NCBI RefSeq assembly: GCF_003568845.1
Contig: NZ_CP030126.1
Coordinates: forward strand, 3,331,501 to 3,395,500
Length of the DNA stretch: 64,000 bases
Reading direction: 5' to 3'
Origin: Indioceanicola profundi
GTDB taxonomy: Bacteria; Pseudomonadota; Alphaproteobacteria; Azospirillales; Azospirillaceae
Part shown: piece by piece, positions 1 through 64,000 of the stretch
How positions within the stretch are numbered: the stretch's first letter is position 1
Layout of the letters: each line of letters begins with the position of its first letter
Position numbers and translations under genes: made by a program
Notes under the pieces: generated by a model
Told to the model about the DNA's origin: nothing
The model's input: the letters and a program-made list of their open reading frames with translations, nothing else
Databases searched by the model: none

Positions 1-1062
1 GTCGCCCGGCGGCACCACCAGCCCGGTCTCCCCGTCCTTCACCGTTTCCTTGACGGCCCCCAGATCGGAGACGATCACCGGCCGGCCCATGGCCTGGGCC
101 TCCGCGATGACGCGGCCGAAGGCTTCGGGCTCGGTGCTGGCGCTGACCACCGCCTCGGCCAGCATGTAGGCGGCCGGCATGTCGGCGCAGTGGCCGACCA
201 CCCGCACCCGCCCCTCCAGCCCCAGCGCCTGCACCTTCTGCTCCAGCTCCCGGCGGTAGTCGGCGCGGCCCTGGTCGTCGCCGGCCAGCAGGGCCACCAC
301 ATCGGTGCGGCCCAGCTTCGCCATGGCTTCGATCAGCACGCCCTGGCCCTTCCAGCGGGTCAGCCGGCCGGGCAGCAGGATGAAGCGGCAATCCTCCGGC
401 AGGCGCCAGTCCGCCACCAGCTTGGCGATGCGGGATTGGCTGACATATTCCGGCGACAGGTACTGCACGTCCACGCCGCGGTGGATCAGCCGCAGCCGGT
501 CGGGGCCGACGCCGTAATTGGCGGCCACATGCTCCGCCACAAAGGCGGAGACGGCGATCACCCGGTCGCCCTTGGCCATGACGGAGTTGTAGAGCTTCTT
601 CCAGCGGCCCTTGAAGTTGTAGGGCGCGTGGAAGGTGGTGACGAAGGGGATGCGCGTCTCCTCCGCCGCCCAGTGGCAACTCCAGGCCGGGGCACGGGAG
701 CGGGCGTGGATCAGCTCCACCCGCTCCTCCCGGATCAGGGCGGCCAGCCGGCGGGCGTTGCGGCGAAGGGTCAGCGGGTTCTTGCTGTCCACCGGCATGG
801 TGATATGGCGCGCACCCGAACGCTCCAGCTCCCGCGCCATAGGGCCGCCGGCGGAAACCACCAGGGCGCGCCCGCCGGCCCGCTGGATGGCGGCGGCGAT
901 GTCGACGCAGCCGCGCTCCGCCCCGCCGGTCACCAGCGTGGGGATGACCTGCAGGATCGTAGGGCCGCCGCCGCCGAAGGTCCGGCGGATCGACTCCTCC
1001 GCCGCGTTGCCGGGCTCGGTATCGGACGGTAGGGTGCCGGGAATGGCGGCCTCTGGGGACAT
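1..1062 (-). CDS. GT4-family glycosyltransferase, C-terminus cut by window edge
   Basis: GT-B fold glycosyltransferase that probably moves a sugar from a nucleotide sugar onto a glycan or lipid-linked acceptor at the inner membrane. The 354 residues present include the N-terminal donor/acceptor motif TLVTGGAERG (about 42-51), an acceptor-domain FHAPYNFKG (144-152), the start of the GT4 domain GRLTRWKGQ (232-240) and the E-x7-E nucleotide-sugar motif (E313, E321, within EPEAFGRVIAE). The reading frame is open to base 1, so the last few tens of residues are missing. The ATG at 1062 is the only good start upstream of the fold. The divergent hydrolase starts only 8 bp away. Substrate unknown. Confidence 0.85.
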   Translation of the reverse strand, partial: MSPEAAIPGTLPSDTEPGNAAEESIRRTFGGGGPTILQVIPTLVTGGAERGCVDIAAAIQRAGGRALVVSAGGPMARELERSGARHITMPVDSKNPLTLRRNARRLAALIREERVELIHARSRAPAWSCHWAAEETRIPFVTTFHAPYNFKGRWKKLYNSVMAKGDRVIAVSAFVAEHVAANYGVGPDRLRLIHRGVDVQYLSPEYVSQSRIAKLVADWRLPEDCRFILLPGRLTRWKGQGVLIEAMAKLGRTDVVALLAGDDQGRADYRRELEQKVQALGLEGRVRVVGHCADMPAAYMLAEAVVSASTEPEAFGRVIAEAQAMGRPVIVSDLGAVKETVKDGETGLVVPPGD

Positions 1063-1070
1063 GGACTGGA

Positions 1071-1907
1071 ATGCTCGGCAGCGGAAACGGCACGGAAGAA
1101 GGCGGCATTCATAGCCTGAGCCGGGGTGGCGCGAGAATAGCCTATCGGTGTCACCGGGGCCGCGGCCCCACACTTGTCTTCCTGGGCGGCTTCCGCTCCG
1201 ACATGACCGGTACCAAAGCGCAGTCGCTGCATGAATGGGCCGAGCGCGCCGGCCATGGCTTCATCCGCTTCGACTACCAGGGCCATGGCGCCAGCGGCGG
1301 GGCGTGGGAGGACTGCACCATCGGCCTCTGGCGCGACGACGCCCTGGCCGTGATCGATCAGGCGACACGGGGACCTCTGCTGCTGGTGGGGTCCAGCATG
1401 GGCGGCTGGATCGCGCATCTGGCGGCCTTGGCCCGGCCGGAGCGGGTGGCCGGCATCGTCGGCATCGCCCCCGCCGCGGACTTCACCGAGCGGCTGATCT
1501 GGAACCGGTTGGGCGAGGACCAGCGCGCGGCCATGCTGCGCGACGGTTATCTGGTCCAGCCCAGCGCCTACGACCCCGCCGGCTATCGGATCACCCGCCG
1601 GCTGGTGGAGGAGGGGCGGGAGCACCTGATCCTGGGCAAGCCCATCCCCATCGACTGCCCGGTGCGGCTGCTGCACGGGCAGCGGGACGAGGACGTTCCC
1701 TGGCAGCTCTCCCTCGACCTCGCCCGCGACCTCTCGGGCAGCGACGTGCGGGTCACGCTGGTGAAGGACGGCGACCATCGGCTGTCGCGGGCGCAGGATA
1801 TCGCCCTGCTGCTGCGCACGGTGGAGGAGCTGGCGGGCGGGGGCGATGCCTCGGCGTCCGCGGTTCCGGGGACGGGTCCTGGAAAGGGCGATGGCGGGCC
1901 GGCATAG
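1071..1907 (+). CDS. alpha/beta hydrolase (ABHD10-like serine hydrolase)
   Basis: Soluble serine hydrolase of 278 aa. The nucleophile elbow is GSSMG with Ser109; the acid is probably Asp206 (GQRDED) and the base His236 (DGDH), giving a complete triad in the right order. The oxyanion strand LVFLGGF is at about 35-41. The overall plan and the FDYQGHGAS segment resemble bacterial relatives of ABHD10 thioesterase/esterase, so an ester or thioester substrate is likely; the physiological one is not known. It ends 20 bp before the convergent xthA stop. The start is 8 bp from that of the divergent glycosyltransferase, so one promoter must lie within the other gene or the annotated starts are slightly early. 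Confidence 0.82.
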   Translation: MLGSGNGTEEGGIHSLSRGGARIAYRCHRGRGPTLVFLGGFRSDMTGTKAQSLHEWAERAGHGFIRFDYQGHGASGGAWEDCTIGLWRDDALAVIDQATRGPLLLVGSSMGGWIAHLAALARPERVAGIVGIAPAADFTERLIWNRLGEDQRAAMLRDGYLVQPSAYDPAGYRITRRLVEEGREHLILGKPIPIDCPVRLLHGQRDEDVPWQLSLDLARDLSGSDVRVTLVKDGDHRLSRAQDIALLLRTVEELAGGGDASASAVPGTGPGKGDGGPA

Positions 1908-1927
1908 GCCGGACCCGCCGCCCGCCC

Positions 1928-2746
1928 TCACAGGTTCAGATCAACGATCACCGGCACATGGTCGCTGGGCTTCGGCTCCCACCCGCGGGCGTCGCGCAGG
2001 ATTTTCTGGCCGGCGAGGTGCCGCTTCAGGGGCGGGGTGACCCAGATATGGTCCAGGCGGCGGCCGCGGTCGCTGGCCGCCCAGTCGGCGGCGCGGTAGG
2101 ACCACCAGCTATAGAGCTTCCGGTCGGCCGGCACGAAGTGGCGCACCGCATCCACCCAGTCCAGGCTGGCCTGGAGCCGCCCCAGCTTCTCCACCTCGAT
2201 GGGCGTGTGGGACACCACGTCCAGAAGCTGCTTATGCGACCAGACGTCATGCTCCAGCGGGGCGATGTTCAGGTCGCCGACCAGCACCATCCGGTCCTGT
2301 GCCGTGCGGATATCGGGAAACCACGCCGTCAGCTCGTCCACGAACTGGAGCTTGTGGGCGAACTTGTCATTCACCGCCGGGTCGGGGATGTCGCCGCCGG
2401 CGGGGATGTAGAGATTGTGGATTTCGATGGGGCCCTGCGGCCCGGCGGCGAAGCGGGCGGCGACGTGCCGGCAATCCTCCTTGCCGCAGCGGTGCCAGAT
2501 CTCCTTGGTCTCCAGCGCGTGGCGGGACAGGATGGCGACGCCATTATAGCTCTTCATCCCGTGGAAGTGGGTGTGCGCGTACCCCGCCGCCTCGATCTCC
2601 GCCGCCGGGAAATGCTCATCCGGGGTCTTGGTCTCCTGCAGGCAGACGACATCGGGCCGCTCCTCCTCCAGCAGCTTCAGCAGCAGGGGCAGGCGGAGGC
2701 GGACGGAGTTTATGTTCCAGGTCGCGATGCGCACGGGCAGGCTCAC
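1928..2746 (-). CDS. xthA: exodeoxyribonuclease III
   Basis: Mg2+-dependent 3'-5' exonuclease/AP endonuclease of base-excision repair, 272 aa (usual length). All active-site motifs of the endonuclease/exonuclease/phosphatase fold are visible: TWNINS (9-14), LQETK with metal ligand Glu38, NLYIPAGGD (Tyr112), GDLN with Asp158 and Asn160, and the C-terminal SDH with Asp262/His263. Cytoplasmic, single gene, convergent with the hydrolase. The 270 bp upstream separate it from the small plus-strand ORF and should hold its promoter. Confidence 0.96.
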   Translation of the reverse strand: MSLPVRIATWNINSVRLRLPLLLKLLEEERPDVVCLQETKTPDEHFPAAEIEAAGYAHTHFHGMKSYNGVAILSRHALETKEIWHRCGKEDCRHVAARFAAGPQGPIEIHNLYIPAGGDIPDPAVNDKFAHKLQFVDELTAWFPDIRTAQDRMVLVGDLNIAPLEHDVWSHKQLLDVVSHTPIEVEKLGRLQASLDWVDAVRHFVPADRKLYSWWSYRAADWAASDRGRRLDHIWVTPPLKRHLAGQKILRDARGWEPKPSDHVPVIVDLNL

Positions 2747-3016
2747 TCTCGGGCGGAAGGAGTGCTCCGGATGTAGAGGGCTGCTGTCGGATTGTCCACC
2801 GGCAAGGCGGCGCTACGGACGTCGGCGCAGGCGTCGCCCTCCTGCCCCAGCCGGAAGCATCGGGAAAAATCGACTGGGGTGGGGGTTAAGTAATTCGGCC
2901 GGCAAACTGTCATAATGCCGGCCGAGGCCTAGTCCGTATGAAACCGCACCAAGGTCCGGCTGTGACTGCTTATTAGCACTGCCTAAATTCTGCCATCAAC
3001 ATTGCGGGGGCGGGGC

Positions 3017-3184
3017 ATGGGCACGGACGAACTTCGGACGGAGATGGAGAAGCTGGCAGCTCAGCGCGAGGCACTGGAGGCATTATGCCGGTCGCTCGAC
3101 CTTGACCCGCTCACCGCACGGGTGCCGGAACTGGCTGGGAAGCCGGTAGGGCATCTGTCGTCCAGGCAAGCGGCCGCGGAATGA
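3017..3184 (+). CDS. small hypothetical protein, 55 aa
   Basis: Unrecognised. The first ATG at 3017 has a G-rich stretch (3005-3015) that may serve as ribosome-binding site; a TTG at 3002 would add five residues. The protein begins with an acidic/basic amphipathic stretch (TDELRTEMEKLAAQREAL) likely to form one helix or short coiled coil, followed by a proline-containing tail. Third codon positions are mostly G or C like neighbouring real genes, which favours coding, but the length makes it uncertain. Its stop lies 8 bp before repeat element A. Confidence 0.4.
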   Translation: MGTDELRTEMEKLAAQREALEALCRSLDLDPLTARVPELAGKPVGHLSSRQAAAE

Positions 3185-3192
3185 CGGGCAGC

Positions 3193-3804
3193 CGTAGGTC
3201 GCAAGGAGCACGGCGGATTGCGACATTTCCTGCCGCGGGGGGCGGCAACGTCGCAATCCGGCCTTCGGCCTCCTTGCGACCTACGAGTCCGAAGTAGGTC
3301 GGTCACGCGGAGCGTGGCCGACAGGGTTGCTGGCGCTTCAGCGTCGGGGGCGGCGACATCATGAAAGATGAGAAGGATGGGAAGGATAAAAATGATGGAC
3401 CGGGCGCGCCGCAGGCAGTCCTGAAGACCGGGCGGAAGCTGAGGCGGAAGCCGAACAGCCCCGCTCCATCATTTTCATCCTCTTCATCATTTTCATCTTT
3501 CTAGATGTCACCGGCCCGGCCATTCGGCCCGGCTCGCGCAGGCCGTGAGAGACGGCTTGGGATAGGGCAAGGATGGATAGGATGAATGGGATGGCGCGCC
3601 GGACCAGCGGAGCCAGCCCTTCAGCGCCTGCCCGCACCAGCGGACGAGGCGCTCTCCCTCATCCCATCCATCCCATTCATCCTTTCCAATTCCCGAACCA
3701 CCTCCCTCCACAAGGAGGACGGGGCCAGATGGCCCGGACATCCTTGCCATCCATTGGGATTGGCAGGCGGCGTCGGGCTTCGCCGCGCTCAGCCCCGACC
3801 TACG
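3193..3804 (+). repeat. composite hairpin element, copy A
   Basis: About 612 bp. P1, a long palindrome with arms GTAGGTCGCAAGGAG/CTCCTTGCGACCTAC, spans 3193-3285. P2, an 11-bp hairpin GTCGGTCACGC-GGA-GCGTGGCCGAC, lies in 3294-3325. P3 (3357-3510) is a 36-bp imperfect inverted repeat of ATGATG/AAGGATG type around a 70-bp GC-rich centre. P4 (3567-3684) has AAGGATGGATAGGATG arms. The distal boundary is an inverted GTAGGTCG foot (3772-3804). Compared with copies B, C and D, P4 is inverted here. The gap from 3185 to 4450 also holds the separate repeats listed below and has no convincing gene. Confidence 0.85.
3772..3804. repeat. GTAGGTCG-foot hairpin, type 4
   Basis: Hairpin GTCGGGCTTCGC...GCTCAGCCCCGAC followed by CTACGG, so on the minus strand it reads GTAGGTCGGGGCTGAGC. 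A second copy with a few changes is at 4316-4347. It occupies the place taken by the inverted P2 in composite copies B and D. Confidence 0.7.
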
Positions 3805-3919
3805 GCATGTCGGGAAGCCGCCGCATGACCCCTTCCTCCCCCGAATCCTGGAGGAACCGCACGGGCGGCGGAAAGCGTATAGCGGGAGCAAGTGCGATAG
3901 TTGCGGGAAAGGCATCCGC

Positions 3920-4013
3920 CGTAGGTCGGATCGAGCCCCCGGCGATGATCCGACACACCACCGCCGGTCTTCGCCACTGTGTCGGATTGGCGCGCTGCTT
4001 GATCCGACCTACG
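3920..4013. repeat. GTAGGTCG-foot long palindrome, type 3
   Basis: About 94 bp. The ends are CGTAGGTCGGATC and GATCCGACCTACG. Internal GATCCGACACA and TGTGTCGGAT arms form a second nested inverted repeat. The only other copy in the window is at 20455-20550, inside the metal ABC operon, with the same ends and partly diverged interior. Confidence 0.8.
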
Positions 4014-4019
4014 AGCTGC

Positions 4020-4110
4020 CGTAGGTCGCAAGGAGCGTAGCGGATTGCGACATTTCCAATCGCGGGAGGGCGATGTCGCAATCCGGCCTTCGGCCTCCTC
4101 GCGACCTACG
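4020..4110. repeat. second P1 palindrome, solo copy
   Basis: Same module as the P1 end of the composite elements: GTAGGTCGCAAGGAGCG...GGATTGCGAC, about 25 bp of spacer, then GTCGCAATCC...CTCCTCGCGACCTACG. It begins 6 bp after the type 3 palindrome and is not followed by P2. A solo copy shows that P1 can exist outside the composite. Confidence 0.8.
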
Positions 4111-4149
4111 AATTATGGCGCCGGGCCCGGAAATACCTGAGCTTTGGTG

Positions 4150-4275
4150 TCCGTGGCATCTAAAATGAGGATGATGAACTGAGTGCGCCTCAGGCATTGC
4201 TCTAGACTGGGCATGTCCGAGCCTCAGCCGAATGGCCCTGCTTCATCATTTTCATCTTTCTAGATGTCACCAGCC
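4150..4275 (+). repeat. decayed P3 module
   Basis: Partial match to the P3 module. The right arm TTCATCATTTTCATCTTTC and the following GATGTCACC are well kept, and the central segment (GCGCCTCAGGCA, GAGCCTCAGCCGAATGGCCC) is recognisable but diverged. The left purine arm is mostly lost. Probably a relic of an older composite copy. Confidence 0.5.
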
Positions 4276-4315
4276 CAGCCATTTGGCCCGATTAGCACAG
4301 GCATTGGCAGGTAGC

Positions 4316-4347
4316 GTCGGGCTTCGCTGCGCTCGGCGCCGACCTAC
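4316..4347. repeat. GTAGGTCG-foot hairpin, type 4, second copy
   Basis: GTCGGGCTTCGCTGC...GCGCCGACCTACG. It resembles 3772-3804 and is likewise preceded by a GGCAGG-containing segment, so the two copies share flanking sequence as well as the hairpin. Confidence 0.65.
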
Positions 4348-4392
4348 GGGGCGGGGTCCCAGAGCGAAGCGCCCCGGTGTTGAAACCCCACA

Positions 4393-4423
4393 AGAAAAAG
4401 GCCGCGGGATCGCTCCCACGGCC
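4393..4423 (-). terminator. rho-independent terminator of nrdA
   Basis: Read on the minus strand: stem GGCCGTGGGA, loop GCGA, stem TCCCGCGGCC (one G-U pair), then TTTTTC. It lies 28 bp after the nrdA stop codon. Confidence 0.8.
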
Positions 4424-4450
4424 CTTGTCCAACGGCTATCGGTCAAGCCC

Positions 4451-6325
4451 TCACTGACAGGCCAGACACTCCTCATAATCCGTGCTCGCCGCAGGCATCG
4501 CGGCATCCGCGTCCTTCTTGGCCTTGCGGGCCGCGATGGCTTCGCTCTTGTCGCTCTCGGCGCGCTGCACGGAGAGGGAGCGGCAGTAGTAGAGGCTCTT
4601 GACGCCCTTCTTCCAGGCCTGGAAGTGAATCTGGTGCAGGTCGCGCTTGTGCACGTCGGCCGGCAGGAAGAGGTTCAGGCTCTGGCTCTGGCAGATGAAG
4701 GGCGTGCGGTCGGCGGCGAGGTCGATCAGCCAGCGCTGGTCCAGCTCGAACGCCGTCTTGAAAGTGTCCTTCTCCAGATCGTCAAGGAAGTCCAGATGCT
4801 GGACCGAGCCGCCATGCAGCGTGATGTCGGACCAGGTGTCCTCGTCGTTGCGGCCGTACGTCTCCAGCACCTTCTCCAGATGCTTGTTGCGGATGGAGTG
4901 GCTGCCGGACAGGGTCTTGTGGGTGAAGGCGTTGGCGGCCGTGGGCTCGATGCCGGGGCTGGTGCCGCCGCAGATGATCGAGATGCTGGCCGTCGGCGCG
5001 ATGGCGATCTTGTTGGAGAAACGCTCCTTGCTGCCATACTCGGCGGCGTCGGGGCAGGGGCCGCGCTCCTCCCCCAGCTTCAGGCTGGCGGCGTCGGCCT
5101 GGCGCTTGATGTGGGCGAACATGCGCTTGTTCCACACCTTGGCCATCACCGATTCGAGCGGAACGTTCTGGCCCTGCAGGAAGCTGTGGAAGCCCATCAC
5201 GCCGAGGCCCACCGACCGCTCCCGCATGGCGGAATACTTGGCGCGCGCCATGTCGTCCGGGGCCTTCGCGATGAAGTCCGTCATGACATTGTCGAGGAAG
5301 CGCAGCGTGTCCTCGATGAAGGTGGGGTGGTCCTGCCAGTCCAGGAAATATTCCAGGTTCAGGGAGGAGAGGCAGCACACGGCCGTGCGCTGCTGGCCCC
5401 AGGGGTCCAGGCCCGTCGGCAGCGTGATCTCGCTGCACAGGTTGGACATCTTCACGTTCAGGCCGGCCAGCTTGTGATGCTCCGGGATCGCCCGGTTCAC
5501 ATGGTCGATGAACAGAAGGTAGGGCTCGCCGGTCTCGATCCGGGCGGTGAGGATGCGGATCCAGAGATGGCGGGCGGAGATGCGGCGGATGACGCTGCCG
5601 TCCTTGGGGCTGGTCAGCGCCCATTCCTCATCCGCCTCCACCGCGCGCATGAAGGCGTCGGGGATGGCGATGCCGTGGTGCAGGTTCAGCGCCTTGCGGT
5701 TCGGGTCGCCGCCGGTGGGGCGGCGCATCTCGATGAACTCCTCGATCTCGGGATGCGAGACCGGGATATAGCAGGCGGCCGAACCGCGGCGCAGGCTGCC
5801 CTGGCTGATGGCGAGGGTGAGCGAATCCATCACGCGGATGAAGGGGATGACGCCGGAGGTCTTGCCGTTGCCCTTCACCCGCTCCCCGATGGAGCGGAGG
5901 TTGCCCCAGTAGGAGCCGATGCCGCCGCCCTTGGCCGCCAGCCACACATTCTCGTTCCACAGCCCGACGATGCCCTCCAGCGAATCGCTGGCCTCGTTCA
6001 GGAAGCAGGAGATCGGCAGGCCGCGCTCCGTCCCGCCATTGGACAGGACCGGGGTTGCCGGCATGAACCAGAGCTTGGAGATGTAGTCGTAGAGCCGCTG
6101 CGCATGCGCGGTGTCGTCGGCATAATAGCTGGCGACGCGGGCGAACAGGTCCTGGAACGACTCGCCGGGCAGCAGATAGCGGTCGGTCAGCGTGGCCTTG
6201 CCGAACTCGGTCAGCAGCGCGTCGCGCGAACGATCCACAACAACGGCCGGGCGGTTGCCCACCTGCACCTGGCCGAAAACGTCGCCACCCTGAGCCAGCT
6301 TCTTGTACATGTCCCCATCGCGCAT
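4451..6325 (-). CDS. nrdA: class I ribonucleoside-diphosphate reductase, alpha subunit
   Basis: Catalytic subunit that reduces NDPs to dNDPs in the cytoplasm, using a radical from the beta subunit. Visible residues: redox Cys107 (PISCFL), radical-site motif NLCSE with Asn295/Cys297/Glu299, second redox Cys317 or 318, the radical-transfer tyrosine pair Tyr579-Tyr580, and a C-terminal C-x-x-C (620-623) that takes electrons from thioredoxin/glutaredoxin. At 624 aa it lacks the N-terminal ATP-cone of E. coli NrdA (761 aa), so dATP overall-activity control is probably absent or different. No nrdB is adjacent: a repeat-filled gap lies downstream and an unrelated gene upstream. Start at 6325 or at Met6 (6310). 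Confidence 0.96.
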   Translation of the reverse strand: MRDGDMYKKLAQGGDVFGQVQVGNRPAVVVDRSRDALLTEFGKATLTDRYLLPGESFQDLFARVASYYADDTAHAQRLYDYISKLWFMPATPVLSNGGTERGLPISCFLNEASDSLEGIVGLWNENVWLAAKGGGIGSYWGNLRSIGERVKGNGKTSGVIPFIRVMDSLTLAISQGSLRRGSAACYIPVSHPEIEEFIEMRRPTGGDPNRKALNLHHGIAIPDAFMRAVEADEEWALTSPKDGSVIRRISARHLWIRILTARIETGEPYLLFIDHVNRAIPEHHKLAGLNVKMSNLCSEITLPTGLDPWGQQRTAVCCLSSLNLEYFLDWQDHPTFIEDTLRFLDNVMTDFIAKAPDDMARAKYSAMRERSVGLGVMGFHSFLQGQNVPLESVMAKVWNKRMFAHIKRQADAASLKLGEERGPCPDAAEYGSKERFSNKIAIAPTASISIICGGTSPGIEPTAANAFTHKTLSGSHSIRNKHLEKVLETYGRNDEDTWSDITLHGGSVQHLDFLDDLEKDTFKTAFELDQRWLIDLAADRTPFICQSQSLNLFLPADVHKRDLHQIHFQAWKKGVKSLYYCRSLSVQRAESDKSEAIAARKAKKDADAAMPAASTDYEECLACQ

Positions 6326-6328
6326 GAG

Positions 6329-6365
6329 TTATCCCCGTTTTCAACAACCGCGCCGCTGTGGATAA
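6329..6365 (-). promoter_or_regulatory. DnaA-box pair upstream of nrdA
   Basis: On the minus strand there is a perfect DnaA consensus box TTATCCACA at 6365-6357, and about 20 bp on, in opposite orientation, the weaker TTATCCCCG (6329-6337; two mismatches). The strong box is 32 bp before the nrdA start codon. DnaA regulates the nrd operon in E. coli, which supports a cell-cycle control role here; that is inference. Confidence 0.55.
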
Positions 6366-6607
6366 AACGCCTACTGGCCCAAGATGTTGCGGCGACGGGG
6401 AGGGATGGTACCAAATCTCGGGGCCCTGCCAAGCGCCAAATTTGCCGTGACGGAATTTGGCTCAGCCGCCGACGTGGTTGCCGCAGGGGGGATGCGGGGG
6501 TAGGATTCCGGCCTGTCGGGGGCACCGATCCCGCCTCTTCCTGCCAGGGAGAGGGCCGGAACCGGGCGGCTTCCACCGACGCGAGGGGCAGCGGAAAAGG
6601 GCGGCGG

Positions 6608-7969
6608 ATGTTCATCGAATGCTCCAACCTGATCACCCGGAATCCGGCGGGGCTGCATTACGGCATGGCCGTGGCCGATGTGGACGGGGACGGGCGGGAC
6701 GAGATCGTGATCGCCGGCTATGACGGGCCGAACCGAATCCTGAAATGGGACGGCTCCGGGCTGGTCGATCTGGGCCTCGAGGCTCTGGCGGATGCGGGGG
6801 CCAAGGCCGTGGGTGTGGCCTGCGGCGACCTGGACGGGGACGGGCGGGAGGAAATCTACATCCTGAACACCGACGCCTATGGCGGTACGAAGGGCGTGTC
6901 CGACCGGCTGTTCGCCTGCTTCGGCCAGCGTTGGGTGGACCTGTTCAGCCTGCAGGAGAACTGGCCGGCGATGAACCGGCATTCCGGCCGCTCCATCGCC
7001 GTGATCGACCGCACCGGCGGGGGCCGCTACGGATTCGCGGTGGCCAGCTTCGGCGGGCCGATCAAGCTGTATGAGCTGGACGACCACGGCCGCCTCGCCG
7101 ACATGGCGGAGGAGGTCGGGCTGGATGTGGAGGCCAGCGCCCGCTCCCTCCTCGCCGCCCCGCTGGTGGGGGACCGGCCGGACCTGTTCGTGGGCTGCGA
7201 GTTGGGGCCGAACCTGTTCTTCCACAACACGGGGGAGGGGGAGTTCGAGGAGATCGCGGCCGATTGGGGCCTTGCCGATCCCGGCGGAAGTGCCCGCGGC
7301 GTGGCGCTGGTGGACGGGGACGGGCTGTTCGACCTTGTGCTGGGCAACTGGCAGGGGCGGAACCGCATGTACCAGCAGCGGCCCGGCGGCGGCTTCGCCG
7401 ACATCGCCCCGCCGGTGCTGGCCGAACCGGGCCGGGTGCGCACCGTGATCGCCGCCGACTTCGACAATGACGGGCAGGAGGAGCTGTTCCTCAACATGTT
7501 CGGGGAGCCGAACCGGCTCTATGCCTGGCGGGAGGAGCGCTGGGTGCAGGTGGATATCGGCGATGCGGCGGAGCCGGCGGGGCTTGGCACGGCGGCGGTG
7601 GTCACCGACCTGGACGGGGACGGCCAGCTCGAACTGCTGATCGCCCATGGGGAGGATTCGCCGCAGCCGCTGACGCTCTATATCGCGGAGCCGCGGGGAT
7701 ACCACTGGCTGCGGGTGCGGCCGCTGACCCGGGCGGGCGCGCCGGCGCGGGGGGCGATCGTGAAGCTCACCGCCGGCGGGCGCACCCAGATGCGGGCCAT
7801 CGACGGCGGCTCCGGCTATCTCTGCCAGATGGAGCCGGTGGCCCATTTCGGGCTGGGCGAGCTGACCCGGGTGGAGCGGGTGGAGGTGCGCTGGCCGGAT
7901 GGGGAGACGGTGCGGATCGACCATCCCCAGACCTGCCAGGCGCTGACCGTCCCGCACCCGAAGGCGTGA
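6608..7969 (+). CDS. FG-GAP/VCBS repeat protein with ASPIC/UnbV C-terminal domain (CRTAC1-like)
   Basis: Beta-propeller type protein of 453 aa. At least four calcium-binding loops of the form DxDGDGxxE/DxDNDG recur through the chain (DVDGDGRDE, DLDGDGREE, DFDNDGQEE, DLDGDGQLE), each followed by a hydrophobic strand, as in FG-GAP/integrin-alpha propellers. The last 100 residues match the ASPIC/UnbV module (GSGYLCQ, HFGLGE, VRWPDGE). Homologues are normally exported, but this start (ATG at 6608) gives no signal peptide and none is encoded just upstream. The long open frame upstream of 6608 runs antisense through nrdA and is not coding. Function unknown. Confidence 0.82.
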   Translation: MFIECSNLITRNPAGLHYGMAVADVDGDGRDEIVIAGYDGPNRILKWDGSGLVDLGLEALADAGAKAVGVACGDLDGDGREEIYILNTDAYGGTKGVSDRLFACFGQRWVDLFSLQENWPAMNRHSGRSIAVIDRTGGGRYGFAVASFGGPIKLYELDDHGRLADMAEEVGLDVEASARSLLAAPLVGDRPDLFVGCELGPNLFFHNTGEGEFEEIAADWGLADPGGSARGVALVDGDGLFDLVLGNWQGRNRMYQQRPGGGFADIAPPVLAEPGRVRTVIAADFDNDGQEELFLNMFGEPNRLYAWREERWVQVDIGDAAEPAGLGTAAVVTDLDGDGQLELLIAHGEDSPQPLTLYIAEPRGYHWLRVRPLTRAGAPARGAIVKLTAGGRTQMRAIDGGSGYLCQMEPVAHFGLGELTRVERVEVRWPDGETVRIDHPQTCQALTVPHPKA

Positions 7970-7987
7970 GCGGAAAGAATGGGGCGG

Positions 7988-8824
7988 CTATTCCCGCCCC
8001 GGCTCTCCCGCCCGGTACCAGAATCGAACGATAGCCAAGGCCAGGGCGGCGTAGGCGATATAGCCGATCAGGGTCAGCAGGGTTTCCGCCGGCGTGAACA
8101 TGCCGCCGTCGGACAGCAGCAGCGAGAACAGCAGCACCGGCGCCAGCACGGTATAGACCAGGGCAGCGCCATAGCCGGCGACGGCTCCGGACTTTCGCCA
8201 GCTCTCCACCAGCGCGCCCGGCCGGCCGAAGGCCACCGGCACCAGCCCGGGCAGCAGCCGGGCCAGCACGAAAGTCACCGCGGCATAGCCGATCAGCGTG
8301 CCGATGACCGCCATCAGTCCGGCCCCGAATCCGCCGGCCTCCGCGTCGCCGCCGCTCCCGACCCCGAAGGCCACGCCGCCCGCCCCGGCCAGGGTCATGG
8401 CGATGAAGCTCATCAGCATCACTGCGGGGATGGTGGCCAGCCCGACAAGGATGGACCAGCCGAAATAGCGGAATTCACTGGCTCCGAAGGCCGGCTCCAG
8501 GAAACCCGCCCCCGGCTCCCCTGTCATGGCCCAGCGGGTGGTCTGCACCATCAGGCGGATGGTGGCCCAGATGCTGAAGATTACCCAGGCCAGCAGGAAC
8601 CAGACGTTCCGCGCCACCCAGGCCTCCATCGCGGGGTCCCCGCCCTCCGCCATGGCATCCGCCGGAATGGGGTCGGTGACGCCGATCCAGAGTTGCAGGG
8701 CCAGGGCCAGCAGCAGCGGCACGCCGCCATGCCGCAGGAAGCGCCCCGGCTCCATCACCACGGCCGTCCAGGAAAGCGCCCCTTCCCGAACAGCCCCGCG
8801 CACGCTTCCCCCCAAATCGGCCAT
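7988..8824 (-). CDS. multi-pass membrane protein (Yip1-like)
   Basis: Predicted inner-membrane protein of 278 aa with about six hydrophobic segments, including VWFLLAWVIFSIW, a central one ending in LMSFIAMTL, and a C-terminal one containing TLIGYIAYAALALAIV. A hydrophilic N-terminus of about 25 residues precedes the first. The arrangement, including an amphipathic GALVESWRKSG loop, resembles bacterial Yip1-domain proteins, but there is no diagnostic motif. The start at 8824 has AAGGAAA 11 nt upstream; an ATG at 8893 would add 23 residues. Convergent with the FG-GAP gene, 18 bp apart. Confidence 0.7.
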   Translation of the reverse strand: MADLGGSVRGAVREGALSWTAVVMEPGRFLRHGGVPLLLALALQLWIGVTDPIPADAMAEGGDPAMEAWVARNVWFLLAWVIFSIWATIRLMVQTTRWAMTGEPGAGFLEPAFGASEFRYFGWSILVGLATIPAVMLMSFIAMTLAGAGGVAFGVGSGGDAEAGGFGAGLMAVIGTLIGYAAVTFVLARLLPGLVPVAFGRPGALVESWRKSGAVAGYGAALVYTVLAPVLLFSLLLSDGGMFTPAETLLTLIGYIAYAALALAIVRFWYRAGEPGRE

Positions 8825-8930
8825 CGCCCGGTCCGTTTCCTTGTTCCGCTTTGCGCGAAAGTGGGGCGGGAGACCTGCTGGATCAACCGCCATTCCGCCG
8901 CACGCCTCAGCCGTCCGGCGTAGCGCCGTC

Positions 8931-9674
8931 TCAGTACACGATGATCAGCCGCACCGGGATGGTCCAGCGGTCGCCCGATTCGTTCAGGCCGGCAAGGCCG
9001 AGCGGGGCGAGGGTGGAGTCGTCGTCCTTCAGCTCGAACTCGTATTGCAACCCGGTCTCCAGCCCCAGCGCCACGCCGCGGAAATTGTTCCGCCAGCCGA
9101 AGGTGAAGCCCACCGTGGGGACCCAACTGCTGTCGTAGAACCGGCTCTCCACGCTGTCTGGCAGGCCCAGGGCGGGCAGACCGGCGGAGGTGAAGGTGGC
9201 GTCGATGGATTCGACATACCGCACCCCGCCATTGACGGCGACATAGGGGAAGAAGCCGGTTCCGACCTCGAAATAACGCCGGTAATAGGCTGCGGCCGTA
9301 TAGGCTTGGTAATCGTCGAATTCGGCGGACAGCACATCCGTGCCCACAGTACCGATATCCAGCCCCTGGCCTTCCGCCGTGCTCCACCCCAGGGTCAGGC
9401 CGATCTGGCTGCGGGAATCCAGGCCCAGGGCGATGTCGGCCTGGACGTTGAGCGTATAATCGTAGACATCGCCCCAGTCGCGCGACTCGACGGCGACCGG
9501 ACCGGCGACGCCGCCGCCATGGAACTGGCTGCCCAGGTCGAACTCCGGGCCGCCGGTGATGGCGAAGGCGATTTCCCCCGCCGCGGGCAGGCGGCTGTCC
9601 TGCGCCAGGGCCGGGCCGGCGCCGAGACCGAGGGTGAGCAGCGCCAGCGCGCCGAGGCGGTGCGGGTGGGTCAT
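8931..9674 (-). CDS. outer-membrane beta-barrel protein
   Basis: 247 aa with a clear Sec signal peptide (hydrophobic core LGALALLTLGLGAG, cleavage after ALA at about 24/25). The mature part has alternating short hydrophobic strands rich in Gly and aromatic residues (GVRYVES, TVGFTFGWRNNF, GLQYEFEL) and ends in the hydrophobic strand VRLIIVY, typical of a beta-barrel. No family assigned. Likely located in the outer membrane. The divergent dipeptide epimerase starts 163 bp away, leaving room for two promoters. Confidence 0.75.
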   Translation of the reverse strand: MTHPHRLGALALLTLGLGAGPALAQDSRLPAAGEIAFAITGGPEFDLGSQFHGGGVAGPVAVESRDWGDVYDYTLNVQADIALGLDSRSQIGLTLGWSTAEGQGLDIGTVGTDVLSAEFDDYQAYTAAAYYRRYFEVGTGFFPYVAVNGGVRYVESIDATFTSAGLPALGLPDSVESRFYDSSWVPTVGFTFGWRNNFRGVALGLETGLQYEFELKDDDSTLAPLGLAGLNESGDRWTIPVRLIIVY

Positions 9675-9837
9675 GTCCAGGGCTTTCCTGCGTGGTTGTC
9701 CGTCATGAACGCCCCATCAGACGGGATCGGCGCATCCGACGCCATTCCCCATCCGGCCTGCCCCTTTGGTGAAGGCGTGGGATCGGCTAGCTTGGCAGGC
9801 TGTTGGTCCAGCCCAGTCCACCCGGAGCCCACCACCC

Positions 9838-10848
9838 ATGCCGCGCCCTGTTCCCGACGCCCTGCGCACCCTGACCGTCAGCGTGGAGAGTTTTCCCATC
9901 CGCGGGACCTTCCGCATCTCCCGCGGGTCGAAGACCGAGGCGCGGGTGGTGGCGGCGGAGATCACCGACGGCAGCGTCACCGGCCGGGGCGAATGCGTGC
10001 CCTATGCCCGCTATGGCGAGACGGTGGAGGAGGTGGCGGAGAGGATCGCCGCCCTGGCGGAGGATGTGGCGAACGGCATGGACCGGGACGGGCTGCAGGC
10101 CGTGCTGCCGCCGGGTGCTGCCCGCAACGCGCTGGACTGCGCCTTCTGGGACCTGGAGGCCAAGCTGACCGGCGTGCCGGCCTGGCAGATCGCCGATCTG
10201 GCGGACCCGCCCGGCCCGGTCAGCACCGCCTTCACCCTGTCCATCGACACGCCCGACGCCATGCGGCAGGCGGCGGCCGGATCGGCGGCCAAGCCGCTGC
10301 TGAAGCTGAAGCTGGCCGGGGACGGGCTGGACCTGGAGCGGGTGCGGGCGGTGCGGGAGGGGGCGCCCCGGTCCCGCCTGATGGTGGACGCCAATGAGGG
10401 TTGGACCCTGGACGATCTGGACCGCCTAGCCCCGGAGTTCCATGCCATGGGCGTGGAGATGATCGAGCAGCCGCTGCCCGCGGCGGACGACGACGCCCTG
10501 TTGGGGTGGCGCGGGCCGGTGAAGCTGGGGGCGGATGAGAGCGTGCACGGGCTGGACAGCCTGGACCGGCTGCGCGGCAAGTATCAGGTAGTCAACATCA
10601 AGCTGGACAAGACCGGCGGCCTGACCGAGGCGCTGGCCCTGAAGCAGGCGGCGGAGGCGGCCGGGCTGGAGGTGATGGTGGGCTGCATGGTCGCCACCTC
10701 CCTGGCCATGGCCCCGGCCATGCTGTTGGCGCAGGGAGCCGCCTGGGTGGATCTGGACGGGCCGCTGCTGCTGGCCCGCGACCGGGAGCCGGGGCTGCGC
10801 TATGACGGCACGACCGTCCACCCGCCGGAAGCGGAGCTTTGGGGATAG
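9838..10848 (+). CDS. dipeptide epimerase (enolase superfamily, L-Ala-D/L-Glu epimerase type)
   Basis: Epimerises the alpha carbon of acidic dipeptides such as L-Ala-D-Glu, a murein-recycling product; in some alphaproteobacteria relatives act on N-acetyl-D-glutamate. Enolase-superfamily features: the KLK motif with catalytic Lys158, metal ligands Asp184 (DANEGW), Glu210 (EQPLP) and Asp233 (ADES), and the opposing base Lys255 in NIKLDKTGG. Length 336 aa is normal. The ATG at 9838 has GGAG 14 nt upstream; an ATG at 9766 adds 24 residues of poor homology. It ends 7 bp before a convergent gene. Exact substrate not determinable. Confidence 0.88.
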   Translation: MPRPVPDALRTLTVSVESFPIRGTFRISRGSKTEARVVAAEITDGSVTGRGECVPYARYGETVEEVAERIAALAEDVANGMDRDGLQAVLPPGAARNALDCAFWDLEAKLTGVPAWQIADLADPPGPVSTAFTLSIDTPDAMRQAAAGSAAKPLLKLKLAGDGLDLERVRAVREGAPRSRLMVDANEGWTLDDLDRLAPEFHAMGVEMIEQPLPAADDDALLGWRGPVKLGADESVHGLDSLDRLRGKYQVVNIKLDKTGGLTEALALKQAAEAAGLEVMVGCMVATSLAMAPAMLLAQGAAWVDLDGPLLLARDREPGLRYDGTTVHPPEAELWG

Positions 10849-10855
10849 GGGCGGG

Positions 10856-11275
10856 TCAGCCCACGATCAGGGAAACGATCAGAACGTCCTGCACCTGCCG
10901 GCCCACCACGTCCTGGGAGATGCGCAGGATGCGGGTCTTCAGAGCCTGCGCCCCCTCGGCCCCCACGCGGCCCCCGTGGCCCAGCGGCAGGTCCCAGCCT
11001 TCCCGCAGGATGGTGCCCACCAGCTTGGGCTGGAGCGCCTGCACGGACTCCTTGCTGGTCGGCAGGTCCAGCACCAGATCGGCGACCACCCGCGCATAGG
11101 TGAAGGGACCCGTCTCCGCCACCGGCAGCATGAGGGGGGTGAGCCGGAAGTGGTTGTCCGGCGGGCGGATAGCCGCCGCCAACGCCGGCAAGGGCGCTCC
11201 CAGCAGGCCGGCCGCGGGGGCAAGGGCCAGCATCCGCAGCAGGCGGCGCCGGAACGGCTGGGCAGGGCTGGGCAT
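10856..11275 (-). CDS. exported hypothetical protein, possible Tat substrate
   Basis: 139 aa from the ATG at 11275 (an ATG at 11311 and a TTG at 11347 are alternatives). The N-terminus RRRLLRMLALAP followed by Ala-rich residues and ALA fits a twin-arginine or Sec signal. The mature part is about 100 aa; the segments DLVLDLPTSKESVQALQPKL and RILRISQDVVGRQVQDVLI have a weak FliL-like flavour, but no flagellar genes are nearby. Function unknown. Confidence 0.6.
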   Translation of the reverse strand: MPSPAQPFRRRLLRMLALAPAAGLLGAPLPALAAAIRPPDNHFRLTPLMLPVAETGPFTYARVVADLVLDLPTSKESVQALQPKLVGTILREGWDLPLGHGGRVGAEGAQALKTRILRISQDVVGRQVQDVLIVSLIVG

Positions 11276-11374
11276 TGTCACGGAAAGACCGGCAAGCTGT
11301 GGTCGGGCCATATCGAAAGTGTTATGGCCGTTGACGGGCCCGGTCAACGCCCATCATGCCCGCCGATGCCGATG

Positions 11375-11761
11375 TCACCGCCTCGGCGGGGCGGGCGGAG
11401 CCGCGGAGGCGGATGTCAACTGCCGCCAGCGCCACACGGAAAACGCCCCCAGGACCAGGGCGAAGAACAGGGCGCCGTGCAGGGTCAGAAGCACCGCCAT
11501 CGCGGCCATGCAGGCAAGGGAGGTGACGTCCCAGAGCTGGCGCTGGCCGATCCGGACCAGTTGCATGCCCGAAATGGCGCTGGTGCCGATGCCCAGCAGC
11601 AGCGCGAGCAGCACGGCGGCGGTTTCCTCCGCCCCCATATCCAGCGTGGAGGCGCGGAGCAGGGTCGCAGCCAGGATTGCATCGCCGGCGATCTTCAGCG
11701 CGACAGGGTTCAGGGGAAACCGGTTCCCCTTGGCTCCTTGCTTGTCGTCCAACACGTTCAT
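11375..11761 (-). CDS. small integral membrane protein
   Basis: Unrecognised 128-aa protein. After a charged N-terminus come about four hydrophobic segments (IAGDAILAATLL, AAVLLALLLGIGTSAISG, SLACMAAMAVLLTL, ALFFALVLGAFSVW) and a Pro/Arg tail. The ATG at 11761 has GGGAAAG about 9 nt upstream; an upstream ATG at 11881 would add 40 residues without membrane character. Divergent from the secreted protein gene at 11949. Confidence 0.6.
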   Translation of the reverse strand: MNVLDDKQGAKGNRFPLNPVALKIAGDAILAATLLRASTLDMGAEETAAVLLALLLGIGTSAISGMQLVRIGQRQLWDVTSLACMAAMAVLLTLHGALFFALVLGAFSVWRWRQLTSASAAPPAPPRR

Positions 11762-11948
11762 TCCGCAGCTTTCCCACTCGTTCAGGGCCGTTTCCGGCCC
11801 ATCCCTCATATGGTCGCGGCGGCCATCCCCTGCAACCACCGGCGAGGTCGGCAAGGGCGGGCGGAACAGCGCATTAACCATACTGAAAGAGCTACGGCAT
11901 CACTCTCCCGGATATCCCATTTTTGCCCTGGAGAGGAGCCGGTCTCCC

Positions 11949-12656
11949 ATGCGGACCCGCACAGCCCTGCGCCTGATCGGACTCGTCGCGGCCGGTTTCC
12001 TGCTGATTGCCGCCACGCCGGGCTCGGCTGGCCCTGGGCAGGGCCCCCAGCCGACCTGGCGCGTCAGTTGTCCGGAGCGGCCGGCGGACAACGGCGCACG
12101 TTTCTGCACCGTCACGGCGCGCGCCTCCGTTCTGGACAATCGCGGCATCCGCCGGCCCGCCGATGTGATCCTGCATGTGGATGGCCGCTGCACCAGCCTG
12201 CATGCGGATCTTCCCACCGAGCTGGATGAGGGCCGGCCGGCATGGCTCCAGGTGGACGATGGGACAGCCCAGCCCTTCTACCGCCCGGCGGAGCTGCGTC
12301 ATCTGGCCGATGCGCTGGATGCCAGGAAGCCGCCGCAGCGCAGCGTAGCGCCGGAGCTGGCGGGCTTCTGGCGGGAGGTGCAGACCGGTGCGATGGGCGG
12401 GGCCGATGCGGCGACGACGGAACTGATCTCCCGCTTTGCGCGGTTGAAGGAAGGGCGGAAGCTGGGCATCGGCTGCGAAACCACGGCGCGGCTGCTGCCG
12501 GCGCTGCTGGCCGGGCGGGAACTGCGTCTTGGCTACCATGCCGCCTCCAGAGGTCCGGCCGAGCCCTACCATTGGGCGCTCCGCGACCGGAGGGAGGTGC
12601 TTGTCCGCCTGGGTGACCTCCGCCCGGCATTGGATTCGCTCCCGCCGCTCCGCTAG
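11949..12656 (+). CDS. secreted hypothetical protein
   Basis: 235 aa. ATG at 11949 is preceded by GAGAGGAG. The N-terminus (RTALRLIGLVAAGFLLIAA, then an Ala-Gly cleavage region near 27) is a signal peptide. The mature protein has two N-terminal cysteines (VSCPE, FCTV) about 15 residues apart plus further cysteines (DGRC, GCET), suggesting disulphides in the periplasm. The WRVSCP start is faintly like IalB-type proteins, too weak to assign. Confidence 0.65.
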   Translation: MRTRTALRLIGLVAAGFLLIAATPGSAGPGQGPQPTWRVSCPERPADNGARFCTVTARASVLDNRGIRRPADVILHVDGRCTSLHADLPTELDEGRPAWLQVDDGTAQPFYRPAELRHLADALDARKPPQRSVAPELAGFWREVQTGAMGGADAATTELISRFARLKEGRKLGIGCETTARLLPALLAGRELRLGYHAASRGPAEPYHWALRDRREVLVRLGDLRPALDSLPPLR

Positions 12657-12743
12657 GCTGCCGACGGGAGCGCGCCGATCCATTCTTGCGGGCGCGGCTG
12701 TTTATCCTTTGCAGCAGGATACCCGTGGCGGGAAGGGGGAGGT

Positions 12744-13514
12744 GTGGGCCTATTCCGGTTCCGGTGGAGGCGAAAGGGCGCGTCGGACGACGCTCCGGCC
12801 AGCGTGCCCGCCGGCCAGCGCATCTATGCCATCGGCGACATCCATGGCCGCTCGGACCTTCTGGATCTGCTGATGCGGCGGATCTCCGCCGATGCGCGCA
12901 CGGCAGCCCGCGGCCTCCAGCACACGCTCGTTTTCCTGGGCGACTATGTGGACCGTGGGCAGGACAGCGCCGGCGTGCTGGAACGGTTGTCCGCCGGGCC
13001 GCCGCCGGGGTTCGGCATGGTCTGCCTGCGCGGCAACCACGAAGCGGTGATGCAGCGGTTCCTGACCGACCACTCGGTCGGGCCGGCCTGGCTGAGCTTC
13101 GGCGGCGTGGAAACGCTGGCCAGCTACGGCATCCGACCGCGTCCCGATCTGGACCAGGAGCGGTGGCTGCCCATCGCCCGCTCCGAACTCGCCCGCACCC
13201 TGCCCCAGCCGCACCATGCGTTCCTGCAAGGACTGAGGCTGCATCTGCGCGTGGGCGGCTACCTGTTCGTTCATGCCGGCATCCGGCCCGGCGTGAAGCT
13301 GGAACGGCAGAAGCCGGAAGATCTGCTGTGGATTCGGGATGCATTCCTGGACAGCACGGCCCGCCACGGCATGACCGTCGTGCATGGCCATACGGTGGTG
13401 CGCGAACCGGAGGTGCGGCCCAACCGCATCGGCATCGACACCGGCGCCTATGCCTCCGGCCGGCTGACCTGCCTGGTTCTGGAAGGCACGGAGCGGCGTT
13501 TCCTGACCACCTGA
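12744..13514 (+). CDS. PP2A-type serine/threonine protein phosphatase (metallophosphoesterase)
   Basis: 256 aa, complete metallophosphoesterase signature: GDIHGR (Asp32, His34), GDYVDRG (Asp67), GNHE (Asn98, His99), then histidines in HAGIRPG and HGHTVV. This is the compact bacterial PrpA/lambda-phosphatase-like form that dephosphorylates proteins or symmetrical nucleotides. GTG start at 12744 with a GGGGGAGG ribosome-binding site just upstream. The basic FRFRWRRKG N-terminus precedes the catalytic core. It is followed 137 bp later by a hybrid histidine kinase, which may or may not be related. Confidence 0.9.
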   Translation: MGLFRFRWRRKGASDDAPASVPAGQRIYAIGDIHGRSDLLDLLMRRISADARTAARGLQHTLVFLGDYVDRGQDSAGVLERLSAGPPPGFGMVCLRGNHEAVMQRFLTDHSVGPAWLSFGGVETLASYGIRPRPDLDQERWLPIARSELARTLPQPHHAFLQGLRLHLRVGGYLFVHAGIRPGVKLERQKPEDLLWIRDAFLDSTARHGMTVVHGHTVVREPEVRPNRIGIDTGAYASGRLTCLVLEGTERRFLTT

Positions 13515-13651
13515 GATTCCTGCGGGCGGGGTGGTTCCGCACGGAGGAGTAGCCCAATCGTCAGGATACCGAAAGCGACTGTTCCAATTCCCATTCGAAA
13601 GAGATGTAATCTACGGCTGTTTGTTGATCCCGCTTCAGCCGGAGCCTTGTC

Positions 13652-14890
13652 TTGCGCTTCCTGCGCAATCTGTTCGGTCGTCGCACCCCGGCGACGCCCG
13701 TTGAGCCTTCCGCGCCACCAGCGGCGGAACAGCCGCCCCATGTCCCTGTTCCTCCACCCCCGCCGCCTCTCCCGGAACAGCCTGCGACCGTGCCGATGAA
13801 TCTGCTGACCAAGGCCAGCCACGACCTGCGCCAGCCTTTCCAGGCCATGCGCCTGTTCCTGCACCTGCTGGAATCGAAACTGACCGATCCCGGCCAGCAC
13901 GAACTGGCGCAAAGGCTGGAGCAGGCGCTGGATTCCGGCGAGGGGATGCTGAACAACCTTATCGAGATGAACGCGCTGGAGGTGGGCAAGCTGAAGCCCA
14001 ACCCGGTTGAGGTGGAACTCGGCTCCCTGATGGCGCGGCTGGGACAGGAGTTCGCGGCGGAGGCGGAGGCGAAGGGCCTGACGCTACGGGTGGTCCGCTC
14101 CACCGCCAGGGCGCGTACCGATGCCATGATGCTGGAGCGCATGCTGCGCCAGCTGCTGGTCAATGCCGTGCGGCATACGGAACAGGGCCGCGTGCTGCTG
14201 GGCGTGCGCCGCCGCGGGGCGGAGCTGGAAATCCAGGTGCTCGACACCGGTCCCGGCATCCCCGAAGACAAGCGGGAAGAGGTTTTCGCGCCCTTCGTCC
14301 GGCTTCCCGGGTCGGAGAAGCGTCAGGGTCTCGGCCTGGGCCTTGCCATCGTTCGGCGGTCGGCGGAAATGCTGGGCCATGGGGTCGAACTCCGTTCCCC
14401 GTCCGGCAAGGGCGCCTGCTTCGCGGTGCGGCTGCCGCCGGCCGACGGGGCGGCGGCGGAGAAGGCGGAAACGGTGCAGGCTGCACCGGCGACTGTCGCC
14501 GAGCCTGCGCTTCCGCTCCTGATCGCGGTTGCGGAGGACGATCGGCTCCAGCTCGCGGCTCTGGACGGCATGCTGCGGGAATGGAACCTGGAACCGGTGG
14601 CCGCCCCCACGCGGGAAGCGCTGATGGCGGCGCTGGCAAAGGCCGGACGCCCGCCGGCGCTGGTCGTCACCGATTACAGGCTGCCGGGCGGGGCATCCGG
14701 CCCCGACGTGATCCGGGATGTGCGCGCCGCCTACGGGGCCGGCATTCCCGGCCTGCTGCTGACCGGCGACAACCACCCGGACACGCTGGCGGAGGCCGAG
14801 GCGGCGGGGCTGGTGCTGGTGCAGAAACCGATCCACCCCGTGCGCCTGCGCCGCGCGGTGGATGCGGCGCTGGGCCGGACGAAACGGTAG
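13652..14890 (+). CDS. soluble hybrid histidine kinase/response regulator
   Basis: 412 aa. After a Pro-rich N-terminus (20-45) comes HisKA with His57 in the SHDLRQP H-box, an ATPase domain with QLLVNAVRH (N-box), LDTGPGIP and GLGLGLAIV (G-boxes), an Ala-rich linker, and a C-terminal receiver with acidic AEDD, phosphoacceptor Asp341 in VVTDYRLPGG and Lys in VQKP. There are no membrane segments and no PAS or other input domain, so the signal must come through a partner or the receiver. TTG start at 13652 with GGAG 8 nt upstream; a start at 13796 would remove the Pro-rich region. Confidence 0.88.
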   Translation: MRFLRNLFGRRTPATPVEPSAPPAAEQPPHVPVPPPPPPLPEQPATVPMNLLTKASHDLRQPFQAMRLFLHLLESKLTDPGQHELAQRLEQALDSGEGMLNNLIEMNALEVGKLKPNPVEVELGSLMARLGQEFAAEAEAKGLTLRVVRSTARARTDAMMLERMLRQLLVNAVRHTEQGRVLLGVRRRGAELEIQVLDTGPGIPEDKREEVFAPFVRLPGSEKRQGLGLGLAIVRRSAEMLGHGVELRSPSGKGACFAVRLPPADGAAAEKAETVQAAPATVAEPALPLLIAVAEDDRLQLAALDGMLREWNLEPVAAPTREALMAALAKAGRPPALVVTDYRLPGGASGPDVIRDVRAAYGAGIPGLLLTGDNHPDTLAEAEAAGLVLVQKPIHPVRLRRAVDAALGRTKR

Positions 14891-14911
14891 GCAGTACCCG
14901 GCCGCCCCGGA

Positions 14912-15397
14912 TCAGTCGCGGAAGTTCACGTATTGAAGGGGCTGCTCGATGTTCAGCCCCTTCACCATGGCGATGGCGGCCTGGAGATCGTCGATCTTCT
15001 TGCCGCTGACGCGCAGTTCGTCGCCCTGGATGGAGGCCTGGACCTTCATCTTGCTGTCCTTGATCGCCTTGACGATCTTCTTCGCAAGCTCCTGGTCGAT
15101 GCCCTGCTTGACCTTGACCACTTGGCGCATGGTCATGCCGCCGGCTTCCTGCTCCTTGCCCCAGTCGAGCGCGCCGGGGTCCAGCTTGCGGCGGACGAAA
15201 TAGCCCTTCAGCATTTCCTGGAGCTGCTCAAGCTTGGTCTTGTCCTCGGTCTGGATGGTGATTTCGTTCTCCTTGCGCTCGATCGTGGTCTTGGAACCCT
15301 TGAAGTCGAAGCGGTTGGACACCTCGCGCAGCACGCCGTCGATGGCGTTCTGCACCTCGGCGAGTTCGGTTTTGGAGACGATGTCGAAGGAGGGCAT
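14912..15397 (-). CDS. yajQ: YajQ family nucleotide-binding protein
   Basis: 161 aa, full-length YajQ/DUF520, a pair of ferredoxin-like domains. Highly characteristic segments: MPSFDIVSK at the start, FDFKGSK, the central KVKQGI, and the C-terminal LQYVNFRD. Members bind nucleic acids or cyclic di-GMP (shown in Xanthomonas). Cytoplasmic. Convergent with the kinase gene, 21 bp apart. Confidence 0.95.
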   Translation of the reverse strand: MPSFDIVSKTELAEVQNAIDGVLREVSNRFDFKGSKTTIERKENEITIQTEDKTKLEQLQEMLKGYFVRRKLDPGALDWGKEQEAGGMTMRQVVKVKQGIDQELAKKIVKAIKDSKMKVQASIQGDELRVSGKKIDDLQAAIAMVKGLNIEQPLQYVNFRD

Positions 15398-15655
15398 GGG
15401 CGGCTCTCATCCAGTCCGGCAGTGAAAATCGGCGCGGAGACTAGCAAAGCCGGCGGCGATGCGCACGCCCGCAACATGCATCAGCGCCGACATCCGGACC
15501 GGCTGTCCTGCGCGCGGATAGGTCCGGAAAGCCGGGCGGCAAGCTCGCAGGCGCCTGCGGCCCGCGGGTAGCCGCCCCCCGCGAATCGCAGGAACCCCTT
15601 TCCCAGGCCTCTGTTGAGCGGGTCGCGACGATCCCAACAAAAGGGGCCACGAACA

Positions 15656-16462
15656 ATGAGCAACTATTCAACCGGGCAGGAAGCCGATCGCTACGGCGCC
15701 GATGTCTACGGCACGTCCGACTATGGCGATGGATACCGCAGCCGGGACTATGACAGCAATGGCGGCATGCAGTCCCGCCGGCGCGGCCAGGGCACCGGCG
15801 CGGCCTACCAGATGGCGCCGATGGTGGTCGGCGGTCTGATGGCGGCACTCGGCCTGAAGCGGGGCGGCTGGCTTGGCTACGGCATCGCCCTGGCTGGCCT
15901 GGGCGTCATGCAGCAGAGCTTCAGCGGCCGTTCGGACGTCTATGAGTGGATCGGCATGGGCGACAAGGTCGACCATGAGAGCCGGGCCGTCACGGTCAGC
16001 CACGCGGTCACCATCGACAAGCCGGCCAGCGAGCTCTACGCCTACTGGCGCGACTTCTCCAACCTGTCGAACTTCATGGAGAACCTGGAGCGGATCGAGG
16101 TGATCGACCGCGACCATTCCCGCTGGACCGCCAAGGGTCCGGCCGGCATGACCGTCTCCTGGGAGGCTGAGGTCACCGACGACCGCCCGGACAGCCGCAT
16201 CGCCTGGCGCTCCAAGCCGGGCGCGGACGTGCCGAACTGGGGCCATGTGGAATTCCGTCCGGCCCCGCGCGGCGGCACCGAAGTCCATGCCGTCATCCGG
16301 TACGAGCCGCCCGCCGGCATGCTGGGCCGCGCGGTCGCCAAGATGCTGGGCCGCGAGCCGCAGCAGCAGATGAAGGACGACCTCGCCCGCTTCAAGCGGA
16401 TGATGGAGACCGGGCAGGGCAGCCTGCACGCCTCCAACTCCATGGCCGGCGCCTACAGGTAA
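15656..16462 (+). CDS. SRPBCC/polyketide-cyclase-like protein with membrane segment
   Basis: 268 aa. Residues 1-45 are a Tyr/Gly/Ser/Asp-rich low-complexity tail. Next is a hydrophobic Gly-rich region (about 52-85) that probably inserts in the membrane, then an SRPBCC domain (about 110-245) recognisable from AVTIDKPASELYAYWRDFSN, WTAKGPAG and HVEFRPAPRG. Proteins of this layout (COG5637) are common in Proteobacteria as general-stress membrane proteins of unknown ligand. The ATG at 15656 follows AAAAGGGG. Confidence 0.8.
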   Translation: MSNYSTGQEADRYGADVYGTSDYGDGYRSRDYDSNGGMQSRRRGQGTGAAYQMAPMVVGGLMAALGLKRGGWLGYGIALAGLGVMQQSFSGRSDVYEWIGMGDKVDHESRAVTVSHAVTIDKPASELYAYWRDFSNLSNFMENLERIEVIDRDHSRWTAKGPAGMTVSWEAEVTDDRPDSRIAWRSKPGADVPNWGHVEFRPAPRGGTEVHAVIRYEPPAGMLGRAVAKMLGREPQQQMKDDLARFKRMMETGQGSLHASNSMAGAYR

Positions 16463-16549
16463 GGTCGAACGGCGGGACGGGCCATGGTCCGTCCCGGCCT
16501 TCTGGAACAGCCTGTGCCAGATACGGCCCGCCTTTGGAGTGGAACGTCC

Positions 16550-16780
16550 ATGCCGACCATCGTCTATGCCTACCAGGGTGCGCGCGACCAGGCGCTTGAA
16601 CAGGAGATACTGGACGAGTTCGACGGCGCCCGATGCGTGACCGCCACGCCCAACATGCAGGGAATGGTGGAGGTGACGCTGGAGCTGCCGGCCGGGCAGG
16701 AGCTGGATGCCGTGCACCGCCTGCGCGCCTGGCCGCGCATCGTGGATGCGGCCCGCGGTTCCTTCGGCGAAGGGGCCTGA
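16550..16780 (+). CDS. small hypothetical protein, 76 aa
   Basis: Unrecognised small soluble protein starting MPTIVYAYQG with GGAGTGG upstream. It looks like a compact alpha/beta fold (YAYQG strand, a helix, VEVTLELP strand, a helix, WPRI). It lies 87 bp after the SRPBCC gene, past the hairpin at 16474-16496, so may be co-transcribed. An upstream in-frame start at 16484 is less likely. Confidence 0.55.
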   Translation: MPTIVYAYQGARDQALEQEILDEFDGARCVTATPNMQGMVEVTLELPAGQELDAVHRLRAWPRIVDAARGSFGEGA

Positions 16781-16923
16781 CCGGCCCCAGGTCTTGCGCC
16801 AGCGCGCCTTCATCCCCATTTCCAGCATGAAACGGGGAGAACGGGAGAGTAGCTGCTGAAAGTCCCAAGAAGTTCAAGGGTTTTTATCGGGCGAGGCATC
16901 GGTGGGTGCGAGTCCGATTCCTG

Positions 16924-16951
16924 TTGAATCCTGGGGCGCTTCTCCCAATAT
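16924..16951 (+). promoter_or_regulatory. putative sigma-70 promoter of the Bax-inhibitor-1 gene
   Basis: TTGAAT at 16924-16929 and CAATAT at 16946-16951, 16 bp apart, about 40 bp before the start codon, in an otherwise GC-rich region. Match by eye only. Confidence 0.35.
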
Positions 16952-16990
16952 CAAGTTCTGACCTCCAACATTGCATGTCGGGGACGTTCC

Positions 16991-17707
16991 ATGGTGAACC
17001 AATATAATCGGTACGCGGCTCCTGGCCGTGCCATCGATCAGGCCCAGTACGATGAGGGCCTGCGCCAGCACATGCTGCGCGTCTACAACTACATGTGCGT
17101 CGGCCTCGGGATCACCGGTCTGGTCGCCTTCCTCGGCGCCAGCTCGCCGGCCTTCGTCAACGCCGTCTACGGCACGCCCCTTCAGTGGGTGGTGATGCTG
17201 GCCCCGTTGGCCTTCGTCTTCGTGCTGAGCTGGAACTTCCACAAGATGAGCTTCTCCACGCTACAGGCACTGTTCTTCGTGTTCTGCGGCCTGATGGGCT
17301 TGTCGATGATGTACATCTTCCTGGTGTACTCGGGCGCCAGCATCGCACGCGTGTTCTTCATCACCGCGGGCATGTTCGCGGCGACCAGCCTGTACGGCTA
17401 TACGACCAAGAAGGACCTGTCCGGTATGGGCTCCTTCCTGTTCATGGGCCTGATCGGCATCCTGATCGCCGGGCTGGTGAACATCTTCCTGCAGTCCTCC
17501 GCGCTCCAGTTCGCGATCTCCGTGATCGGCGTGCTGGTGTTCACGGGCCTGACCGCCTGGGATACCCAGCGGATCAAGGAGACCTATGACGAGGGCTTCG
17601 GGGCGGAAAGCAACGGAAAGCTGGCCGTCATGGGCGCGCTGGGGCTGTATCTGAACTTCATCAACATGTTCCAGTTCCTGCTCCAGCTCTTCGGCAACCG
17701 CGAGTAA
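16991..17707 (+). CDS. Bax inhibitor-1/YccA family membrane protein
   Basis: 238 aa with seven hydrophobic segments typical of the BI-1/TMBIM family (pH-sensitive calcium-leak-type proteins; bacterial YccA modulates FtsH). Family features: a hydrophilic N-terminus with YDEGLRQHMLRVYNYM, LYGYTTKKDLS in the middle, and the C-terminal TAWDTQRIKETYDEG plus LYLNFINMFQFLLQLFG, where the conserved aspartate pair lies. Inner membrane. Monocistronic, with its own promoter and terminator. Confidence 0.93.
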   Translation: MVNQYNRYAAPGRAIDQAQYDEGLRQHMLRVYNYMCVGLGITGLVAFLGASSPAFVNAVYGTPLQWVVMLAPLAFVFVLSWNFHKMSFSTLQALFFVFCGLMGLSMMYIFLVYSGASIARVFFITAGMFAATSLYGYTTKKDLSGMGSFLFMGLIGILIAGLVNIFLQSSALQFAISVIGVLVFTGLTAWDTQRIKETYDEGFGAESNGKLAVMGALGLYLNFINMFQFLLQLFGNRE

Positions 17708-17719
17708 GAGCCGCGGAAC

Positions 17720-17797
17720 GGGCGCTGCTCTCAGCGCCCCGGCATGTGAACGGTACGGCAGCCGCCCGGGGGACCTTCCTCCGGGCGGTTTGCGTTT
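17720..17797 (+). terminator. double hairpin terminator after the BI-1 gene
   Basis: A first hairpin, GGGCGCTG-CTCT-CAGCGCCC (17720-17739), is followed by the terminator proper: CCGCCCGGGGG-ACCTT-CCTCCGGGCGG (17762-17788, one mismatch) with the T-rich tail TTTGCGTTT. Confidence 0.65.
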
Positions 17798-17902
17798 GGG
17801 CTTACGTCCGGACCATGCGGATGCGCGCTTGACCAAGGTTCGGCTGCATACAATCTCCCATGCGGTGCGGAGCCTTGCTCCGCTCTCGACAGAGGAATTC
17901 CC

Positions 17903-18280
17903 TTGTCAGCCCCTGTTTCCGACGATCCGCACGACCACCCGCCCGGCGATCCGACGCTGAAGGAGGAAAGGCGGCTGAACCGCCGATTCCGCCGGCTGGA
18001 GGGGCTGCTGCCCCGGCCCATGGGCAAGGGAGTGCGCGGCCTGCGCAAGCCCGGCCTCTGGATGGTGCGCATCCCTGTGGGCCTGCTGCTGATCATTGGC
18101 GGTTTTTTCAGCTTCCTGCCGGTGCTTGGGCTCTGGATGCTGCCGCTCGGCCTGCTGCTGCTGGCCGTGGACCTGCCCTTCCTCCAGGCCCCTGTCTCCC
18201 GCGCCATGGTGCGGGTGGAACGCTGGTGGCAGAACTTCCGGCGGCGGCATCGGTCCGACGATTCTCAGGACCCGGCCTGA
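17903..18280 (+). CDS. small membrane protein, conserved hypothetical
   Basis: 125 aa. An Arg-rich cytoplasmic N-terminus (ERRLNRRFRRLEGLLPRPMG) precedes one hydrophobic hairpin (VRIPVGLLLIIGGFFSFLPVLG, WMLPLGLLLLAVDLPFL) and a basic C-terminus. TTG start at 17903 with AGAGGA 8 nt upstream. The hydrophobic part recalls short alphaproteobacterial membrane proteins of unknown role. Its 3' end overlaps the convergent gene by 16 bp. Confidence 0.65.
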   Translation: MSAPVSDDPHDHPPGDPTLKEERRLNRRFRRLEGLLPRPMGKGVRGLRKPGLWMVRIPVGLLLIIGGFFSFLPVLGLWMLPLGLLLLAVDLPFLQAPVSRAMVRVERWWQNFRRRHRSDDSQDPA

Positions 18281-18576
18281 CCGGCCGGACTCAGCACCAC
18301 GACATTTTTCCCTTCGCCCCAGCAGCGGTGGCATTCGGCAACCGCCTCGGCCAGATCGTCCGGGCTGTCGGGGTCGCCGGGCAGGAACACGGCGATGCCC
18401 TTGTTGCCGGTGTTCAGCGATAGGACCAGCCGCCGGCCCGGCTCCGTCTCCGCCCCCATGACGACGAAGCGGCCGCCCTGGTCCCGGATCATGTGGGCCA
18501 GATCGGACGTGCCCGCGGTGGCGCGGGTCACCAGGACGATGTGGCGCTCGGTCAGCTCGGTCGTGATGGTGGGCAT
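18265..18576 (-). CDS. small hypothetical protein at the end of the metal ABC operon
   Basis: 103 aa, starting MPTITTELTERHIVLVTRA, 10 bp after the last permease gene, so probably co-transcribed. Alternating hydrophobic strands (IVLVTRA, GRFVVMGAE, RLVLSLN, IAVFLPGD, NVVVLS) and one helix with the only cysteine (ECHRC, C-x-x-x-x motif near 84-87 including a His) suggest a small alpha/beta protein. The His/Cys cluster might bind metal, which would suit the operon; this is speculation. Confidence 0.55.
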   Translation of the reverse strand: MPTITTELTERHIVLVTRATAGTSDLAHMIRDQGGRFVVMGAETEPGRRLVLSLNTGNKGIAVFLPGDPDSPDDLAEAVAECHRCWGEGKNVVVLSPAGQAGS

Positions 18577-18586
18577 TCGGCGTCTG

Positions 18587-19537
18587 TCAGGCGGCGGGCA
18601 GGGCGTCGGCCGGCCGGGTCTTGCGCCGGCGGACCAGTACCCCATAGCGCGGCGCCGCCAGGATCGCCAGTGCAAGGAACGCACCCGCCAGCGTCGCGAT
18701 CATGCCGGCCGCGTTGACGGAATTCTGGAAGCCCAGCCAGCCCGGCCCGAACGCCCCCAGCACATAGCCGCCGATCCCCGCCGCCCCGCCGAACAGCAGC
18801 GACAGCCGGATCTGTGCTCCCAGCCGGTCGGTCAGCATCCGGGCCGTGGCCGCGGGGCAGATCAGCATGGCGATGACCAGGATGGACCCCACCGCCTCGA
18901 ACGCGGCGATGGCGCAGGCGGCGGTCAGGGCGACAAGCCCGTGCTGGATCAGGGCGGAGTTGATGCCCTGGAGATCGGCCAGGGCCGGGTCGAAGCTGGC
19001 GATGGTCAGCTCCTTGAAGAACAGGGTGATCAGCAGGGCGGCCAGCACGAACACGGCGGCGAGCTGCCAGACCTCCCGCGGCAGGGTGAGCCAGATGGCG
19101 GGATCGGCCAGATCGCCCCAGCCCTGCGGGCCGAACCAGAGGATGTCCTCCAACTGGCCGTACAGCACGCAATCGGCGTCCAGATCCACGGCGTGGGCGG
19201 CCCCCTGCTCGATCAGCAGCACGCCCAGGGCGAACAGGCCGGTGAAGACGACGCCCATGGCCGCTCCCGGTTCGATCCGGCCGACGCGGCGCACCAGCTC
19301 GATCAGGAAGCCGGCCACCAGTGCGGCCACCAGCGCGCCGGTCAGCATCGGCATGGTGTCGCGGGTGCCGACCACCAGGAAGCCGGCCACGATGCCGGGC
19401 AGCACGGCATGGCTGATGGCGTCGCCCATCAGGCTCTGCCGCCGCAGAACCAGGAAATTCCCCACCAGCGCGCAGGACAGGCAGGCCAGGGTCGCGGCCA
19501 GGATGGCGGGCAGGTCGATGCTCAGGAACGGGTTCAC
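18587..19537 (-). CDS. metal ABC transporter permease 2 (ZnuB/TroD family)
   Basis: 316-aa inner-membrane permease of the ABC-3 family for Zn2+/Mn2+ uptake. GTG start at 19537 overlaps the stop of the preceding permease by a GTGA junction, a sign of translational coupling. Family motifs: LRRQSLMGDAISHAVLPG near the N-terminus and the EAA-like coupling segment FDPALADLQGIN; eight or more hydrophobic segments. Pairs with permease 1 to form the heterodimeric channel. Confidence 0.93.
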   Translation of the reverse strand: MNPFLSIDLPAILAATLACLSCALVGNFLVLRRQSLMGDAISHAVLPGIVAGFLVVGTRDTMPMLTGALVAALVAGFLIELVRRVGRIEPGAAMGVVFTGLFALGVLLIEQGAAHAVDLDADCVLYGQLEDILWFGPQGWGDLADPAIWLTLPREVWQLAAVFVLAALLITLFFKELTIASFDPALADLQGINSALIQHGLVALTAACAIAAFEAVGSILVIAMLICPAATARMLTDRLGAQIRLSLLFGGAAGIGGYVLGAFGPGWLGFQNSVNAAGMIATLAGAFLALAILAAPRYGVLVRRRKTRPADALPAA

Positions 19538-20436
19538 GGCCCGGCCTCCCCGCGCGCGATGACGCCCTTGACCTGCTCCCGCCGGATCGCGCGGGCCAGC
19601 AGCCCGCGGGCGGGTCCCAGCAGCAGGCTCAGGAAGAACAGCAGCGTGGCAACCAGCACGATGACGGCCCCCGCCGGCAGATCGGCATAGCTGGCGGACA
19701 GCCACGCCCCGATCAGGCCGGACAGGCCGCCGACGGTTCCCGCCACCGCCAGCATGACCGGCAGGCTGTCGCTCCAGAAGCGGGCAGCGGCCGGCGGGGT
19801 GATCAGCATGGCGATGATCAGGATCAGCCCCACGGTCTGCAGGCCCACCACGGTCACCAGCGTGACCAGCGCCATCAGCGCCAGATCGATCCGCCCCGCG
19901 GGCCAGCCCTGGACCCGGGCGAACTGCTCGTCGAAGGCGACCAGCCGCAGCTCCTTGAACAGGATCGCGACCGCGGCGACGGCCGCCAGGGCCAGCAGCC
20001 CGAGACCGATGGCCTCCGACGCCCGCATGCCCGCGGTCTGGCCGAAGATGAAGCTCTCGATCCCTGCCGCCCCGCCGGTGGGCAGGGCCTGCACCACGGA
20101 CAGCAGCACTACGCCGATGCCGAAGAACACGGACAGCACGGCCCCGATGGCCGCATCCTCCGCCAGCCTTGTATGGCGGGTGATCGCCTGGACGGCGACG
20201 ACGCCCAGCCAGCCGCTGATCGCCGCCCCCGCCAGCAGCAGGGGCAGGGACCGCCCCTCCACCCCCAGCAGGGCGCCGACGATGAAGGCCCCGGCCAACC
20301 CCGGCAGGGTGGCATGGGACAGCGCGTCGCTGACCAGCGACCGCTTCCGCAGCAGCATGAAGCACCCCACCACCCCGGCGGCAACGCCCAGCGCCGTCGC
20401 CCCGAACAGCACGACCAGGGTGTTGTAGGGGATCAT
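19534..20436 (-). CDS. metal ABC transporter permease 1 (TroC family)
   Basis: 300-aa ABC-3 permease. Motifs: LRKRSLVSDALSHATLPGL, FDEQFARVQGW coupling segment, IIAMLITPPAAARFW. ATG at 20436 has a GGAG site 7 nt upstream. The 133 bp between this gene and the ATPase gene upstream hold a GTAGGTCG-foot palindrome, the only large gap inside the operon. The upstream in-frame extension to 20532 passes through that repeat and is not coding. Confidence 0.93.
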   Translation of the reverse strand: MIPYNTLVVLFGATALGVAAGVVGCFMLLRKRSLVSDALSHATLPGLAGAFIVGALLGVEGRSLPLLLAGAAISGWLGVVAVQAITRHTRLAEDAAIGAVLSVFFGIGVVLLSVVQALPTGGAAGIESFIFGQTAGMRASEAIGLGLLALAAVAAVAILFKELRLVAFDEQFARVQGWPAGRIDLALMALVTLVTVVGLQTVGLILIIAMLITPPAAARFWSDSLPVMLAVAGTVGGLSGLIGAWLSASYADLPAGAVIVLVATLLFFLSLLLGPARGLLARAIRREQVKGVIARGEAGP

Positions 20437-20454
20437 GGGCGGACTCCGCCGTCC

Positions 20455-20550
20455 CGTAGATCGGATCGAGCCCACGGGGCGCTGATCCGACGCGGTGGTG
20501 TCGATCGGAAGCTCCGTGTCGGATCGGCGCATTGCCTGATCCGACCTACG
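20455..20550. repeat. GTAGGTCG-foot long palindrome (type 3) inside the metal ABC operon
   Basis: 96 bp with ends CGTAGATCGGATCGAGCCC and GATCCGACCTACG and inner arms around CTGATCCGACGC and GTGTCGGATCGG. Same family as 3920-4013. It lies between the ATPase stop (20570) and the permease start (20436), so it is transcribed as part of the operon mRNA and should fold into a strong hairpin. Confidence 0.8.
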
Positions 20551-20569
20551 GAACGGAGCCCGGCCCGCA

Positions 20570-21355
20570 TCACAGCCCCACCACCCAGGGCTCCCGCCCG
20601 CGCTGGCCGTAGGCGAGGCGGAGGTTTTCCTCGGTCAGGGTGTCGGCCACCGTGCCGGCGGCGATCAGGCGGCCGTTCAGCATCAGCACATGGTCGAAGG
20701 TGCTGGCCACGGTCTGGAGATCATGGTGCACGCAGATCACCGTGCGGCCCTGGGCGTCCAGATCCTTCAGCACGGCCAGCACAGCCTCCTCCGTGCGGGC
20801 ATCGACGCCGGCCAGGGGCTCGTCCATGAAATAGAGCTGGGCCTCCTGCGCCAGGGCGCGGGCCAGGAACACGCGCTGCTGCTGGCCGCCGGAAAGCTGG
20901 CCGATCTGGCGGTGGGCGAAATCGGCCATGCCGACCCGGTCCAGGGCGGCCATCGCCGCCTCCCGGTGCGCCTTGGACACACGCCGGCACCAGCCGATCA
21001 TGCCGTAGCGGCCCATCGCCACCACCTCCAGCGCGGAGATGGGGAAATCCCAGTCCACGCTCTCCCGCTGGGGCACATAGCCGATCAGGCGGCGCTGGCG
21101 GCTCAGCGGCCTGCCATAGACCTCCACCGTGCCGGACAGCTTGGGCACAAGGCCGAGGCAGGTCTTCAGGAAGGTGGACTTGCCGGCCCCGTTCGGCCCG
21201 ATCACGGCGATCAGCCCGCCGGCGGGCGCGGCCCAGGTCACGTCGCGCAGCACGGGCTGGCGGTGATAGGCGACGGACAGGTTGCGCACGGCCAGCGGGC
21301 TCACCCCCGCATGGCGGGGCGGCAGGAAATCCAGGCTCTTCAGCCGTTGCAGCAT
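20570..21355 (-). CDS. metal ABC transporter ATP-binding protein (TroB/ZnuC family)
   Basis: 261 aa. Walker A GPNGAGKST (53-61), Q-loop VPQRESVDWDFP, signature LSGGQQQR, Walker B LYFMDEP and switch His in VHHD are all intact. The VDWDFPIS segment is typical of manganese/zinc/iron importers. It starts 14 bp after the binding-protein stop and powers uptake through the two permeases. Confidence 0.95.
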   Translation of the reverse strand: MLQRLKSLDFLPPRHAGVSPLAVRNLSVAYHRQPVLRDVTWAAPAGGLIAVIGPNGAGKSTFLKTCLGLVPKLSGTVEVYGRPLSRQRRLIGYVPQRESVDWDFPISALEVVAMGRYGMIGWCRRVSKAHREAAMAALDRVGMADFAHRQIGQLSGGQQQRVFLARALAQEAQLYFMDEPLAGVDARTEEAVLAVLKDLDAQGRTVICVHHDLQTVASTFDHVLMLNGRLIAAGTVADTLTEENLRLAYGQRGREPWVVGL

Positions 21356-21369
21356 GCGTCACCCGTTCC

Positions 21370-22365
21370 TCAGCCCGCGCGGGCCAGCCGGCCCTGGAAG
21401 CCGCCGGCCGGGGCGTCGCCGCCCAAGGCGCGGGCGATGGTCGTCACATTGTGGTCGATCATGCCGACATAGGTGCCCTCATAGGTGCCGGGGGCGCCCA
21501 TGGCGTCGGAGAACAGGCTTCCGCCGATCACGACCTTGTGCCCGCGGCTGGCCGCCCCCTCGATCAGGGCGCGGACATTGCGGTCGGTCACGCTGGTCTC
21601 GACGAACACGGCCGGGATTTTCCGGTCCACCAGCATGGACACGATCTCCTCCACCCGCTGCAGCCCGGCCTCGCTCTCCGTGCTCAGCCCCTGGATTCCC
21701 ACCACCTCCACCCCATAGGCGCGGCCCAGATAGTTGAAGGCGTCGTGGGCGGTGACCAGAACGCGGGCGGCGTCCGGAACGCTGGACAGCACCTGCCCGG
21801 CATAATCGTGCAGCCGCCGTAACTGCGTGCCATAGGCGGCCTCATTGGCCCGGAAACCGTCCACACCATCCGGGTCGAGCTTGGAAAGCGCCTCCACCAC
21901 CCCGTCCATGGCCTGGGTCCAGAGGGCGACATCCATCCAGACATGGGGATCGTACTGGCCCTCGAACTCCGCCGGGGCCAGCAGCCTGTCCTTGGGCATC
22001 CACTCGCTGACGGCATGGACCGGCTTGCCGCTGCCGCCGATGCGCAGCAGGGCGTCGGTCATTTTGCCTTCCAGCAGCAGGCCGTTGTAGAAGACGGCGT
22101 CCGCCGCCATCAGCCGGCCGATGTCGCTGCGGGTCAGCTTGTAGGTGTGGGGATCGATCCCCTCCTGCAGCAGGCCCGTGACCTCCGCCCGGCTGGCCGC
22201 CACGATCCGCACCATGTCGGCAACCTGGCCGGTGGTGGCGACGATGGCGGGCTTCGCCCAGGCCCTGGCCGGCAATAGCGCGCCTGCGGCCGTCGCGGCG
22301 GCCAGCGCCAGCAGGCGGCGGCGCGACAGATCGTGTCCAGTGAAGCGGGGCAGGGTTCGGCTCAT
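21370..22365 (-). CDS. TroA-like zinc/manganese ABC substrate-binding protein
   Basis: 331-aa periplasmic cluster A-I solute-binding protein. The N-terminus has an RRRLLALAAATAAG Tat/Sec-type signal ending near ARAWA (37). Metal ligands can be placed at His73 (DPHTY), His141 (YDPHVW), His207 (TAHDAF) and Asp287 (FSDAMG), with the spacing of TroA (His-His-His-Asp) rather than the His-His-Glu-Asp of strict Mn proteins such as PsaA. TroA binds both Zn and Mn. First gene of the operon; the leader has an AT-rich pocket (about 22424-22440) but no operator that can be recognised. Confidence 0.93.
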   Translation of the reverse strand: MSRTLPRFTGHDLSRRRLLALAAATAAGALLPARAWAKPAIVATTGQVADMVRIVAASRAEVTGLLQEGIDPHTYKLTRSDIGRLMAADAVFYNGLLLEGKMTDALLRIGGSGKPVHAVSEWMPKDRLLAPAEFEGQYDPHVWMDVALWTQAMDGVVEALSKLDPDGVDGFRANEAAYGTQLRRLHDYAGQVLSSVPDAARVLVTAHDAFNYLGRAYGVEVVGIQGLSTESEAGLQRVEEIVSMLVDRKIPAVFVETSVTDRNVRALIEGAASRGHKVVIGGSLFSDAMGAPGTYEGTYVGMIDHNVTTIARALGGDAPAGGFQGRLARAG

Positions 22366-22513
22366 CTCGTGTCCAGCGCTTCGGCGGTCGGAACGGGTGC
22401 TCCACCCTTTGGATATAAATCGGGAAATCGCCGCCGCAAGCGGGCGTCCCTTCCATGAACACGGCTGAGCCGGATCGGTGCCCTGAATTCCGGCACTTTC
22501 CCGGAATCCACCA

Positions 22514-23167
22514 TCACGGCGTGCGCCCGCGCCGGGCCGTCTTCACCACGACGGGATGCTCCATCAGGGCCAGGAAGGGCAGGTCGCTGGGGCGGTTTCC
22601 ATAGCCGTAGGTCGTGGCGAAGGGGCCGTTCCGTTCCAGATACTCGGTGATGCGCCGGGCCTTCTCCTCCCGCACGCAGTTCCCGCCATGGCACATGCGG
22701 CCGGTCAGGATGCCGTCCGCGATCTCCATCTCCGTGGCGATCAGATCGTCCACGGGCAGGTCGCCCAGCAGGTCGGGCATGTACAGCTTCAAGGCCCCGG
22801 TCGCCACCACCACCCGGTCGCCCCGGTCGGCATGTCGGCGCAGCGCCTCCAGGATGGTGGGGTTCCAACGTATCCAGGCGCCGAGCTGCTTGGCCGCGGC
22901 GCGCGCCTGCTCGACCGGCACGCCTTTCAGGGTGCGCTTCAGCAGGCCGGCCTTGACGGCGGTGCGGCTGTCCTCCCGCCCGCTGCGCACGGCGCGGTCC
23001 CACACGCTTGCGCGCACGGCGCGCAGCAGGGCGGTGCGGGCGCGGGTGCGGCCGGCCACCAGCTCCAGGAAGGGCAGCAGGCTGTCCCCCTGGACCAGGG
23101 TTCCGTCGAAATCGAAGATGGCAAGGCCGGGCGCGTCGTGGCCCGGCCGGGGATCGGCGCTGGTCAT
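22514..23167 (-). CDS. HAD-IB family phosphatase (SerB-like)
   Basis: 217 aa. Motif I FDFDGTL with nucleophile Asp19 and Asp21; motif II Thr in VVATGA; C2-cap region between; Lys in REEKARR; motif IV is GYGNRPSDLPF, where the first acidic residue usually seen (GD) is Asn/Gly and only the second Asp is kept, a variant seen in some HAD-IB groups. Likely a phosphomonoesterase; substrate not determinable. Transcribed away from the metal operon start, 148 bp between them. Confidence 0.8.
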   Translation of the reverse strand: MTSADPRPGHDAPGLAIFDFDGTLVQGDSLLPFLELVAGRTRARTALLRAVRASVWDRAVRSGREDSRTAVKAGLLKRTLKGVPVEQARAAAKQLGAWIRWNPTILEALRRHADRGDRVVVATGALKLYMPDLLGDLPVDDLIATEMEIADGILTGRMCHGGNCVREEKARRITEYLERNGPFATTYGYGNRPSDLPFLALMEHPVVVKTARRGRTP

Positions 23168-23200
23168 GGCTACGCAACAGACCGGGTCACGACATGATCC

Positions 23201-23632
23201 TCACAGCCGCACGCGGCGGCGAAGGGCGACGCCGGCCCACGCGCCGACGATCACGGCCAGCGGCGTCATCCACTCCCCATGGGCGAAGGGACCGTTGTTC
23301 CAGGGGCCATCGGCGAAGTCCAGCAGCCGGGCCAGCGCCCCGCCCAGGGACAACAGGGTCAGCACGCCCATGAACACCCGGCTGGCGGTGGATTCGTCGC
23401 CCGACAGCCGCAGCCGCAGCCGCTTCAGCGTCAGCCGAAGCCCGGCATGGGCCAGGAAGGAGGAGGCCGCGCTGAGCAGCAGGGGAACCAGCACCAGCGC
23501 CACCGGATCGGGCAGTTCGCCGCCGCTGGGCACCAGGCCCAGATGCGCCACCAGTCCCAGCTTCAACATGAACAGCCATACCACGCCATAGAAGATGGCG
23601 TAGATCAGAACGCCGTTGGCGAGATGGCTCAT
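23201..23632 (-). CDS. hypothetical membrane protein, 143 aa
   Basis: Unrecognised. Four hydrophobic segments: NGVLIYAIFYGVVWLFML, VALVLVPLLLSAASSFLA, VFMGVLTLLSLGGAL and MTPLAVIVGAWAGVAL, with an Arg-rich cytoplasmic loop in the middle (LRLTLKRLRLRL) and basic C-terminus. It starts upstream of the HAD gene with a 33-bp gap, so the two may be an operon. Confidence 0.65.
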   Translation of the reverse strand: MSHLANGVLIYAIFYGVVWLFMLKLGLVAHLGLVPSGGELPDPVALVLVPLLLSAASSFLAHAGLRLTLKRLRLRLSGDESTASRVFMGVLTLLSLGGALARLLDFADGPWNNGPFAHGEWMTPLAVIVGAWAGVALRRRVRL

Positions 23633-23826
23633 CGCACGGTGGAACTGGACTGCGCGGTCGAACAGCTCTGCCTCCTTGGCCGTGGCGGACGGAAGGCCCG
23701 CGCAGCCGGCATATGGGGGAATACCCCTACGAGGGCCATGAAATACTGTCCGCGCTTTCCTCTCAAGCCCTTTCCAGGTATTGCCTGCCCGGAAACCGGA
23801 CCTGCGGAAAGAAGAGGGTGGCCGTC

Positions 23827-24768
23827 ATGGCGCGCGAAAAGATCATCATCGACACCGATCCCGGCCAGGACGATGCCGTCGCCATGCTGCTGGCCCTGGC
23901 CAGCCCCGAGGAGTTCGAGGTGCTGGGCATCACCGCCGTAGCCGGCAACGCGCCGCTGCACATGACGGAGGTGAACGCCCGCAAGATCTGCGAGCTGGCC
24001 GGCCGCCCGGACATCAAGGTCTTCGCCGGCTGCGACCGCCCCATGTTCCGCGAGCTGCACACCGCACCCGAGGTGCACGGCCCCACCGGTCTGAACGGGC
24101 CGGACCTGCCGGAACCGACAATGCCCTTGCAGCCGCAGCATGCGGTGGACTGGATCGTGGAAACGGTGATGGCGCACGAGCCCGGCACGGTCACGCTGGT
24201 CCCCGTCGGCCCGCTGACCAACATCGCCCGCGCCCTGATGAAGGAGCCGCGGCTGGCCGCCCGGGTGAAGCAGATCGTCATCATGGGCGGCGCCCAGACG
24301 GAAGGCGGCAACTCCACCCCGGTGGCGGAGTTCAACATCTATGTGGACCCGCACGCGGCCGACATCGTGATGCGGTCGGGGGCGGAGATCGTGATGTTCC
24401 CGCTGGACGTCACCCACCAGGTGCTGACCGCCCAGCGCTACATGGACCGGCTGGAAGCGGTGGGCACGCCCGTGGCCAAGGCCACGATCCAGATGCTGGA
24501 TTATTACCGCCAGTACGACCAGAAGAAGTACGGCACCGATGGCGGTCCCCTGCACGACCCCTGCACCATCGCCTGGCTGCTGAAGCCGGACCTCTTCACC
24601 GGCAAGAAGGTGAATGTGGAGATCGAGGTGCAGAGCCCGCTCACCATCGGCCAGACCGTGGTGGACCACTTCGCCAAGACCGGCCGCCCCAAGAACGCCG
24701 TCTACATGACCAAGGCCGACGAGGCCGGCTTCTGGGACCTGCTGATCGAGCGTCTGGCGCGCCTGTAA
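23827..24768 (+). CDS. inosine-uridine-type nucleoside hydrolase
   Basis: 313 aa, usual size. Ca2+-binding signature DTDPGQDDA (Asp9, Asp11, Asp15, Asp16), the VPVGPLTN strand-turn, NIYVDPHAA and an active-site His in PLHDPC are present. It hydrolyses ribonucleosides to base and ribose in purine/pyrimidine salvage; base preference cannot be read off. ATG at 23827 follows AAGAAGAGGG; the in-frame extension to 23713 lacks family similarity. Its stop is 24 bp from the distal end of repeat element B. Confidence 0.93.
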   Translation: MAREKIIIDTDPGQDDAVAMLLALASPEEFEVLGITAVAGNAPLHMTEVNARKICELAGRPDIKVFAGCDRPMFRELHTAPEVHGPTGLNGPDLPEPTMPLQPQHAVDWIVETVMAHEPGTVTLVPVGPLTNIARALMKEPRLAARVKQIVIMGGAQTEGGNSTPVAEFNIYVDPHAADIVMRSGAEIVMFPLDVTHQVLTAQRYMDRLEAVGTPVAKATIQMLDYYRQYDQKKYGTDGGPLHDPCTIAWLLKPDLFTGKKVNVEIEVQSPLTIGQTVVDHFAKTGRPKNAVYMTKADEAGFWDLLIERLARL

Positions 24769-24792
24769 GGATTGCCAGCGATCACGCTAATG

Positions 24793-25378
24793 CGTAGGTC
24801 GGTCACGCAGAGCGTGGCCGACGGCCTTCGCCTGTGTTCCGGGCCATTCGACTCTGTCCTTCCCGTGGGAAGGGGCGGTTCAGGGTATGGGCAAGGGTGA
24901 ATAGGATGAATGGGATGGCGCGCCGGACCGGCGGAGCCGATCCTGGATCACCTTCACGCACCGGCGGATGAGGTGTTCTCCCTCATCCTATCCATCCCAT
25001 TCATCCTTGCCTGATTCCAGACCGCCTGCCGGAACTGGCGCGGACAGGGTCGAATGGATGGGCCGGTGACATCTCGAAAGATGAAAATGATGAAGAGGAT
25101 GAAAACGATGGTGCGGGGCTATTCGGCTTCCGCCTCAGCTCCTGCCCGGTCTTGATCACTGCCTGCGGCGCGCCCGGTCCATCATCTTCATCCTTCCCAT
25201 CCTTTTCATCATTCAAGCTGTCACCAGCCCCGACGCCGAAGCGGCGATAGTCCTGTCGGCCACGCTCCGCGTGACCGACCTACTCCGGACTCGTAGGTCG
25301 CAAGGAGGCCGGATTGCGACGTTGGCGCCGGGCAATCGCCGGAACCGTCGCAATCCGCTGCGCTCCTTGCGACCTACG
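24793..25378 (-). repeat. composite hairpin element, copy B (inverted)
   Basis: 586 bp, opposite orientation to copies A, C and D. Read on the plus strand: distal P2-type hairpin with GTAGGTCGGTCACGC (24793-24824), P4 (about 24895-25011), P3 (about 25072-25220), P2 (25252-25283), P1 palindrome (25292-25378). P1 lies 6 bp from the stop codon of the acuI-like gene, its neighbour on that side. The whole gap between 24768 and 25385 is this element, with no other gene. A 71-codon frame through P3 is not considered coding. Confidence 0.88.
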
Positions 25379-25384
25379 GCGGCA

Positions 25385-26374
25385 TCAGCCCACCTTGACC
25401 GTGACGCGGCCGCGGACCTGACCGGCCAGAATTTCGCTGGCAAGGCGCGGCACGTCCTCCAGCGTGGCGGTCTGGGTGATGGCGGCGAGCTTGCCATGGT
25501 CCAGGTCGCGGGCCAAACGGGTCCAGGCTTCGCGGCGCTTGGCCTGCGGGGCCATGACGCTGTCGATTCCGGCCAGGGTCACGCCGCGCAGGATGAAGGG
25601 GGCCACGCTGGCCGGAAGGTCCATGCCCTGCGCCAGACCGCAGGCCGCGACGACGCCGCCATAGCGGGTCTGGGCCAGGGCGTTGGCCAGCGTGTGGCTG
25701 CCGACGCTGTCGACAGCGCCGGCCCAGCGCTCCTTCGCCAGCGGCTTGCCGGGGCCGGACAGCTCGCTGCGGTCGATGATGTCGGCGGCGCCCAGGCTCT
25801 TCAGGTAATCCGCCTCCTGCGGGCGGCCGGTGGAGGCCAGGACCCGGTAGCCGAGGCCGGCCAGCAGGGCCACCGCCACGCTGCCGACACCGCCGGCCGC
25901 CCCGGTCACCAGGATGTCGCCGGCGCCGGGCTTCAGCCCGTGCTGCTCCAGCGCCATGACGCACAGCATGGCGGTATAGCCGGCGGTGCCGATGGCCATG
26001 GCCTGCTGCGACGTCATGCCGTCGGGCAGCGGCACCAGCCAGTCGCCCTTGACCCGCGCCTTGCCGCCATAGCCGCCCCAATGCGTCTCACCCACGCCCC
26101 AGCCGTTCAGGATGACGTTGTCGCCCGCCTTCCAGTCGGGATGGGTGGAGCTTTCGACCCGGCCGGCGAAGTCGATGCCGGGGACCATCGGCCAGCGGCG
26201 CACCACCGGGGCCTTGCCGGTCACGGCCAGCCCGTCCTTGTAGTTCACCGTGGACCATTCCACCGCGACGGTGACGTCCCCCTCCATCAGGTCCGAGTCG
26301 GACAGCTCCACGATCTCGGCGGTCTGTCCGCCTTCCTCGCGCTTGGACACCAGCAGAGCCTTGAACTGGGACAT
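25385..26374 (-). CDS. acuI: acrylyl-CoA reductase (NADPH), AcuI/YhdH type MDR enzyme
   Basis: 329 aa medium-chain dehydrogenase/reductase without zinc-binding cysteines. Family signatures: [11 protein letters not shown] start, [26 protein letters not shown], and the NADPH-binding [13 protein letters not shown]. AcuI reduces acryloyl-CoA to propionyl-CoA, for example from DMSP or 3-hydroxypropionate. ATG at 26374 with GAGAGGA nearby; the upstream ATG at 26407 adds 11 residues. P1 of repeat B begins 6 bp after the stop. Confidence 0.9.
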
Positions 26375-26468
26375 GGTTTCCTCTCCTTGGTTCTCGTTGG
26401 GGCGCATGATCGGGCAAAGCGCCGTTTATGAACAGCCCGTGGTGCGGCGCAAACGGGTGGCGGATGCC

Positions 26469-27368
26469 TCACCCGGCAGGGGGCGGACGCACCGGCGGCA
26501 GCGTGTTACAGAGGTCGGAGGCGTTCTGCGGCTCCACGAACCAGCCGTCACGGCGGTTGCGCCGCGCTTCCACATAATCGGCCCAGGCCGGCGTGCTGGT
26601 CTTCAGCACCTGGAATTTCGGCCGCTCCGCCTCCGGCAGGTCGACGGCGAGCTTGACCGTGGCGATGGGCGTCCGCTGCTCCGCCGTCTCATAGAAGCCG
26701 AGCGGGCCGGTGCCGCGGGGCAGGGCGGAGAGATGCTCCATCCCCTGCACCACCCGGCCGGCCACGGTGATGTTGCGGTCCAGATGCCGCGGCGCATGGC
26801 CGATCACGGCGTAGAGGCCGGCGCCGCTGCCCGATTCCGGCCCGTCGCGGGACACGCCCACCATGCCGTAGCAATGGGCCAGCCATGCCTCCCCCGTCTT
26901 CGGGTCTCGGGCGGCAGGGAAACCGTCCACGAATCCGACCTCCGGCGCATAGGCGTCGGGGCCGGGAATGGCAGCGAAGGGAAGGGCCGCGGCGTCCTTG
27001 ACGAGGAATTCGGGCGGCAGGGCGGATTCGGCGGTGCGGATCGGCCGCGCGTCCGGCTCCCCCTCCTTCGGGTCGCCCCACTGGGTGACATAGTTGTCCT
27101 GGACCCTGACGATGGCAAGCCCGTCGAAATAGCCCTCCCGCGCCAGAGCGCGAATGTTCCGTGCATGCAGCGGGGCGAAGGCGGGCGCCAGCTCGATCAC
27201 CACCCGGCCGGACGGCAGCTCCATCACCAACGTGTTCTCCGGCTCCAGCCCGCGCCAGTCGGCCCCGGTGGTGGTGGCGAGCACGCTGGAAACGGTCTTC
27301 GGAGCCTCCTCCGCATGGGCGGCGAGGGGCAGCAGAGTGGCGAGCAGGGCGGGGGCGAGGCGGCGCAT
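26469..27368 (-). CDS. periplasmic cyclophilin-type peptidyl-prolyl isomerase
   Basis: 299 aa from the ATG at 27368 (27395 possible). Signal peptide MRRLAPALLATLLPLAAHA with cleavage after AHA. Cyclophilin core: LVMELPSGRVVIELAP, GYFDGLAIVRVQDNYVTQWGDP (matches the F-x-R-x-x-x-x-F-x-x-Q-G-G-D region with Val replacing Phe), and VAGRVVQGMEHL. A long acidic insert between the two halves and a 60-residue C-terminal extension make it bigger than the 165-aa core. Probably assists folding of exported proteins; catalytic activity is uncertain because the core motif is altered. Confidence 0.85.
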   Translation of the reverse strand: MRRLAPALLATLLPLAAHAEEAPKTVSSVLATTTGADWRGLEPENTLVMELPSGRVVIELAPAFAPLHARNIRALAREGYFDGLAIVRVQDNYVTQWGDPKEGEPDARPIRTAESALPPEFLVKDAAALPFAAIPGPDAYAPEVGFVDGFPAARDPKTGEAWLAHCYGMVGVSRDGPESGSGAGLYAVIGHAPRHLDRNITVAGRVVQGMEHLSALPRGTGPLGFYETAEQRTPIATVKLAVDLPEAERPKFQVLKTSTPAWADYVEARRNRRDGWFVEPQNASDLCNTLPPVRPPPAG

Positions 27369-27703
27369 CGGCAGGTCCATCAAGGGGCGGATCACGCCAC
27401 TCTGGCAAAGCCCGCGGCACAGGGCAATTCATCTGCCAATGGAATCAATCCTTTCGCACCGCCGAAAAAGAGGTTGGCTTTTGCGCGGGGAGGGTGGATT
27501 CGGGGCGTCGGAAGGACTATCTCTGACCCGACCGCACCTTGGCCTCCTGGGACGCCTGTCAGCGCATGCGGGAAACCTGTCTCCCGTCAAGCCTCGCGCG
27601 CCGTAGGAAGCTGATACCGCGGCACTGCATATTGAAGGCACCCGGCCCTTGACGTAAAACCTCACCCGTTTTCAAGCCGGCCCAACCCGTTAAGCCCGAC
27701 CGC
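27369..27703. other. intergenic region before sucA (335 bp)
   Basis: Lies between the divergent cyclophilin and sucA genes and must contain promoters of both. A TTGACG hexamer at 27649-27654 is near sucA but lacks a good -10 partner. No repeats of the GTAGGTCG family and no gene are seen here. Confidence 0.5.
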
Positions 27704-30658
27704 ATGGATGGGCAAACCCCAGCGGAACCCCAGATGGCCCCTCTCGACTTCGCCCCCTCCGAGCAGACATCCTTCCTTTTCGGCGCCAACGCCACCTTCA
27801 TCGCGGAACTCTACGCGCGCTACCAGCAGGACCCGAACAGCGTGGACCTGAGCTGGCAGGGCTTCTTCGCCCAGCTCGGCGACGATGCGCGGGAAATCCT
27901 GGCGGAACTCCAGGGTGCGTCCTGGTCCAGGTCCGCCGCCGCGGTGATCGGCGCGCCGGACCCCGATGCCGCTCCGCCGGCGAAGGACAAGAAGGGCGGC
28001 AAGGAAGCTGCCCCCGCCGCAGTCGCCGGCGGCCTCACGGCCGAGCAGGTGCGCCAGGCGACCCTGGACAGCATCCGCGCCCTGATGATGATCCGCGCCT
28101 ACCGTGTCCGCGGCCATCTCCAGGCCAAGCTGGACCCGCTGGGGCTGGAGAAGCGGGCGGAACATCCGGAGCTGGACTACCGCTCCTACGGCTTCACCGA
28201 CGCCGACCTGGATCGCCCGATCTTCATCAACAATGTGCTGGGGATGGAGACGGCCACGCTGCGCCAGATCGTGGAGGCGGTGCAGAAGACCTACTGCGGC
28301 CATATCGGCGTGGAGTTCATGCACATCCAGGACCCGGAGCAGAAGGCCTGGATCCAGGAGCGAATCGAAGGCATCCGCAACCAGACGGACTTCACCCAGA
28401 ACGGCAAGAAGGCCATCCTGCAGCGCATCACCGCGGCGGAGGGCTTCGAGAAGTTCCTGCAGTTGAAGTACACCGGCACCAAGCGCTTCGGGCTTGAGGG
28501 CGGCGAGGTTCTGGTCCCCGCCATCGAGCAGGTGATGAAGCGTGGCGGCCAAATGGGCCTGAAGGAGATCGTGTTGGGCATGGCCCACCGCGGCCGCCTG
28601 AACGTGCTGACCAATGTGATGGGCAAGCCCTTCAAGGCCGTCTTCTCCGAGTTCCAGGGCAATGCCGCCCATCCGGAGGATGTGCAGGGCTCCGGCGACG
28701 TGAAGTACCATCTCGGCACCTCGTCCGACCGGGATTTCGACGGCAACGTCATCCACCTGTCGCTGTCGCCGAACCCGTCGCACCTGGAAGCCGTGAACCC
28801 GGTGGTCTGCGGCCGTGTGCGCGCCAAGCAGTGCCAGCGCGGCGGCCAGACCCCGCCGACGGATGAGAGCCGCCAGGAAGTGCTGGGCGTGCTGCTGCAT
28901 GGCGACGCCGCCTTCGCCGGCCAGGGGCTGGTGCCGGAGACGCTGCTGCTTTCCGAACTGAAGGGCTACCGCACCGGCGGCATCATCCACTTCATCATCA
29001 ACAACCAGATCGGCTTCACCACCGCCCCGCAGTACAGCCGCTCCGGCCCGTACCCGACGGAAGTGGCAAAGTCCATCCAGGCGCCGATCTTCCACGTCAA
29101 TGGCGACGATCCGGAGGCGGTGGTCCACGTCTCCCGGATCGCCATCGAGTTCCGGCAGAAGTTCCTGAAGGATGTGGTGGTGGACATCGTCTGCTACCGC
29201 CGCCAGGGTCACAACGAGGGCGACGAGCCCGGCTTCACCCAGCCGTTGATGTACAAGGCCATCCGCAACCAGCCGACCACCCGCGACGTCTATGCCCGGC
29301 AGTTGATCGGCGAGGGCGTCGTGACGGCCGAGGAGGCGGACGCCATGGCCGCCGAATTCCATCAGGCGCTGGAGAAGGAGTTCGAGGTCGCCCCCTCCTA
29401 CAAGCCCAACAAGGCCGACTGGCTGGAAGGCAAGTGGCAGGGGCTGAAGACGGCCACCCCGGACGACCGCCGCGGCGTCACCTCCGTGCCGGAGGACGTG
29501 CTGAAGGAGGTCGGGGAGGCCATTTCCCGCGTGCCGGACGGCGTGAAGGTCAATTCCAAGATCACCCGCCAGCTCAAGGCCAAGCAGGAGATGTTCGCCA
29601 CCGGCCAGGGCATCGACTGGGCCACGGCCGAGGCGCTGGCCTTCGGCACCCTGCTGGTGGAGGGCGTCACCGTCCGCCTGTCCGGCCAGGATGTCGGCCG
29701 CGGCACCTTCTCCCAGCGCCACTCCGTCCTGATCGACCAGGAGACGGAGGAGAAGTACATCCCGCTGAACTATATCCGCCCGAACCAGGCCACCTACGAC
29801 GTCCATGACAGCCCGCTGTCGGAAGCCGGCGTGCTGGGCTTCGAGTACGGCTACTCCCTGGCCGAGCCGCATGCGCTGGTGATCTGGGAGGCGCAGTTCG
29901 GCGACTTCGCCAACGGCGCGCAGGTGATCATCGACCAGTTCATCAGCTCCGGCGAGTCCAAGTGGCTGCGCATGTCGGGTCTGGTGATGCTGCTGCCCCA
30001 CGGCTATGAGGGCCAGGGTCCGGAGCACTCCTCCGCCCGCATGGAGCGGTTCCTGCAGATGTCGGGCGATGACAACTGGCAGATCGTGAACTGCACCACC
30101 CCGGCCAACTATTTCCACGCCCTGCGCCGGCAGGTCCGCCGCGACTTCCGCAAGCCGCTGGTGGTGTTCACGCCGAAGTCGCTGCTGCGCCACAAGGCCT
30201 GCGTCTCCAACCTGGACATGTTCACCAACGGCCAGACCTTCCACCGCGTCCTCTACGAGGATGGCGTGGACATGCTGCCGAACGAGCAGGTCCGCCGCGT
30301 CGTGCTCTGCTCCGGCAAGGTCTATTACGACCTCGCGGCGGAGCGGGACAGCCGGGGCCAGAAGGATGTCGCCATCCTGCGGCTGGAGCAGCTCTATCCG
30401 TTCCCGTCCAGCGCGCTCATCCAGGAGCTGGCCAAGTACCCCAACGCCGACGTGGTCTGGTGCCAGGAGGAGCCCGAGAACATGGGCGCCTGGAACTTCG
30501 TCGACCGCCGGATCGAGGGCGTGCTGAGCGAGATCGGCCACAAGGCCGGCCGGCCGAAATATGCCGGGCGCGCCGCCTCCGCCTCGCCGGCCACCGGCCT
30601 GCTGAAGCGGCACAACCAGGAGCAGGCGAAGCTGCTGGACGACGCGCTCAGCATCTGA
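27704..30658 (+). CDS. sucA: 2-oxoglutarate dehydrogenase E1 component
   Basis: 984 aa, ThDP-dependent E1o of the TCA cycle that decarboxylates 2-oxoglutarate and passes the succinyl group to the SucB lipoyl arm. N-terminal E2-binding segment (SFLFGANATFIAELY, 23-37), an Ala/Lys-rich linker (about 84-112) and the E1 core with GMAHRGRLNVL (292-302), the ThDP/Mg region (NGDDPEA, about 465) and the C-terminal LLPHGYEGQGPEHSS. Length is normal. Start 27704 or Met11 at 27734. 67 bp before sucB; same operon. Confidence 0.97.
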   Translation: MDGQTPAEPQMAPLDFAPSEQTSFLFGANATFIAELYARYQQDPNSVDLSWQGFFAQLGDDAREILAELQGASWSRSAAAVIGAPDPDAAPPAKDKKGGKEAAPAAVAGGLTAEQVRQATLDSIRALMMIRAYRVRGHLQAKLDPLGLEKRAEHPELDYRSYGFTDADLDRPIFINNVLGMETATLRQIVEAVQKTYCGHIGVEFMHIQDPEQKAWIQERIEGIRNQTDFTQNGKKAILQRITAAEGFEKFLQLKYTGTKRFGLEGGEVLVPAIEQVMKRGGQMGLKEIVLGMAHRGRLNVLTNVMGKPFKAVFSEFQGNAAHPEDVQGSGDVKYHLGTSSDRDFDGNVIHLSLSPNPSHLEAVNPVVCGRVRAKQCQRGGQTPPTDESRQEVLGVLLHGDAAFAGQGLVPETLLLSELKGYRTGGIIHFIINNQIGFTTAPQYSRSGPYPTEVAKSIQAPIFHVNGDDPEAVVHVSRIAIEFRQKFLKDVVVDIVCYRRQGHNEGDEPGFTQPLMYKAIRNQPTTRDVYARQLIGEGVVTAEEADAMAAEFHQALEKEFEVAPSYKPNKADWLEGKWQGLKTATPDDRRGVTSVPEDVLKEVGEAISRVPDGVKVNSKITRQLKAKQEMFATGQGIDWATAEALAFGTLLVEGVTVRLSGQDVGRGTFSQRHSVLIDQETEEKYIPLNYIRPNQATYDVHDSPLSEAGVLGFEYGYSLAEPHALVIWEAQFGDFANGAQVIIDQFISSGESKWLRMSGLVMLLPHGYEGQGPEHSSARMERFLQMSGDDNWQIVNCTTPANYFHALRRQVRRDFRKPLVVFTPKSLLRHKACVSNLDMFTNGQTFHRVLYEDGVDMLPNEQVRRVVLCSGKVYYDLAAERDSRGQKDVAILRLEQLYPFPSSALIQELAKYPNADVVWCQEEPENMGAWNFVDRRIEGVLSEIGHKAGRPKYAGRAASASPATGLLKRHNQEQAKLLDDALSI

Positions 30659-30725
30659 CGCCGGTACAAGAATCAAAGCCTCATAAGCGAAACGAAGCCC
30701 TATAACGAGACGAAGGCCCGATCCC

Positions 30726-31952
<1,227 letters not shown>

Positions 31953-31981
31953 TCCGGGGGCCGATCCGGCCCTGACGCGAG

Positions 31982-32014
31982 CGCCCCCGCCGGGAAACCG
32001 GCGGGGGCGTTTCC
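31982..32014 (+). terminator. rho-independent terminator of sucAB
   Basis: Perfect 12-bp stem CGCCCCCGCCGG, GAAA tetraloop, CCGGCGGGGGCG, then TTTCC. Ends 57 bp after the sucB stop. Confidence 0.92.
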
Positions 32015-32125
32015 GTTTCCGGGGAGTTGCGGCCGCGCATGGAACCGGGCCGGCCATGGGGCGTTCCGGCACTGCGTCCCGGCAGATGCCGTGCGGCGGA
32101 AACCTCGATCCCAAGGACAGGCCCC

Positions 32126-32953
32126 ATGCATGAACTCACCCCGGAGGGGCAGCAGGCCGTCGCGGGCATCGCCCAGCGGCACGGGATCAGCACGGATGCG
32201 GTCCTGACGCTGCTCCGGGCGCTGATGGCCGGGCATGGCACGATGGCCCAGTTCAGCCATCCCGAGCTGGGCGGCATGGGGCAGTGGTCGCAGGGCGGCA
32301 TGACCATGGTGGGCGACATGTTCAACCATGGCCTCAAGGCCAGGGTGGACGCGATCTGCACCGAACTGTCGGGCCTGCTCCGCGCCCAGCCCTCCCTGAT
32401 GGCGGCCGCACCCATGCAATCGCAGCAGCAATCCTCGGGCTTGGCCGGCGTCAGCCTGTTCGTGCCCGGGGGCGCATCCTCCTTCTCCGGGAACTGGTGG
32501 CCGGAGGAGTTGGGCCAGCCCTCCTCCGCCGGGTCCCAGAACGATCTCCGCTACGCGGTCTTCCCGGCGGCGCGGCGCTTGGCGGTGGAGATCGGCGGGC
32601 GTGTGACGCTGTACGACACCGGCGACCACCTGATCGGCGGCGTGTCCCAGCAGCAGGGCGGCGACCAGTCCCTGACCTTCACCAGCCAGTACGGGCTCGT
32701 GCGCCTGGACAGCCTGCCCCAAGTGGGGGCGGGCGGACAGGCATCGCCGGCGGAGATGTCCGCCGAGGCTCCTGCATGGACGGTTCCGCCCGCAGCCCCG
32801 CCGCCCGAAGCCGCCCCCATCCGCCCCACACCCGCCCCGGCTTCCGATGACGTGCTGGGAACGCTGGAGCGCCTTGCCGAGCTGCATCGCAAGGGCGTGC
32901 TGACGGAGGAGGAGTTCACGGCGAAGAAGGCGGAACTGCTGAGCCGCCTTTGA
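32126..32953 (+). CDS. SHOCT-domain protein
   Basis: 275 aa. The C-terminal 35 residues (LERLAELHRKGVLTEEEFTAKKAELLSRL region) are a SHOCT module, a short oligomerisation helix pair found in many unrelated proteins. The N-terminal helix-rich 90 residues and a central beta-rich part (PAARRLAVEIGGRVTLYDTGDHLIGG) are not recognised; a Pro/Ala linker precedes SHOCT. No signal peptide. Start ATG at 32126. It sits downstream of the sucAB terminator and 13 bp before repeat copy C. Confidence 0.8.
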   Translation: MHELTPEGQQAVAGIAQRHGISTDAVLTLLRALMAGHGTMAQFSHPELGGMGQWSQGGMTMVGDMFNHGLKARVDAICTELSGLLRAQPSLMAAAPMQSQQQSSGLAGVSLFVPGGASSFSGNWWPEELGQPSSAGSQNDLRYAVFPAARRLAVEIGGRVTLYDTGDHLIGGVSQQQGGDQSLTFTSQYGLVRLDSLPQVGAGGQASPAEMSAEAPAWTVPPAAPPPEAAPIRPTPAPASDDVLGTLERLAELHRKGVLTEEEFTAKKAELLSRL

Positions 32954-32966
32954 GCCGCGCGCAGGA

Positions 32967-33442
32967 CGTAGGTCGCAAGGAGCGCAGCGGATTGCGACGT
33001 CTCCCCCGCCCTGCCATGTCGCAATCCGGCCTCCTTGCGACCTACGAGTCCGAAGTAGGTCGGTCACGCGGAGCGTGGCCGACAGGGAAGCTCACCGCGC
33101 TTCGGCGTCGGGGTCCGCGACATCATGAATGATGAAAAGGATTGGAAGGATGAAGATGATGGACCGGGAGCGCCGCAGGCAGTTCTAAAGACCGGGCAGG
33201 AGCTGAGGCGGAAGCCGAATAGCCCCGCACCATCGTTTTCATCCTCTTCATCATTTTCATCTTTCGAGATATCACCGGCCCATCCATTCGACCCTGTCCG
33301 CGCCAGTTCCGGCAGGCGGTCTGGAATCAGGCAAGGATGAATGGGATGGATAGGATGAGGGAGAACACCTCATCCGCCGGTGCGTGAAGGTGATCCAGGA
33401 TCGGCTCCGCCGGTCCGGCGCGCCATCCCATTCATCCTTGCC
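32967..33442 (+). repeat. composite hairpin element, copy C
   Basis: P1 palindrome (32967-33046, a shorter spacer than the others), P2 hairpin (33055-33086), P3 inverted repeat (33121-33266), P4 (33331-33442). The distal P2 is missing; a faint CGACCTTCGACTAC near 33530 may be its remnant. P1 starts 13 bp after the SHOCT stop. The rest of the 585-bp gap up to the chemotaxis-receptor stop (33539) has no gene. Confidence 0.87.
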
Positions 33443-33538
33443 TAAACCCGAGACCAACTCTCTCCACCGGGAGGGCAGAGCCTGATATTCGGGATGAACG
33501 CTGACCCCGCTGCCCGTGGTCGATGAAACGACCTTCGA

Positions 33539-34969
33539 CTACACCCGGTACCCGATTCTTACCGCCCCCCAGTGGCGGCCGCGGATGGTGATGGGGGCGG
33601 AGACGTCCTTCATCAGGGTGTACTGTCCCCCGCCCATGTCGCGACGGTAGGCTTGCAGCAGGAAGGGGCGGGTGTTGCGGCCCGCGGCAAGCCCGACGCG
33701 GTCGTTGAAGATGCGGCGGTTGCGGCAGTTGGCCGTGTTCCAGGCTGTGTCCCCCGGCCGCTGGGGCTGGCTGAACTTCCGGTTATGGGTGGGCAGATAG
33801 CCGTTGCGGTCCAGTGCGGCGCAGAACACCACCCGGTCGGACAGCGTCAGAACCGGCTCCTGGATGTCGGGCAGGACGCGGTCGGTCAGCTCGGTGAAGC
33901 GGGTCAGGTGCTGCACCGGGCAGGTGCCGGAAACCGGCTGGTAATTCTCGTCGAACAGGTCGGCGACGGTCAGCCTGCCGTCCGCCACCGCCTGCTCGAA
34001 GGCCGCGGTGGCCTTGGCCGCCGCATCCTGGACGGCCCGGATATAAGGCGTGTCCACCGTCTCCACATCCAGCTCCGCCGTGTGGCCGATCAGCCGCTCG
34101 CTGGACGCAAGGAGGCCGTTCAGACGGTCGCGGGCTTGGTTCAGGCTGGAGCTGGACTGGCTGACTCCGGCGGCAAGCCCGATGATCCGGCTCTCCACCT
34201 GGGTGATGCTGGTCCCGACCTCCTCCGCGGCGCTGCCGATACGGTCGCGCTCCCGGCCCATTTCCCCCATGGCTCCGGCCACCACCTGCATCACCTCTCC
34301 GATGCGGTGGGTGCCTTCGCGCACCGTGCCGGCTTTGGCGACGCCGGCCGCGCTGCGCTGGGCCAGTTCGCGGGTCTGCTCCGTCAGCAGGCGCAGCGTG
34401 GCATCGATCTCCTGCGTCGCCTCCGCCGTCTTGCCGGCCAGGCTCTTTACCTCCGTCGCGACCACGGCGAAGCCGCGGCCGGCGGCCCCGGCCCGCGCCG
34501 CCTCGATGGTGGCGTTCAGGGCCAGCAGGTTGGTCTGCTTGGCGATGGCGTTGATCTCATGCGCCACCTTGCCGACGCGGGCCAGGGCGTCCTGCAGCCC
34601 GGCCAGCTTCTGCTCGATCCCGGTCACATCCTCCGCCAGGGCGCGGATGGTCTGAATGGCCTCATCCACCCTTACGCGGCTGTCCGCGATCTCCCCCTCC
34701 ACGCGGGTGGAGACGGCACGGGAGGCGGCCAGCGCCTCGGCGATTCGGGCATTGCCGCGGGTCATGCCGTGGGCATCGGCCTGCAACTCCCGGAAGATGC
34801 CGGCCTGATCCCCCAGCCGGCCGCTCACATCCTCCACATGGCCGGCCACATCCGCGATGGCGACGCCGAGGTCCCCGACCTCCTTGGCCAGTTCGGCGAC
34901 CGCGGAGCCGCGCAGTGAAGTTCTGCCTGCATCGACTGTAAACACACTTCCGTGTGCGGCATCCGGCAT
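33539..34969 (-). CDS. soluble methyl-accepting chemotaxis protein with C-terminal sensor domain
   Basis: 476 aa from the ATG at 34969 (491 from 35014). No membrane segment or HAMP. An N-terminal coiled coil leads into the conserved MCP signalling tip ([20 protein letters not shown], then [14 protein letters not shown]) with Ala/Gln/Glu heptads on both sides. After about residue 305 comes a separate C-terminal domain with [27 protein letters not shown], and the final [10 protein letters not shown], resembling a Cache-like ligand-binding domain fused after the signalling domain. Likely a cytoplasmic receptor working with CheA/CheW arrays. Its inverted orientation separates sucAB from lpdA. Confidence 0.87.
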
Positions 34970-35233
34970 CCTGGTTCCTCCCCCTTCGGCGCTCGATTTT
35001 GCAGGAGAGCGCATTTTCGTTAAGGACGTTCTAAATAAGGTGGCCCCCTAATTATCGGATGCGAAGACCTACTTTTGGTTAGGCCTGCCGGCCAAACGGG
35101 GGAGGGAGCTGCCGCATGCCGGGGAAGAAGGGATGCCTTGTTTGTCCGGGTGTTGCGGTGCGTGCGTTGCCTTGCGATAAGGATGCGGGCTATCCGGCCC
35201 CCCAATCGGCACCACAACAAGAAGCGGTTTCCC

Positions 35234-36643
35234 ATGGCTGACTCACCTTTCGACCTCGTCGTCATCGGCAGCGGCCCCGGCGGCTATGTTGCAGCGGTGC
35301 GGGCGGCACAGCTCGGCATGAAGACGGCGTGCGTGGAGATGCGGGACACGCTGGGGGGCACCTGCCTCAATGTCGGCTGCATCCCTTCCAAGGCGCTGCT
35401 GACCGCCAGCGAGAAGTATCATGAGGCGGCGCACAGCCTGGCCGGCTTCGGCGTGAAGGTGAGCGGGGTCGAACTCGACTTCCCCACGCTGATGAAGCAC
35501 AAGGACGATGTGGTGAAGTCCAACGTCACCGGCGTGGAGTTCCTGTTCAAGAAGAACAAGATCACCCGCTTCCACGGCCGCGGCAGCATCGAGGCGCCGG
35601 GCCGGGTGAAGGTGACCAAGGCCGACGGCAGCGCCGAGACCATCGAGACCAGGAACATCCTGATCGCCACCGGCTCCGACGTGCTGCCGCTGCCGGGCGT
35701 GGAGATCGACGAGAAGCGCATCGTCAGCTCCACCGGCGCCATTGCGCTGGACAAGGTGCCGGGCAAGCTGGTCGTGATCGGCGGCGGCTATATCGGGCTG
35801 GAGATGGGCTGCGTCTGGTCCCGCCTGGGTGCTGAGGTGCTGGTCGTGGAGTATCTGGACCGCGTCCTGCCCGGCATGGACGGCGAGGTCTCCAAGCAGA
35901 TGCAGCGCATCCTGGGCAAGCAGGGGCTGAGCTTCAAGCTGTCCACCAAGGTCACCGGAGCCGTGGTGGAGGGCGAGAAGGTCCGCCTGACGGTGGAGCC
36001 GGCCAAGGGCGGCGATGCCGAAACCATCGAGGCCGACGTGGTGCTGGTCGCCATCGGCCGCCGCCCCTACACCGAGGGGCTGGGGCTGGAGGCCGCCGGC
36101 GTCGAGCTGGATGAGCGCAAGCGGGTCAAGACCGACGACCATTTCCGCACCAACGTGCCCGGCATCTGGGCCATCGGCGACGTGATCGCCGGCCCGATGC
36201 TGGCCCACAAGGCGGAGGAAGAGGGCGTCGTCTGCGCCGAGATCATGGCCGGCCAGTCGGGGCACATCAACTACGACGCCATCCCCGGCGTGGTCTACAC
36301 CTGGCCCGAAGTGGCCCAGGTCGGCCGCACGGAGGAGCAGTTGAAGGCCGAGGGCGTCGCCTACAAGGTCGGCAAGTTCCCCTTCACCGCCAATGGCCGC
36401 GCCCGCGCCATGCAGGCCACCGAGGGCTTCGTGAAAATCCTGGCGGATGCCAAGACCGACAAGATCCTGGGCGCCCACATCATCGGCGCGAATGCCGGCG
36501 ACATGATTGAAGAACTGGGGCTGGCGCTGGAGTTCGGCGCGTCGGCCGAGGATGTGGCCCGTACCAGCCACGCCCACCCGACCCTGACCGAGGCGATCAA
36601 GGAAGCCTGCCTAGCCGTGGATGGCCGCCCCATCCACATGTGA
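35234..36643 (+). CDS. lpdA: dihydrolipoyl dehydrogenase (E3)
   Basis: 469 aa flavoprotein that reoxidises dihydrolipoamide for the 2-oxoglutarate and other dehydrogenase complexes. FAD motif VIGSGPGGY (8-16), redox disulphide [12 protein letters not shown] motif [28 protein letters not shown], and the C-terminal active-site [10 protein letters not shown] with the catalytic His. ATG at 35234; the extension to 35075 has no support. E3 is usually adjacent to sucAB; here it is 3.3 kb away behind its own 264-bp leader. Confidence 0.97.
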
Positions 36644-36670
36644 TCTCTCCGCCCGCGCGGACCTGGACCC

Positions 36671-36705
36671 GGCCGGCCTGCCCCATGCAGGCCGGCCGTT
36701 TCCTT
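36671..36705 (+). terminator. terminator of lpdA
   Basis: Perfect 11-bp stem GGCCGGCCTGC-CCCAT-GCAGGCCGGCC followed by GTTTCCTTT. Confidence 0.85.
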
Positions 36706-36918
36706 TACCTCCGGGTCTATGCCTTATGATATAAAAGCAGCAGCTGTGCCGAATTGCGACCCGGATAGATTGATCCAATTTTCTTAGTATTCTGACATCC
36801 GAAAATTCGTATAGTAGTGCGATGGCTTATGGAGCCCCCGTCCATGAGCCGTCGAGCTATTCATCTCGAGCCTCGGTGGGGCAGGGCTCGAAGCGGGGGT
36901 GTTGATCGCAGGGCGGGG

Positions 36919-38199
36919 ATGAACCGAGGCAACGCACCGAAGCGGGATTGGGTCAGGGTCAAGCCGGGGGAGCGCACTGCCGCGGTCCCGGAAAAGCCCG
37001 ACTATGACGATCAGAAGCTCCTGACCCTGCTCCAATCGGCGAAGCGGGAGGTGCAGGGGCTGCGCCTGATCCATCTGCACATGTCGCTGCTGAAGGACAA
37101 GTCCAACCTGGACGCCATGTCCATCAAGCGCGCCATGCAGGAGACTGCGGACCAGTCCGCCTATCTCCAGGTTTTCAGCCTGTCCAACGATGACGTCATC
37201 GTTCTGTACAAGGGCATCAAATTCTCACTGATTTCCGAGGTCTGCTCGAAGATCGAGAAGCTGATGCTGTCGCGCACCCAGATGATGAAGCGGAATCCCT
37301 ATGGGGAGGACAGCCTCTATTCCATCATGGAGCTGTCGCTCAACTTCGTGAACGTCATCCGTTTCATCGAGGGGCTGAACAAGGACGGCATCGGCGAGGG
37401 GGAGCAGCAGAAGACCAAGCCGCCGATCACGCTGGAGGAGCTGGGCAAGATCGAGCGCGCGGTCCAGATGTTCGACCTCTCGCCCTTCATGCTGAACCAG
37501 CCCGTGGTCAACATCCAGAACGGCGAGCAGAACGAATACGAGTATTTCGAGCTCTATATCGCCGTGAAGGCGCTGGAGGAGCGGCTGTCGCCGGACTACG
37601 ACATCACAGCCAACAAGTGGCTGTTCAGCCACTTCAGCGCCAATCTGGACAACTCCGTCCTGAAGGCGCTGAACTACGGCGTGGATTTCCTGCGCGGCCG
37701 CCGCATCGGGCTGAACCTGAACCTCTCCACCATCCTGTCCGCCAACTTCATCAAATTCGATGAGCGGCTGACCACCGACCTGCGCGGCAATGTGGTGCTG
37801 GAGATCAACAAGGCCGACCTTGTCGAGAATATCGGCATGTACAAGGAGGTGGTGGATTTCGCCGCCGCCCGCGGCTACCAGATCTCCATCGACGGGCTGA
37901 ACGACTTCTGGGTCACGCACATGGACCTGGAATACATGGCCGCCGACTATGCCAAGATCATCTGGTCCGACGATCTGGAGCAGATGTCGCCGGACGAGTA
38001 CGAATCGTTCCGGGAAAAAATCCAGGCTCAGAACAATTGCCGCTTCATCCTGGCGCGCTGCGGCACTGTCTCCGGCCTGATGTTCGCGGAAAGGGTGGGA
38101 ATTTCCCTCGTCCAGGGCCGGATCGTGGACAACATCCTGCGCAAGGGCGTGCTGATCCGCGACGCCATCAAGACCGCGCGCGTGATGAACGAGGATTGA
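36919..38199 (+). CDS. degenerate GGDEF/EAL-like protein
   Basis: 426 aa from the ATG at 36919, which has a CAGGGCGGGG site; earlier ATGs at 36817-36844 would add about 25-34 basic residues. The C-terminal half follows the EAL fold (VLEINKADLVENIGMYKEVV, then YQISIDGLNDFW where active enzymes have a DDFGTG-type motif), but the catalytic Glu and metal-binding residues are not recognisable. The N-terminal half (LQVFSLSNDDVIVLYKG) looks like a GGDEF remnant without GGDEF. A c-di-GMP enzyme is unlikely; binding or a purely structural role is more likely. An AT-rich leader lies upstream; the unknown gene at 38297 follows 97 bp later. Confidence 0.7.
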   Translation: MNRGNAPKRDWVRVKPGERTAAVPEKPDYDDQKLLTLLQSAKREVQGLRLIHLHMSLLKDKSNLDAMSIKRAMQETADQSAYLQVFSLSNDDVIVLYKGIKFSLISEVCSKIEKLMLSRTQMMKRNPYGEDSLYSIMELSLNFVNVIRFIEGLNKDGIGEGEQQKTKPPITLEELGKIERAVQMFDLSPFMLNQPVVNIQNGEQNEYEYFELYIAVKALEERLSPDYDITANKWLFSHFSANLDNSVLKALNYGVDFLRGRRIGLNLNLSTILSANFIKFDERLTTDLRGNVVLEINKADLVENIGMYKEVVDFAAARGYQISIDGLNDFWVTHMDLEYMAADYAKIIWSDDLEQMSPDEYESFREKIQAQNNCRFILARCGTVSGLMFAERVGISLVQGRIVDNILRKGVLIRDAIKTARVMNED

Positions 38200-38296
38200 C
38201 TACCATAATATGTGGTTCTCTTAACCTCTTCGGGGGTAGCATAGTGGGTAGGGTTCCCGAACCCTTTCCCCGCCTCCAAGGAGATAGGCGTCGCGC

Positions 38297-39292
38297 ATGA
38301 CGGCGATGACCGTGCCAACCACATCCGGAACGCCGGCCTCCACGGCACCTTCCGGCGGAGCGTCCGGCAACACGCATTTCGTCTTCACCGGCAAGGTCTT
38401 CGCTCTGCCGGGCGCGTACTTCAGCACCGCCCGGGACACGGGCGAACCCGTCCTGAACGTCGATCTGGGCGATGTCTGGGGCAAGATCGCTTTCCGCGCG
38501 CTCCGCGAATCCTTCGATATCGCGGAGGGAAGCGATGATGCCAAGCTGCTGGGCGTGGTCGAGAAAGGCCTGAAATATGTGAAGGAGATCCGGCCGGGCG
38601 ACAGTATTCCGCGGGAACTGCTGGACGGCACCGCCTCCTGGCGGGTGGAGGATCACCATCTCGAACTCGCCAAGGGAAGGCTGACCCTCCAGCTCGTCTC
38701 CTGGATCACGGGCAAGGAGGTAGCGATTTCCGAGCGCTACCAGCTTGAGCAGATCATGGAGGACCCGACCACCAAGCAGCGGACGCAGGAGGCTTTCTCC
38801 AAGCTGGCCCGTCAGTTCGGCCTGCCGGACGATCGTCGGCAGGAAGTGGTGGAGAAGGTGGACGCGCTGGCCCGCGAGCTGAGCTACATCGAAGCGCTGC
38901 GCGAGCGCTACGGGCAGATCCAGAAGATCATGGTCAAGATCAACCAGGCCAAGCGCGCCTTCAAAGGGGAGAACCATCTGCAGGCCGACATCACCCGGAT
39001 GCAGGCCCTGGCCAAGACGCCCATCGGGGCATTCGACGACGTCTTCATGCAGGTGGACGGCCAGACGGCCGAGGTCATGGCCATGCTGAAGACCTATGAT
39101 GCCTCCATCGCCTTCATCCGGCGCATGCGTGACGAGCTGCATATCCGCCTGATGCTGTGGGATGAGCTGATTCAGGCATGGTCCGAGCGTGAAGTGGACA
39201 AAGGCGCTGAGACTGAAATGCTGCTGAAGCGGACCTACCAGTTCCTGGCTCAGCACTTCCTGGTAGCCCAGGTCTGGACCCGTAGCGCATAA
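38297..39292 (+). CDS. conserved hypothetical protein, mostly helical
   Basis: 331 aa, unrecognised. A Thr/Ser/Pro-rich N-terminus (1-28) is followed by a beta-containing region (HFVFTGKVFALPGAYF) and then long helices with heptad character (LSYIEALRERYGQIQKIMVKI, VDKGAETEMLLKRTYQFL). No signal peptide or membrane segment. A good AAGGAG lies 13 nt before ATG 38297, and the gene follows the degenerate GGDEF/EAL gene in the same direction, so the two may act together. Stop 5 bp before repeat D. Confidence 0.65.
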   Translation: MTAMTVPTTSGTPASTAPSGGASGNTHFVFTGKVFALPGAYFSTARDTGEPVLNVDLGDVWGKIAFRALRESFDIAEGSDDAKLLGVVEKGLKYVKEIRPGDSIPRELLDGTASWRVEDHHLELAKGRLTLQLVSWITGKEVAISERYQLEQIMEDPTTKQRTQEAFSKLARQFGLPDDRRQEVVEKVDALARELSYIEALRERYGQIQKIMVKINQAKRAFKGENHLQADITRMQALAKTPIGAFDDVFMQVDGQTAEVMAMLKTYDASIAFIRRMRDELHIRLMLWDELIQAWSEREVDKGAETEMLLKRTYQFLAQHFLVAQVWTRSA

Positions 39293-39297
39293 GCCGG

Positions 39298-39897
39298 CGT
39301 AGGTCGCAAGGAGCGCAGCGGATTGCGACGGCTCCTGCCGTTTGGCGGGTACCAACGTCGCAATCCGGCCTTCGGCCTCCTTGCGACCTACGGATCGATA
39401 TCCGGAGTAGGTCGGTCACGCGGAGCGTGGCCGACAGGACTGTCCGCGCTTCGGCGTCGGGGTTCGAGACATCATGAATGATGAAAAGGATGGAAAGGAT
39501 TAAAATGATGGACCGGGCGCGCCGCAGGCCGTGATCAAGACCGGGCAGGAGCTGCGGCGGAAGCCGAATGGCACCGCACCATCATTTTCATCCTCTTCAT
39601 CATTTTCATCTTTCGAGATGTCACCGGCCCATCCATTCGACCCTGTCCGCGCCAGTTCCGGCAGGCAATCGGTTATAAGGCAAGGATGAATGGGATGAAT
39701 AGGATGAGGGAGAGCACCTCATCCGCCGGTGTGGGCTGGTGATCCAGGGCTGGCTCCGCCGGTCCGGCGTGCCATCCCATTCATCCCATCCATCCTTGCC
39801 CATACCCCGAACCAGCCCTCTCCACGGGGAGGGCGGCGTCGAATGGCCTGCCGGATGAGCGATTATCGTCGGCCACGCTGTGCGTGACCGACCTACG
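39298..39897 (+). repeat. composite hairpin element, copy D (most complete)
   Basis: 600 bp. P1 39298-39392, P2 39407-39438, P3 39470-39620, P4 39677-39800, a small CTCTCCACGGGGAGGG hairpin, and an inverted P2 ending in CGACCTACG (39868-39897). The outer ends are thus GTAGGTCG and its complement. In the P3 frame that is open for 71 codons in copies B and C, an in-frame TAA appears after nine codons here. P1 starts 5 bp after the stop of the helical protein; the rest of the gap to 39932 has no gene. Confidence 0.88.
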
Positions 39898-39932
39898 GCT
39901 CGACTCCAGCCGGAAGGGGCGTGCAGGGGTGA

Positions 39933-42059
39933 TTACCTTCCCTCGCGCCGCCAGGCGGCCAGGGTCAGGCCGATGGCCAGCAGCAGCACCAGGGCCGCAG
40001 GCAGCAGAGGCACCTGGTTCACGCCGCTGACGACGTAATCGCCATTAGCCCGCAGGCCCAGCCAGCCACGGCCCTCGGCGTCGCGGCCGGGGGCCGTGCG
40101 GTGCACCGCCGGGATGGCGCTGCTGCCGCCGTCATAATCGGCCAGCCAGAAGGCTCCGCCGCCCGTCGCCTCGGCCACCGGGGCCAGGGGCTCCGGGCTG
40201 GTGCGCATGTCGGCCAGCTCCTTGGGGTTGACGGCCCCCACCACGGCCAGAGCGGTGCGTTCCCCGTCGGTGATGCGCCAGATGCCGGGCTCGGTCGCCA
40301 GGATGGTGCCCGTGGCGGTACCGTTGCCATGTTCCTCCAGCACCAGTTCCGTCGTTTCCCCGCTGGGGGAGGTGATCTGGACGGGGCGCGGGTCGGGCTC
40401 CAGCGAGCGGCGCTCCACCGTGATGCGGTTGCCCTCGACCGGGGCGCGGAGGTCGTTCTCCTCCAGCTCCGGCTCCTTCATCAGCCAGTGGGCCAGCCGG
40501 CGCAGCAGTTCCGCCTGCGGGCCGCCGCCCTCGAAGCCGCGGGACCAGAGCCAGATATGATCGCTGGTGAGCTGGGCCACGCGCCCCTCGCCGACCCGGT
40601 CCAGGATCAGCAGCGGCCGGCCGTCGGCCCCGCTCATGACCACCGAGCCGCTGGTGGGCACCACATCCATCTGGCGGAACCAGCGTCCCCACTTGCCTTC
40701 CACCGGGGCGGCGTCGTCCGTGGGCTGCTCCCCTGCGGGCAGCGGGGCCAAGCCGGCCGTGACCGGGTGGCGCTGGCCCAGCCCCGTCACGGCGGGGGTG
40801 AAGGGGGTCTCCACAATATCGCCCGTGGGCTCGCCCGGCAGCACCGTGCCCAGCGGGGTGCGGTAGAGCGACAGCGGGGTGGAGAAGGTCGGGCCGCTCG
40901 CCTCCAGGAACGCGCCGCCGCGCTGCACATATTCAGCGATGTTGGCCAGGTACATGTTGGGCAGCACGCCGCGCCGGCGGTAGCGGTCGAAGATGATGAG
41001 GTCGAACTCGTCCAGCTTCATCTCGAACAGCTCGCGGATCGGGAAGGCGATCAGCGATAGCTCCCGGATCGGCGTGCCGTCCTGCTTCTCCGGCGGGCGC
41101 AGGATGGTGAAGTGGACCAGATCCACGGACGGATCGGCCTTCAGCAGGTTGCGCCAGGTCCGCTCCCCCGCATGGGGCTCGCCGGACACCAGCAGCACGC
41201 GCAGCCGGTCGCGGACGCCATTCACCACGATGGCGGCGCGGTTGTTTGCCAGGGTCAACTCGCCCGGCCCCTCATCCACCTCCAGCTCGATGACGTTCTG
41301 GCCGCCATGCTCGACCTGGAAGGTCAGCGGCACCTCCATCCCCACCGGCACGCGGAAGGGGCGGGCAGGGCGGTTGTCCTGGGACACGTTCAGGGTGGCG
41401 ATGCCGCCCTGGTTGTTGCCGGGCAGATCGTCCACCCGCACCGTCACCGTGACCTCCCGGTCCACGATGCCGAAGCTGGGGGCCTGGAGCACGGCCAGCC
41501 GGCGGTCGGCCTCCTTGCGCTCCCCGCTCAGCAGCGCATGGACGGGGCCGAAGCCTTCCAGCGTGGGCAGCGCCTCCTCCACATCATGCACCTGACCGTC
41601 CGTGACCAGCACGGCCCCGGCGATGCGGCGGCGGGGCACGTCGGCCACGGCGCGGGTCATGGCTTCCAGAAGGCGCGTCTCCTCGATGGCCCCGCCCTCC
41701 GGTCCCGCGGCGTCGGCCGTGCGGGCGATGCGCACCTCCAGATCCTCGTGCCGGGCCAGCTCCTCCTGCAAGGCGGCCACGGCGCGCTCGGTGCGCTCCC
41801 GCCGGTCGCCCACATTCTGGCTGGGCGACTGGTCCACGACGATGACGGCCACGTCCTTGATGGGCTGCCGCTCCTCCTGCACCAGCGACGGGTTCAGCAG
41901 GGCCAGCACAAGCACGGACACGGCCAGCGTGCGCCAGCCCGCCCCGCGCGCCCGCCGCCAGACGGCGATCCCGATGCCGATGGCGGCGATGGCGGCCAGG
42001 GCCAGGACGACCCAGACTGGAACAAGCGGGTCCAGGGCGATGGAGGTGCCGGTGATCAT
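39933..42059 (-). CDS. large membrane protein with VWA-like and glutamine-amidotransferase-like regions (moxR operon)
   Basis: 708 aa. Two N-terminal membrane segments, then a VWA-like region with a MIDAS-type DxSxS (VVDQSPSQ, about 72-78) and TDGQ, a middle region of Ig-like strands, and a segment near 380-400 (YVQRGGAFLEASGP) like the class I amidotransferase fold of DUF4159-type proteins, without a catalytic Cys. One last membrane helix closes the protein, so most of it faces the periplasm. ATG at 42059 overlaps the DUF4159 gene stop by an ATGA junction. Confidence 0.8.
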   Translation of the reverse strand: MITGTSIALDPLVPVWVVLALAAIAAIGIGIAVWRRARGAGWRTLAVSVLVLALLNPSLVQEERQPIKDVAVIVVDQSPSQNVGDRRERTERAVAALQEELARHEDLEVRIARTADAAGPEGGAIEETRLLEAMTRAVADVPRRRIAGAVLVTDGQVHDVEEALPTLEGFGPVHALLSGERKEADRRLAVLQAPSFGIVDREVTVTVRVDDLPGNNQGGIATLNVSQDNRPARPFRVPVGMEVPLTFQVEHGGQNVIELEVDEGPGELTLANNRAAIVVNGVRDRLRVLLVSGEPHAGERTWRNLLKADPSVDLVHFTILRPPEKQDGTPIRELSLIAFPIRELFEMKLDEFDLIIFDRYRRRGVLPNMYLANIAEYVQRGGAFLEASGPTFSTPLSLYRTPLGTVLPGEPTGDIVETPFTPAVTGLGQRHPVTAGLAPLPAGEQPTDDAAPVEGKWGRWFRQMDVVPTSGSVVMSGADGRPLLILDRVGEGRVAQLTSDHIWLWSRGFEGGGPQAELLRRLAHWLMKEPELEENDLRAPVEGNRITVERRSLEPDPRPVQITSPSGETTELVLEEHGNGTATGTILATEPGIWRITDGERTALAVVGAVNPKELADMRTSPEPLAPVAEATGGGAFWLADYDGGSSAIPAVHRTAPGRDAEGRGWLGLRANGDYVVSGVNQVPLLPAALVLLLAIGLTLAAWRREGR

Positions 42060-44866
42060 TGCCCCAGCCTTTCAAGAATGGCCGGCACATGCACCTGGTC
42101 GGCCTTGTAGTTGCCGGTCAGGGCGTACATGACCAGATTGATGCCGAAGCGGTAGGCCATCTCCCGCTGCCGTTCCGGACCCGGAACGACCGCGTTCATG
42201 GGCCGCCCCTGATCGTTCACGGCCCAGGCGCCGGCCCAATCGTTGCTGCCGACGATGACGGGGGAGACGCCGTCGTTCGTCCGCCCCTCCGTCGCCTCCA
42301 CCCAGACATCGCCGCCGGCATAGCGGCCGGGGAAATCCTGGAGAAGGTAGAAGGCCTTGGTCAGCACATGCTCCGGCGGAACCGGGGCAAGCGGGGGAAC
42401 GTCGATGCCGGACAGCATCTCCTCCAGGAACGGCCCTCCGGGGCCGCCGCTGCCGAAGGCCTGATCGCGGGTGTCGACCAGCAGCATGCCGCCATTGCGC
42501 AGATACTCGTTCAACCGGGCCTTCGCGGCTTCGGACGGCGAGGCCTGCCCCGGCGTCACCGGCCAGTAGATCATGGGATAGAAGGCCAGCTCGTCCGTCT
42601 CCAGATCGACCGGCATGGCCCCGGCAATCTCCACCGCCGTGCGCCGCTCCAGCTCATGGCCCAGCCCGGTCAGCCCGGCGCTGCTGGTCTGGTCCACACT
42701 GCCGTCCCCGGTGCGCACGAAGGCCAGCCAGTTCTCCGAGGTGGCGGCAATGGCCCGCTCCTCCGGCGACATGGTGTCCGGATCGGGCGGCGGGGCGAAG
42801 CTGCGGGCGCCGAAGGTCCAGTCCTGTGCCGAGACCTCGGGCGGCACGGCCAGACCGGCGGCGGTGATAACCGCCAGCACCGCAGCCCCCCGCCGGGCGA
42901 AGCGGCCGAGCGCGCTTTTGCCGATCCGCCCCGGACGGCCCAGCAGGCCGCGCAGGCCCAGTCCGATGAACAGGTCGATGACAGCCAACGCCAGCGCCGC
43001 GGCCAGCAGCCAGGGCTTCAGATCCACCTCGCCGCGGGCGCCGTACAGCCCCTGTGCCAATCCATTGATCTCCGCTTGCAGGGGCCGCAGTTCAGGTACC
43101 GCCGGGGACAGGTTCAGGGCCTGCCGCGCCTCCGCCGTACCGTAGAAGCCGGGCGGGTGGCGCGGTCCGACCACCTCTGCCGGCTGCTCCATGGCCTGCC
43201 GGGCGGAGACGGGGAAGGCGGTGGCCGGCGGCGGGGCCAGCCGGCCCAGCCCGTCCAGCAGCTCCAGCGGGGGCAGCGTGCCGGCCGCACCCTCGGCGGC
43301 GACGCCGGAGGACAGGGCCACCATCCTTTGCAGCATCTCCACGAACAGGCCGGAGATGGCGAGGTTGGACCAGTCCGGGCTGGCGGTGGTGTGGACCAGC
43401 ACGATCCAGCCGGCCCCGCGCTTCTCCGCCGTCACCAGCGGGGTTCCGTCGGCCAGACGGGCCCAGGTGCGGGATTGCAGCTCCACCGACGGTTCGGCCA
43501 GCACCTGCCGGCTCACCGTCACGTCGGGCGGGATGCGCAAGCCCTGGAACGGGCTCTCCTCCGCGAAGGGGGCCAGACGGGCGGGCTCGCTCCAGCTCAG
43601 GGCGCCGCCCAGGGCGCGGTCGCCGGCGCGCAGGCGCACCGGCACCAGCTCGTCGGCATTCTGGGCGAGCCGCGGCCCGGCGAAGCGGACCAGCAGGCCG
43701 CCATTCTCCACCCACTCGGTCAGCCCTTCCGCCTCCGGCCCGGTCAGGGAGCCGACATCGGCCAGGATCAGCACGGCCAGTTCGCGGGCCATCAGGTCGG
43801 CCGTGGTGCCCTGGCGCACCTCGGCGAAGGGGGCGAGGGCGCGGTTCAGGTAATAGATCTCGGACAGCAGCGGCTGGTTCTCGCCTTCCGGCCGGCCGGA
43901 GACAAGGCCCACGGGGCGGCGACGCCAGCGCTCATCCAGCAGGATGGTGGCCCCGGCGGTGGTCTGGGCGTCTAGCCGCACGGCCGTCACCTCGTTGCGC
44001 AGCTCGGTCGGCAGCTCCAGCCGGACCTCGGTGCGGGTCTGGCCGGGCTCAAACGCCGCCTCGCCGGTCGCCAGCAGCCGGCCATCCTCGCCGGTGGCGC
44101 GCAGGGTGACGGGTTGCGGCAGGCCGCCGAAGCTGCGCTCCACCGGCACCGTCAACCCTTGCGGGTCGCCGGCGGGCGGGCGCAGCAGCAGGGCCGGACG
44201 CTCCGCCCCGTCGCCCACCACCTCCAGCCCGCCCATGCGGCGTAGCCGGTCGACCAGCGCCGGCGTGCCTTCGCCGGCCAACCCTTCGGCCAGCCAGACC
44301 GTGTAGGGCGTGCCGTCCGGCTGGAAGGCCTCGAGCGCCTTCAGCGCCGCCGCATGGTCGGAGGACCAGGGCACGGGCGCCAGGGCCTGCGCCTCCCGGC
44401 GCGCATCCGCGGCCACCATTGGGCCGACCAGCCGCGGCACCCCGTCCCCGGCGCCGGGGGCCGTGGCCAGCATCACCACGTCCCGGTCCGACCGCTCGGC
44501 CTGGTCGATGAGCCGCTCCATGGTTTCCTGCCGGGACGGCCAGTCGCGGCCGGCGGCCCAGCCATTGTCCACGACCAGCAGCAGCGGCCCGCCGTCGGGC
44601 AGCACCGCATCGGGGTTCAGCAGCGGCCGGGCCAGCGCCAGGATGATCAGCGCCGCCAGCAGCATGCGCAGGATCAGCAGCCAGAGCGGGGTCCGGGCCG
44701 GCGTCTCCTCCCGGTTGGTAAGGTCGCGCAGCAGCCGGATGGCGGGAAAGTCGATGGTGCGGGGGGCCGGCGGGGTCACCCGCAGCAGCAGCCAGACCAC
44801 CGGCAGGACCGCCAGCGCTGCAAGCAGCCAGGGGGCCGCGAAGGCCAGGGGGCCGAGGCTCAACAT
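42056..44866 (-). CDS. BatA-N/DUF4159 membrane protein (moxR operon)
   Basis: 936 aa. N-terminal BatA-type pair of membrane helices (APWLLAALAVLPVVWLLLR, LLILRMLLAALIILALARPLL), a degenerate VWA region (LLVVDNGW, MIDAS not kept), two further helices near 625-680, and a C-terminal DUF4159 domain (about 700-936) with FYPMIYWPVTPGQ, NGGMLLVDTRD and the conserved FGINLVMYALTGNYK. Usual in alphaproteobacterial moxR operons. The start is directly abutted by the DUF58 stop codon. Probably part of an envelope assembly or stress complex managed by the MoxR ATPase. Confidence 0.86.
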   Translation of the reverse strand: MLSLGPLAFAAPWLLAALAVLPVVWLLLRVTPPAPRTIDFPAIRLLRDLTNREETPARTPLWLLILRMLLAALIILALARPLLNPDAVLPDGGPLLLVVDNGWAAGRDWPSRQETMERLIDQAERSDRDVVMLATAPGAGDGVPRLVGPMVAADARREAQALAPVPWSSDHAAALKALEAFQPDGTPYTVWLAEGLAGEGTPALVDRLRRMGGLEVVGDGAERPALLLRPPAGDPQGLTVPVERSFGGLPQPVTLRATGEDGRLLATGEAAFEPGQTRTEVRLELPTELRNEVTAVRLDAQTTAGATILLDERWRRRPVGLVSGRPEGENQPLLSEIYYLNRALAPFAEVRQGTTADLMARELAVLILADVGSLTGPEAEGLTEWVENGGLLVRFAGPRLAQNADELVPVRLRAGDRALGGALSWSEPARLAPFAEESPFQGLRIPPDVTVSRQVLAEPSVELQSRTWARLADGTPLVTAEKRGAGWIVLVHTTASPDWSNLAISGLFVEMLQRMVALSSGVAAEGAAGTLPPLELLDGLGRLAPPPATAFPVSARQAMEQPAEVVGPRHPPGFYGTAEARQALNLSPAVPELRPLQAEINGLAQGLYGARGEVDLKPWLLAAALALAVIDLFIGLGLRGLLGRPGRIGKSALGRFARRGAAVLAVITAAGLAVPPEVSAQDWTFGARSFAPPPDPDTMSPEERAIAATSENWLAFVRTGDGSVDQTSSAGLTGLGHELERRTAVEIAGAMPVDLETDELAFYPMIYWPVTPGQASPSEAAKARLNEYLRNGGMLLVDTRDQAFGSGGPGGPFLEEMLSGIDVPPLAPVPPEHVLTKAFYLLQDFPGRYAGGDVWVEATEGRTNDGVSPVIVGSNDWAGAWAVNDQGRPMNAVVPGPERQREMAYRFGINLVMYALTGNYKADQVHVPAILERLGQ

Positions 44867-45793
44867 CTAGACGGCCTCCATCGCCAATGCGCCCCAAAGG
44901 GCCAGCAGGGCCGTCTGCGCCGGCTTGTCGGTCAGGTGCAGGGTGTAGCTCCAGCCCGTGGCGCGGGCCAGATCGGACAGGCCGGCTTTCTGGGCGGCCA
45001 GTCGCTCCAGATAGGCGGCGCGGATGCCCTCCACGCGGGGCACCAGCAACTCCTCCTCGCCTTCCAGCCCCTTGAACTCGACCCGGCCTTCGAAGGGCAG
45101 CGTCTCCTCCGCCGGGTCCAGCACCTGGACCAGATGGCCGCGCAGCCCGCGCCCGGCCAGGGCGGAGACGACGCGGCGGGTCTCCTCGATCGGAGACAGC
45201 AGGTCGCCGATCAGCACCACCTGGGCATGGCGGGGCAGGGGCTCCGGCGTGGGCAGACCGTCGCCGTCGGGCGCACCGGCCTTGCCGGCCAGATGCAGGG
45301 CGAGGCGCGGGGTGATGCTGCGGGCGGCACTGGGGGCGATGCCGCTGCCCAGGATGGCCGTGCGCTCCCCCCCGCGGACCAGCAGCACGGCGGCGGCCAG
45401 CAGCAGCAGGTCGGCGCGTTCCCGCTTGGTGGGAAGGCTCTTGTGGCTGCGCCAGTCCATGCTGGGGGAGCCGTCGCGCCACAGCCAGACGGTCTGCGCC
45501 GCCTCCCACTCCGTCTCGCGGACGAAGACGTGGCGGTTCTTGGCCGATTGCCGCCAGTCGATGGACTGGGCGCTGTCGCCCTCCATGTAGCGGCGGAACT
45601 GCCAGAAGGTCTCGCCGGTGCCGACCCGGCGGCGGCCGTGGACGCCCTGGGACACGGTGGCGGCGACCCGCTCGGCCGCGACCAGAAGCGGCGGCAGGCG
45701 CAGGGCCAGATCCTCCGCCCGGTGCTGGGTGCGGATCACGTCCGCGGTATCGGGGGCGGTGCGGGAATTGGTGGCGGCCATTCCGTTGTCCAA
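44867..45793 (-). CDS. DUF58 domain protein (moxR operon)
   Basis: 308 aa, complete DUF58. The conserved FRRYMEGDSAQSIDWRQSAK signature and a VWA MIDAS (DGSPS, about 108-112) are present, so unlike its two operon partners it appears able to bind a metal and a client. Cytoplasmic. Its ATG lies 30 bp after the moxR stop and its stop directly abuts the DUF4159 start (0-bp gap), indicating coupled translation. Confidence 0.92.
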   Translation of the reverse strand: MDNGMAATNSRTAPDTADVIRTQHRAEDLALRLPPLLVAAERVAATVSQGVHGRRRVGTGETFWQFRRYMEGDSAQSIDWRQSAKNRHVFVRETEWEAAQTVWLWRDGSPSMDWRSHKSLPTKRERADLLLLAAAVLLVRGGERTAILGSGIAPSAARSITPRLALHLAGKAGAPDGDGLPTPEPLPRHAQVVLIGDLLSPIEETRRVVSALAGRGLRGHLVQVLDPAEETLPFEGRVEFKGLEGEEELLVPRVEGIRAAYLERLAAQKAGLSDLARATGWSYTLHLTDKPAQTALLALWGALAMEAV

Positions 45794-45823
45794 ATCGGAC
45801 GGCCCGTGTCCGGGCCGCCTACA

Positions 45824-46852
45824 TCACATCAAGGGCCGGCACAGCCGGTCGATCACGTCGTCCAGCGTGACGCCGTCGGCGCGGGCGGAGAAATTAAGCG
45901 CCATGCGGTGGCGCAGCACCGGCTTGGCGAGGTCCAGCACATCGTCCAGCGACGGGGCCAGCCGGCCATCCAGCAGGGCGCGGGCGCGGGCGGCGAGCAT
46001 CAGCGACTGGCTGGCGCGGGGGCCGGGACCCCAGGCCACATGCCGCCGCACCTCCTCGATCGGACTTTCCTCCGGCCGGGCGTTGCGCACGAGGTCCAGG
46101 ATGCCGTCCACCACGCTGTCGCCCACCGGGATACGGCGGACCAGCGCCTGCGCGGTCATCAGCTCCTGCGGGGTGAGCACGGCCGAGGCGCGGGCGGTGT
46201 CGGCGCCGGTGGTGGCGATCATCATGCGGCGTTCCGCATCACGGTCGGGATAGAGCACGTCCACCTGCAGCAGGAAGCGGTCGAGCTGCGCCTCGGGCAG
46301 GGGATAGGTGCCCTCCTGCTCTAGCGGGTTCTGGGTGGCGAGCACATGGAAGGGGCGGGGCAGGGGATGGTAATGGCCGGCGACGCTGACCCGCCCCTCC
46401 TGCATCGCCTGCAACAGGGCGGACTGGGTGCGCGGGCTGGCGCGGTTGATCTCGTCCGCCATCAGGAGCTGGCTGAACACCGGGCCGGGGATGAAGCGGA
46501 AGGCGCGGCGGCCCTGCTCCCCCTCCTCCAGCACTTCGGAACCCAGGATGTCGGCCGGCATCAGGTCGGGCGTGCACTGAATGCGCTTCTCATCCAGGCC
46601 CAGCACCGTGCCCAGCGTTTCCACCAGCCGGGTCTTGGCAAGGCCGGGCACGCCGATCAGCAGCAGGTGGCCGCCGGCCAGCAGGGTCACCAGCGACAGG
46701 TCGATGGCGGTCTGCTGGCCATAGATCACCCGGCCGATCATCTCCCGCACGGTGGCAAGCCGTTCGCCGAGCTGCTCCACTTCCGCCACCAGGGCCTTGG
46801 CGTCGGGGCCTTGCGGGTCGGGGGCGCCGCGGGAAAGGTCGAACGTGCTCAC
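45824..46852 (-). CDS. MoxR-family AAA+ ATPase
   Basis: 342 aa. Walker A GVPGLAKTR, Walker B LMADEINR followed by SPRTQSALLQAMQEG, sensor-1 ATQNP and sensor-2 region intact. MoxR ATPases act as chaperones that insert metals or remodel VWA-domain partners; here the partners are the three downstream genes. First gene of a four-gene operon (46852 to 39933); the 179 bp upstream separate it from the divergent DUF1285 gene. Confidence 0.95.
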   Translation of the reverse strand: MSTFDLSRGAPDPQGPDAKALVAEVEQLGERLATVREMIGRVIYGQQTAIDLSLVTLLAGGHLLLIGVPGLAKTRLVETLGTVLGLDEKRIQCTPDLMPADILGSEVLEEGEQGRRAFRFIPGPVFSQLLMADEINRASPRTQSALLQAMQEGRVSVAGHYHPLPRPFHVLATQNPLEQEGTYPLPEAQLDRFLLQVDVLYPDRDAERRMMIATTGADTARASAVLTPQELMTAQALVRRIPVGDSVVDGILDLVRNARPEESPIEEVRRHVAWGPGPRASQSLMLAARARALLDGRLAPSLDDVLDLAKPVLRHRMALNFSARADGVTLDDVIDRLCRPLM

Positions 46853-47031
46853 ATCCAGATTCCTTCTGTCCCAGGCCGACCCGGCCTCCTGGAAGGCGCC
46901 GCGGTCAGCAAGTCCGGTCCGGTTCCCGAACCAAGACCGCCAGACTATGTTAACTTCATGGCCCTGTGCGGTGCCATTCAGGGGTGACTCCCCTGGACCA
47001 CGACGCCGACGGCAACCCTTTCACCGAGTAG

Positions 47032-47610
47032 ATGGTCGATCCCGCCATGGAGGAAAGCAAGAGCCGAGAGGAAAAGTTCCCGAGCCTCGGCGGCGCCCGC
47101 CGTGCCAGCGGCGGACCCGGCCCGACGGCGGAAGACGAAGCCTATGAAATCCGCATCGCCCGGGACGGCACCTGGTATTATCACGGCAGCCCGATCGGCC
47201 GCATCGCCTTGTGCAAGCTCTTCTCCACCGTGCTGCGCCGGGACGAGAGGGGCGACTACTGGCTGATCACGCCGGCGGAGCGCGGGCGCATCACGGTGGA
47301 GGATGCGCCTTTTGTCGCGGTGGAGGTCACCGCCGACGGCGAAGGGCAGGATCAGCGCCTGACCTTCCGCACCAACCTGGACCATGAGGTCACGGCCGGT
47401 CCCGACCACCCGATCCGGGTAGAGACCGATCCGGGTACGGGCGAACCCAGCCCCTATGTGCTGGTGCGCGACAATCTGGAAGCCCGCATCAATCGCGCTA
47501 CCTTCTACCATCTGGTCGAACGGGGCGAGGAACAAGCGGGACCGGAAGGCACCGAGTTCGGCGTCTGGAGCGGCGGCTGCTTCTTCCCCCTGGGCCGGCT
47601 GCCTGCATGA
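47032..47610 (+). CDS. DUF1285 domain protein
   Basis: 192 aa cytoplasmic protein of unknown function. Family marks: IRIARDGTWYYHGSPIGR, KLFSTVLRRDERGDYWLITPAE, and a conserved LVRDNLEARINRATFYHLV near the C-terminus. Start at 47032, or Met6 at 47047. It usually sits between the moxR operon and the CoA pyrophosphatase gene in alphaproteobacteria, as here. 41 bp before the Nudix gene. Confidence 0.9.
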   Translation: MVDPAMEESKSREEKFPSLGGARRASGGPGPTAEDEAYEIRIARDGTWYYHGSPIGRIALCKLFSTVLRRDERGDYWLITPAERGRITVEDAPFVAVEVTADGEGQDQRLTFRTNLDHEVTAGPDHPIRVETDPGTGEPSPYVLVRDNLEARINRATFYHLVERGEEQAGPEGTEFGVWSGGCFFPLGRLPA

Positions 47611-47651
47611 ATTTGGCCCGCATTGGATTGTTCGTGTAACCTGATGGCACG

Positions 47652-48284
47652 ATGACGCCGACGCCCACCGAAGAAGATATCCGCAGCCGCTTCCGCCGAC
47701 GCCGCAATCCGCCCATGCGGGTGATCGGCATCCGTGGCGACCATGATGGCAATCCCGGCCTTCATCCCCCGGCGGAGCTGCGGGACGCCGCCGTTCTGGT
47801 GGGGCTGGTCGCGCATGACAGCGGGCTGACGGTGATGCTGACCCAGCGCACCGCCCATCTGGCCGCCCATGCCGGCCAGATCAGCTTCCCCGGCGGCCGG
47901 GTGGAGCCGGAGGATCAGGGGCCGGTGGACACCGCGCTCCGCGAGACGGAGGAGGAGGTCGGGCTGCCCCGCACGCGGGTGGAGGTGCTGGGCTTCCTCG
48001 ACACCTATATCACCCGCACCGGCTTCCGCATCACGCCGGTGGTGGCGATCATCCGCCCGCCCTTCATCCTGCGCCCCGACCCTTATGAGGTGGAGGAGGT
48101 GTTCGAGGCCCCCCTCTCCTTCATCCTGGACCCTGCCAACCGCATCCGCGAATCCCGGGAGTTCAAGGGCGCCATGCGCCATTTCTGGGCCTTTCCCTAT
48201 GGCCGGCATTATATCTGGGGCGCGACCGCCGGCATGTTGATCAATCTGTGCGAGGTTCTGGGCGGAGAGGTGGAGGCGGCGTGA
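47652..48284 (+). CDS. Nudix CoA pyrophosphatase (NudL-like)
   Basis: 210 aa. Nudix box at about residues 79-103: GGRVEPED, then RETEEEVGL with the REx2EE catalytic core. The preceding LTQRTAHLAAHAGQISFPGG matches the CoA pyrophosphatase UPF0035 signature upstream of the box. It hydrolyses CoA and its oxidised forms to 4'-phosphopantetheine and 3',5'-ADP. Probably co-transcribed with the DUF1285 gene. Confidence 0.93.
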   Translation: MTPTPTEEDIRSRFRRRRNPPMRVIGIRGDHDGNPGLHPPAELRDAAVLVGLVAHDSGLTVMLTQRTAHLAAHAGQISFPGGRVEPEDQGPVDTALRETEEEVGLPRTRVEVLGFLDTYITRTGFRITPVVAIIRPPFILRPDPYEVEEVFEAPLSFILDPANRIRESREFKGAMRHFWAFPYGRHYIWGATAGMLINLCEVLGGEVEAA

Positions 48285-48391
48285 CGGCCGGGTGAATCCG
48301 CTTCACCCGATCGTGAAAAGGCCGCGTTTGCCGACGGGCGGGAAGCTGCCGAGAGTGGGGACACAGCCCCACCGATCCGGAGCCAGCGCCC

Positions 48392-49195
48392 ATGTCCAGC
48401 ACCAGCACCAGCCGAGTTCTCTTCGAGGCCGCCGACGGCATCGCCACCCTGACCCTCAACCGCCCGGACAAGCTGAACGCCATCGACTACGCCATGGCGG
48501 ACCGGCTGATGGAGCTGCTGGACGGGATCGAGGCGGACCGGAGCATCGGGGCGGTGATCCTGACCGGGGCCGGCGACCGGGCCTTCTCCGCCGGCGGGGA
48601 CATCCGCGAATTTTCGGGCAGCGTGGCGCAGGGGCCATTGGTCGCCGTGCGTGACTTCGTGCGCCGCGGCCAGTCCATGACCGCCCGGCTGGAAGCCTTT
48701 CCCAAGCCCATCATCGCCGCCGTCAACGGCCTCGCCTTTGGCGGCGGCTGCGAGATCACGGAAGCGGCGCATCTGGCCGTCGCCAGCGACCGCGCCCTGT
48801 TCGCCAAGCCGGAGATCAGGCTGGGCATGCCGCCCACCTTCGGCGGCACCCAGCGCCTGTCCCGGCTGGCCGGGCGGAAGCGGGCGTTGGAGCTGCTGCT
48901 GACCGGGGACACGTTCCCGCCAGCCCGCGCCCTGGAACTCGGCCTCGTCAATCAGGTGGTGCCGCATGGGGACCTCATGGCGGCCGCCCGCGATCTCGCC
49001 CGGCGGATCCTGCGCCATTCCCCGCTGGCCGCCGCGGCCATCATCACCGCCGCGACCCGCGGGCTGAACATGAGTATCGGGGAGGGGCTGCAGATGGAGG
49101 CAGAGCAGTTCGCGCGGGTGGTGCCCAGCCGCGACCTGCGCGAAGGGCTGGATGCCTGGATGGCGCGCCGGCCGCCCGCCTTCACGGGATGCTGA
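48392..49195 (+). CDS. enoyl-CoA hydratase/isomerase (crotonase family)
   Basis: 267 aa. Oxyanion-hole segments AFSAGGDIREF and GLAFGGGCEI and the catalytic-loop region PEIRLGMPPTFGGTQRL are clear, with a Glu in PEIRLG as the likely catalytic acid; the second typical Glu position is Pro/Thr, so a pure hydratase is not guaranteed. Acts on acyl-CoA in fatty-acid or amino-acid breakdown. 107 bp after the Nudix gene. Its last 14 bp overlap the convergent LysR gene. Confidence 0.88.
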   Translation: MSSTSTSRVLFEAADGIATLTLNRPDKLNAIDYAMADRLMELLDGIEADRSIGAVILTGAGDRAFSAGGDIREFSGSVAQGPLVAVRDFVRRGQSMTARLEAFPKPIIAAVNGLAFGGGCEITEAAHLAVASDRALFAKPEIRLGMPPTFGGTQRLSRLAGRKRALELLLTGDTFPPARALELGLVNQVVPHGDLMAAARDLARRILRHSPLAAAAIITAATRGLNMSIGEGLQMEAEQFARVVPSRDLREGLDAWMARRPPAFTGC

Positions 49196-50084
49196 CCGTC
49201 TCCGCCAAGGCGCCGCGCATCCAGTCGCGGAAGGCGGCCACCTCCGGCCGGGCCAGGGACTCCGGGGCCGCCACCAGCCAGTAGGCGGTCTCTGCCCGCA
49301 CCGGCGGCCCCAGCACCGGCGCCAGCCGCCCGGCTTCCAGGTCGGCCCCGGCCAGGGGCAGGCGTCCCATGGCGACGCCGAGGCCCCTGGCCGCTGCTTC
49401 CAGCGCCATGTGGATGGTGTCGAAGCGCAGCCCGCCCCGGCCCGTCTCCAGCCCCGCCCCCGTCAGCTCCGACCAGCGGCTCCAATCCTCCTCCACGCTC
49501 TCCACATGCAGCAGGGTGGTTCCGGCCAGGTCGGCGGCCGTGCGGATGCCGGCGGCCAGGGACGGGGCGCAGAGGGGAACCAGATATTCCGGCGCAAGCC
49601 GAACGGCGGACAGGCCGGGCCAGCCGCCGCGCCCCATCCGCACGGCCAGATCGACGCCGTCGCGCGGGAACTCCACATGGCGGTGGCTGGTGTCCAGCGA
49701 CACGGCGATGTCCGGATGGCGTGCTGCGAAGCGGGGCAGGTTGGGGACAAGCCAGAGCAGGCCGAAGCTGGGCGGCACGCTGACCGACAGCCGCCCGCAG
49801 GGCCTGCGCCCCGGCACCGATTCGGTCGCCCTTGTCAGCAGCTCCAGCGCGGCCCGCACCTGGGGCAGGTAGGCGGCCCCGGCGGCGGTCAACTCCAGAC
49901 TGCGGTTGCCGCGCGCGAACAGGGGCACGCCCAGCCACGCCTCCAGCGACTGGATGCCATGGCTGACGGCGCTGGGCGTCAGGTGCAGCTCCTCCGCCGC
50001 GCGCTTGAAGCTCAGATGCCGGCCGGCCGCCTCGAACAGGCGTAGGGCGTTCAGTGGGGGCAGTCGGTAGGCCAAGGCGCGCAT
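49182..50084 (-). CDS. LysR-family transcriptional regulator (GcvA-like)
   Basis: 300 aa. N-terminal winged helix-turn-helix LRLFEAAGRHLSFKRAAEELHLTPSAVSHGIQ (about 14-45; the start is ATG 50084), then the LysR effector-binding domain. The HLSFKRAA motif places it in the GcvA/AmpR-like group. The effector is unknown. The target is not obvious: it is not divergent from a metabolic gene, and the adjoining DUF6111 gene is transcribed away from it. Tail-to-tail overlap of 14 bp with the crotonase gene. Confidence 0.92.
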   Translation of the reverse strand: MRALAYRLPPLNALRLFEAAGRHLSFKRAAEELHLTPSAVSHGIQSLEAWLGVPLFARGNRSLELTAAGAAYLPQVRAALELLTRATESVPGRRPCGRLSVSVPPSFGLLWLVPNLPRFAARHPDIAVSLDTSHRHVEFPRDGVDLAVRMGRGGWPGLSAVRLAPEYLVPLCAPSLAAGIRTAADLAGTTLLHVESVEEDWSRWSELTGAGLETGRGGLRFDTIHMALEAAARGLGVAMGRLPLAGADLEAGRLAPVLGPPVRAETAYWLVAAPESLARPEVAAFRDWMRGALAETVSIP

Positions 50085-50252
50085 CCCTCCAGATCGCGGA
50101 AGCATGGCCCGGTGCCGGAAGGCGGCCAAACGAAATCCATTTCGATCCGAGTGAGTGGAATTCACCCGAATAGCCGGTGGATTTGGAGATGCATTGGCAT
50201 CCAGCTCCGGCTGCCCCATCTTCGGTATAGCCACCATAATGCGGTTCCGCCG

Positions 50253-50582
50253 ATGCTCAGGGTCCTGCTCACCATCCTCATCCCCCTGCTGCTGCCGACC
50301 CTGGTCTATGTCGGCTACTTGGTGCTGACCGGCCGGCGGGCGGCCGTGGGGCGGGGTGGGGAGCCGGCGGCGGATGTCCCCTGGGTCTGGCTGCTGGCGG
50401 CGGGTATCGGTCTGATGGCGGCCTTCCTGGTCTCGCTGGCGCTGCTGGGCGGGCACGGTACGGACAGCCTCTATATCCCCGCCCATGTGGGGCCGGACGG
50501 GCAGACCGTTCCGGCGCGCGTCATTCCGGCCGACCAGTTGCCGCGCGAGGCTGCGCCGGCCGAGGACGCAGCCCCGCAGTGA
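50253..50582 (+). CDS. DUF6111-like small membrane protein
   Basis: 109 aa from the ATG at 50253. One N-terminal membrane helix (TILIPLLLPTLVYVGYLVL) and a second (VWLLAAGIGLMAAFLVSLALLGG), then a periplasmic or cytoplasmic tail ending with HVGPDGQTVPARVIP and an acidic end. The position directly before cca is typical for DUF6111; the family call rests on this and on the two-helix layout. The 5' part of the longer in-frame ORF (from 50112) is not coding. Confidence 0.7.
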   Translation: MLRVLLTILIPLLLPTLVYVGYLVLTGRRAAVGRGGEPAADVPWVWLLAAGIGLMAAFLVSLALLGGHGTDSLYIPAHVGPDGQTVPARVIPADQLPREAAPAEDAAPQ

Positions 50583-50699
50583 GCGTCCGAAGGGGGCATT
50601 GGACAATCCCGCGCCGGCTTGGTTAGATCGGCAATGCTGGACCTTTCCGGTCCCGACCGTTCGAGACCGTTGCCAAGAGGCGCCATCGGCACGCCGCGC

Positions 50700-51944
50700 A
50701 TGGAACCAGTCCGCCACCTTGATCCCGTCGGCCCGATGGCCAGCCTTCAGGCCCGCCGGGTGCTGCAATCCCTGATGCGTACGGGGCAGGAGGCGCGGTT
50801 CGTCGGCGGCTGCGTCCGCGACGCCGTGCTCGGGGTGGAGGCGTCGGATGTGGACATCGCGACGCCGCTGCCTCCGGAAGAGGTGATGCGCCGGCTGAAG
50901 GCCGATGGCATCCGCGTCGTGCCCACCGGGATCAAGCACGGCACCGTCACCGCCGTACTCGACCATGACAGCTTCGAGATCACCACCCTGCGCCGGGACG
51001 TGGAGACGTTCGGCCGGCATGCCAGGGTGGAGTTCACGGATGACTGGGTGGCAGACGCGACCCGGCGGGACTTCACCTTCAACGCCATGTCCCTGTCCCC
51101 GGAGGGGGACCTCTATGATCCGTTCAACGGGTTGGAGGATCTGGAGAAAGGCCGCGTCCGATTCGTCGGCGAGGCGCAGGCCCGCATCCGCGAGGATGTG
51201 CTGCGCATCCTGCGGTTCTTCCGCTTCCATGCCCGGTTCGGCGGGCCGGAGCCGGAGCCGACGGCCATCCGCGCCTGCTCCGAACTGGCGCACCTGCTGC
51301 CGACCCTGTCTGGCGAACGGGTGCGGGAGGAACTGCTGCGCCTGCTGGACGCCGACCGGGCGGTGGATGTCTGGCGGCTGATGCTGGATTACGGGATTGT
51401 GGCGCATCTGCTGCCCCAGGCGACGCGGGTGGAGCGGCTGGCAGCACTGGACCGGCTGGAATGGATGGTGGGGGAAGCCGATCCCATGGCCCGGCTTGCG
51501 GCTTTGCTGCCCAAGGGGCGGACGACGGCGCAGGAGGTGGCGGAGCGGCTGAAACTGTCCAACGCCCAGCGGGACCGGCTGCTGTTGCTGGCCGATCCGC
51601 CGGTGGACGTGCATCCCGACCTCGGCATCAAGGCCCGGCGGCACGCATTGCAGAAGCTGGGCACGGAGCCCTACCGCGATCTGCTGCTGCTGGCGGCATC
51701 CGACCGCGGCACCCCGGCGGCGGAACTGCTGGAGCCGCTGGCGGAGGCCGCGTCCTGGATCATCGTTCCCTTCCCGTTGAAGGGGCAGGATCTGCTGGAC
51801 ATGGGCGTGCCGCCGGGGCCGGAAGTCGGGCGGATTCTGGCCGGGGTGGAGGGATGGTGGGCCGCCCGCGAGTTCCAGCCCACGCGGGAGGAGTGTCTGG
51901 CCGAGCTTCGGCGCAAGCTGGCGGAGCGCGCGGCGGGCGATTGA
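50700..51944 (+). CDS. cca: CCA tRNA nucleotidyltransferase
   Basis: 414 aa from the ATG at 50700; an ATG at 50634 or TTG at 50619 would add 22-27 residues. Class II nucleotidyltransferase head: RFVGGCVRDAVLG and DVDIATP (the two Asp of the catalytic pair), RRDFTFNAMS, and RIREDVLRILRFFRFHARFG in the neck. It adds or repairs the 3' CCA of tRNAs. Ribosome-binding site weak at every candidate. It follows the DUF6111 gene and ends 19 bp before the convergent priA. Confidence 0.94.
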   Translation: MEPVRHLDPVGPMASLQARRVLQSLMRTGQEARFVGGCVRDAVLGVEASDVDIATPLPPEEVMRRLKADGIRVVPTGIKHGTVTAVLDHDSFEITTLRRDVETFGRHARVEFTDDWVADATRRDFTFNAMSLSPEGDLYDPFNGLEDLEKGRVRFVGEAQARIREDVLRILRFFRFHARFGGPEPEPTAIRACSELAHLLPTLSGERVREELLRLLDADRAVDVWRLMLDYGIVAHLLPQATRVERLAALDRLEWMVGEADPMARLAALLPKGRTTAQEVAERLKLSNAQRDRLLLLADPPVDVHPDLGIKARRHALQKLGTEPYRDLLLLAASDRGTPAAELLEPLAEAASWIIVPFPLKGQDLLDMGVPPGPEVGRILAGVEGWWAAREFQPTREECLAELRRKLAERAAGD

Positions 51945-51963
51945 GCGCGGCCCGGCCGCGCCT

Positions 51964-54294
51964 TTACATGAAGCTGTAGGGGTCGATATCCACCTGCACC
52001 CGCACCTGGGGCGGGATTTCCACCTTGTCCAGCCACTCGGCCACGATGGGCTGGAGCGCCAGGCCCTTCGGCCCCTGGATCAGCAGACGCCTCCGGTGCC
52101 GCCCACGCAGGATGGACAGGGGGGCAGGGGCCGGCCCCAGCACCAGCAGTTCCTGCCGGTCGCGAGGCGCGGTGCGGCCGAGGCGCAGGGCCACTTGGTC
52201 AACCAGCCGGTCATCCTCTCCGGACACGATCAGGGCCGCCAACCGGCCGAAGGGCGGCATGCCGGTCTCCAGCCGGCTCTGCTTCTCATGATCCAGGAAC
52301 GCCTCCCGGTCGTGGGAGGCCAGGGCCTGCATCACCGGATGCTCCGGCATGTGGGTCTGGAGGTAGACACGGCCCGGCCGGCTCTCACGCCCGGCACGGC
52401 CCGCCACCTGGTGCAGAAGCTGGAAGGTGCGCTCCGACGCCCGCAGGTCGCCGCCGGACAGGCCGAGATCGGCATCCACCACCCCCACCAGGGTCAGCAT
52501 GGGGAAATGGTGTCCCTTCGCCATCACCTGGGTGCCGATCAGCAGATCGATCTCCTGCGCCTTCACCTTGTCGATCACGTCCTGGATGGCGCGGGGACCC
52601 AGCAGCGTGTCCGACGTCATCATGGCGACCCTGGCCTCGGGCCACAGCATCGCCGCCTCCTCCGCCACCCGCTCCACGCCCGGACCGCAGGCGACGAAGC
52701 TCTCCTCCGCCCCGCAATTCTCGCAGGATTCGGGGGTCTTGGCGGTGAAGCCGCAATGATGGCACTGAAGCCGCTTGGTCAGCCTGTGCTCCACCAGCCA
52801 AGCGGTGCAGTTCGGGCATTGCAAGCGGTGGCCGCAGGCGCGGCACAGGGTCAGCGGCGCATAGCCCCGGCGGTTCAGGAACAGCATGCCCTGCTCCCCC
52901 GCCTCCAGCGTCTCCGTCATGGCCTTGCGCAGGATCGGGCTCAGCCACTGGTGGCGCGGCGGGGCGGCGTCGGGCTTGCGCAGATCGATCAGGGTCACGT
53001 CCGGCATGGTGGCACCGCCATGCCGGCCCGGCAGGTCCATGCGGGTGTAGCGCCCGACCTCCGCATTCACCAGCGTCTCCAGCGCCGGGGTGGCGGAGAC
53101 GAGGACGGTGGGGATCTTGCCCAGATGCGCCCGCGCCACGGCCATGTCACGGGCATGGTAGATCACCCCGTCCTCCTGCTTGAAGGCGGGCTCATGCTCC
53201 TCATCCACCACGATGAGGCCGAGATCGGGATAGGGCAGGAACAGGGCGGAACGGGCCCCCACCACCACCCTGGCCTCCCCGCTGGCGATGGCGCGCCAGG
53301 TGGTGCGGCGGATCATGCCGGTCAGGTCGGAATGCCACTCCGCCGGGCGCGCGCCGAAACGGGCCTGGAACCGGTCCAGCCACTGGGCGGACAGCGCGAT
53401 CTCCGGCAGCAGCACCAGCGCCTGTTTGCCGGCCCGGAGCGCCGCCGCCACCGCCTCGAAATACACCTCCGTCTTGCCGGAGCCGGTGACCCCGTCCAGC
53501 AGGGTGCAGCTATAGCCGCCCTCCGTGACGCGGGCCGCCAGATGGTCCGCCGCCTCCCGCTGGAAGTCGGACAGGGTCGGGCCGGCCAGTGTTCCGTCCG
53601 GCGCCTGGAAGCGGCCCAGCGGGCGGATGGGTACGGGCAGCAGCACGCCGGCATCGGCCATGGCGCGCACCACGGCCGGGCTGCATCCGGCCTCGTTCGC
53701 GATGTCGGCGGCGGTGCGGGGCGGCCCGTCGGCCATCAGCGCCAGCACGGCCTTCCGCGCGGCGGTCAGCTTGAAGCCGTCGGGCAGGTCGGCGTCGGCC
53801 CGGCAATAGCCGGTCATGGCCCGCGGCTCCTCCAGCGCTGCCGACACGCTGACCGCCATGCGCAGCACGTTGCCGAGCTGGGACATGGTGTAGCCGGCCA
53901 CCCATTCGATGAAGCGGCGCGAGGCCTCCGGCATGGGCGGCAGGTCGAAGCGGCGCGCCACCGGCTTCAGCTTGGCATCGGGAACCGCGTTCTCCGCCGG
54001 TTCGGCGGGTTGCGCCGGCGCGCCCCAGACCACGCCGAAGACCCGGCGGGGACCCAGCGGCACCTCCACATAATCGCCGGGGGCGAGGTCCAGCCCGTCC
54101 GGCACGCGGTAGTCGAAGGGTTCGGGGAAGGGCAGCGGCAGGGCCACGGCCACGCGGCGGGCCGGGCCGGCGGGCGGGGGCGGCTTGGATTTGGGCGATG
54201 ATGCGCGGCCAAGCTTCGGCGCTTCCGGCTCCTCCGCCGTCAGGCGGAAGTCGTCCGGCGCAAGGCTGCCGCTGCTGCTGCCTTCCCGCTCCAC
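51964..54294 (-). CDS. priA: primosomal protein N', replication-restart helicase
   Basis: 776 aa. It binds forked DNA and reloads the replisome after fork collapse. Walker A GVTGSGKT (271-275 region), DEEH box (364-367), helicase motifs, and four zinc-finger pairs (CRACG, CPNC, CHHCG, CENCG) in the cysteine-rich region between the helicase lobes. The first 45 residues, acidic and Pro-rich (PKSKPPPPAGPARR), extend past the usual PriA start; a later start cannot be excluded. Single gene. Confidence 0.95.
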   Translation of the reverse strand: MEREGSSSGSLAPDDFRLTAEEPEAPKLGRASSPKSKPPPPAGPARRVAVALPLPFPEPFDYRVPDGLDLAPGDYVEVPLGPRRVFGVVWGAPAQPAEPAENAVPDAKLKPVARRFDLPPMPEASRRFIEWVAGYTMSQLGNVLRMAVSVSAALEEPRAMTGYCRADADLPDGFKLTAARKAVLALMADGPPRTAADIANEAGCSPAVVRAMADAGVLLPVPIRPLGRFQAPDGTLAGPTLSDFQREAADHLAARVTEGGYSCTLLDGVTGSGKTEVYFEAVAAALRAGKQALVLLPEIALSAQWLDRFQARFGARPAEWHSDLTGMIRRTTWRAIASGEARVVVGARSALFLPYPDLGLIVVDEEHEPAFKQEDGVIYHARDMAVARAHLGKIPTVLVSATPALETLVNAEVGRYTRMDLPGRHGGATMPDVTLIDLRKPDAAPPRHQWLSPILRKAMTETLEAGEQGMLFLNRRGYAPLTLCRACGHRLQCPNCTAWLVEHRLTKRLQCHHCGFTAKTPESCENCGAEESFVACGPGVERVAEEAAMLWPEARVAMMTSDTLLGPRAIQDVIDKVKAQEIDLLIGTQVMAKGHHFPMLTLVGVVDADLGLSGGDLRASERTFQLLHQVAGRAGRESRPGRVYLQTHMPEHPVMQALASHDREAFLDHEKQSRLETGMPPFGRLAALIVSGEDDRLVDQVALRLGRTAPRDRQELLVLGPAPAPLSILRGRHRRRLLIQGPKGLALQPIVAEWLDKVEIPPQVRVQVDIDPYSFM

Positions 54295-54389
54295 GTCCGG
54301 CTCCGTGCCGCTTTCGTTCCTGGTGATGGCTTAGCAGATATGGGAGCTTCCGCGCCAGGGGCGGGGTGCTTTTCCGTGTCCGCCGTCAG

Positions 54390-54410
54390 CCCGGCTTGCG
54401 CCGGGATGAC
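54390..54410. repeat. GTCATCCCGGC-type short palindrome
   Basis: CCCGGC-TTGC-GCCGGG followed by ATGAC; on the other strand this reads GTCATCCCGGC..., a palindrome seen dispersed in many Proteobacteria. A single copy in the window, 96 bp upstream of the priA start codon; it is unrelated to the GTAGGTCG family. Confidence 0.5.
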
Positions 54411-54460
54411 AGAGTAGAGTGGGCGTATCCCCTGGCAGGAAAAGGGAGGCGCCCTGTCCA

Positions 54461-54685
54461 TCAGGTCGGCGAACGGCTGATGGATTTGATGGGGCCGCGA
54501 GGATTGCCGGACATCTCGGCAATCTTGCGGTCCTGTGCCTCCAGCCAGGCGCGCACGCCGGCTTCGCCTTCATGCTCCGGCACTTCGGCCTTGGGCACCT
54601 TGCGGTTGGAGCTGCGCGCGCCGTCCTGGTAGAGGACGTCGTAAAGAACATAGCCCGTCTCGACGGGCGGCTTCTTGCGAGCCAT
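54461..54685 (-). CDS. small hypothetical protein, 74 aa
   Basis: Starts MARKKPPVETGYVLYDV; two or three short strands (YVLYDVLYQDG) are followed by a Lys/Arg turn and a C-terminal helix (GEAGVRAWLEAQDRKIAEM). No signal or membrane segment. Not recognised, but codon usage matches its neighbours and the fold looks compact. 101 bp downstream of the cold-shock gene in the same direction, past its terminator. Confidence 0.55.
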   Translation of the reverse strand: MARKKPPVETGYVLYDVLYQDGARSSNRKVPKAEVPEHEGEAGVRAWLEAQDRKIAEMSGNPRGPIKSISRSPT

Positions 54686-54721
54686 CAGACTGCTCCCAAT
54701 TCATCGGTCATAAGACAGGCA

Positions 54722-54752
54722 AGCAAAAGGGCACCGGTCTCCCGGTGCCCTT
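54722..54752 (-). terminator. terminator of the cold-shock gene
   Basis: On the minus strand: perfect 11-bp stem AAGGGCACCGG-GAGA-CCGGTGCCCTT, then TTGC. It lies 34 bp after the cold-shock stop. Confidence 0.88.
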
Positions 54753-54786
54753 CGCCGACCTGTATGAGCGAGCCGGTCCCGGCTGC

Positions 54787-54996
54787 TCAGGCGTTCTGCA
54801 GGTTTTCCGCAGAGGTCTTTCCGCGCCGCGGATCGCGCACTTCCTCATAGGAGACCTTCTGGCCTTCATTGAGGCTGCGCATCCCGGCCTTCTCGACCGC
54901 GGAGATGTGCACGAACACATCAGCGCCGCCATTGTCGGGCTGGATGAAACCATAGCCCTTGGTACCATTGAACCACTTCACGGTGCCGATCGGCAT
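54787..54996 (-). CDS. cold-shock-domain protein (CspA family)
   Basis: 69 aa from the ATG at 54996, or 74 from 55011. One OB-fold cold-shock domain: [17 protein letters not shown] with RNP1 (KGYGFI) and DVFVHIS as RNP2; C-terminal variable part TSAENLQNA. It binds single-stranded RNA/DNA as an RNA chaperone. A hairpin in its leader (55024-55043) and a strong terminator flank it. Several csp paralogues are usual, so induction by cold is not certain. Confidence 0.95.
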
Positions 54997-55599
54997 CCAA
55001 TCCTCCATCATGGAAGAGTTGCACCCCTGCGCGCATGCAGGGGCGCGCCAGACTGGGGAGTAGCGATCCGATCACCCGAAGGCGGATAGGCCGGTCGTCC
55101 GAAACAGAATGACCCCCTAGATGTGAGCCTGTCAGGCCCACTAGACAAGAACGAATTCGTCGGCCCCCCTAGCCGGAGGGAGGAACAGCGTTGTCGCAAG
55201 GAGTGGGATCGGCTCCGTGCCCGCCCTGTGGAAGCGCGGTCGCCGACATCCTGGATGCACGGCCGGCCCTGGACTCCACGCGCCGGATCGCCCGCCCGGC
55301 ACTGCGCCGGGCGATCGGAAAAGACACGGCCCGATCCCATCTCCTCTTTTTGTCCCACACCCCCTTTGCGGCCCTTGCGCGTTAACCCCGTAACACCCGG
55401 GCGGAGCGGCGGTTGGTTCCGGTAAGATTCGGAGTGGTGAGAGCCTTGGCCAATTGCTTGCGTGGGGTCGCTGGGAAGGCATGACGATCCAGAGAAGCCG
55501 AATATATCTGGGACCGCGCCGCGGCGCGGCCGTCGCCATTTCCGTTGCCGAAGCCCCGCCCTTTGCATTCCAACCCTTCAATCCGGACCTGACAGCCTG
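54997..55599. other. 603-bp intergenic region between the csp and glycosyltransferase genes
   Basis: Divergent gap. On the csp side, a hairpin CCCCTGC-GCGCAT-GCAGGGG (55024-55043) lies 28-47 nt before the csp start. Near 55286-55317 is a longer imperfect hairpin with inner stem CCCGGC-ACTGC-GCCGGG. No convincing gene; the predicted frames are Arg/Pro-rich and unlike proteins. No GTAGGTCG repeats are present. Confidence 0.55.
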
Positions 55600-56823
55600 A
55601 TGACGAATCGCGATCCCTTGCGCATCGCCTTCCGCGTCGGCCGGTTTCCGACCTTGAGCGAAACCTTCGTGCTGAGCCAGATCGAAGGCATGATCGAGCG
55701 CGGCCACCGCGTCTCGATCCTGGCCGATTCCCCGGCGGACGGGGACGGGCCTGCCGCGCTGCCGGGCCGACTGGCGGGGCTGGAGGAGGTCAATTACGTG
55801 CTGCCGCGCAGCCCGCTGCTGGCCCAGACCTACATGCACCTGCCCTATCGCATCCGCCGTGCCCTGGCCGGGGTGGAAGAGCGGCGGATGTGCCGGGACA
55901 ACGACATCGTGGTCTGCAATTTCGGCTGGTTCGGGGCCATGACGGCGGAAAGCGTCGGCGGCCGGCAGCGCCGCGCCCGTATCCTCACCATCTTCCATGG
56001 CGACGACATGTCCCGCACCGTGACCCAGGCGGAGCCGGACCTCTATGCCGAACTGTTCCGGGTCGGCGACGTGCTGGCGGCGGTCAGTGATTTCTGGCGC
56101 CGCCGCCTGGTCGAGCTGGGTGCCCCGGAGGAGAAGCTGACCGTCCACCATATGGGTGTGGATGTGGACCGCTATCCGTTCAATCTCCGTCCGCCGGCCG
56201 AGGCTCGACCCTTCGAGCTGGTCACCGTGGGGCGACTTGTGGAGAAGAAGGGGGCGGAATTCATCCTGCGCGCCCTGGCGCGGGTGCGGGAGAGCCGCCC
56301 CGATCTCCGCTTCCGGCTGCGCGCCATCGGCGACGGGCCGCTGCGCGAACCGCTGGAGGCGTTGCGCGCCGAGCTGGGATTGCAGGACAGGGTGGAGTTC
56401 CTGGGGGCGGTGGCGCATGAGCGGGTGGCGGAGGTGCTGGCCGCATCCGACGCCTTCGTGCTGCCCAGCGTGGTGGCGTCCGATGGGGACATGGAGGGCA
56501 TTCCCGTGTCGCTGATGGAGGCGATGGCGAGCGGGCTTCCGGTCGTTTCCACCCGCCACAGCGGCATACCGGAACTGGTCGAGCACGGCGTCAGCGGCCT
56601 CCTGGCCGAGGAGCGCGACGTGGAGGATCTGGCCCGGCAGCTCACCCGCATCATGACCGATGCGGACGGGCGGGCGGAGCTGGCCCGTGCGGCGCGGCGG
56701 ACGGTGGAGCTTCACTTCAATGAGCGGCTCCTGAACGACAGGTTGGACGCGATGCTGCGCCGGCTGGCCGGGCGGGAGCATGAACCCTTCCCCCTGCATG
56801 AACCGTTACTGCGCAGGGCCTGA
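55600..56823 (+). CDS. GT4 glycosyltransferase (WcaL/AmsK-like)
   Basis: 407 aa GT-B enzyme for surface polysaccharide. N-terminal RVGRFPTLSETFVLSQ is typical of colanic-acid-type transferases; FHGDDMSRT, the hinge VTVGRLVEKKGAEF and the E-x7-E motif around EGIPVSLMEAMASG are present. ATG at 55600 overlaps an upstream TGA (CTGATGA) and has only a weak ribosome-binding site; the 603-bp gap upstream makes earlier starts possible but unsupported. 44 bp before the next glycosyltransferase gene, probably one operon. Confidence 0.88.
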   Translation: MTNRDPLRIAFRVGRFPTLSETFVLSQIEGMIERGHRVSILADSPADGDGPAALPGRLAGLEEVNYVLPRSPLLAQTYMHLPYRIRRALAGVEERRMCRDNDIVVCNFGWFGAMTAESVGGRQRRARILTIFHGDDMSRTVTQAEPDLYAELFRVGDVLAAVSDFWRRRLVELGAPEEKLTVHHMGVDVDRYPFNLRPPAEARPFELVTVGRLVEKKGAEFILRALARVRESRPDLRFRLRAIGDGPLREPLEALRAELGLQDRVEFLGAVAHERVAEVLAASDAFVLPSVVASDGDMEGIPVSLMEAMASGLPVVSTRHSGIPELVEHGVSGLLAEERDVEDLARQLTRIMTDADGRAELARAARRTVELHFNERLLNDRLDAMLRRLAGREHEPFPLHEPLLRRA

Positions 56824-56867
56824 CCCGTCGGGCTGCCTGTGACTGGAATTCAGCGAGGGTCGACTCC

Positions 56868-58802
56868 GTGCGCGTGTCCGTGATCATCCCCGTCTTCAAT
56901 GGCGAGGCCTTCCTGGCCCAGACCCTCCGTTCCGTCCTGAACCAGACGCGGCGGCCGGATGAAGTGATCGTGGTCGACAACGGCTCCAGCGACCGCAGCG
57001 TGGAGATTGCGCAGGGCTTCGGCGGCATCGTGCGGACGATCAGCGCGCCCGGCGGCGGCGCGTCGGCCGCCCGCAATGCCGGGGTGCGGGAGGCCACGGG
57101 CGACGCCATCATGTTCCTGGACGCCGACGATCTGCTGGGCCCCACGGTGATCGAGGAGTTGGCTGCGGTGCTGGAACGGCGGCCGGGCACGGTGGCTTGC
57201 TGCCCCTGGATGCGGTTCGAGCTGGTGGGGGAAAGCTGGCTGGCCGCCCCGGCCTCCTGCGCGCCGCGGCGGAACGGGCATGACGATCTGCAGGCCTGGC
57301 TCACCGGCTGGTACCATCCGCCCTGCGCCCTGCTGTGGTCGCGCGCCGCCTATGAGGCGAGCGGGGGATGGGACCCGGAGATCAAGGTCAATACCGACGG
57401 CGACATCATGATGCGCGCCCTGATCGCGGGCGTGGAGCTGGCGCCGACCGCCGGCGGCACGGCCTATTACCGCCGCCTGCCCGGCGACGCCGTGTCGCTG
57501 AGCGGCAAGCGCTTCACCCGCACCGGCCTGGAATCCCGGCTGGCCGTGCTGGACCGGGTGGCGGATCGGCTGGGCGAAGCCGGCCGGATCGCCCGCTACC
57601 GCGCCGCCCTGGCGGAGGCTTATGACGGGCTGGTCCGCGATGCCGGCGGGTTCCCCGATCTGCGTAGCCGTGCCCTTGCCGCCGCCACGACCCATGGTGG
57701 GCCGGAGAAGCTGCGCCGCCTGCGCCGGCGGCTGGAGCGCGTGACGGACCGCGCCCGCCGCAGCATGCGCCCGCCAGCATTGCCGCCGGTGGCCGCCAGG
57801 GGCGTGTCGCCCGACCGGGCGGAGCCGGGGCCGGAGCGCCCGCTGGTCTCCATCATCGTGCCGACCTACAACCGTGCCCATCTGCTGCCGCGGGCGGTGG
57901 GCGGTGTGCTGGCCCAGACCTATGACCGGTTCGAACTGCTGATCATCGACGACTGCTCCACCGACAATACGGCGGAGGTGGTGGAAGGCTTCGGCGATGC
58001 CCGCATCCGCTATATCCGTCAGCCGAAGAATGGCGGAGTCTCCGCGGCCCGCAACCGCGGCCTGCGGGAAGCGAAAGGGGAGCTGATCGCCTTCCTCGAC
58101 TCCGACGATGAATGGGTGCCGGAGAAGCTGGCCCGGCAGGTGGAGCTGGTGCGCCGCCGGCCCGACAAGGTGGGGCTGTTCTACACCGGCGTGCTGACCT
58201 ACGGCGCCGAGGGCGACCGGCAGATCGAGGTGCCCGTCCATCGCGGCGATGTCTGGCGGGAGATGCTGCACCGGAACGCGATCCACGGCACCAGCAGCAC
58301 CATGCTCCGCCGCGAGGTGGTGGAGATGGTGGGCTATTTCGACGAGACCCTGCCCGCCATCGAGGATTTCGACTACTGGACCCGCATCGCCCGCTTCTAC
58401 GAGTTCGACTTCGTGCCCGACGCTCTGACCATTTATCACAATGAGGATCAGGACGAGTCGGCGGAACTGGAGCGGCGGTCGCGCAACTTCCCCGCCAACA
58501 TGGCCGCCCGCCATGCCTACGCCCAGCGCTATGCGCCGGAGGCGAAGCGGGAGGGGGTGCGCCACCTGTTCCTGCTGGAAACCGCCCGCCGCCAGCTCCG
58601 CTCTCCCGTTGGGGATTCGCGGGCGGCGGTGAAGGCGCTGCTGCGCGCCATCAAGAACCGTCCGGCGGAGCCGCGCCTCTATATGTGGCTGCTGTTCGCC
58701 CTTCTGCCCCGCGGCCCGCGGGAGGCGATGGGGCCGGCGATCAAGAGCTTCCGGGAACGGGTGGTGCCGCAGCGGCTCTGGTTCGGCGCCGGGCAGGCCT
58801 GA
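56868..58802 (+). CDS. tandem two-domain GT2 glycosyltransferase
   Basis: 644 aa with two GT-A family 2 domains: the first starts at residue 2 ([26 protein letters not shown]) and the second at about 325 ([27 protein letters not shown]). Both have a DxD-type motif. A basic linker (about 280-320) separates them, and a 90-residue C-terminal tail is helical. GTG start with GAGGG 7 nt upstream. Probably adds two sugars or one disaccharide to a polymer together with the upstream GT4. No membrane helix, so peripheral to the inner membrane. Confidence 0.88.
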
Positions 58803-58920
58803 CGGAACCTGCATCGGGCGCAGCAGACAGCCGCAGGCTGCATGGGTGGCGTATGGACCCTCCCGGCCCGCTGCCCTATATAGGCGCCAACCCTTGCCAC
58901 CCTTGCCGGACAGGTCCCTC

Positions 58921-59604
58921 ATGAAGTTCTTCGCCGACACCGCCGATATTGCCGAGATCCGCGATCTCGCCGCCACTGGACTGCTGGACGGGGTGACCAC
59001 CAACCCGTCGCTGGTCGCCAAGTCCGGCCGGTCGAGCTTCGTGGAGCTGATCGCGGACATCTGCGAGGTGGTGGACGGGCCGGTCTCGGCCGAGGTCGCT
59101 GCCATCGACTTCGAGACCATGCTGAAGGAAGGTCGCCATCTGGCCCAGATCGCCCCGAATGTCGCGGTGAAGGTGCCGTTGACCCCGGCCGGGCTGAAGG
59201 TCTGCCGCACCCTGGCGAACGAGGGCACGATGGTGAACGTCACCCTCTGCTTCTCCGCCGCCCAGGCCATCCTGGCCGCCAAGGCGGGCGCCGCCTTCGT
59301 CTCCCCCTTCGTGGGCCGGCTGGACGATATCGGGCAGAACGGGCTGAACCTGATCGCCGAGATCGTCGAGATCTACAACCAATATCCCGCCTTCACCACC
59401 GAGGTGCTGGTGGCCAGCGTGCGCAACCCGATCCATGTGGTGGAGAGTGCGCGCATGGGCGCCCATGTCGCCACCATGCCGCCGGCCGTGATCCGCTCGC
59501 TCGCCAACCACCCGCTGACGGACAAGGGCCTGTCCCAGTTCGTGGCCGACTGGCAGAAGACCGGCCAGGACATTCTGAGCCAGGAGCTGCCGAAGCGCGG
59601 CTGA
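58921..59604 (+). CDS. fsa: fructose-6-phosphate aldolase/transaldolase-like
   Basis: 227 aa, small transaldolase (TalC/FSA) form of the TIM barrel. Schiff-base Lys84 in [10 protein letters not shown]-terminal [13 protein letters not shown] and [22 protein letters not shown] towards the C-terminus. It makes or cleaves fructose 6-phosphate or works in the pentose phosphate pathway. The ATG at 58921 is clear. A terminator follows at 59625. Confidence 0.95.
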
Positions 59605-59624
59605 GCCGCAGGCACGCGTTCCCG

Positions 59625-59655
59625 AAAGGGCCGTCCGCAGGGGCGGCCCTTTTTT
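59625..59655 (+). terminator. terminator between fsa and the DUF481 gene
   Basis: AAGGGCCG...CGGCCCTT hairpin followed by TTTTTT, 20 bp after the fsa stop. The complementary AAA tract upstream of the stem lets it also serve the convergent DUF481 gene (bidirectional). Confidence 0.85.
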
Positions 59656-59668
59656 CATTGGAGCGGGC

Positions 59669-60601
59669 TCAGAAATCGTATTTCAGAGTCACGCGGCTGA
59701 TCGTGTCGGTGCCGGTCAGCCCCTCCGGCGGATCGCTCTCGTTCCGGACGGTGAAGGACAGGCGGGAGGAGATATGGCGGCTGACCTTCAGCTCAAGGGC
59801 GGAGATGCCTTCCAGCGAGCGGTTGTCCGCGCCGACCAGGGCGTTGACGGTCTGTAGGAACCGGGCGCGCGCCGCGATCTGCCAACGCATCGAGGCCGAG
59901 CCGCGCAGCACCGTCTCCGCCTCCGTTCGGGCGGCTTCCTGTTCGGTGGAGACGTAGCGGGTCTGGCGCAGACCGGGGCCGCCATCCAGCTCCAACCGCA
60001 CCGCCGGCCCGTCCGCCGCCACCCAGCCGAGGCCGAGCGTCTCGGTGAAGCGCCAGGAATAGCCGGCGAAGCGGTCCCGCTCCCACCCCAGATGGCCGGA
60101 CACGAAGAAGCGGGGATCGTAGAACCAGTTCGGCTCGTAATTGGTGGTGAAGCGTTCGGACGTGGTCTGGCCGCCGGCACGGCGGTAGTCGGCGGTGCCC
60201 TTGATAGCGTGACGCCAATAAACCGTCTCCTTCGACAGCCCGAAGCCCAGCGTCACCGCCGTCTCATTGCTGTTGCCGGTGGAAAGGGATGCGCCGGCTT
60301 CCGCGCTGCCGGCCCAGCCGACGAATACATAGTCGGCGGCGGCGACTTTGGCCCGGCGCGTTGCCTCCGCCTGCTCGCCCTGAAGCACCGCTGTCAGAGC
60401 CGCGATCTCCGCCGCCAGCTCCGGATAGGCGGCGGTGGCCAGGGCGGCGGTCTCGCCCAGGGTTTCTCCGTCGGTCAGGGCGGCTTGGCGAAGCATCCGC
60501 TCCACGCCGTCCGGCAGGCCCTGTCCGGCCAGGGCCGGAGAAGCGGAAAAGGCGAGGCAAAGCGCGAGCGCCACGGCGCGCATCTGTGTCCGTTGGATCA
60601 T
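59669..60601 (-). CDS. DUF481 outer-membrane protein (YdiY family)
   Basis: 310 aa. Signal peptide (MRAVALALCLAFSASPALA region; start ATG 60601, with an ATG at 60583 possible). After a helical N-terminal 70 residues, DUF481 begins with WAGSAEAGASLSTGNSNETAVTLG and continues as a beta-barrel, ending TISRVTLKYDF with terminal Phe typical of outer-membrane insertion. Salt- or stress-related in E. coli; ligand unknown. It starts 105 bp after the P-loop kinase gene ends. Confidence 0.87.
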   Translation of the reverse strand: MIQRTQMRAVALALCLAFSASPALAGQGLPDGVERMLRQAALTDGETLGETAALATAAYPELAAEIAALTAVLQGEQAEATRRAKVAAADYVFVGWAGSAEAGASLSTGNSNETAVTLGFGLSKETVYWRHAIKGTADYRRAGGQTTSERFTTNYEPNWFYDPRFFVSGHLGWERDRFAGYSWRFTETLGLGWVAADGPAVRLELDGGPGLRQTRYVSTEQEAARTEAETVLRGSASMRWQIAARARFLQTVNALVGADNRSLEGISALELKVSRHISSRLSFTVRNESDPPEGLTGTDTISRVTLKYDF

Positions 60602-60706
60602 GGAGAAGCGATGTCTGACTGGTAGCAGGGGCGGGCGGGGCGGGATCGGCCCGTCCGGCCGGGGTTCAAGCACAGGGGCGTCCCCTCTGGCAACCCCGCG
60701 CCGCCC

Positions 60707-61309
60707 TCAATGCAGCTCGAGTAGGCTGTGGGCCCGGCCCAGAGCGGCGTCGAATCGCAGTATTTCCAGCCGCACCGGCGGGGACAGCTCGGCGCAGGCC
60801 CGCTCCAGCCGCCGCCGCTCCCGCTCCAGCTTCTCCGCCAGTCGGGTCCTGGCGGCCGGTCCGGAACGGCGGCGGGCCAGCAGGCGGCGCAGGCAATCCT
60901 CCGGCGGGGTGTCCAGACGGATTACATGCAGCGGATGCTCCCGCGCCAACTCGCTCGTATGCTCGACCTCGGCGCTCAGCACCAGCCCCTCCAGCAGAAC
61001 GTCGTGCCCTTCCGCGGCGAAACGGCGGGCCAGCCGGAACGCCTCGGCCAAGCCGCCATCCACCGCCCGGATGGTGTCGCACCCGCCGCAGGTGGCCTCG
61101 CCATAATGACCCAGCACCGCCAATGGCCGCCCGCCCGCAGGGTGGGCCAGATGCCAGGCGATGGGCCGCCTCCGCCCGGCCCGCATCACCGGCACGGCCT
61201 GCGGCGGCGCTGCTTCGCCGGTCCAGCCATAGGCGGCCAGCAGCCTGCGGACGAAATGGGTCTTGCCGGCACCGGCGGTGCCGCGGGGATTGATGATGAC
61301 CGGCTGCAT
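60707..61309 (-). CDS. P-loop kinase/ATPase, zeta-toxin-like
   Basis: 200 aa. A Walker A PRGTAGAGKTH (8-18) is at the very N-terminus and the chain looks like a small kinase: LRRLLARRR and an Arg/Glu-rich helical C-terminus. A middle segment with TCGGCDTIRAVDGG (two Cys) is unusual. It resembles predicted kinases of phages and plasmids and the zeta-toxin/chloramphenicol phosphotransferase group. No antitoxin is adjacent, so a toxin role is not supported. Substrate unknown. Confidence 0.6.
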   Translation of the reverse strand: MQPVIINPRGTAGAGKTHFVRRLLAAYGWTGEAAPPQAVPVMRAGRRRPIAWHLAHPAGGRPLAVLGHYGEATCGGCDTIRAVDGGLAEAFRLARRFAAEGHDVLLEGLVLSAEVEHTSELAREHPLHVIRLDTPPEDCLRRLLARRRSGPAARTRLAEKLERERRRLERACAELSPPVRLEILRFDAALGRAHSLLELH

Positions 61310-61463
61310 CGAACCTCATGCCTGGCTTCGGGGATGGTCCGCCGATGATGGCGACGGCTCCCAAGGGGACCAGATATCCAGGTCACCCTGAACCCCTATT
61401 CCAGGCGCGGCTTTCGATTTGGGCGAAACGGGTTTCGGCCATATGCTGGAGCAGGAGGTGGTC

Positions 61464-61688
61464 ATGGAACATCACATCCGCTTATCTCTGGACGATGCGG
61501 TATGGAGCCTGTTGGACAGCGCTGCCCAGGAGCGCGGCATCAGCCTCTCCGCTTATCTTCATGAAATTGCCGTGAACGAGGCAAAACGCATCCGGCGGGA
61601 GCGCATCCGCGCACAAAGCAATGCCCTTGCCGCCTGTATCGCCGAATGCCCTGAAGCCCGCGATTTCTATGAGGATTGGAGCGGGTAA
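61464..61688 (+). CDS. RHH-type antitoxin-like protein without a partner
   Basis: 74 aa from the ATG at 61464, which has AGGAGGT 6 nt upstream (an ATG at 61443 and a TTG at 61419 are alternatives). The first 40 residues (HIRLSLDDAVWSLLDSAAQERGISLSAYLHEIA) form a ribbon-helix-helix DNA-binding fold as in MetJ/Arc and ParD/MazE-like antitoxins; the rest is a basic then acidic tail that would hold a toxin. The downstream 111 bp to rpe has no room for a toxin gene, so it is a solitary regulator or orphan antitoxin. Confidence 0.6.
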   Translation: MEHHIRLSLDDAVWSLLDSAAQERGISLSAYLHEIAVNEAKRIRRERIRAQSNALAACIAECPEARDFYEDWSG

Positions 61689-61799
61689 CCCGGTGAATTG
61701 CGGTCGTTGACGGTTACCGGCACCGCGCTCCGCGAAAGGCATGCATGCAGGGAGCGGCGGCACCTTGCGGGCGGGGCCGGAGATTGGTAGGAACCCGGC

Positions 61800-62483
61800 A
61801 TGAATACGCAGGTCAAGATCGCCCCGAGCATCCTTTCCGCCGACTTCGCCAAGTTGGGGGAGGAGGTCCGCGCCATCGACGCCGCCGGCGCCGACTATAT
61901 CCATGTTGATGTGATGGACGGGCATTTCGTGCCCAACATCACCATCGGCCCCGGCGTGGTGAAGGCGCTACGCCCGCACTCGGCCAAGCCCTTCGACGTG
62001 CATCTGATGATCTCGCCCGTGGATGCCTTCATTCAGGGCTTCGCCGATGCCGGCGCGGACATCATCAGCTTCCATCCCGAAGCCGGGCCGCACCCGCACC
62101 GCACGGTCCAGCTCATCCGGTCGCTGGGCAAGAAGCCGGGCATCGTGCTGAACCCGCACACGCCGGTGGAGATGGTGGATTACCTGCTGGGCGATGTGGA
62201 TCTGGTGCTGGTGATGTCCGTCAATCCCGGCTTCGGCGGCCAGAGCTTCATCAAGAGCCAGCTCGGCAAGATCGCGGAGCTGCGCCGCCGTATCGACGAT
62301 GTCAGCAGCCAGCAGGGCGGCCGCCCCATCGACCTGGAAGTGGATGGCGGCGTGAATGTCGAGACGGCGAAGCTGTGCGTCGAGGCCGGGGCCAACGTGC
62401 TGGTGGCGGGCACCTCCACCTTCCAGGGCGGGCCGGCGGCTTATGGCGCGAACATGCGCCGGCTGCGCGGCGAGCAGGGCTGA
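61800..62483 (+). CDS. rpe: ribulose-phosphate 3-epimerase
   Basis: 227 aa TIM barrel of the pentose phosphate pathway. [34 protein letters not shown] and the C-terminal [10 protein letters not shown] plus VAGTSTF all match. Catalytic Asp in DVMDG and in LEVDGGV. Start ATG 61800. 9 bp before the heparinase gene; possibly one operon with it. Confidence 0.96.
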
Positions 62484-62492
62484 TCCCGCCAG

Positions 62493-64000
62493 ATGCCAAG
62501 CCCATCCCGCCCCGGCCGAACGCATAAGCGCTTCACCGCCGGCGGCGGCTGGCTGTATGGCAGCGCGCTCTACCGCCTGACGGCGCTGGCCGGGCGCGGC
62601 CCGTCCGGCCTGTCCGCCGCCCCGCCCGATCCCTGGCCGGGCGATGCCGCGCATGGGCAGGAGCTGCTGAACAACGTCTTCCGCTTCGCCGGCCAGACGC
62701 TGAGCGCGGAGCTGCCGCCCTGGCTGGACGATGCAGCCGGTCCGGCTTGGCTGGCGCGGATGCACGGCTTCGACTGGCTGCGCGACCTGCGCGCCGTGGG
62801 CGGGGACGCGGCCCGGCGGCAGGCGCGGCTGCTGGTGGATCACTGGGTGGAGACGCAGGGCCGCTGGAACCCGGTGGCCTGGGCTCCCGATATCATGGGC
62901 GGCCGGCTCTGCGCCTGGATCGGGCAGCATGATTTCTTCCTGGCCAGCGCCGACGATCATCTCCGCGCCCGCGTCTTCGACAGCATGGCGCAGCAGATGC
63001 GCCATCTGCAGCGCACCGTGCCGGGCAAGCTGCGCGGCGATGCCCTGTTGCTGGCCATCAAGGGGCTGGCCTATGGCGGTCTCTGCCTGCCGGGGTTCGA
63101 GGCGGCGGCCCAGGCCGCGCGCGACCTGCTGGTGCGGGAGCTGCCGCGCCAGATTCTGCCCGATGGCGGGCATGTGGAACGCTCGCCCGCCGTGCAGCTC
63201 CACACGCTGCGCCACCTGATCGATCTGCGCACCTGCTTCCGCACCGCGCGGGCGGAGGTGCCGGAGGCGTTGCAGCACGCCATTGATCGGATGACGCCGA
63301 CCTTGCGCTTCTTCCGCCACGGGGACGGGGGGCTGGCCCTGTTCAACGGCACGGCGGAGCAGGAAGCGGTGCTGATCGACACCGTGCTGGGTCAGGCGGA
63401 CGCCCGCGGCCGGCCGCTGAAGTCGCTGCCCCATATCGGGTTCGAGCGGATGAATGCCGGCCGCGCCTGCCTGCTGATGGATACGGGCGCGCCGCCGCCG
63501 CCGGGCCTGGACGCCGTCGCCCATGCCGGCACGCTGAGCTTCGAGCTGTCAGTGGGGCGGGAGCGGCTGATCGTCAATTGCGGGGCGCATCCGTCCGAGT
63601 TCGGTCCCTGGCGCGCCGCCCTGGCCGCCACCGCGGCCCATTCCACCGTGACGGTGGCGGATACCAACTCCTCCTCCGTCATGGATGAGGGCGGGCTGGT
63701 CCGCCGGCCCCGCAAGGTGGAGGTCACCCGGCAGGACAGCGATGCCGGCTGCTTGGTGGAGGCCAGCCACGACGGCTACCGCGAGGCGCACGGCCTGATC
63801 CACCGCCGCCGCCTGTTCCTGTTCGAGAACGGGGAGGATCTGCGGGGCGAGGACAGCCTGGAGGGTGTCGGCACGGCCGGCCAGGGCAAGGAATTCGCCG
63901 TCCGCTTCCACCTTCATCCAACTGTTCAAGCAAGCATTCTGAACGCTGGCGACGCTGCGCTGTTAAGGATGGCATCAGGGCAAGGCTGGCGCCTTCGTGT
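62493..64000 (+). CDS. heparinase II/III family protein, C-terminus cut by window edge
   Basis: Frame open to the end of the window (about 502 residues present). N-terminal alpha-helical toroid (about 1-230: LLNNVFRFAGQ, WLRDLRAVGGD, AWAPDIMGGRLCAWIGQHDFF) and start of the beta-sandwich lyase domain with SVGRERLIVNCGAHP and AHSTVTVAD, as in polysaccharide lyases of heparinase II/III type that are common in alphaproteobacteria without true heparinase activity. ATG at 62493, 9 bp after rpe. No signal peptide visible. Likely processes uronic-acid polymers or envelope glycans. Confidence 0.87.
   Translation, partial: MPSPSRPGRTHKRFTAGGGWLYGSALYRLTALAGRGPSGLSAAPPDPWPGDAAHGQELLNNVFRFAGQTLSAELPPWLDDAAGPAWLARMHGFDWLRDLRAVGGDAARRQARLLVDHWVETQGRWNPVAWAPDIMGGRLCAWIGQHDFFLASADDHLRARVFDSMAQQMRHLQRTVPGKLRGDALLLAIKGLAYGGLCLPGFEAAAQAARDLLVRELPRQILPDGGHVERSPAVQLHTLRHLIDLRTCFRTARAEVPEALQHAIDRMTPTLRFFRHGDGGLALFNGTAEQEAVLIDTVLGQADARGRPLKSLPHIGFERMNAGRACLLMDTGAPPPPGLDAVAHAGTLSFELSVGRERLIVNCGAHPSEFGPWRAALAATAAHSTVTVADTNSSSVMDEGGLVRRPRKVEVTRQDSDAGCLVEASHDGYREAHGLIHRRRLFLFENGEDLRGEDSLEGVGTAGQGKEFAVRFHLHPTVQASILNAGDAALLRMASGQGWRLR

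Follow-up and report, generated by a model that had tools for sequence, protein, structure and literature searches.

The repeated composite element described here is probably, and we say so with moderate confidence, a non-autonomous, REP-bounded and BIME-like mosaic that captured two periodic-arm hairpins, P3 and P4. This reading draws on a mosaic build with REP borders, an intact RAYT gene between its own inverted REPs, modules that also occur singly, flanks that differ from locus to locus, and a location near gene ends. The outer borders are inverse GTAG REPs, the kind of single-stranded hairpin acted on by RAYT, and P3 and P4 belong to a different repeat class, in which purine-rich arm units of ~9-10 bp are arranged round a variable loop. 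P3-like hairpins would have been inserted into or beside REP dimers, and the assembled block would then have spread into the 3′ flanks of genes. Since a solo P3 is present in this genome and like-built hairpins are found in relatives, insertion followed by spread is the simplest history; we infer both the movement of the block as a unit and the manner in which P3 and P4 were captured.

The genome (5.37 Mb) consists of four contigs (3.44, 1.18, 0.45 and 0.30 Mb), and the window, i.e. the whole stretch of 64,000 nt that was analysed, corresponds to C1:3331501-3395500. Four copies with a common module order had been reported in the window from the sequence alone, at 3193, 24793 (inverted), 32967 and 39298 (here A, B, C and D). 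E-values and direct reading showed these copies to be real: a search of the genome with copy D returned itself (E = 0), B (7.3e-209), C (2.5e-167) and A (1.9e-116). The family is, however, larger than four, with at least 20 units at at least 15 loci, every one on chromosome C1. Three queries (copy D, the P3-P4 core and a covariance model of P3) recovered an identical set, and this count is a minimum, as the candidates scored were the best 40 of 111, 40 of 81 and 37 of 3501 in the three own-genome searches. The copies in the window are composed as follows.

39298..39392, + strand: copy D, P1, a dimer of GTAG REP type a with head CGTAGGTCGCAAGG and an inverted partner that ends CGACCTACG; also alone elsewhere in the genome
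39407..39435, + strand: copy D, left REP-b (GTAGGTCGGTCACGCGGAGCGTGGCCGAC), which is P2 of the sequence-only reading
39468..39622, + strand: copy D, P3 purine-arm hairpin, arms 44 nt, ~9-bp period, loop 67 nt
39624..39851, + strand: copy D, P4 module, outer inverted arms
39679-39800, + strand: copy D, P4 inner periodic-arm hairpin, loop forward
39868..39896, - strand: copy D, closing REP-b, inverse
3193..3285, + strand: copy A, P1 REP-a dimer
3294..3322, + strand: copy A, left REP-b
3355..3509, + strand: copy A, P3
3511..3737, + strand: copy A, P4, loop inverted relative to D
3772..3804, - strand: copy A, closing REP of another type (REP-c-like, by reading), inverse
4155..4268, + strand: degenerate solo P3 near copy A, with a P1-like REP-a dimer before it (~4020-4113)
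24793..25378, - strand: copy B, with P1, REP-b, P3, P4 and closing REP-b
25068-25222 and 24839-25066, - strand: P3 and P4 (loop forward) of copy B
32967..33476, + strand: copy C, with P1, REP-b, P3 and a P4 that is short at the right arm, without closing REP
33055-33083 and 33119-33273, + strand: REP-b and P3 of copy C

In the same part of the window as copy A, a 1245-aa open frame on the + strand (4232-7969) runs antisense to a ribonucleotide reductase gene (4451-6325, - strand) and continues into a real FG-GAP/UnbV gene; it is a chance fusion frame.

Direct reading of the units gave the order P1 - REP - P3 - P4 - closing repeat. P1 (a ~93-bp REP-a dimer) is present in 5 of 20 units, all five of which start sharply at CGTAGG, and the left REP-b in 10 of 20, while P3 has 155 bp and P4 ~228 bp. 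Of the 15 loci, 13 are closed by an inverted GTAG REP (type b at 11, c at 1 and d at 1, with border types assigned by reading the sequences) and the other 2 have none. Unit lengths are ~500-600 bp; five of the 15 loci are double, with two units head to tail separated by a conserved linker of ~52 bp, and such double units reach ~1 kb. Moreover, REP-a dimers, REP-b dimers, P3 and P4 each also exist apart, without the others. Reading of the copies bore out a modular unit with conserved arms and loops and differing flanks, the latter being unrelated between loci beyond the right-border REP. The ‘inverted distal hairpin’ of the sequence-only reading is present, but the term had mixed two things, the closing inverse REP and a flipped P4 loop. 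P3 identity among 18 copies is 70-95% (mean 84%) and flanks differ; therefore, a recent local duplication was rejected, and copies are spread over 15 loci rather than confined to one spot, yet the unit was recognised in this genome only. No reading frame is open throughout the 20 cores, which agrees with the earlier view that the unit has no conserved protein, and a protein shared by the copies was rejected on this ground.

GTAG-tagged REPs make up P1 (a REP-a dimer), P2 (a second GTAG REP type) and the closing repeat, and they carry the GTAG tetranucleotide at one end of an imperfect palindrome of 20-50 nt. The pattern GTAGGTCG-N-GCGNAGCG-N-CGAC matches the genome 69 times, with one REP entered double and a single match off C1, whereas the reversed pattern has 0 matches; of 81 other family genomes, 13 have at least one match to the same pattern. 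The genome has one Y1 transposase gene, the product of which is a 173-aa REP-associated tyrosine transposase (RAYT; NF047646 194.9 bits with a cut-off of 80, structure 4er8 E = 9.7e-35). Its intact gene lies between two inverse REPs that share one head and belong to a third type (c), GTAGGTCGGCGCC..., so that the REPtron arrangement of a RAYT gene flanked by two inverted REPs is present for REP type c only. RAYT/TnpA-REP proteins bind and nick single-stranded REP hairpins. With the REPtron/TnpA-REP system (PMC8266576) this genome shares a RAYT of that family (173 aa), similar to the E. coli protein whose structure is known (4er8); a difference is that this RAYT carries its own REP type, and in our reading it would also act on REP-a and REP-b. 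In the same genome, a further inverted repeat, CGTCATCCCGGCGAAAGCCGGGACCCAG (L112, L120 and L121), has 6 exact matches in 464 kb; it starts with CGTC and may be a CGTC-type REP.

REP-b stands on both sides, as a BIME-like inverse pair, in D, B and five units labelled ‘b’, of which 3268b closes with REP-d. Plain REP-b dimers of ~70 bp also occur in the genome, and in copy D ~430 bp (39436-39867) containing P3 and P4 separate the REP-b pair, which is not the short linker of a BIME. The borders are of the GTAG REP/BIME kind, and the P3-P4 cargo lies outside that definition. In the available parts of PMC3733652 and PMC2817692, published GTAG REPs and BIMEs share with our element the GTAG head, the short imperfect palindrome, inverse dimers, the 3′-flank location and a RAYT gene between inverted REPs, whereas here two long periodic-arm hairpins lie between the REPs, in units of ~500-600 bp. 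REP dimers inside long palindromes in Anabaena and REPs joined to unrelated stem-loops in Pseudomonas are also described there (PMC3733652, as far as available); therefore, association of REPs with other palindromes is not new in itself. The earlier statement that no named family fits thus fell for P1, P2 and the closing repeat, which are GTAG REPs in a genome that encodes a RAYT, and held insofar as no known IS, group II intron or Rfam family accounts for the unit. Several observations count against the REP-bounded mosaic: the RAYT gene is flanked by REP type c and not by REP-a or REP-b, published REP dimers are far shorter than this unit, the borders read showed no target-site duplication, no empty site could be shown with relatives, which lack the unit, and many copies are not bounded on both sides, since the left REP is absent from 10 of 20 units and the closing REP from 2 of 15 loci.

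In both P3 and P4, a variable loop is enclosed by long arms that are rich in purines and have a period of ~9 bp. In copy D the lag-9 periodicity is 0.74 for P4 and 0.57 for P3, and the purine content of the arms is 75-79%; both hairpins of D thus show the purine-rich inverted arms with ~9-10-bp period that we propose as the trait of their class. Intrastrand triplex (TM) repeats, as described in the accessible part of PMC4666352, likewise have purine-rich arms and are intergenic, but by that description they need a third tract on a homopurine strand, while the arms of P3 and P4 are 75-79% purine. In the literature searched we found no name for long periodic-arm hairpins, and the arm sequences searched as literature text matched only unrelated subjects, judged by title. 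Such arms are frequent in the genomes of many bacteria.

The predicted fold of copy D is strong (-352.3 kcal/mol, z = -14.9, with 0 of 100 shuffles that low), and units often begin 5-50 bp past stop codons (6-24 bp from stop codon to element start in B, C and D), with 7 of 15 loci between convergent genes, which speaks for a structured RNA, an RNA-processing element or a terminator at gene 3′ ends. We nevertheless hold this explanation to be quite unlikely, because on 4 of 5 measures, all of which cover P3 only, in 18 copies, the paired positions show no covariation above that of shuffles, and conserved RNA, or arms kept as exact RNA structure, is hence not supported. As many P3 pairs changed on both sides were found in 231 of 500 shuffles, and 81 of 500 reached the observed covariation; only 28 of 500 had as many cells changed on both sides, so that this value is somewhat high. 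RNAalifold gave a covariation term of +0.37 with 1 of 28 pairs compensated, and left arms fitted their own right arm (0.807) only a little better than those of other copies (0.795, P = 0.07), so coevolving arms were rejected. Moreover, arm length changes in 9-bp steps on one side only, independently of the other, many units lack some modules, and an Rfam search of the window returned 0 matches. The structured non-coding RNA suggested by the sequence-only reading is therefore not supported. The P4 loop is forward in 10 of 20 units and flipped in 10 of 20, which also counts against an RNA. Active phase inversion of this loop was rejected, as the flip needs ~2 changes on the outside tree (6 on the poorly resolved loop tree) and a single clade of flipped loops was not rejected (p-AU 0.32).

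Gene context was determined with a codon-based caller, checked against Pfam for ten ORFs of the window. The composites are intergenic between unidirectional or convergent genes, as GTAG REPs are expected to be, with 8 tandem, 7 convergent and 0 divergent placements (n = 15) against 262, 72 and 70 among 404 background junctions; the convergent excess is significant (7/15 versus 72/404, P = 0.012), and the lack of divergent placement is not (0/15, P = 0.086). A preference of REPs for 3′ flanks has been published as well. Along the chromosome, the sign of the GC skew changes near 1.3 and 3.0 Mb, and rsmG, a ParA-type gene and mnmG, the last as a partial ORF that falls short of the full-length cut-off, are found at ~3.056 Mb; the origin is therefore placed there by the order mnmG-rsmG-parA and the skew. 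Frames in the mnmG-rsmG gap (L122:554-1446) look like short peptides derived from repeats. None of the 15 loci is farther than 671,855 bp from rsmG, i.e. 39% of the half-chromosome, and the loci are clustered around the origin (KS P = 4.9e-6; smallest-arc test without the origin, ~2.7e-6), in tests that assume a circular chromosome and take the origin as placed above. REP movement alone does not explain this clustering. An element of the origin domain, which would carry sites for a nucleoid protein, gyrase or a partition factor and be selected to stay near the origin, would explain it; in its favour, the 13 REP-d sites show no clustering (P = 0.29), and the loci face the fork in either orientation (7 and 8, respectively). 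However, REP-b outside composites is clustered too (8 sites, some paired, P = 0.0016) and solo REP-a borderline (18 sites, P = 0.054); therefore, the origin bias is not special to the composite. Copies of 70-95% identity that gain and lose modules are, moreover, unlike a fixed site, and we regard selection for such sites as an unlikely account of the family. Less likely still is a decayed conventional DNA transposon that has lost its coding part, i.e. a MITE of an ordinary IS, despite its inverted ends, dispersed copies and lack of a conserved frame. MITEs are likewise non-coding, dispersed and built of inverted repeats, and a lone P3 is MITE-like; but the ends here are GTAG REPs and not single TIRs, reading the listed unit borders by eye showed no target-site duplication, and no conventional transposase is tied to the unit ends. 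The repeats did not prove to be pieces of a known IS or group II intron, and searches with copy D of 72,556 plasmid and 50,697 phage records found nothing similar.

A REP-bounded mosaic remains our preferred reading of the composite. The search of the genome and its relatives that the sequence-only reading had called for yielded many copies at home, but DNA searches recognised the unit in none of 98 relatives (best 6 candidates per genome scored) and in none of 384 further or overlapping genomes of the class (best 2 candidates per genome scored). Seven short matches were rejected: two in relatives look coding, and of those from the class search four lie in called genes and one is AT-rich. An exact P3-arm pattern gave 48 scattered single matches among 84,980 named species, own genome excluded, and model R1 found nothing at E ≤ 0.01 on those 48 loci. 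Viral contigs had 0 and 1 matches to the arm patterns, and the hairpins of two relatives used as queries gave no result in phage or plasmid DNA. With the P3 covariance model, four matches of 30-42 bits were obtained in 80 other family genomes, whereas 365 kb from unrelated named genomes yielded no score above 20.7 bits; when read, these four have a P3-like build with other sequence, with arms such as CACAGATGGACACAGATGAACACAGAT or GGCCGCAGATGGACGCAGATGAACGCAGATG. Periodic hairpins in relatives numbered 5 (640 kb), 2 (268 kb), 0 (400 kb) and 1 (420 kb), compared with 1 in 365 kb of mixed control DNA, and a clear excess by density was rejected.

Some hairpins of this build contain or adjoin a gene of the GxxExxY family (TIGR04256; PF13366, PDDEXK_3). 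In our own genome, the cleanest P3 palindrome follows a GxxExxY gene (135.2 bits) by ~35 bp at C1:3187483-3188130; it is solo and near-perfect, with a unique 133-bp loop (C1:3187910-3188130, in the L022:2484-3131 region). Such adjacency concerns one P3, and none was seen at P4 or the composites, whose loops are too short to encode GxxExxY. In relative G027, a hairpin with arms GGGAAAACGGATTTGAACGGATCAGAACGGAT has a 402-bp loop spanning a GxxExxY gene (TIGR04256 138.9 bits; PF13366), and in relative G009 such a gene lies between TTCAACACGGAGGCACGGAGGCACGGAGG and its inverse, while a gene-less hairpin on the same contig has nearly the same arms. Several hairpins with CACAGATGGA-type arms stand beside control genes of G009 (L191, L192 and L196), and G009 therefore has many gene-less copies. 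Ten residues do not vary among 11 GxxExxY proteins; among them are the G, E and Y that give the family its name, as well as a D...ExK set, which we read as fitting a PD-(D/E)XK active site. GxxExxY and PF13366 are named in databases but little studied, and the literature searched, available in part, yielded no link of either to repeats.

Plasmid records contain GxxExxY sequences at 10 places in 8 records, 9 of which were read; the genes of our own genome, G027 and G009, whose DNA had been fetched because of the hairpins, were left out of this test. Inverted arms with a score of at least 18 bracket the gene at 3 of 9 places (Bernardetia, Bacteroides and one Gemmatirosa) against 1 of 627 control genes (P = 7.8e-6), arms with a score of at least 15 at 4 of 9 against 8 of 627 (P = 8.8e-6), and any inverted repeat within 300 bp with a score of at least 18 is found at 4 of 9 against 44 of 627 (P = 0.003); the score thresholds (13, 15 and 18) were chosen after GxxExxY hairpins had been viewed, and the control genes are mostly from GC-rich Azospirillaceae. 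An automatic periodicity filter recognised only 4 of 12 GxxExxY genes (9 of 599 controls), and the bracket test therefore rests on inverted arms and not on periodicity. At the other Gemmatirosa place, a full periodic hairpin follows directly on the gene. The coordinates of the second Gemmatirosa gene are approximate (tblastn in two pieces). On the Gemmatirosa plasmid, periodic hairpins of the GCAGAGGAC type were seen on both sides of a GxxExxY sequence (L165 ~1190-1650 and upstream). Bracketing arms are shorter at the Sphingomonas place and only 11 bp at Treponema, Prevotella has weak hairpins and Persicobacter periodic tracts. The Fusobacteria plasmid gene (L161:1100-1650) lies between direct repeats of ~45 bp with AATCCGTGTACCTAT and has no significant inverted pair; a third, diverged copy of this repeat lies farther upstream. 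In viral contigs, none of 12 GxxExxY pattern matches was confirmed.

On this evidence, we tentatively put forward as possible that P3 and P4 belong to an undescribed mobile class that crosses phyla, the full form of which carries a GxxExxY gene and the gene-less offspring of which were captured in REP dimers. In the full form, the gene for the PD-(D/E)XK protein would sit between or beside the arms, and gene-less hairpins would be non-autonomous offspring moved in trans by the nuclease, which might, e.g., cut at cruciform or single-stranded arms so that repair copies the hairpin. Capture inside GTAG REP dimers would then give a two-layer mosaic that settled around the replication origin.

Through the GxxExxY link, long periodic-arm hairpins would gain a candidate enzyme, and their mobility can be put to the test. 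In the composite, other repeats are the cargo of a REP system, and the origin-centred spread raises the question of whether elements of the REP type mark the origin domain or exploit it.
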